The notes under the pieces: generated by a model
What the model saw: the letters and a program-made list of their open reading frames with translations, nothing else
Databases searched by the model: none
What the model was told of the DNA's origin: nothing
Assembly: GCA_016840945.1 (NCBI GenBank)
Contig: JAEORJ010000245.1
Span: forward strand, 1-26,136
Length of the DNA stretch: 26,136 nt
Origin: Candidatus Gerdarchaeota archaeon
GTDB taxonomy: Archaea; Asgardarchaeota; Heimdallarchaeia; JABLTI01
Reading direction: 5' to 3'
Part shown: positions 1-26,136 of the stretch, piece by piece
Position numbering within the stretch: position 1 is the stretch's first letter
Layout of the letters: every line of letters starts with the position of its first letter
Made by a program: the position numbers and the translations under genes

Positions 1-979
<979 letters not shown>

Positions 980-986
980 CTACTTT

Positions 987-3665
987 TTATTCCTCTATCG
1001 TTGTTTGAAGCACTCTATCGAGGATTGCATCAATATTGACTGATTTTCCATGCTCTGTTTTAGCAGGATCAATACCGTCTTCACCATATTTGAATTGGAT
1101 AATATCACCGCTTGCATTTCTAACAGTCCCATCATATTCAGCTTTAATATCCAATAAGGCATGAATTAATCTTCTTTGCATATAACCACTAGTGGAAGTA
1201 CGAACTGCAGTATCTACAAGACCTTCCCTACCACCACAGGCATGCATGAAGAATTCAATAGGTGTAAGACCTCGTCTAAAGCTATTTCTGACAAAACCTC
1301 TGCTAGGAGCATCTAATGCTCCTGGTTTGAAGTGTGGTAGGGTTCTATTTCTAAAACCACGTTGAATACGCTCACCTCTTACTGATTGCTGCCCTAAACA
1401 AGCAGCCATTTGACCAAGGTTTAGCATACTACCTCTGGCACCAGTTTTTGCCATGATTACTGCTTCATTTTCCATACCAAGATACTCACCAGCTACATCA
1501 CTAGCAGTAGAACGAGATTTTGAAAGAATTTCCATTATCTTCATTTCTAATGTTTCTTCTTGTGATCGTCCTGGTAATCGCTCTAAAATACCTTGTCGAT
1601 AAGCTTCAATGGTATCTTTTGTATCTTTCTCAGCATCATCTAATATTTCATCAATACGTGCCTTCGCTTCCTTAGGAATATCAACATTCCAAAAACCCAT
1701 TGTAAAGCCTTTGTAAGAAAGAACTTTAACAAATAATTTTGTTATTCCATCTAGGAATTCTCTCGCTGCATCAGTTCCTAAATCAATTAAGATTCTACCT
1801 AGAAGACTACCTTCTTGTTGTGATCCAATAGCTTTCTTATCTATGACACCAGTTAGGAGCTCACCATTTCTGATTGTAACATAAGCGTCAAATTCACAAC
1901 CTTCTTTTTTACACTCAGGACATTTATGACAGATTTTTGCAGTATTGGTATAATGAGTACCAGCTGGAATAAATAAACTGAAAATTTGTTTACCACTCCA
2001 AAGTTCCTTTGGTTCTTTGATAATAGGTTCAGGTAGATCTTTATTATACCCTGAGGAGATAATAAATTGCATAGCTTCTTTTTTATTGAAATAAGTGCCA
2101 TGCTTTGTAAGAAGGTAAGAAGCTGAAATATAATCCCAATTTGCACCAATTAATGGACCACCATATCGTGGTGAGGAGATTTGTTCTTGAGCAAGCATTA
2201 ATGTTCTAGCTTCAGCTTGTGCTTCTTCACTTTGTGGAACGTGAAGGTTCATTTCATCGCCATCAAAATCAGCGTTATAAGGTGGACAAACACATAGATT
2301 CAATCTGAATGTTCTAAAGGGCATAACCTTTACTTTGTGAGCCATAATTGACATTCTATGAAGTGATGGTTGTCTGTTAAAGAGAACAATATCACCATCT
2401 TTTAGATGGCGTTCTACTATAAAGCCTGGTTCTAATGAATCAGCTACATTTCGTTTTTCCTTAACAAAACGTAAATCTATACGTAATCCTTCTTGTCTGA
2501 TAATATAGTTAGCACCTGGATGATTAACTGGTCCTCTCATGACTAGTTCTTTTAATTCTTCAATATTCCATTCAGTGACTCTTTCAGGAATAGTTAATTG
2601 CATCGCTATTTCTTCTGGAACACCCACTTCATTAATGCTCAAGTTAGGATCTGGAGAGATAACTGTACGAGATGAAAAGTCTACTCTTTTACCACAGAGA
2701 TTGCTTCTAAAACGACCTTCTTTGCCTTTTAATCTTTGAGTTAAAGTACGTAGTGCACGTCCAGATCTGTGTCTTGCTGGTGGGATACCAGACACTTCAT
2801 TGTTGAAATATGTTGTAACATGATATTGTAATAATTCCCAAAGATCTTCAACAATAAGCTGAGGTGCACCTGCTTCAATATTTTCTCGTAAACGTTGATT
2901 AATTCTGATGATATCTACTAATTTATGAGTAAGATCATCTTCTGATCTAATGCTTGATTCTAAAGTAATACTTGGTCTCATAGCTACAGGGGGTACTGGT
3001 AGAACTGTTAGAACCATCCATTCAGGACGAGCATAATCAGGATTAATGCCCAATAATGGACAATCATCATCAGGTATTCGTTCTAATCGATCGCGAACAT
3101 CAGATGGTGAGAGCTTCTTTCGATCAGTTGTTTTGCTCTTCTTGCTAACACGTACTTCTTCATAGAAAGTTGTTGGTTTTTCTAATCGTATTTTTGATTG
3201 TAAAGCTTGACAGTGAGGGCAAGTTTCCATTTTAGCAGCTCTTTTTAGAATCTCATTAATCATTGCTACATCGCTTTGATCCCAACGTTTTTGGTACTTC
3301 ACCATTTCTTGTTTGAATTTGTAAATGTCTTCTTCTGTTAATAAGACTCTACTACAATCACGACAGACAGCTCTTAAGGTTTTGTAAATTTTCTTGTTGA
3401 AACCTACATGAACAATTGGTCGCGCTAATTCTATATGACCAAAATGCCCTTCACATTCGCCAACCCTATTACCGCATGTTTTACATCTTTGGCCTGGGTC
3501 AATTGTTCCTAATCGACCATCCATTAATCCAGAAGGTATTGCTGTGCCGTCTTCATCATAAGTGTCAGCTGTAATTACTCTTACTACACTCATCTTACGA
3601 ATCTCATCGGGTGATAATAACCCGAATTGTAATGCATCAATTAATTTTGGTAATTTAAACGCCAT
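987..3665 (-). CDS. rpoA1: DNA-directed RNA polymerase subunit A' (RpoA1)
   Basis: This 892-residue protein is the N-terminal part of the largest RNA polymerase subunit and carries the catalytic magnesium site. The clamp zinc site C61-x2-C64-x6-C71-x2-H74 is intact, and a second set of cysteines (CRDC near residue 100, CPHC near 150) forms the other zinc site. The absolutely conserved catalytic motif NADFDGDEMN starts at N464, with aspartates 466, 468 and 470. The C-terminus ends just after the conserved GGREGLVDTAVRTSTSGYMQRRL segment, at the usual A'/A'' split point. The gene begins 19 bases after rpoB stops and is followed by rpoA2 16 bases later, so it is the middle gene of the operon. 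Nothing in it looks degraded. Confidence 0.98.
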   Translation of the reverse strand: MAFKLPKLIDALQFGLLSPDEIRKMSVVRVITADTYDEDGTAIPSGLMDGRLGTIDPGQRCKTCGNRVGECEGHFGHIELARPIVHVGFNKKIYKTLRAVCRDCSRVLLTEEDIYKFKQEMVKYQKRWDQSDVAMINEILKRAAKMETCPHCQALQSKIRLEKPTTFYEEVRVSKKSKTTDRKKLSPSDVRDRLERIPDDDCPLLGINPDYARPEWMVLTVLPVPPVAMRPSITLESSIRSEDDLTHKLVDIIRINQRLRENIEAGAPQLIVEDLWELLQYHVTTYFNNEVSGIPPARHRSGRALRTLTQRLKGKEGRFRSNLCGKRVDFSSRTVISPDPNLSINEVGVPEEIAMQLTIPERVTEWNIEELKELVMRGPVNHPGANYIIRQEGLRIDLRFVKEKRNVADSLEPGFIVERHLKDGDIVLFNRQPSLHRMSIMAHKVKVMPFRTFRLNLCVCPPYNADFDGDEMNLHVPQSEEAQAEARTLMLAQEQISSPRYGGPLIGANWDYISASYLLTKHGTYFNKKEAMQFIISSGYNKDLPEPIIKEPKELWSGKQIFSLFIPAGTHYTNTAKICHKCPECKKEGCEFDAYVTIRNGELLTGVIDKKAIGSQQEGSLLGRILIDLGTDAAREFLDGITKLFVKVLSYKGFTMGFWNVDIPKEAKARIDEILDDAEKDTKDTIEAYRQGILERLPGRSQEETLEMKIMEILSKSRSTASDVAGEYLGMENEAVIMAKTGARGSMLNLGQMAACLGQQSVRGERIQRGFRNRTLPHFKPGALDAPSRGFVRNSFRRGLTPIEFFMHACGGREGLVDTAVRTSTSGYMQRRLIHALLDIKAEYDGTVRNASGDIIQFKYGEDGIDPAKTEHGKSVNIDAILDRVLQTTIEE

Positions 3666-3684
3666 TTTTTAACCCTCCATCTCA

Positions 3685-6600
3685 TCACGCTTGGTCCTTT
3701 AATACTAGCCTTGGTGCCATTCCAAGCGAAATCAACTCTTGTAAGAGAAGTTTAAATGCATAGCTCATCACGACTGATGAAACATCAGCTTCGCTCTTAC
3801 ACACAGGACAGAAGTATTTGTCCCGATTTCTATCATAGGTAGCTATTACTCCACAATTGCCACAAACATTGATTGTGGTTTTATCGGATTCTTCTAATAA
3901 TCGTTCTTTAAGAAGCAATGCTGCACCATGACCAACCAAACAGTCTCGTTCCATTTCACCAAATCGAAGACCACCTTCACGAGCACGACCTTCAGTAGGT
4001 TGTCTTGTTAAAATCTGAACTGGTCCTCTTGATCTAGCATGTGTTTTATCTTTGACTAGATGATGTAGTTTTTGATAATAAGCCATACCCATAAATATAT
4101 CAACATCGTATTTTCGGCCTGTTATACCATTATACATTGCTTGTTTTCCATAGTAATTTAAGCCAAGTTCTTTCATGCCTTTAACAAGAGCATCAGATGA
4201 TATTCCTTCAAAAGGAGTAGCATCCATAACGGTTCCTTTCTTTGCACCTAATACAGAAGCCATTGTTTCGAGAATTTGTCCTATTGTCATACGAGATGGA
4301 ATAGCATGACAATTAACAATAATATCAGGAACAATTCCTTCTGCAGTAAATGGCAAGTCTTCTGGTGGAGCTATTAAACCAATAACTCCTTTTTGACCAT
4401 GTCTTGAAGCAAATTTGTCACCGAGCTCTGGTATACGCATATCTCTCATTTTTACTTTAACTAAGCGATTACCATCACTTGTTTCAGTGAGAATTACTGT
4501 ATCAACAAATCCTTCTTCACTATGACGCATACTGATGCTTGTTTCATGTCGAATAGGTGCTCGAACTTCAAATTCACTATATTCTTCAAGAAATCTTGGT
4601 GGTGAAGTTCTTCCAATGATTACCTCATCACCTTGAATTTGACTTTCAGGTTCAACAATACCATCAGCACTTAAATGGACATAAGCTTCAGGTGGTCTAA
4701 ATCCACGAACATCTTTTGACATTCGTTCAAATTTATCTTCTTGACCAGCAGGATATCGCCGTTCCTCAGCTTCATATCTTCTAAAGAATGCTGAACGAGC
4801 TAAACCTCTTTCTATTGATTGTTTATTGAAAATAATAGCATCTTCCATGTTATACCCTTCATAACTTAGAAGTGCAATAACCATATTTTGACCTGCAGGA
4901 CGTTTATCGAAATTAATAATATCCATTCCATGTGTTTTAACAAAAGGTTTCTGAGGATAGAATAAAATGTGAGATCTCGTGTCGACTCGTAAACGGTGAT
5001 TTGCTGCATACATACCCAAAGCTTGTTTTGCCATAGCAGATTCATAAGTATTTCTTGGTGATTGATTGTGTTCAGCAAAAGGAATCAATGAAGCACAAAT
5101 ACCTAAAATTGAGCTTGGAGAAATTTCTAAATGAGTATAAGAACCATCGTCTTCCAAATCCTCTGGAATCATAGCAATGTATGAACTTTCTTCTTCTTCA
5201 GCATCAAGATATTCGATAACACCTTTTCTAATAAGATCTGACCATGACCAAGAACCGCTAAGAATTTTCTCTATATGTTTTTTCTCAAGCTTTGCTTTAC
5301 CCTTTTCAACAGCGATTAAAGGTCGTCTAACTCTTCCATGATCACAATTTATCTGAATCTCTTCCACATCTTCGTAAAAATTAACATTTACTTCTGAGCT
5401 TATTGCATCTTTTCGTCTAGCTTTTCTAATGTCATTAACAAAGTCTTTGGGGCTTGGATGTGAGCCTAGCAAACGGCCATTCAAGAAGACTCTACAGGCA
5501 TCTGTAGATTTCATATTTTGTAACGGATTAAGTCCTAAAGTATTTAGGAATTCTTCGACTTGTTTCTCATCTACACCTACACTGATATACGCATCTAATG
5601 CAAGATTCTTAACAAGACCACAGTTTGGTCCTTCAGGTGTTTCACTTGGGCAGATTTTACCAAAATGTGTTGGATGAAGGTCACGAGCTTCAAAGTGTGG
5701 TTGGTTTCTACTTAGAGGACTTACAACTCTTCTTAAATGACTTAGTGTTGAGATATAATTAGTTCTATCAAGCAATTGGCTTACACCGGCTTTACCACCG
5801 ACCCAATTACCTGTAGCTAAAGCATGACGTAATCTTTCAGTAATAACATCTGCTCGGACAGCTGTTTTAATATTGGGAGTTCTACCTCGAACGGCTGTTC
5901 TCTCGAGTTGATACTTTATATCACGACAAAGACTCATAAATGCTACTCTGAAGAGCGAAATTAGTGATTCTCCTGATAATTTTAATCTTTTATTTGAGTA
6001 ATGATCTTTATCATCTTCATCCCTTTTTCCTAATTCCAATTCAAGTAATCTTTGAGCCATTTGACCTAGGAAAAATGCTTTCCCAATGCGATCTTCTTCT
6101 TCAGTTCCAATATGACGTAATAAATAACGGTTTAAGATTTCTCTTGCACGTTTTATACGATAATCTATTGTTTGACCAACAGCAACCCTTTTGCCGATGA
6201 AATCAAGAGAATTTTCCTCATCAGTAACTTCAGATGCTTCGTCTAAAGAAGGAATCAATTCTTTACGAACATCAGGATCATCGGAAACAGCTTCTACAAT
6301 AGCTCTATCTGATGATAATCCTAAAGCTTTCATAAGAATTGCAAAGGGTATTTTACGTGGAACTGAAGGGAAGCTTACGTTTAAGCTACCATCTCTTGAA
6401 CGCTCCATAGTAACAGGTGCACGAACACCTTGTGCGGTACTAAATACCTTAGCCATACTGGTAACACTACCAGTTTTTAATTCAATTAGAATTCTATTAG
6501 GTGCTAAGTCTTCTTGTGTTACAAGTACCCTTTCACTACCATTAATTATGAAATAACCACCAGGATCATTTGGATCTTCACCGGCTTTGATTAATTCTTC

Positions 6601-7026
6601 ATCCGTCATTCTGCTTAAAGGACATACTTTTGATTTAAGCATAATAGGCATTCTGCCTATGAATACTCTTGATGTTTCACGTGGAATTTCGTTGCCTGCT
6701 TCATCTACACGAACAGGGGTCATTTCTAGATATAAAGGAGCAGTATAAGTTAAATTTCTAATACGTGCTTCACTAGGATAAATATTATTTAATGAACCAT
6801 CTGCTTCGCGTATGTTTGGAGGATCCATATCGATTTTATTGATTCTCACATAATAATTAGGAATTTCAGGCTGTATTTTTCCAATTTCTTTAACTACATC
6901 TTGCATACCATTTTGGATAAATTCATTATAGCTGTCAAGATGTTGTCTAACGAGCCCTAATTCTTTTACCATTGATTCTACAAGAACCCATCTATCTTCT
7001 ATCGTTATGTTTTCAGATTCAGACAT
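3685..7026 (-). CDS. rpoB: DNA-directed RNA polymerase subunit B (RpoB), single-chain form
   Basis: This 1113-residue protein is the second-largest RNA polymerase subunit. It is one uninterrupted chain, not the split B'/B'' seen in many methanogens. Diagnostic blocks in order are: CPSETPEGPNCGLVKNLAL in the fork region; YEGYNMEDAIIFN; the catalytic-region run RIPELGDKFASRHGQKG; and IPSRMTIGQILE. A C-terminal zinc ribbon follows (CGNCGVIATYD, then FCPVCK). The ATG at 7024-7026 has a GTGAGG Shine-Dalgarno sequence about ten bases upstream. It is the first gene of the minus-strand operon. In many archaea the small subunit gene rpoH sits directly upstream; here that space holds no recognisable gene. 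A TATA-like box lies about 105 bases before the start. Confidence 0.98.
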   Translation of the reverse strand: MSESENITIEDRWVLVESMVKELGLVRQHLDSYNEFIQNGMQDVVKEIGKIQPEIPNYYVRINKIDMDPPNIREADGSLNNIYPSEARIRNLTYTAPLYLEMTPVRVDEAGNEIPRETSRVFIGRMPIMLKSKVCPLSRMTDEELIKAGEDPNDPGGYFIINGSERVLVTQEDLAPNRILIELKTGSVTSMAKVFSTAQGVRAPVTMERSRDGSLNVSFPSVPRKIPFAILMKALGLSSDRAIVEAVSDDPDVRKELIPSLDEASEVTDEENSLDFIGKRVAVGQTIDYRIKRAREILNRYLLRHIGTEEEDRIGKAFFLGQMAQRLLELELGKRDEDDKDHYSNKRLKLSGESLISLFRVAFMSLCRDIKYQLERTAVRGRTPNIKTAVRADVITERLRHALATGNWVGGKAGVSQLLDRTNYISTLSHLRRVVSPLSRNQPHFEARDLHPTHFGKICPSETPEGPNCGLVKNLALDAYISVGVDEKQVEEFLNTLGLNPLQNMKSTDACRVFLNGRLLGSHPSPKDFVNDIRKARRKDAISSEVNVNFYEDVEEIQINCDHGRVRRPLIAVEKGKAKLEKKHIEKILSGSWSWSDLIRKGVIEYLDAEEEESSYIAMIPEDLEDDGSYTHLEISPSSILGICASLIPFAEHNQSPRNTYESAMAKQALGMYAANHRLRVDTRSHILFYPQKPFVKTHGMDIINFDKRPAGQNMVIALLSYEGYNMEDAIIFNKQSIERGLARSAFFRRYEAEERRYPAGQEDKFERMSKDVRGFRPPEAYVHLSADGIVEPESQIQGDEVIIGRTSPPRFLEEYSEFEVRAPIRHETSISMRHSEEGFVDTVILTETSDGNRLVKVKMRDMRIPELGDKFASRHGQKGVIGLIAPPEDLPFTAEGIVPDIIVNCHAIPSRMTIGQILETMASVLGAKKGTVMDATPFEGISSDALVKGMKELGLNYYGKQAMYNGITGRKYDVDIFMGMAYYQKLHHLVKDKTHARSRGPVQILTRQPTEGRAREGGLRFGEMERDCLVGHGAALLLKERLLEESDKTTINVCGNCGVIATYDRNRDKYFCPVCKSEADVSSVVMSYAFKLLLQELISLGMAPRLVLKDQA

Positions 7027-7130
7027 TCAATTTTGCCTCACTGACACGGACTTCTAGGACACTATTACATGCCAAAAAGGTAATTTACTCCAGCTGGAAG
7101 AGCAATAATCACTTTTCGTGTTCTATTGTC

Positions 7131-7140
7131 TTTTAAATAT
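7131..7140 (-). promoter_or_regulatory. candidate TATA box for the rpoB operon
   Basis: Read on the minus strand this is ATATTTAAAA, a good archaeal TATA box. A start about 25 bases downstream would give a leader of roughly 80 bases before the rpoB ATG. That leader contains the perfect 10-base palindrome TCCAGCTGGA (7089-7098). No other equally good box lies closer to rpoB. The position is inferred from sequence only. Confidence 0.5.
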
Positions 7141-7237
7141 TACTACAAGAAAAGCAATTTAAGATTGAATTTAATCATTCTTATCACTTACATGCTATGT
7201 ACAGTATATTGTCTTTATGCTCATACATAACAGTGAC

Positions 7238-7254
7238 TAGAGTGATATACTCTA
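7238..7254. repeat. inverted repeat TAGAGT-GATAT-ACTCTA, possible operator
   Basis: The arms are six bases and pair perfectly around a five-base centre. A second short pair (CAGT at 7231-7234 with ACTG at 7254-7257) flanks it. It lies about 100 bases upstream of the rpoB TATA box and about 265 bases before the GTPase gene. Either a transcription factor site or a small hairpin is possible. Confidence 0.35.
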
Positions 7255-7518
7255 CTGTGATAATGAATAAAAACCTTAAATTGATTCCAAACGGTTTGGG
7301 CAGCACTACTCGATTGGTATTACGATACTTTTCCCCTGGTTTTTGACATGATTTATTTAGCTTTAAATTTATTAATGTTTAATTCCTTCAAGAATTTTTC
7401 TATTGAAATGAAAAATCGTGGTTTTTTAATCCCATAATCCGAATTACATTATGAGATTCATTAAAAATTAATCGCAAGTAATTAAATTGCATTGAAAAAA
7501 GATTTGGATGGCTAAGAA

Positions 7519-8481
7519 TTGCAAATTCAAGATCATGTCGTTGAATTAGAAACTCAAAAAATCCTTATAGCGGGATTAGATAATGCTGGCAAGAGTTCAA
7601 TTCAAGATATAATGCAATTTATATCAATAGAAGCTGCAAAACGAAGAATTCCAAGTGAGGAAATTGAATTATTTCAGAAAAAATTTTTGAAAAAAAACTA
7701 CTCATTCTTCATACCCCCTGGGCAGGAAGAATTAAGATTATCTGAATTGCATGGGTCAATGAAAAATGAATACTTTGAAAACGTATCAACTCTTATATTT
7801 GTAATTGATAGCTCACAAAAAAATCGCTTTTCGGAAGCTCAAGAAGAACTACAGCGATGCATTGAAAATATATTAGAATTTTCACCTATGTGTTCAAATT
7901 TCATTATTTATGCTCATAAGCAAGATCTTCAAGAAGCTGTTGATGCTTTGACAATTTTCGATTGTATACTATTCCCATTAAAGAATTTGTTTCCCAGTGT
8001 AATAACTAAGTTCAAGCTTTTTGAAACCACTATTGTTAATCCAGAAACTGTTTTTGAACCATTTGTTAAAGCGATAGCAAAACATGTAGGAACAATAAAA
8101 ATAGATTTCAATAGCATTGCAGCAGACATACGCGAGCAAGTAAAAGCAAAAATTGTTTTAATAACAGATCCCAATGGCTTGCTTGTTGGTGAATCATTCA
8201 CAGGTGAAGAGGATTCAATTATTTATGCAGCATATGTAGCAAAGATTTTCTCTGCCACAGAGGATTTTCAAGGTGAATTAGAAGCTGGTGGAGTGGAAAC
8301 TATTATTCTAGAAGAAGGAAGAAAGAATCAATATAGTGTCATTTCTAGGATTAATTGTACAAAAGATGATTATTTAGCTTTATTCATTGGAAATCCGAAG
8401 GTAAATTTAGGCATGACTAGATTGGTCAACCAGAAAGGACTAGAAAAACTAAGAGAGGCTTATAGGAATTATCAGAATTAA
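7519..8481 (+). CDS. Rag/Gtr-like small GTPase fused to a C-terminal roadblock domain
   Basis: This 320-residue protein has two domains. Residues 14-190 form a Ras-superfamily GTPase: P-loop GLDNAGKSS (19-27), a G3-like PPGQEE (66-71) and G4 HKQD (133-136). Three features match eukaryotic RagA/RagC rather than Arf or Rab: the HK-x-D form of G4, the run NVSTLIFVIDSS, and the spacing C-x-E-x-IL-x2-SP before the G4 motif. The G3 aspartate that normally contacts magnesium is isoleucine (I65). Residues 200-318 form a roadblock/LC7 domain (TDPNGLLVGES, then a central helix, then a strand ending in LALFIGNP-x-VNLGM). Rag proteins have the same GTPase-roadblock order. The start is TTG at 7519; an in-frame stop at 7513-7515 excludes anything longer. 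MglA-type GTPases are the main alternative. The fold is strong; Rag kinship is inferred from motifs. Confidence 0.82.
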   Translation: MQIQDHVVELETQKILIAGLDNAGKSSIQDIMQFISIEAAKRRIPSEEIELFQKKFLKKNYSFFIPPGQEELRLSELHGSMKNEYFENVSTLIFVIDSSQKNRFSEAQEELQRCIENILEFSPMCSNFIIYAHKQDLQEAVDALTIFDCILFPLKNLFPSVITKFKLFETTIVNPETVFEPFVKAIAKHVGTIKIDFNSIAADIREQVKAKIVLITDPNGLLVGESFTGEEDSIIYAAYVAKIFSATEDFQGELEAGGVETIILEEGRKNQYSVISRINCTKDDYLALFIGNPKVNLGMTRLVNQKGLEKLREAYRNYQN

Positions 8482-8514
8482 TTGAATCCATCAAACAAAA
8501 AAAGGGCAAAAAAA

Positions 8515-9594
8515 ATGACAGATAATACAGAATTGAATTTATTGTTAATTGAATTTGATTCTATTAAGGGGCCAATAATTAGAAAAAAATCACCAGATGA
8601 TTTTGAATTACCTGCTAATTATAATGACCATAGTTTATTAATGTGGGTAATTCGTTCGACAGAATTTTCTGTCCGAAAAATTAAACAACACACTGCTTAT
8701 GCAAAAATTATTTCATTGAAAGATCCCAACTTTATGAGAAAAAAAAGGCAATTTGGTTTAGCTTTAATCACACCCACAACAATAGAATTAGAAAAAGCTG
8801 AATCTCTAATTAATAAAATTATATCCAAATGTCAAAAAGATTGTGAAAATAAACCATATTTTAAGATGTTATTAGGATTAATTCAAATAATTGATAATTT
8901 TCCAAAAATGATAAATAATAACGGTAATAATGACGCAACACCACAAATAATTCAACAGCAAGATATTAGTGAAGGCAAAATTGACGATTTACGCCATTTT
9001 ATTAAAAATCCATCTAATAATCAATTCATATTAATTAGTAACCGACTGAATGTTTTCAACAAACTAATTTTTAACAATAAAAAAGATAATTTGAAAGTTA
9101 TTGTCAGTCATGCTAAAAAGATAGATAAAGTGAAGGAAACAATTGGAACAAAAATAGAATTTGGAATAGATAGCTATGAAATAATTGCTGATGTTAAGAA
9201 TGAAGTTATTTCAGATATTAAATTAGGCTTGGAATTACTTCTACGAATATTAGATAGCACCTCATTAACAATGGATTTCAACAAAAGAATATTAGTTGCA
9301 GCTGAATTTTTAGATCGATTATTGACTGAAAATGTAGATATAGAGTATTATCTACCTTTTCTGCAATACCTTATATCAATGGAGCAATATAGTGTTTCCG
9401 AATTTAAAACTGAAGATTATGAAACCCATCTTTCAGATTTAATGGATACACATGGGGAATGGATTCAGTGTCTTAAAGGGAAAGAACTTGATGGAAAACC
9501 ATTAAAATCTTTTTTCGAAATTACTGATATCAAAAGAGAAGGATTAGAGCTTTTAATAGATCTATTATTTGTAAAATTGATTGCAATATTTTAA
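8515..9594 (+). CDS. longin-domain protein resembling NPRL2, candidate partner of the adjacent GTPase
   Basis: This is a 359-residue protein with no database-style name I can give. Its N-terminus (residues 8-130) reads LLLIEFDSIKGPIIRKKSPD and then DF, which parallels the first longin strands of eukaryotic NPRL2 (EF-x4-GP-x-I-x4-P-x-DF). It is followed by a RQFGLALITP strand where NPRL2 has its FNLGFV strand, and then a long helix. A low-complexity asparagine-rich linker (about 140-160) leads to an alpha/beta segment and a helical C-terminal half (about 240-359). There are no membrane segments or cysteine clusters. The ATG at 8515 is preferred over an in-frame TTG at 8482 because it has AAAGGG about eight bases upstream. 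The preceding GTPase gene ends at 8481, so the two are probably one transcript. NPRL2-like function is inference from the short N-terminal match plus the neighbour. Confidence 0.65.
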   Translation: MTDNTELNLLLIEFDSIKGPIIRKKSPDDFELPANYNDHSLLMWVIRSTEFSVRKIKQHTAYAKIISLKDPNFMRKKRQFGLALITPTTIELEKAESLINKIISKCQKDCENKPYFKMLLGLIQIIDNFPKMINNNGNNDATPQIIQQQDISEGKIDDLRHFIKNPSNNQFILISNRLNVFNKLIFNNKKDNLKVIVSHAKKIDKVKETIGTKIEFGIDSYEIIADVKNEVISDIKLGLELLLRILDSTSLTMDFNKRILVAAEFLDRLLTENVDIEYYLPFLQYLISMEQYSVSEFKTEDYETHLSDLMDTHGEWIQCLKGKELDGKPLKSFFEITDIKREGLELLIDLLFVKLIAIF

Positions 9595-9636
9595 AGTGCT
9601 TTCTTGAATTTATTGTAATTAAGAGCTGAAATTAAT

Positions 9637-10461
9637 ATGGCTAATGATGAATTTGAAGACGATATTACTGCTGATTCATGGTTTATCCCTGGAAAACCAG
9701 CCATATTAATTGAAGAAAAAAATTTTGGTAAAATCTTGATTATAGCAGATTTACATATTGGTTTTGTATATGGCCAAAATAAAAAAGGGATTATTGTGCC
9801 AACAAAAATGTTACCTGAAGAAGAATTGTTAGATTTAGTTTTACAGTATAAACCAAGAAGAGTAATTGTTTTAGGAGATTTTAAAGATGAAATTTATGGT
9901 ACAGCAAACCCTCTACCTGGAAGAATTTGGGAATTCTTCAAGCGTATCAAGAAATACACACGATTAACCATTATAAAAGGAAATCATGATGGGAAATTAG
10001 AGGAAGTAATGCAAGAAGGTATTGAAATAGTACCTACAACAGGCTTAAAATTAGAAGAAAGAAAAACTGGGAAATCAATAGGTTTATGGCATGGACATGC
10101 AAATCCAGCTTTAGATGTAATTGATGCAGACATAACCATCATGGGACATGCTCATCCTGCATACAAATTTAGAGATGAATTAGGTGTAAAAATAACTGAA
10201 AAAGTATGGGTAAAGGCAAAATGGCTAAGCACTTCAAATCGTAATGAGAGAGTTCATATTATCCTTCCAGCATTTAATCAGTTTATTGAAGGATATTCTG
10301 TTGATGAAAATATCTTCAAAGCTACTGTATTGATGAGAGAAGGTATTGATTTTGATAACGCTGAAGTATTTACTTTAGATGGAATTTTGATTGGCACGAT
10401 AAAAGATTTACAGGAACAAAGAGCTAAATTAGAAGAGAAGAAAAAGAAGAGAAGAAAATAA
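9637..10461 (+). CDS. metallophosphoesterase of the archaeal ICC-like group (COG1407 type)
   Basis: This 274-residue calcineurin-like phosphoesterase has every metal-binding motif in order: D-x-H in IIADLHIG (near residue 35), GDFKDE (near 87), GNHDG (near 114), GLWHGH (near 152) and the final GHAHP (near 169). This pattern is typical of a two-metal phosphoesterase, and the overall form matches the archaeal COG1407 family, whose substrate is not settled. The C-terminus is a lysine-rich tail (EEKKKKRRK) that may contact nucleic acid. The gene lies 42 bases after the longin protein on the same strand, so it may be the third gene of that unit, but no functional link is evident. Its last 33 bases overlap the 3' end of the converging dehydrogenase gene. 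Confidence 0.85.
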   Translation: MANDEFEDDITADSWFIPGKPAILIEEKNFGKILIIADLHIGFVYGQNKKGIIVPTKMLPEEELLDLVLQYKPRRVIVLGDFKDEIYGTANPLPGRIWEFFKRIKKYTRLTIIKGNHDGKLEEVMQEGIEIVPTTGLKLEERKTGKSIGLWHGHANPALDVIDADITIMGHAHPAYKFRDELGVKITEKVWVKAKWLSTSNRNERVHIILPAFNQFIEGYSVDENIFKATVLMREGIDFDNAEVFTLDGILIGTIKDLQEQRAKLEEKKKKRRK

Positions 10462-11859
10462 ACAAAAGATTTGTGATTTCTTATTATATTTTTTTCCAAC
10501 TAGAGTACCTGAAATAGCACTTTGCATAACACCTCGAGTAATGCCAGCACCATCACCAATAAAGTAAAGGTTCTTTATAGTTTTAGATTCAAGTTTTTTA
10601 TTCAAGTCAATTCGGATGCTATATAACTTGATTTCTGGAGCATAGAGCAAAGTATTGGGACCATCAATCCCTGGCATAATACCATTCAAGTGGGAAATAA
10701 AATCACGTAAATCACTCATAACTCTACTTGGCATTGCAAAGCTAATATCGCCTGCAACAGCACTCTCGAGAGTGGGTTTGATTACAGAACGACTTAATCG
10801 ATCGGGTGTTGAACGGCGACCATTCTTCAAATCCTCAAATCTTTGGATTAAAACTGAATTTCCACCTGATAACATATTGGCTAAATTAGCCACATGTTTT
10901 GCGTATTGAATTGGTTGTTTAAACGGTTCGGTGAAATTGCATGTTACTAAAATAGCAAAATTAGTATTTGGGCTTTTAATATCAGTTCTACTTTCACCGT
11001 TTACACAAGTAGTCTCATCATATCTTTCTGTTGTGACATAGCCTCCCGGGCAGACACAAAAAGTTCTAACATTATCTTCATAAGTAGTTGTTACATACTC
11101 GATTTTGAACTCATAGAGATTATCAGTAAATTCTGCACAGTATTCATTGAGTGTTTCTACTCTAACGCCAATATCAACAGCATTATTAGAATATTTAATA
11201 CCCAATCTGTCACATTCAGATTTTAACCAATTAGTGCCACCTCTGCCTACAGCCATAACAACGTTTTTAGCTTTATAGATGGTGCCATCCTTAGCTGAAA
11301 CTCCTTCAACAACACCATTATTAACTAATATTTTATCTACTTCTTTTTTCAAGACGATATTTATCTTCTCTTTCAAATATTTATAGAAATTATCCATGAT
11401 AGCTGAAGCATTGTCTGTGCCTAAATGTCGAATAGGATAGGTAATTAGTTTCATATTCTCTGTTCGGCATTTACTTTTCATACGGTCAACAAATTCGGGA
11501 TCTGGACTGAAATACCTATCTCCACCATTGCTAAATTGTAAAATTGTTTTGTCAACATATTCAGTAAATTCTGTCAGTTCCTCAGTTGTTAGAAAATCAC
11601 TCATCCATCCACCAACAGTTCCAGAAACATCCTTAGTGATTTTACCATCTGACCATGCACCTGCACCACCAAAACCACTAGTGATGTCACAAGTACGACA
11701 AGCTACACATTCAGTATTTCTTTCACGGCGTGGACATTTCCTTTTGAAAACCTCTTTTCCTCTATCAATTAAAGTAATATTTTCAATGCCTTTTTTCAGG
11801 AGTTCTAGAGCGCAAAAAATCCCTGCGGGACCTGCACCAACAATAACAAATTCGTCCAT
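10429..11859 (-). CDS. FAD-dependent dehydrogenase, COG2509-like, with a cysteine cluster
   Basis: This 476-residue flavoprotein starts with a Rossmann FAD-binding fingerprint (VIVGAGPAGIF, glycines 8, 10 and 13) and has the second FAD contact near its C-terminus (LYFIGDGAGITRG). Between them come C42, C51, C54 and C57, followed by SGFGGAGAWSDGK, which is the signature of the uncharacterised COG2509 group. The four cysteines could hold an iron-sulfur cluster; that is inference. The substrate is unknown. The frame reads 16 residues past the usual family end (SGTLVGKKY), and that hydrophobic tail is coded by the reverse of the AAG-rich end of the phosphoesterase, so it may be a by-product of the overlap. 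The ATG at 11859 is preceded by AAGGTAAAG. Confidence 0.85.
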   Translation of the reverse strand: MDEFVIVGAGPAGIFCALELLKKGIENITLIDRGKEVFKRKCPRRERNTECVACRTCDITSGFGGAGAWSDGKITKDVSGTVGGWMSDFLTTEELTEFTEYVDKTILQFSNGGDRYFSPDPEFVDRMKSKCRTENMKLITYPIRHLGTDNASAIMDNFYKYLKEKINIVLKKEVDKILVNNGVVEGVSAKDGTIYKAKNVVMAVGRGGTNWLKSECDRLGIKYSNNAVDIGVRVETLNEYCAEFTDNLYEFKIEYVTTTYEDNVRTFCVCPGGYVTTERYDETTCVNGESRTDIKSPNTNFAILVTCNFTEPFKQPIQYAKHVANLANMLSGGNSVLIQRFEDLKNGRRSTPDRLSRSVIKPTLESAVAGDISFAMPSRVMSDLRDFISHLNGIMPGIDGPNTLLYAPEIKLYSIRIDLNKKLESKTIKNLYFIGDGAGITRGVMQSAISGTLVGKKYNKKSQIFCLFSSLLFLLF

Positions 11860-11940
11860 ATGTCTTTACCTTGATGTCATTTACATACCGAATAAAAAAT
11901 TCTTCGCTAGTTTTTTTAAATTTCCTATTTTTTCTATTAA

Positions 11941-13233
11941 TTAAAGTGAAAAAATCAACAATGCAATGTTGCCAATTAGTAAATATAAAATATATCCAAA
12001 TAGCATTAGAAATACAAAAGGCAAACCAGGTGTAACCCAAACGGTTTCTTTTTTCGTTGTTTGTAATTGCCAAATGGTTCGTAATTGACGACGTTCCATT
12101 TTCAAATCTTCTTCAAGGCCTACTCTTACCTTTATTTTCCAATCATTTTCAAAATATTCTTTCTTACCTAAAATCTTACCACTTTTTGATGTACCTGAAA
12201 AATCTCCTTCTAATTGTCCTAAAAGTTGGCCTTCAAATGTTCCATCAAATACACCATCAATTTCACCTAAAAAATATCCATCTAATTCACCAGAAAACTG
12301 ACCATTGTAATCAATTAATTTTTCATTATCATTTATTGCTATCTTAGAGTCTTTGGAAAAAGTTGAACGGTATTTTACTAATCGTGCATCGGGTTGCTCT
12401 TCTAAATCGTCATCCTCAAAAGATTTTTTAAATGATAAAATTTCTTTAGCTTGTTTTAAAATTTCATCAATTTTCAAATCCTCAAATGGTTGATCAATTG
12501 TTTTTAGAATCTTACCAAATACCTTCCCAGCAAAATCACCAATTAAATTATATTTACATAATCCAATGAAACATCCATCAAGTCTTCCTGTGAAGTCTCC
12601 TTTAAATAATCCTTCGAATTTCTTAATTGGAATTTCTTCCATGAAATCAAAATGTAATTTATCAGCATTTATTTTAGTAACCTTCTTTTTGTAGCCAAAA
12701 AGGAAACATCGAATTTTTTGGGAATTGGTTCCTCTTACTTCATCAAATAATGAACCTCGAATAGCTGTTATTGAATTAATGATAATTAGAACTAAAGGGT
12801 AGAAAATCGCTAAAATACCAGAATTCAATAAAATCGAAAATATTGAGGATTCAATTACTGGTATGGGATTTAAGAAGGAATAGCCCAACAAAGTCTGCTG
12901 AAGTGGGTATACTGGTGTTAAAACAGATAATGCCCATAAAGCTTTTGTATCAGCACCACCCCAAGCACCAACATAAAATAAAACAAAACCTATGATAAAT
13001 CCAACTACAATAGTTAACAATACCTGCGCTAAAGCATCAGTATATTCATCATATCCAAATTGATTGTAAAATGCAATATATAATATATCCATTACAAAAC
13101 CAATTACTGCCATGACTATCCAAATGAATTCATGTTTTACTTCTCGAAATAAAATATCCTCTACACCAGCAATAAGCAAAGCTAAAATTGATACTGATGG
13201 GACAATAATAGAATATGCTAGGACAATGGTCAT
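11941..13233 (-). CDS. archaeal preflagellin/prepilin peptidase (A24 family) with a glycine tetrapeptide-repeat insert
   Basis: This is a membrane aspartyl protease of the FlaK/PibD/EppA group, which removes the short positively charged leader from archaellin and pilin precursors at the cytoplasmic face. Both catalytic aspartates are present: D26 in VEDILFREV and D95 in GAWGGADTK. Hydrophobic segments fill residues 1-160, and a final one follows WVTPGLPF near residue 399. At 430 residues it is much longer than the roughly 230 of FlaK. The extra length is a soluble insert of about 200 residues with two blocks of x-G-x-hydrophobic tetrapeptides, near residues 200-235 (such as KGDFTGRLDG) and 308-348 (such as DGVFDGTFEG). 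These blocks look like a small beta-solenoid. No pilin gene is adjacent. The peptidase call is firm; the role of the insert is unknown. Confidence 0.85.
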   Translation of the reverse strand: MTIVLAYSIIVPSVSILALLIAGVEDILFREVKHEFIWIVMAVIGFVMDILYIAFYNQFGYDEYTDALAQVLLTIVVGFIIGFVLFYVGAWGGADTKALWALSVLTPVYPLQQTLLGYSFLNPIPVIESSIFSILLNSGILAIFYPLVLIIINSITAIRGSLFDEVRGTNSQKIRCFLFGYKKKVTKINADKLHFDFMEEIPIKKFEGLFKGDFTGRLDGCFIGLCKYNLIGDFAGKVFGKILKTIDQPFEDLKIDEILKQAKEILSFKKSFEDDDLEEQPDARLVKYRSTFSKDSKIAINDNEKLIDYNGQFSGELDGYFLGEIDGVFDGTFEGQLLGQLEGDFSGTSKSGKILGKKEYFENDWKIKVRVGLEEDLKMERRQLRTIWQLQTTKKETVWVTPGLPFVFLMLFGYILYLLIGNIALLIFSL

Positions 13234-13296
13234 TTTTACTACCCTACAATTACTAGTTAATAAGGATTTTAAACATTAACTCTATGAACAATTGAT

Positions 13297-14241
13297 CTAA
13301 TCTTCTTCTTTTTCTTCTAATTGATTTTCATCATCCTCTTCTTTAGATGGAGCACGCAAACAACCTGCACCAATCAGTATATTTCGCAGTTTTTCCAAAT
13401 CGCTTTCTGATAATGGTTGAATTGGCAATCGTGGATTTCCAACATTTATCCCTAACATATTTATGCTAGCTTTAATTGCTACTGGAAAAGTTCCAAGCTT
13501 TAAACCTATTTCAAGAGGAATAAGTTTAGTTTGAAGTTCCTCAAAACGTTCATTCATTTCAACATTATATGCTTCAAATAACTCAACTAACATATTTGGT
13601 ACTACATTTGCACTTGATACTATTGCACCTTCTACTTTTCCTTCTTTAATAGCTTGAGGTACTAATAATCCACGACCAGTATAAACCATAAAGCCATCAC
13701 TAACGATTGAACTAATTTGAGGTATTTTCTTGAAATCATTACTAACTTCAATTACTCCGACAATGTTACTAAATTTTGAAATCTTACCAATTGATTCGAC
13801 CGGTAAATCAATATTTGATCTATCTGGATCATTAACAAACAATAAACTGCTATCTAGCTTAGAGCTTACAAATTCATAATGATTGACAAGTTCAGTTGCT
13901 GAAATTTTAGGCACTAATGGTGGATAAATCACTAACCCATCTGCACCAGCATCAATAGCATATTTACCTATTTTTAATAATCGATGTGTTGATTCGGATG
14001 GTAATCCAACGAAAACTGGCACTGCTTCATTAACTTGATCAATAACCGCATCGATTACAGCTTGATATTCAGTATTATTTAAAGTGTAAGGTTCACCACA
14101 GGCGCCAGCAGGAATTATAGCATTAATTTCACTATTGATTAAATAATCAATAAACTCCCTTAATGTTGTTAAATCCAACTCCTCGTGTTCATCAAAAGGA
14201 GTTATACAAGGACAACCGATTCCCTTAAATTTTTTTGGCAT
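13297..14241 (-). CDS. DapA/N-acetylneuraminate lyase superfamily protein lacking the Schiff-base lysine
   Basis: This 314-residue TIM-barrel protein aligns without gaps to dihydrodipicolinate synthase around the active site, three residues out of register with the E. coli numbering. The family's TTGE becomes ACGE (A47, C48), the proton-relay tyrosine becomes V136 (FVNDPDR), and the Schiff-base lysine of the usual GIKE becomes I164 (GVIEVS). The spacing of 28 residues between the last two is the same as in E. coli DapA, so the alignment is not forced. It therefore cannot use normal class I aldolase chemistry. It may have another reaction, or a binding or regulatory role. The barrel backbone (GADGLVIYPP, GRGLLVPQAI) is well kept, which argues against a decaying gene. 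A strongly acidic tail follows residue 300. Confidence 0.8.
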   Translation of the reverse strand: MPKKFKGIGCPCITPFDEHEELDLTTLREFIDYLINSEINAIIPAGACGEPYTLNNTEYQAVIDAVIDQVNEAVPVFVGLPSESTHRLLKIGKYAIDAGADGLVIYPPLVPKISATELVNHYEFVSSKLDSSLLFVNDPDRSNIDLPVESIGKISKFSNIVGVIEVSNDFKKIPQISSIVSDGFMVYTGRGLLVPQAIKEGKVEGAIVSSANVVPNMLVELFEAYNVEMNERFEELQTKLIPLEIGLKLGTFPVAIKASINMLGINVGNPRLPIQPLSESDLEKLRNILIGAGCLRAPSKEEDDENQLEEKEED

Positions 14242-14271
14242 AAAATATCAACTCTATATTAATGATTAATT

Positions 14272-14730
14272 TTATTTCTCCATATTAACATCTTTTTTTT
14301 GAATTGTACCACAAACCGGACAATAAAGAGTGGTAACATTCGAATTTGCACACTGCTCGCAAATACCAATTTCAGATGATTGGATTAAAATTCCACTTTC
14401 AGGATCAAATGTGTATGGTAATTTCCCTCGAGAGCGTTGAATCATTAGTAGCTCTCTAGTAGATTCAACAGTCATATTTAGATAATTAGCTAAACTTTCA
14501 AGAGTTAAATCATCATTAAGATGTTTCTTGACGACAAATAATAATCGTTTACTGATTAGAAAACCCTCAATTATCCCATATGTTCCCACGATAAATAAGA
14601 TAATACCAGGTAGTACTAACCAAACATCTCCTGGTATTAATGGATGATTCTCAGTTATAGCTCCCCATATAATGAAAAATATACCAAGAATGTCGCTAAT
14701 AATAAACCAAGCTTGATAAGTTTCACGCAT
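14272..14730 (-). CDS. small membrane protein with winged-helix-like and zinc-ribbon segments
   Basis: I do not recognise a named family. From the ATG at 14730 the product is 152 residues. Two hydrophobic helices fill residues 7-58 (WFIISDILGIFFIIWGA; WLVLPGIILFIVGTYGI). A helical segment follows with the pattern LTLESLANYLNMTVESTREL, which resembles a short helix-turn-helix or PCI-like winged helix. The C-terminal CEQC-x8-CPVC is a zinc ribbon. The arrangement suggests a membrane-anchored DNA- or protein-binding factor facing the cytoplasm. An in-frame TTG at 14775 would add 15 residues, but the ATG has GAAGGA about eight bases upstream and is preferred. It lies 30 bases ahead of the DapA-like gene, so the two could share a transcript. 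Confidence 0.7.
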   Translation of the reverse strand: MRETYQAWFIISDILGIFFIIWGAITENHPLIPGDVWLVLPGIILFIVGTYGIIEGFLISKRLLFVVKKHLNDDLTLESLANYLNMTVESTRELLMIQRSRGKLPYTFDPESGILIQSSEIGICEQCANSNVTTLYCPVCGTIQKKDVNMEK

Positions 14731-14856
14731 TTTCTTTTCCTTCAAATTGATAGACAAATCTTTTTTTTGATTCAAGTATTAAACCTAATAGTTCTTCACA
14801 TTAAAGTATTTTCGATTAAATAGGTTAAACCTTTCTCTTTTTACAACTAATTTTTG

Positions 14857-15501
14857 CTAATTAAAAATTTCATCATTTGCAATAGCTGTTATTTCCACTA
14901 AAACATTCTTCAATGCTGTTAGGCCCAACGGTGTTAACTCATAAACTTTACGCTCACGATCTCCTTCCCATTCGGATTTGCTTATAATATAATTCTTATC
15001 AACTAATCGATGAAGGGAAGGGTAAATTGTTCCTAAGGCAATTTTTTGCCCAAAGTAATTATCTAATTTTTCAACTAGATCATATCCATGCATAGGTGAT
15101 TGTTCCAATAATAATAGAATTCTAAATTGAGCTAAACTTTTAAGAAGTTCCACACCAGGTGCTTCTTGATCAATACCAGAGCTTTCAATATTCAATATTG
15201 AATGCAAAGTTAACTGAGCGTTATCTAATGCAATTCGACCCATGCGAGTAATAACATAAGTTTTTCTTTCCCGTCCTGCAACAGTAAGTGATTTACTTTG
15301 AATGTATTCTTTATTTTCCATACGTTGTAAAAGTGGATAAATTGTTCCTGGGGAAAGGCGTCTACCATAAATTGGTTCTAATCGACTTGCAAGTTCATAG
15401 CCATGCTGTGGGCCTTTCTTGAGAATGAGCAAAATGAGTAACTGAGTTAAACCAGAAATCATTTCATGACCTACTTTTTGATCTTTTGTTAAATCGCTCA
15501 T
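14857..15501 (-). CDS. tandem PadR-family transcriptional regulator (two PadR domains in one chain)
   Basis: Each half of this 214-residue protein is a complete PadR winged helix. The first has LLILKKGPQHGYELASRLEP then LSPGTIYPLLQRMENKEYI and RERKTYVIT. The second has LLLEQSPMHGYDLVEKLDNY then ALGTIYPSLHRLVDKNYI and RERKVYELT. PadR proteins usually work as dimers of single domains, so this may be a covalent dimer in which each half reads half of an operator. The usual C-terminal dimerisation helix is short. The ATG at 15501 is chosen over an in-frame TTG at 15528. Upstream is an inverted repeat (15564-15596) that could be its own operator, as PadR proteins commonly control themselves. The regulated gene cannot be read from the sequence. 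Confidence 0.88.
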   Translation of the reverse strand: MSDLTKDQKVGHEMISGLTQLLILLILKKGPQHGYELASRLEPIYGRRLSPGTIYPLLQRMENKEYIQSKSLTVAGRERKTYVITRMGRIALDNAQLTLHSILNIESSGIDQEAPGVELLKSLAQFRILLLLEQSPMHGYDLVEKLDNYFGQKIALGTIYPSLHRLVDKNYIISKSEWEGDRERKVYELTPLGLTALKNVLVEITAIANDEIFN

Positions 15502-15563
15502 ATTCGTACTCTCACTTTTGCCAGGCAATCAAATCACTACTAATTATATTATTTATCTTACAT

Positions 15564-15596
15564 ACATCAAATATAGATTCTTTATAATATTTATGT
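15564..15596. repeat. inverted repeat upstream of the PadR gene, candidate operator
   Basis: ACATCAAATAT (15564-15574) and ATATTTATGT (15587-15596) are inverted copies that differ by one inserted base, with a 12-base spacer. The site lies about 65 to 95 bases upstream of the PadR start and just downstream of the EF-1alpha gene. Its ACAT/ATGT ends resemble PadR half-sites but face the opposite way from the classic ATGT-N8-ACAT, so the link is tentative. Confidence 0.3.
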
Positions 15597-15639
15597 GTTT
15601 CAAATCCATTTTAAAGCTAAAATAACGATGAAATTTGTA

Positions 15640-15675
15640 TTAAAAATAGAAAAAAAGAGAGAGGAATTAATCCTC
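15640..15675 (-). terminator. terminator after the EF-1alpha gene
   Basis: On the minus strand, five bases after the EF-1alpha stop, a GAGGA-TTAAT-TCCTC hairpin (15661-15675) is followed by CTCTC and the T-rich run TTTTTTTCTATTTTT (down to 15640). Archaeal termination needs mainly the oligo-T stretch; the hairpin may add to it. Confidence 0.6.
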
Positions 15676-15679
15676 AACC

Positions 15680-17074
15680 TTATTTTGTTTTAACTTCAGT
15701 TACAATTCCTACTGCAACGGTTTGACCCATATCACGGGCTGCAAATCTACCTAAGGATGGGTAATCTGCATATTTTTCACAAATGAATGGGGCAAATGGT
15801 TGGAAGGTAATTTCAGCAAAGTCACCTTGTAATAAGTATTGTTCTGGATCATAATCACCAGTTGCTACAAGAGATTTGCGTGCTGAAGATTTCTTCAAAA
15901 CTGTGAAGTCAACAATTTGACATGCTTGTGCAGCTTGACCAAGATGAATAATTGGTGCATAACCTTTGCTCATACCAGTTGGTTGATTTGCACCTGGTTT
16001 TGAAAGATTCTTCAAAACAAATGTACGAGCAGTAAAGGTGTCACATATTTTTGGTTCATCTGCGCCTGGCAAGCCAACAACATCACCTTTTGTGATCTCG
16101 TTTCTAGCAATGCCTTTAATGTTGAAACCAATGTTATCACCTGGACCAGCAGATTGCAATTGTTCATGGTGCATCTCAATAGATTGTACTTTAGCTTTCT
16201 TCTTTGAAATTGGGAAGATAACTTCTACACCTGGTTTGAGAGTACCAGATTCAATTTTACCAACTGGAACAGTACCAACACCTTTAATGGCATATACATC
16301 TTGGATTGGCATACGCAATGGTTTGTTTGTTGGTTTCTCAGGAACTGAAAACTCATTAAGAGCTTCCATTAGTGTTGGGCCTTTATACCATGGCATCTTA
16401 TCGCTCTTTTGGACAAGATTATCACCAGTCATACCACTGGTAGGTACAAATTTTATGCCTTCAACACGATCCTTTGGAACTAGATTTGATTTAACAAATC
16501 CGTCAATTAGCGCTTGAACACGCTCGACAACTGTATTGTAAGCGTCTTCTTTGAAATCAACAAGATCCATCTTGTTGACAGCAACAACAATTTGGCTAAT
16601 GCCAAGTGTAATTGCTAAAGTTAAATGCTCAACAGTTTGACCACCAGGGATACGTCGATCGCCTTTGGGGGTCTTCTCAACACGCTCAGTAGCTAGGCCA
16701 GCTTCAAGATCGTTCTTTTCACAAGATACGACAAGAATTGCAGCATTGGCTTGAGAAGCACCTGTAATCATGTTCTTAACAAAGTCCCTGTGACCGGGAG
16801 CATCAATAATTGTATAGACTGTATTCTTGGTTTCAAATTTGAAGAAAGAAACATCAATGGTTAGACCACGTTCACGTTCTTCTTGTAATTTTTGGAGAAC
16901 CCAAGCATACTTCCATGAAGGTTTGCCGATCTTCTCAGATTCCTCTGCATACTTGTCAATCAAACGTTGATCAACAGCACCGGCTAAGAATAGCATGTGG
17001 CCAGTCATAGTTGATTTACCATGATCGACATGTCCTATTACTACTAGGTTTAGATGGGGTTTATCATCGGCCAT
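15680..17074 (-). CDS. tuf: translation elongation factor 1-alpha (aEF1A)
   Basis: This GTPase brings aminoacyl-tRNA to the ribosome. G motifs are intact: GHVDHGKS (14-21), DAPGH (91-95), NKMD (167-170) and TSGMTGDN in the position of the G5 region. Domains 2 and 3 follow, ending in GRFAARDMGQTVAVGIVTEV. The product is 464 residues, longer than most archaeal homologues (about 430) and close to eukaryotic EF1A. Part of the extra length is an insert of about 17 residues (127-145, including TPKGDRRIPGG) before the QTVEH helix. ATG at 17074 is the start: GGTG of the Shine-Dalgarno sequence covers 17084-17087, ruling out the in-frame GTG there. It is a single-gene unit with its own terminator, not joined to ribosomal protein genes. 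Confidence 0.97.
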   Translation of the reverse strand: MADDKPHLNLVVIGHVDHGKSTMTGHMLFLAGAVDQRLIDKYAEESEKIGKPSWKYAWVLQKLQEERERGLTIDVSFFKFETKNTVYTIIDAPGHRDFVKNMITGASQANAAILVVSCEKNDLEAGLATERVEKTPKGDRRIPGGQTVEHLTLAITLGISQIVVAVNKMDLVDFKEDAYNTVVERVQALIDGFVKSNLVPKDRVEGIKFVPTSGMTGDNLVQKSDKMPWYKGPTLMEALNEFSVPEKPTNKPLRMPIQDVYAIKGVGTVPVGKIESGTLKPGVEVIFPISKKKAKVQSIEMHHEQLQSAGPGDNIGFNIKGIARNEITKGDVVGLPGADEPKICDTFTARTFVLKNLSKPGANQPTGMSKGYAPIIHLGQAAQACQIVDFTVLKKSSARKSLVATGDYDPEQYLLQGDFAEITFQPFAPFICEKYADYPSLGRFAARDMGQTVAVGIVTEVKTK

Positions 17075-17417
17075 AGTTATTTTCACCTAGATAATTTCAT
17101 TTTCCTTTATTAATTATTTATTGCAGAGTTTTTCTTCCTCTTTAAGAATCTTTTGAATAGCTTTCTAATTAAGAAATTCTTCTGCATTTTAGAGGTCTTT
17201 CTCTCTCATTATAAAATTTTTCCCTTTTTCTACTTTTTTACTTAAAGATATGAATTAAAATGAAGTAAAGATTTATTTGATACTATTTTATTATTTATAT
17301 AGTAAATAAATTTAGTAGATTTGATTTGAAAATATTTTTCCGAGATTTTTTCTAATTAAAGTAGTCTACTTTAAATTTAACATTATTTGAAAAATTATAA
17401 AACTGAGAAGATATGTT
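17075..17417. other. gene-free divergent control region between EF-1alpha and the HEAT-repeat gene
   Basis: No coding frame is credible here. The first part is T-rich on the plus strand (17100-17230), giving the EF-1alpha gene a purine-rich leader. A possible minus-strand TATA element is the reverse of TTATAAAAT near 17209. For the plus-strand gene there is TTTATATA at 17294-17301 and TTTAAATTTA at 17370-17379. A perfect inverted repeat sits at 17356-17374 and is listed separately. Confidence 0.5.
17356..17374. promoter_or_regulatory. perfect 19-base inverted repeat TTAAAGTAG-T-CTACTTTAA, candidate operator
   Basis: Nine-base arms pair perfectly around a single T. The site lies 44 bases before the HEAT-repeat gene and overlaps the start of a TATA-like TTTAAATTT, a position suited to a repressor. 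Related AAAGTAGT elements occur in other intergenic regions at 21312 and 25343, and a variant at 25669. The regulator is unknown. Confidence 0.5.
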
Positions 17418-18017
17418 ATGAAATTATCAAAAGAAATGAATGCTCAAGTATTAAATCTTGAAAATAGTGATATCAATTTGCGACAAGAAGCAATAAAATA
17501 CATCATAGAAAAAGCTGATGAACAAATAATTACCTTATTAATTGCTCTCTTGAAAGAAAATACAAGTGAAACTTTCCAAGCTAGTGCTTGTATGATTTTA
17601 GGAAGTTTGAAATCTGAACGTGCTATCGATGTTTTAGTTAGTTGTTTAGATGGAAATGAAGAAGGAACAAAATTCCAAGCTGCAAAAGCACTTGGTAAGA
17701 TAGGAAACGATGAAGCCATAAATGTTCTAGTCAAAAAATTAAATCAAAATGAAGATCCAATATTACGATCAGAAGTTGTTTTAGCACTAGGCGAGATTGG
17801 TTCTTCAACAGTAATAAAACATATCATTAATGTATTACTTAATGATAAAGACAGATATGTACAACATCAAGCAGTTCGAGTGTTAGAGAAAATTGGCGAT
17901 GAAAAAGCACTTAACGCATTATATAAAGTAACCATGAGAGAAAAGAATACCCAATTGTATTATTTAGCTGTTGAAGCTATTGAATCGATTAATAACAGAA
18001 AAAGAAATCAACAATAA
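17418..18017 (+). CDS. HEAT-repeat / PBS-lyase-type repeat protein
   Basis: This 199-residue protein is almost entirely helical HEAT repeats of about 31 residues. Typical repeat cores are FQASACMILGSLKSERAIDV, FQAAKALGKIGNDEAINVLV, LRSEVVLALGEIGSSTVIKH and VQHQAVRVLEKIGDEKALNA, giving five or six repeats in all. Such solenoids bind other proteins; the E-Z type repeats were first noted in phycobilin lyases, but that enzyme role is not implied here. There is no signal peptide or membrane segment. The ATG at 17418 follows GAGAAGATATGTT. It appears to be a single-gene unit, bounded by a candidate operator upstream and an oligo-T stretch right after the stop. The partner protein cannot be inferred from the context. 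Confidence 0.85.
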   Translation: MKLSKEMNAQVLNLENSDINLRQEAIKYIIEKADEQIITLLIALLKENTSETFQASACMILGSLKSERAIDVLVSCLDGNEEGTKFQAAKALGKIGNDEAINVLVKKLNQNEDPILRSEVVLALGEIGSSTVIKHIINVLLNDKDRYVQHQAVRVLEKIGDEKALNALYKVTMREKNTQLYYLAVEAIESINNRKRNQQ

Positions 18018-18027
18018 TTTTTTTTTT
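18018..18027 (+). terminator. oligo-T terminator after the HEAT-repeat gene
   Basis: Ten consecutive T residues begin directly after the TAA stop. Runs of five or more T are enough for archaeal RNA polymerase to stop. Confidence 0.6.
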
Positions 18028-18140
18028 CGATTATTAATTTTAATTAATTTTTCATGCACTGTTTTCACACTAACTTTTTTAAGGTTAGAAACGATAGATT
18101 GAGAGGTTATTAAAAACCAATTTTTAGAGTGGGTTATTAA

Positions 18141-18971
18141 ATGAAAGGAAAGATTTGCCTAGTAACAGGCGCTACATCTGGGATAGGATTGGAAATAGCT
18201 GGAGGATTAGCTGAGCAAGGAGCTACAGTAATAATCACTGGTAGAAATGAAGATATTGGTAAACAAGTAGTTCAAAATATAAAAAACCGAACAAGAAATA
18301 GTCTAATCGAATTGTTAATTGCTGATTTCTCAAAACAATCTGAAGTTCTTAGATTAGTGAATGAGATTAAAGAGCGATATGATAGATTAGATGTTCTTGT
18401 GAACAATGCCGGATTATATCAACCAGAACATACCATAACAGAAGATGGTATTGAAATGACTTATGCAGTAAATTATCTTGCACCGTTTCTTTTGACAAAC
18501 AAACTATTAGAGCTATTACGAAAGGGACAACCATCGCGTATTGTTAGTACAAGTTCATCGTTTCACAAAGCTGGAAAGATTAATTTTGATGATATAAATA
18601 TGACCAAACACTATAGTGGAATGCAAGCATATATGAATTCAAAGTTAGCCTTGATAATGTTCACATATCATCTTAGTGAAAAGATTAAAGCAACGGGATT
18701 AACAGTAAACACTTATCATCCAGGCATTGTAAAAACTAACCTTCCAAGACAGAGATCCTTTTATTCATTTCTTTTATCAGCGGCTCCATTTTTCATAACA
18801 CCAAAGAAAGGAGCTGACACAGCTATTTACTTAGCTAGTTCACCTGAAGTTCAGAATATTACTGGAAAATATTTCGTTAAAAGAAAACCACAAGAAACTT
18901 CCAAGACTTCCTATGATAAACAACTACAAGAAGAATTATGGAAAATAAGCTCAGAATTAACTAAATTATAA
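18141..18971 (+). CDS. short-chain dehydrogenase/reductase (SDR), retinol-dehydrogenase-like
   Basis: This 276-residue NAD(P)-dependent oxidoreductase has the full classical SDR set: cofactor-binding TGATSGIG (residues 9-16) with a following GRN that often favours NADPH; the stabilising NNAG motif near residue 89; a catalytic serine in IVSTSSSFH; and Y164-x3-K168 (YMNSK). The later HPGIVKTNL loop is typical of the retinol dehydrogenase/WWOX-like branch, which acts on lipophilic alcohols or aldehydes. The substrate cannot be read from sequence. The gene stands alone, 123 bases after the HEAT gene. An inverted repeat CTAAC...GTTAG lies at 18070-18088, upstream of its start. Confidence 0.9.
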   Translation: MKGKICLVTGATSGIGLEIAGGLAEQGATVIITGRNEDIGKQVVQNIKNRTRNSLIELLIADFSKQSEVLRLVNEIKERYDRLDVLVNNAGLYQPEHTITEDGIEMTYAVNYLAPFLLTNKLLELLRKGQPSRIVSTSSSFHKAGKINFDDINMTKHYSGMQAYMNSKLALIMFTYHLSEKIKATGLTVNTYHPGIVKTNLPRQRSFYSFLLSAAPFFITPKKGADTAIYLASSPEVQNITGKYFVKRKPQETSKTSYDKQLQEELWKISSELTKL

Positions 18972-19030
18972 ATTGATTATTTGAGAGATTTAATTTAGTT
19001 TAATTATTTTCCTTTCTTTTTTTATTTGAT

Positions 19031-19038
19031 TTTATATA
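19031..19038 (+). promoter_or_regulatory. TATA box for the zinc-ribbon nuclease-like gene, possibly leaderless
   Basis: TTTATATA lies in a T-rich stretch. Its centre is about 29 bases before the ATG at 19064, the distance expected between an archaeal TATA box and the transcript start. There is no Shine-Dalgarno sequence in front of the ATG (TTTTTACAG), so the transcript is probably leaderless or nearly so. Confidence 0.5.
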
Positions 19039-19063
19039 GCTTATTTTGAACTAATTTTTACAG

Positions 19064-19972
19064 ATGCCCAGTTTAGATATTTTATCAAATGATAAGTTTC
19101 AAGTTGATATTATCACTATTGGTTGTGAGGACCAATTACAAAAACGAAATACTTTGAAAGGACTAGCTATGCAAAAGATAGTAAAATTAGCTATGAAAAA
19201 TAATTCTGAGGATAAATCAATTAAAAGTATCTTTGAACATTTAACAGAAAACCAAGCTGAATATTTTATCATAGAAAAGCCATTTAAAATAAATACTAAA
19301 TATTACTATAGAAAATGGCAATATGCACATATTGATGATTTTCCAGATTTTATGGAAATCCAAGTAAGAAACCAATTAATAAATGCTGATTGGAAAATAT
19401 GCAATTTTTGTGGACAAAAAATTAAAGCTTCTGAACAATTTTCCCGTAAATGTTGGAAATGTAAGAAAGGGTGGTTCCATTCAAGTAAAGAAAAAACCAA
19501 CAATTGGGTTTATTTCTCTCGAGGTTCAAAGGAGCGTTTATTGCAGATATTACTAGATGAAGGTTACTTGAAATATGCAAAAATAAACAAACGGTTGGAT
19601 TTTTTCCAATTTACTGATGGAATTTTTTCAATATATGAAGCAAAAAATAAAGAAGAATCAGGACTATCTTCCCGAGATTTACGGAAAACACTCATTTATC
19701 CTTTTATTGTAAATCGTAGTGGATACCAAGTAAAAAAATTAATAGTAATTTTTAATGGGCAAATAACTAAAGAACTTAAAAAAGAGTTACAAAGAGGTTA
19801 TGGAAAAGAATTCCCCTTCTCAATAGAATTATGGCCTGTAAAACATTTCTTAAATGAAAATAATATTTTCGTTAAAAAAATCCTTGTAAAAAATATAGAT
19901 AATAATTATAGTTATGAAATCGTAAAGGGACTATCGAATAAAATTATTATTGATTTAACCAACATTTCTTAA
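19064..19972 (+). CDS. unrecognised protein with zinc ribbon and PD-(D/E)XK nuclease-like core
   Basis: I do not recognise this 302-residue protein as a named family. A treble-clef or ribbon zinc site is visible as C113-x2-C116 and C130-x2-C133 (CNFCGQ; CWKCKKGW). Downstream, D185 and E192-A-K194 in TDGIFSIYEAKNK are arranged like the D...ExK active site of restriction-type nucleases. They are followed by a helix with a conserved-looking RDLRKTLIYP and a hydrophobic strand (KKLIVIFNG). The N-terminal 110 residues are alpha/beta with no clear match. It has lower G+C than its neighbours by eye and is rich in lysine, asparagine and isoleucine. It stands alone between an SDR and a PspC gene, with no methyltransferase beside it, so a restriction system is not supported. 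A repair or defence nuclease is one possibility. Confidence 0.5.
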   Translation: MPSLDILSNDKFQVDIITIGCEDQLQKRNTLKGLAMQKIVKLAMKNNSEDKSIKSIFEHLTENQAEYFIIEKPFKINTKYYYRKWQYAHIDDFPDFMEIQVRNQLINADWKICNFCGQKIKASEQFSRKCWKCKKGWFHSSKEKTNNWVYFSRGSKERLLQILLDEGYLKYAKINKRLDFFQFTDGIFSIYEAKNKEESGLSSRDLRKTLIYPFIVNRSGYQVKKLIVIFNGQITKELKKELQRGYGKEFPFSIELWPVKHFLNENNIFVKKILVKNIDNNYSYEIVKGLSNKIIIDLTNIS

Positions 19973-20049
19973 TAATTGTTCTTGGTTTTAATTTGAAAAG
20001 ATTTTAAAAGATAAAGGGATAATTCTCTTATAGATTATAGGTGAATTAA

Positions 20050-20415
20050 ATGGCAGTGTTTTGTCAAAATTGTGGAGCAGCAAATGAAGACTTTGCAGAA
20101 TTTTGTGCTAGTTGTGGTGAAAAAATAGCTATAGATAGAAAAGAGAAAGCAAGAAGTTCTACTAATCAAACTAATGCAACACAACCAACAACTTCGACTG
20201 AAAAGAAATTATATAGATCAAGAGACAATAAAATGCTAACTGGATTGTCAGCAGGTTTAGCTAAATATTTTGATATGGAAGTTGATATAGTTCGTTTGCT
20301 CTGGGTAGTGTTTTTTGTTATTTCAGGTGGTGTAGTACTAATTGTTTATCTAATAATGGCAATGGCAATCCCATTAGAACCTGAAACAACAACAACATCA
20401 GCAGATAAGCCATAA
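20050..20415 (+). CDS. zinc-ribbon protein with PspC domain
   Basis: This 121-residue protein starts with a double-knuckle zinc ribbon (CQNCGAANEDFAEFCASCGE, residues 5-24). A threonine-rich linker follows, and then a PspC domain (residues 55-115): LYRSRDNKMLTGLSAGLAKY, then FDMEVDIVRLLWVVFF and the membrane segment VVLIVYLIMAMAIPLEP. PspC domains are small membrane modules linked to envelope-stress responses in bacteria; the archaeal role is unclear. The zinc ribbon should face the cytoplasm. The ATG at 20050 follows AGGTGAATTAA. The stop codon is followed by a terminator hairpin, so this is probably a single-gene unit. Confidence 0.88.
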   Translation: MAVFCQNCGAANEDFAEFCASCGEKIAIDRKEKARSSTNQTNATQPTTSTEKKLYRSRDNKMLTGLSAGLAKYFDMEVDIVRLLWVVFFVISGGVVLIVYLIMAMAIPLEPETTTTSADKP

Positions 20416-20437
20416 TCTGCTTTGTTATTTTTCTTTT
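20400..20437 (+). terminator. hairpin plus T-run terminator after the PspC gene
   Basis: AGCAGAT (20400-20406) pairs with ATCTGCT (20415-20421) around an eight-base loop that spans the stop codon, followed by TTGTTATTTTTCTTTTT. Confidence 0.6.
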
Positions 20438-20476
20438 TAAGTCTAAGAAAATTATATTCAAGATTATTAGAAACGC

Positions 20477-20484
20477 TTTTTATA
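20477..20484 (+). promoter_or_regulatory. TATA box for the ABC ATPase gene
   Basis: TTTTTATA, preceded by GAAACG as a possible BRE, would place the transcript start near 20506. That is downstream of the in-frame TTG at 20496 and so supports translation starting at TTG 20523. Confidence 0.5.
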
Positions 20485-20522
20485 GCTATTACTATTTGAT
20501 AATCAAGTCGGAAGTGAGATGC

Positions 20523-21260
20523 TTGGCAGACGACGAAGATTATGTAATTGTTACTAAAGGTTTAACTAAAGAATATCCTTTTGGAGAAGCAACTATTAAG
20601 GCTATAAATGGTATTGATTTTGCTATAAAACGAGGAGATTATGCTACAATTGTAGGTCCATCTGGTAGTGGGAAAACTACTTTTCTAAATCTTATAGGTA
20701 CTATTGATAACCCCACCGCAGGTGAAATTTTCTTTAACGGGCAAAAATTATCAACCATGTCAGGAAAGGATGTTCGTGAACTAAGGCGAACAAAAATCGG
20801 TTTTGTATTTCAAGCATTTAACCTTCTTGAGATTCTAACTACTGCAGAGAATATTGCTCTACCAATGATCATTAATGGTATTCCGGCAAGAGAACGTGAA
20901 GAGAGAGTACAAGAGCTTTTGGAAATAATAGGGTTACCTGATAGAGGTGAACACTTCCCTATGGAGCTAAGTGGTGGACAACGACAAAGGGTAGCAATTG
21001 CCCGTTCGCTAGCTAATAGACCTGAAGTTATTTTATTAGATGAACCAACTGGACAACTTGACATCAATACTTCTCGAGAAATTATGGATTACTTAATTAA
21101 AATCAACAAAGAAGAAGGAGTAACATTAATAGTGGTTACCCATGAGGATACCATTGCAGCTGAAGCTAGAAGACCTCTAACTATTATTGATGGTAAAATA
21201 TACGAAGGTATTTTGGAATCATTCTTAGATATTAAAGCAATACAAGAAGGAACTCTTTAG
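20523..21260 (+). CDS. ABC transporter ATP-binding protein, MacB/LolD-like, without adjacent permease
   Basis: This ATPase of about 245 residues has all ABC motifs in order: Walker A GPSGSGKTT, Q-loop FVFQAFNLL, signature LSGGQRQR, Walker B VILLDEPT, D-loop GQLD and switch histidine VVTHE. The sequence LLEILTTAENIALPM after the Q-loop and the GQLD form are typical of the MacB/LolD/FtsE-like group. That group works with FtsX-type permeases in lipoprotein transport, export or envelope signalling, not in solute import. No permease gene flanks it; the next gene is TrmB-like, and the PspC gene before it has its own terminator. The partner must be elsewhere in the genome. TTG at 20523 is chosen because of the promoter position; a start at TTG 20496 would add nine residues. 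Confidence 0.9.
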   Translation: MADDEDYVIVTKGLTKEYPFGEATIKAINGIDFAIKRGDYATIVGPSGSGKTTFLNLIGTIDNPTAGEIFFNGQKLSTMSGKDVRELRRTKIGFVFQAFNLLEILTTAENIALPMIINGIPAREREERVQELLEIIGLPDRGEHFPMELSGGQRQRVAIARSLANRPEVILLDEPTGQLDINTSREIMDYLIKINKEEGVTLIVVTHEDTIAAEARRPLTIIDGKIYEGILESFLDIKAIQEGTL

Positions 21261-21311
21261 TCTTATTCCATCTATTATCTTTTCTTTATTATTTCATTTT
21301 TAATATTAATG

Positions 21312-21325
21312 AAAGTAGTAACTTT
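21312..21325. promoter_or_regulatory. inverted repeat AAAGT-AGTA-ACTTT upstream of the TrmB-like gene
   Basis: Five-base arms pair perfectly around AGTA. It shares AAAGTAGT with the perfect repeat at 17356-17374. It lies about 155 bases before the TrmB-like start and upstream of TATA-like runs at 21349-21376, where an activator or repressor could bind. Confidence 0.4.
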
Positions 21326-21478
21326 TATGTCTTAAGAAGAAAATTAAAAAATGATATATTTTCTCATTTAATATAAGTGTATCAGATTGTTCTAATCTTT
21401 CTGATTTTATTAAAAGTTATTAAGCAAGATAAGAGTAATTGTGATATTAAAGTAACTATAAACCATGGGGATAATATT

Positions 21479-23836
21479 ATGAGTGAAAAACCGACAACAA
21501 CGCCATTTCTTGATAAGATTGGCTTAAGTGAAGAAGAACAGAAAGTGTATCTTTCGCTTCTAGCTCTCGGCCCCCTTACAGCTGGTGAAATTTCTAAATA
21601 TAGTGGTGTAAAACCAATTTCTAAAGTCCGTCAAGTTTTAGCTAAATTGATGGAAAGAAATTATGCATATAATATTGAAGGATTAGTCGATAAAGTAATT
21701 GGCCTTTACCCATTCAAAGAAATCGCTGCTGAGGCTGAGAATGATGCAAAGAAAATTGAGCAGATTGTAGCTGAAATTAAGCAATTTGTCACTGATCAAA
21801 TAGCTCATTTCAATCAAGTTTTGAAAGAAACAGAAGAACATGTTCGAGCTGAAAAGAGCAAAGCAACGACTGCAATTACAACAAATAGTGAACAAAGCCG
21901 TAACACAATAAACAACAAAATAACTGAATCGAAGAAAAATGTAACAGCTACAGCAGATTCTTCAAAGAAAAATGTAAAAACAAGTGCTGACACTTTTCTA
22001 AAAAATCAAACAGATACATCAAATGCTTTTGAAGTAGGTGTAAATGAAAATTTCACACAATTTTCAACTGAATTAAAAGCTAACACTGAAACTGCTTTGA
22101 AGAATTTAAGCGCTGGAATAAAAAGCAAGAACGATGAATTCTTAGCGGAAGGAACAACAGCATTAGACACTGCTGATGTGGAAATTAAAGCAAAAGCAGA
22201 TAGATTAGCTGTTACAATTAAAGAAGATGCTCAAAGCGATTTAGAGGGAACTCGTGATCATGTTCTAGTAGGTCTTGACAATTTCGTCAATGAATCTGAA
22301 GGTAATGTGAAATCATTAAATGAAAGCTTAGTATCTGCAACTAATGAACAAGCTTCATTAATCAAAGACACTACTGAAGAAGCTAAAAAGAATAGAATTG
22401 ATCTAAATAACCAATTCAAAACAGGATTAGATACAAGTTTTGAAAAAGTAAAAACAGATTTTGCAGATGATTTAGTACAATTCCAAAATAAATTCAATGG
22501 TCAATTATCAGCTGTAGCTGATAAATTCAAAAAACAGATTGATGACCTAACACAAGCAACTGCTCAAGATATAAGCTTATTATGTGAAGAAGCTAATGCT
22601 TCAATAAACGATCTTATTGAGAAACATAATGGTGAAATCGCAGCAAATGTTGATCTTGATAACAAAACAGTTGAAGATGGCACTAATGCAATGTTGGCTA
22701 AAGTTAAGAAGCAAAATACAGATGCATTAAAAACAATTAACGCTTCTGTTGAAACACATGTTTCCAGTTTAACGCTTCTTAAAGCAAATTACAGTGGAGA
22801 TATTAATACCAAAGTTAATGAAGCAATCGCTTCTCTACATGAATCAACTGACGCATCTGTTGAGGAAGCTAAAACAGAATATGAAGCTACTAAAACATCA
22901 ATTACTGGTCAGTTAGAAACTTTAACTACAGGCAATTCAAAAACAGCAAACTCTACAGCAATGAAGCAATCAGATGAAATCAAAGGAAAAACAGATTCCT
23001 TAGTTACAAAATCAAAAGAATCACTTTCTCAAGCAAGAACTGCTTTTGCTACTGAAACCAAGAATAACAAAGAGAAAATTGCCACTGCTGCAACAAAAAG
23101 CATTGATACTATGAGTGATACTTCAAATACAACTTTAGGTGAAGTTTCTGAAAACGCTAAAACAGCTATACGAAGCAATGAAGAAACATCTGTTAAAAGC
23201 GTAAGCACAATAGCTGATGTTGTTGAAACCTCAGTTCGAAAAGAAATTGAAACTGTTAAAGGCGGTTTTGATTCCTACTACAAACAATTCGAAAGAGGGG
23301 CATTAAAGATTACCAGGTTAATGCTTGATTTCAAGAATCAACATGAAAGTCTTCTAAATACTGTTATTGTCTATCCAAGACCGCTAATAGAAACTGCTCT
23401 ATTATATAGCAAAGATGCCGTATTTGATAGATTAGAGGATATGTTAACTGAACGAATTAAATCCAATGTTACTATGGTTATTCCTGATCCAAAAGATATC
23501 CCAACTAAAACACTAGCCAAAGTAAAAGCTCAAGCAAAAATAACCGTTATCTCAAAAATAGATGAAATCAGTAATAAGAATATTATTGATCAAATGAAAG
23601 CAGATGATGCTTTAGGTCGAATAAAGATTCGAAAAATCGGTATGCAAGATATGATGGGCTTAACTGAATATATTGCTTTTGACCGCGATGGTGGTGAAGA
23701 AATGCTTATAGCTTTTAAGGATGAAACCGAAAAAGATTGGGTAGGCGTTCTTTCAACCTCTGATGGATTTAAGAATGTAGTAATTGGTGAAATTTTAGGC
23801 AGACAAGCATTATCAATTTCTCGCGAACTAAAGTAA
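21479..23836 (+). CDS. TrmB-type HTH protein with a ~500-residue helical insert
   Basis: Residues 1-95 of this 785-residue protein are a TrmB winged helix (LDKIGLSEEEQKVYLSLLAL, then AGEISKYSGVKPISKVRQVL). Residues 604-785 resemble the C-terminal effector region of TrmB regulators, a PLD-like fold (VTMVIPDPKDIP, KITVISKIDE, GEEMLIAFKDE, WVGVLSTSDGF). Between them lie about 500 residues of threonine-, serine-, lysine- and asparagine-rich, nearly proline-free amphipathic helix with no recognised domain. Ordinary TrmB proteins are about 250-350 residues with a short linker. The helix could separate DNA-binding and sensing ends by tens of nanometres, oligomerise, or act structurally. ATG 21479 with GGGGAT about eight bases upstream is preferred over an in-frame GTG at 21377. 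A hairpin terminator follows. The domain ends are secure; the role is unknown. Confidence 0.8.
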   Translation: MSEKPTTTPFLDKIGLSEEEQKVYLSLLALGPLTAGEISKYSGVKPISKVRQVLAKLMERNYAYNIEGLVDKVIGLYPFKEIAAEAENDAKKIEQIVAEIKQFVTDQIAHFNQVLKETEEHVRAEKSKATTAITTNSEQSRNTINNKITESKKNVTATADSSKKNVKTSADTFLKNQTDTSNAFEVGVNENFTQFSTELKANTETALKNLSAGIKSKNDEFLAEGTTALDTADVEIKAKADRLAVTIKEDAQSDLEGTRDHVLVGLDNFVNESEGNVKSLNESLVSATNEQASLIKDTTEEAKKNRIDLNNQFKTGLDTSFEKVKTDFADDLVQFQNKFNGQLSAVADKFKKQIDDLTQATAQDISLLCEEANASINDLIEKHNGEIAANVDLDNKTVEDGTNAMLAKVKKQNTDALKTINASVETHVSSLTLLKANYSGDINTKVNEAIASLHESTDASVEEAKTEYEATKTSITGQLETLTTGNSKTANSTAMKQSDEIKGKTDSLVTKSKESLSQARTAFATETKNNKEKIATAATKSIDTMSDTSNTTLGEVSENAKTAIRSNEETSVKSVSTIADVVETSVRKEIETVKGGFDSYYKQFERGALKITRLMLDFKNQHESLLNTVIVYPRPLIETALLYSKDAVFDRLEDMLTERIKSNVTMVIPDPKDIPTKTLAKVKAQAKITVISKIDEISNKNIIDQMKADDALGRIKIRKIGMQDMMGLTEYIAFDRDGGEEMLIAFKDETEKDWVGVLSTSDGFKNVVIGEILGRQALSISRELK

Positions 23837-23851
23837 TAATCAATACTTAAG

Positions 23852-23900
23852 AGGACTTAGAAAAATTTCAATAGTCCTTCTTTTCTATTTTTCTTTTTTT
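23852..23900 (+). terminator. hairpin plus T-run terminator after the TrmB-like gene
   Basis: AGGACT (23852-23857) pairs with AGTCCT (23873-23878) around a 15-base loop, followed by TCTTTTCTATTTTTCTTTTTTT. It isolates the TrmB-like gene from rbkR. Confidence 0.65.
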
Positions 23901-23962
23901 AAATAATTTTTAACTAAAATGTGATTCTCATGTATGAATAATCAAACTAATTAATGAGAAAG

Positions 23963-23970
23963 CATAAATA
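23963..23970 (+). promoter_or_regulatory. TATA box of the riboflavin kinase gene
   Basis: CATAAATA is preceded by GAAAG, a BRE-like element, and lies about 85 bases before the ATG. It would give a leader of about 55 bases. CCTA-T-TAGG just before the ATG overlaps the Shine-Dalgarno sequence and could be a control site, but it is short. Confidence 0.5.
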
Positions 23971-24050
23971 TTTTTTTAAGAAAAGAATTTTTGCTTGAGA
24001 TAAATCAAAGAAAATTTAACTAGAGATAGTGAATCCTATTAGGTGATTGA

Positions 24051-24791
24051 ATGGCAAAAGATGATGATACAAAAAGTTTCTTTTTTGGTAGTGTAGTGGA
24101 TTTTGACAGTAAACAACTAGCAGTAGTTCTTAAGTTAGGAATTTATGGAGCGATAAATAATCCTATTGATATTACCAGCAGTGAACTGGGAAGGTATCTT
24201 GGCGTCTCGCAACAAACTGCTGCAAGGTACTTGGTGGAATTAGAAAAAAACCATTTAATAGAACGAACAAGGACTTCCAGAGGGCAAGCAGTTCAAATTA
24301 CTAAACTAGGCCGCGAATTACTTGAAAATCTATCAATAATGATTACTAAAGCATTATATTCACAAACACGTTCAGCTACCATCTATGGTGAATTAGAAAC
24401 AGGTCTAGGGGAAGGTGCTTGGTATATTTCTCAAGAAGAATACACTGAACAATTTCAAGAAATTTTGGGATTTACGCCATTTCCAGGAACTTTAAATCTT
24501 CGGATACTCAATGTTGATGATTTGAAAAAAATAGCCCAAATTAGACAATCAGAACCTTACATTATCCATGGATTTGTCAAAAAAGGCAGACAATTTGGTG
24601 ATGTCATGTGTTATAAAGCAAGATTTGAAGATGGCACAATGGGAGCAATAATCATACCTAGTAGAACGCATCATAATAAGGATATTTTAGAAGCAATAGC
24701 TCCAGTAAATATGAGAGAGAGATTAGGTGAATACTTGAATCAAAAAATAGTTGATAAAACAAACATTAAGGTTGAAGTATTATTACAATAA
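24051..24791 (+). CDS. rbkR: CTP-dependent riboflavin kinase with N-terminal winged helix (RbkR)
   Basis: This 246-residue fusion joins a regulator and an enzyme. Residues 20-95 form a winged helix (DITSSELGRYLGVSQQTAAR, then YLVELEKNHLIERTRTSRG). Residues 105-246 form the archaeal DUF120 riboflavin kinase (EC 2.7.1.161), which makes FMN using CTP in place of ATP. Its hallmarks are ETGLGEGAWYIS, then EQFQEILGFTPFPGTLNLRI, and near the end RTHHNKDILEAIAPVNMRER. Archaeal RbkR proteins are known to control riboflavin genes and to carry kinase activity in the same chain; no riboflavin synthesis gene lies nearby here. The ATG at 24051 has AGGTGAT six bases upstream. The gene converges on cinA with a ten-base gap. 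Confidence 0.95.
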   Translation: MAKDDDTKSFFFGSVVDFDSKQLAVVLKLGIYGAINNPIDITSSELGRYLGVSQQTAARYLVELEKNHLIERTRTSRGQAVQITKLGRELLENLSIMITKALYSQTRSATIYGELETGLGEGAWYISQEEYTEQFQEILGFTPFPGTLNLRILNVDDLKKIAQIRQSEPYIIHGFVKKGRQFGDVMCYKARFEDGTMGAIIIPSRTHHNKDILEAIAPVNMRERLGEYLNQKIVDKTNIKVEVLLQ

Positions 24792-24801
24792 TAAAAAGGA
24801 A

Positions 24802-25308
24802 TTAGAATATCGAATCGATGATAGCAAGGAGCATTTCAAAGAGCTCTTTGATTATCTCTAATTTCAAATCATTTCTTGATAATTTTGGATCAAGATGCAA
24901 TTCTTTAGAGTAGGTTTTGTGACCATTTATAGCTATTGCAAGAAAAATAGTTCCTTTTAATTTCTCTTCAATGGATTCGCCTATCACACCAGTTGTTGCT
25001 AAACCGATATCGGCATCATATTCCATAATGCCTTCAGCCATATAACGAGCGCATTCCTTAGATATAGTACCAAAATCCCTAATGATATAAGTTGGAATGC
25101 CAAGAAATTCTTCTTTGGAATCTTGGCTATAAGCTACCACACTGTAGAGTAAAACATCAGATGCTCCATCAATGTCCGTCAAAACCGAACTAGCTAATCC
25201 TCCAGTACAACTTTCAGCTATTGCTAATGTTAAATCTCGAGTTGATAATTCGTAAAGAACTTTTTCTGCTAAGTCATTAATTTCAATAATGGTGCTTTTT
25301 TCTGACAT
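24802..25308 (-). CDS. pncC: CinA C-terminal-domain protein (PncC-type nicotinamide-nucleotide amidase)
   Basis: This 168-residue protein contains only the CinA C-terminal domain, without the N-terminal MoCF-like domain. Members of this family deamidate nicotinamide mononucleotide to nicotinic acid mononucleotide in NAD recycling. Conserved motifs are AESCTGGLASSVLTDIDGAS, VVAYSQDSKEEFLGI and MAEGIMEYDADIGLATTG. The last is followed by VIGES where most homologues have the glycine-proline IAGP, and then GTIFLAI. That last change is near the substrate pocket and may alter activity. The ATG at 25308 is preceded by GGAGTGAAAAGTC, a strong Shine-Dalgarno sequence. It converges with rbkR; no other NAD gene is nearby. 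Confidence 0.88.
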   Translation of the reverse strand: MSEKSTIIEINDLAEKVLYELSTRDLTLAIAESCTGGLASSVLTDIDGASDVLLYSVVAYSQDSKEEFLGIPTYIIRDFGTISKECARYMAEGIMEYDADIGLATTGVIGESIEEKLKGTIFLAIAINGHKTYSKELHLDPKLSRNDLKLEIIKELFEMLLAIIDSIF

Positions 25309-25505
25309 GACTTTTCACTCCAAAAATATATGGTTAATTTCCAAAGTAGTAAACTCATATACCAACAAAAGAAAAGAAAAATAAGAAGATAAGAGTTTCT
25401 ACGGTTCAAGTATTGTTCCTATAAAGTCCAATGTTTAAGGCTACTTCATCCCTGTTATTAATGACAGTGAATAAAACTAATGATTACCATTACACAAGAT
25501 GAAAG

Positions 25506-25539
25506 GCTTAATTTAAGCACTAATAAAAAAAAATAGTGC
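25506..25539 (+). repeat. two overlapping hairpins sharing a GC, possible switch or terminator
   Basis: GCTTAA-T-TTAAGC (25506-25518) and GCACTA-N11-TAGTGC (25517-25539, A-rich loop) are both perfect and share bases 25517-25518, so they cannot both form fully. On the minus strand the A-rich loop becomes a T-run, so this could also be a factor site or terminator. Confidence 0.35.
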
Positions 25540-25668
25540 AAAATCTCACCTTATTATAATTTAAACCTAAATTTCTTATAAATAACAATTATTTGATATA
25601 GGAGCTATACACCTTAAGCATCGACATAAAGTTTATTTTCAAAATTTAAAATTGTTACTAGTTTTATT

Positions 25669-25688
25669 AGTAGTTTTAGGAAACTACT
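25669..25688. promoter_or_regulatory. perfect inverted repeat AGTAGTTT-TAGG-AAACTACT
   Basis: Eight-base arms pair perfectly around TAGG. It lies about 48 bases upstream of the membrane-protein start, so it could be an operator or a leader hairpin. Its AGTAGT/ACTACT halves echo the other AAAGTAGT sites in this window. Confidence 0.45.
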
Positions 25689-25735
25689 TCATAAATGGAA
25701 AAACAGTTATTTAATTGAAGGAGTAAAAAATCAAT

Positions 25736-26136
25736 TTGAAAGCAATTGCTACCTTTAGAATTTTCAGGAAGCATCCATTTGGATTAATAGCAATGATTTT
25801 TTGGATTATTGCAGCAGTAATCGATCTAATAGATATGGTGATAAGCTTCACCTATTTAGAAATTGTCGCAGGGATAATGGATCTTTTAGTAGTTATTTCT
25901 CTTGTATGTTATGTTTTCGCACCTTTAATCGCATTAGCGATCAATAAAGAGAAACCAGTACAGTTATCAAAAATCCTATTTGTTATTTTTGCGGGAGTAA
26001 CTATAGTTTTTGATTTCCTATATCTTGTTATAACACTCTTAACTGGGTATGTACCAACCTATTTGTATTGGATAACAGTAGCTTGCGATCTACTACTAAT
26101 CATCTTTACGATTTTAGGTGTATTAACCACATTGAA
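25736..26136 (+). CDS. multi-pass membrane protein, cut off by the window end
   Basis: An open frame of 133 codons runs from a TTG at 25736 to the window end with no stop. The start is inferred from GAAGGAG at 25717-25723, twelve bases upstream, slightly further than usual. The product begins with KAIATFRIFRKHPFG and then has about four hydrophobic helices (GLIAMIFWIIAAVIDLI; AGIMDLLVVISLVCYVFAP; ILFVIFAGVTIVFDFLYLVI; LYWITVACDLLLIIFTILG) with short charged loops such as NKEKPVQLSK. Acidic residues sit at similar points in each helix, a possible internal repeat. I recognise no family, and the rest of the protein lies outside the window. Confidence 0.65.
   Translation, partial: MKAIATFRIFRKHPFGLIAMIFWIIAAVIDLIDMVISFTYLEIVAGIMDLLVVISLVCYVFAPLIALAINKEKPVQLSKILFVIFAGVTIVFDFLYLVITLLTGYVPTYLYWITVACDLLLIIFTILGVLTTL

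Follow-up and report, generated by a model that had tools for sequence, protein, structure and literature searches.

Does a pair of neighbouring genes in this Gerdarchaeota sequence encode a Rag-like GTPase together with the longin protein that regulates it, or do the two genes lie side by side for reasons of history? The pair is located in the window (the whole stretch of DNA analysed, 26,136 nucleotides) and its products are called P1, the GTPase, and P2, the longin protein. NPRL2/Npr2 of the GATOR1/SEA complex is a longin-domain GTPase-activating protein (GAP) of RagA/Gtr1. Longins also act as exchange factors (GEFs) and scaffolds: Mon1-Ccz1 and TRAPP are longin-containing GEFs for Rabs.

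Asgard genomes carry dozens of small GTPases and longins, and assignments of regulators to GTPases are needed. Tran et al. 2024 (PMC10933270) describe fusions of Asgard GTPases with longin or roadblock domains, and an insert in switch II of GTPase-roadblock proteins. According to the same paper, GTPase genes of MK-D1 are generally found outside operons with roadblock, longin or TRAPPC3 genes, and genome layout gives little help in that organism for matching regulators to GTPases. Among the Asgard categories in a figure legend of PMC9834061 are the NPRL2-like longin domain and the Gtr1/RagA GTPase. Rag-like GTPases and NPRL2-like longins are known Asgard parts; their pairing as adjacent genes is unreported in the literature searched, a scope outside which most subscription papers fell.

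Layout of the locus

Both genes of the original prediction, the 33-base spacer between them (8482-8514) and both sequence motifs were recovered. The HKQD motif is present in P1, CIENILEFSP fits the pattern C-x-E-x-IL-x2-SP, and the P2 N-terminus EFDSIKGPIIRKKSPDDF fits EF-x4-GP-x-I-x4-P-x-DF. The ATG listed for P2 in Table 1 is the likely start, the equivalent methionine being the start in most aligned homologs. The pair is divergent from rpoB. Judged by their homologs both are real genes: the P2 family has 46 members (E<=1, P2 itself counted) and P1 has orthologs that are 58-68% identical.

The metallophosphoesterase gene downstream perhaps belongs to the same operon, outside the core pair. 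It is found 3' of P2 in all eight loci of the window's own lineage (lineage A) that reach that far (L001-L003, L005-L009), whereas none of the 59 ORFs near the four pairs of a second lineage (lineage B, see below) matched it. Its 3' end overlaps a convergent FAD-dependent oxidoreductase ORF by 33 bases (10429-10461). Elsewhere in the window, an 819-aa ORF (21377-23836) looks, by eye, TrmB-like at its start, followed by a very long middle part resembling coiled coil. A promoter and terminator scan of the region gave results at chance level.

Table 1. Coordinates of the genes, domains and motifs in the window
Feature	Position	Strand	Details
P1, Rag/Arf-like GTPase with C-terminal roadblock domain	7519..8481	+	320 aa, TTG start
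P1 G1/P-loop GLDNAGKSS (residues 19-27)	7573..7599	+	
P1 G3 motif IPPGQE (residues 65-70)	7711..7728	+	Ile in place of the DxxG Asp, Gln retained
P1 G4 motif HKQD (residues 133-136)	7915..7926	+	HKxD, as in Rags
P1 roadblock region (about residues 200-320)	8116..8478	+	Robl_LC7 213-265; alignments to 8yl2 and Gtr1 (8fw5_D)
P2, NPRL2-like longin protein	8515..9594	+	359 aa, ATG start
P2 longin domain (about residues 1-130)	8515..8904	+	
P2 beta4-beta5 hairpin DPNFMRKKRQFG (residues 70-81)	8722..8757	+	R75 and R78, candidate arginine finger
P2 C-terminal half (residues 165-359)	9007..9591	+	Confident model
Metallophosphoesterase gene	9637..10461	+	42 bases downstream of P2

The GTPase

P1 matches the Pfam Arf model with 61.9 bits, above its match to Gtr1_RagA (54.2 bits, cut-off 22), and both matches occur in all ten P1 family members. 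The C-terminal roadblock domain that had been predicted is weak by Pfam alone, with a Robl_LC7 match (E 8.6e-4, 19.4 bits) below the cut-off of 23. It is backed by the family, in which nine of ten members, P1 included, match Robl_LC7 at E<=0.01 (best 1.2e-4), and by alignments to known structures: the best PDB sequence match, 8yl2, a crystal structure titled as the RagA-like GTPase LokiRagO of Lokiarchaeota, covers residues 12-294, and Gtr1 of entry 8fw5 aligns to residues 13-313.

The Rag-type character of P1 was borne out by the Gtr1_RagA match and, in a comparison with reference sequences that included MglA, by the HKxD motif, the length of switch II and a T[ST]I block (ETTI) of Rag type at G5. 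The G3 motif departs from the usual form. In all 11 aligned family rows (two of them, L003 and L025, identical in sequence) it reads I/V-PPGQE, with a hydrophobic residue for the Asp of DxxG and the Gln kept, and in the lineage-B GTPases PGQ is likewise preceded by a hydrophobic residue. Without this Asp, the nucleotide cycle of P1 may differ from that of a Rag.

MglA was rejected as the closest kin of P1. Against the P1-family profile it scored 3.9 bits, last of eight references, compared with 53.4 for Arf1 and 42.8 for RagA. In one tree MglA joined L033, a join flagged as a long-branch effect. Arf, the other competing assignment, was not rejected in this way, as the G domain slightly favours Arf over Rag. 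Arf proteins, however, have neither a roadblock domain nor a long switch II, and P1 has both despite its Arf profile match. The P1 family falls outside the eukaryotic Rag clade in trees whose deep branches are weakly supported; in the later tree Rab1 and Sar1 were left out, six lineage-A GTPases were used, and rows L032, L033 and L042 were replaced by ORFs from longer loci. On its sequence features P1 is best called a Rag/Arf-like GTPase-roadblock protein of PGQ type.

The longin protein

P2 has no match in Pfam, where 36 homologs show only scattered weak matches, and none by sequence in the PDB, where its profile likewise found nothing credible. The predicted structure agrees with the proposed fold: the N-terminal domain is a longin with NPRL2/Npr2 of GATOR1/SEA as its best structural matches, and chains of MON1A-CCZ1 are also among the matches. 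For the C-terminal half there was no Foldseek match at E<=0.001, and NPRL2 was not among the VIA matches listed. The Pfam NPR2 model had only sub-cut-off matches and none above cut-off in the 227 genomes of the phylum; the sole match among the controls, in E. coli, was also sub-cut-off.

Profile comparisons connect P2, the lineage-B longins and NPRL2 unevenly. P2 against NPRL2 was not significant (P 0.43, HHsuite probability 0.1%). P2 against the lineage-B longins gave P 0.0015 (16.5%), and the lineage-B longins against NPRL2 gave P 0.00046 (33%), with YSR two columns out of register. Because the HHsuite probabilities are low in all three, these comparisons are treated as weak. The lineage-B longin profile did not find NPRL2 by sequence in the PDB and returned two chance matches. 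A P2 profile search, in which the candidates sharing most words were scored, gave 43 matches and no further families. The named homologs carry the labels Heimdallarchaeota, Asgard group, Thorarchaeota or Gerdarchaeota, apart from a few odd ones (Bathyarchaeia, Zixibacteria).

Two arginines are invariant in this family. R75 and R78 are kept in all 36 aligned rows, an alignment that left out P0006, P0008, P0011, P0025, P0026, P0030 and P0043-P0046 (redundancy, fragments), and in 44 of 44 members that cover the hairpin. The strict hairpin block fits 41 of the 46 members; P0006, P0043 and P0044 differ elsewhere in the block and retain both arginines, and P0045 and P0046 are fragments that end short of it. 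Predicted strands 59-70 and 73-86 frame the hairpin, which is rich in Lys and Arg. In the predicted fold R75 occupies the beta4-beta5 hairpin, the place where longin GAPs carry their arginine finger. R75 may correspond to the conserved arginine at the R78 place of NPRL2, in a register taken from the non-significant hhalign alignment.

The same hairpin allows other functions. P2 might be an exchange factor or effector platform for P1, with the basic hairpin contacting the membrane or the GTPase surface. Such a role would suit the Lys/Arg-rich hairpin and the MON1A-CCZ1 matches, and longins are common in GEFs according to PMC8534245 and PMC10933270. It appears rather unlikely, since the top structural matches belong to the GAP subunit NPRL2/Npr2 and R75 and R78 sit in the hairpin that longin GAPs use for the finger. 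A purely structural P2, whose longin (perhaps with a second longin-like domain) would form a non-catalytic scaffold with a P1 roadblock dimer, would leave the conserved R75/R78 block unexplained and is improbable. The subunits of Ragulator, a scaffold, offer the analogy for such a partner.

Conservation in the lineage of the window

P2 is present in nine of the 227 genomes of the phylum, and the same nine possess the 58-68% identical GTPase ortholog. By coordinates the two genes are adjacent in all nine. These are largely the genomes of the nine lineage-A loci, titled Heimdallarchaeota or Asgard group; in eight of the loci the GTPase lies directly upstream of P2, and the contig of the ninth ends inside P2. 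The block from rpoA1/rpoB to EF1A is conserved throughout the lineage-A loci. Since the whole neighbourhood is conserved, the adjacency in lineage A alone is no evidence of a functional link.

The complete conservation of that run is what could be expected if the genes were neighbours by history. In that case the adjacency would be synteny passed down within lineage A, the arrangement in lineage B would have nothing to do with it, and the two proteins would act in separate processes.

The pair in a second, distant lineage

The best further matches of the window GTPase, all in small genomes, were found in G169 (7.2e-19), G171 (1.9e-16) and G163 (4.7e-16). In all three the gene directly downstream is that of a longin whose N-terminus begins much as NPRL2 does; it reads AEFHPVEGPIFSVIIP in locus L031 and SEFHPTLGPKITYQVP in NPRL2. 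The L031 longin in turn has relatives in G163, G171 and G172, each beside a GTPase gene; two other matches of the same search, in G039 and G020 (E 0.003-0.009), look like chance. Counted from the first start codon, the GTPase and longin genes overlap by 4-26 bases in all four lineage-B pairs.

The two lineages are far apart. By main match, RpoB of the four pair genomes is 42-43% identical to that of the window. The same comparison gives 90-91% for four genomes of lineage A and 58-66% for seven further genomes of the phylum, with no match in one more. Among themselves the four lineage-B pair genomes are 51-82% identical. When the 19 window genes were compared with the 59 ORFs around the lineage-B pairs (E<=0.01), the GTPase was matched around three of the four pairs and the start of P2 matched one lineage-B longin (E 0.004). 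Beyond these, EF1A matched a different GTPase gene of translation type, and two ABC matches resembled chance. As so few of the 19 genes matched, the surroundings in lineage B differ from those in the window. In the reverse direction, the L031 GTPase found the P2-adjacent GTPase first in all nine lineage-A genomes, with the next paralog many orders of magnitude weaker.

That a GTPase gene adjoins a longin gene in this second lineage too is the chief new argument for the two acting as a functional unit. Because of lineage B, simple synteny is less likely as the whole explanation: the four pairs sit in other surroundings and their genes overlap.

The distribution of the pair within lineage B is patchy. 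The RpoB group contains eight genomes (G163, G165 and G167-G172; at least 54% identical to G169, the next genome being at 45%), and half of them (G163, G169, G171, G172) have both the paired-type GTPase and the longin. In G165, G167, G168 and G170 the best GTPase match was 1.1e-4 and the longin profile found nothing at E<=1. The two genes are jointly present or absent across the eight genomes, which favours a functional unit and speaks against neighbours by history. Their restriction to four of eight fits that reading better, and by RpoB three of the pairless genomes are closer relatives of G169 than G163, G171 and G172 are. The absence may reflect gene loss or incomplete genomes, or a contig may have been misplaced. 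The pair is thus seen in nine lineage-A genomes and in half of lineage B, and its patchiness in the latter counts against a strict Rag-GATOR/FLCN module.

The GTPase phylogeny also favours a purely historical arrangement. In the tree the paired lineage-B GTPases group with unpaired short ones (82/94) and not with lineage A, so that lineages A and B are not united in a single GTPase clade. When G172 was searched with the window GTPase, a short relative that is unpaired (8.6e-14) ranked ahead of the paired GTPase (4.5e-12), and in G163 the paired and unpaired matches are close (4.7e-16 and 5.8e-16). Related parts may therefore have been paired independently in the two lineages. Other lineage-B GTPases of PGQ/PGH type (in L085, L086, L087, L089 and L090) are short (275-292 aa) and have no longin neighbour; by eye, some genes of this type overlap genes resembling membrane proteins. 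The candidate arginine is at its expected position in the lineage-B longins L083 and L088, is two columns off in L031 (MAFFT) and is absent in L084.

Adjacency survey and other Asgard longins

A survey that took the window GTPase and three GTPases of lineage B as its centres covered 126 GTPase ORFs in 113 loci, some of which overlap, so that the same gene may appear twice. Of these ORFs, 13 had a neighbour on the same strand whose N-terminus agreed with a loose longin pattern; the base rate among non-GTPase ORFs was 20/696, with the pair longins themselves included. Seven of the 13 rows represent the four lineage-B pairs, a further point against neighbours by history. Two others belong to a fusion in G083 (L110) and four look spurious. 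On balance, separate processes for the two proteins are distinctly unlikely.

A joint longin profile gave weak matches in 57 of the 227 genomes at E<=0.1, 13 of them pair genomes. Among 15 ORFs read in L210-L226, eight have an ARG block near the hairpin and three are fused to a GTPase. The (W)ARG block, for example EIPSEWARGKKEMALISI-like, is located near the place of the beta4-beta5 hairpin in L210, L212, L217, L218, L219, L221, L222 and L223, and resembles the finger region of FLCN. These longins may add further candidates to the longin GAPs.

Several other arrangements were observed. In G083 (L110:546-4002) a fusion of a longin with an Arf-like GTPase lies between two genes for Rag-like GTPases, all three on one strand and at most 20 bases apart. 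The same locus encodes a response regulator (4582-5505) whose C-terminal longin-like part contains DVRGGHRRFMLAVIAP, like the P2 hairpin block; L220 resembles it over the first 130 residues compared. A single-chain longin-GTPase with the P2-like start TEWDSTMGTIIRKSFP adjoins a Rab-like gene at L072:328-1614.

Proposed mechanism and its significance

P1 and P2 very probably work together. The more specific reading, that they are a dedicated pair in which P2 is the GAP of P1 and acts through a hairpin arginine, is given a probability of about 0.5. The results obtained directly are the domains (those of P2 by predicted structure), the conservation of the arginines and where the predicted fold puts them, and the side-by-side genes in both lineages. 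What we infer is that the proteins bind each other, that P2 has GAP activity and in which direction it acts, the form of the dimer and any signal sensed. P1 would probably dimerise via its roadblock domain, and P2 would use its longin domain of NPRL2 type to bind P1. As arginine finger, R75 (or R78) of the P2 hairpin would then enter the active site of P1, which retains its Q69.

Several observations argue against a GAP. The profile comparison of P2 with NPRL2 is not significant and the C-terminal half appears unlike NPRL2. In lineage B one longin has no arginine, in another it is misaligned, and the pair is patchy. Together with the absence of NPR2 matches above cut-off and the position of the GTPase outside the Rag clade, these points leave the strict Rag-GATOR/FLCN module of the original prediction unsupported. 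For a nutrient-sensing or TOR-like role the results speak neither way.

A stand-alone operon of a Rag-type GTPase and a longin GAP in two deep Asgard lineages could be a simple survivor of the system that gave rise to the eukaryotic longin GAPs (GATOR1, FLCN-FNIP, C9orf72-SMCR8). This is quite doubtful; if true, the arginine finger of the longin hairpin predates eukaryotes. The pair found in two lineages names one GTPase, one probable regulator and one candidate catalytic residue, so that a simple in vitro assay can address how old the control of Rag-like GTPases by longin GAPs is.

Comparison with known systems

P2 resembles NPRL2/Npr2 in its N-terminal longin fold, its EF-x-x-x-x-GP start, a conserved arginine near the start of strand beta5 and its probable partner, a Rag-like GTPase with a roadblock domain. 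It differs in lacking a Pfam NPR2 match above cut-off, in its unmatched C-terminal half and in that its gene adjoins that of the GTPase. FLCN-FNIP, C9orf72-SMCR8 and Avl9 also have a longin with a catalytic or proposed arginine finger (beta4-beta5 in the Avl9 type), but there a DENN domain follows the longin and none was detected in P2. In MglA-MglB a small GTPase with PGQ and no DxxG Asp is again combined with a small regulatory partner; MglB, however, is a roadblock protein whereas P2 is a longin, and MglA scores poorly against the P1 profile.

The closest archaeal counterparts of P1 are LokiRagO (PDB 8yl2) and the MK-D1 class of PMC10933270, which share the GTPase-roadblock order, the long switch II and HKxD. 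Compared with these Asgard Rag-like proteins, P1 has a hydrophobic residue for the DxxG Asp, PGQ, and a longin gene beside it. P2 shares its label, and likely its broad class, with the NPRL2-like longin category of PMC9834061 (after asCOG). The legend of that figure counts such longins in a Lokiarchaeon and leaves the partner GTPase unnamed, whereas the partner of P2 would be the GTPase encoded next to it.
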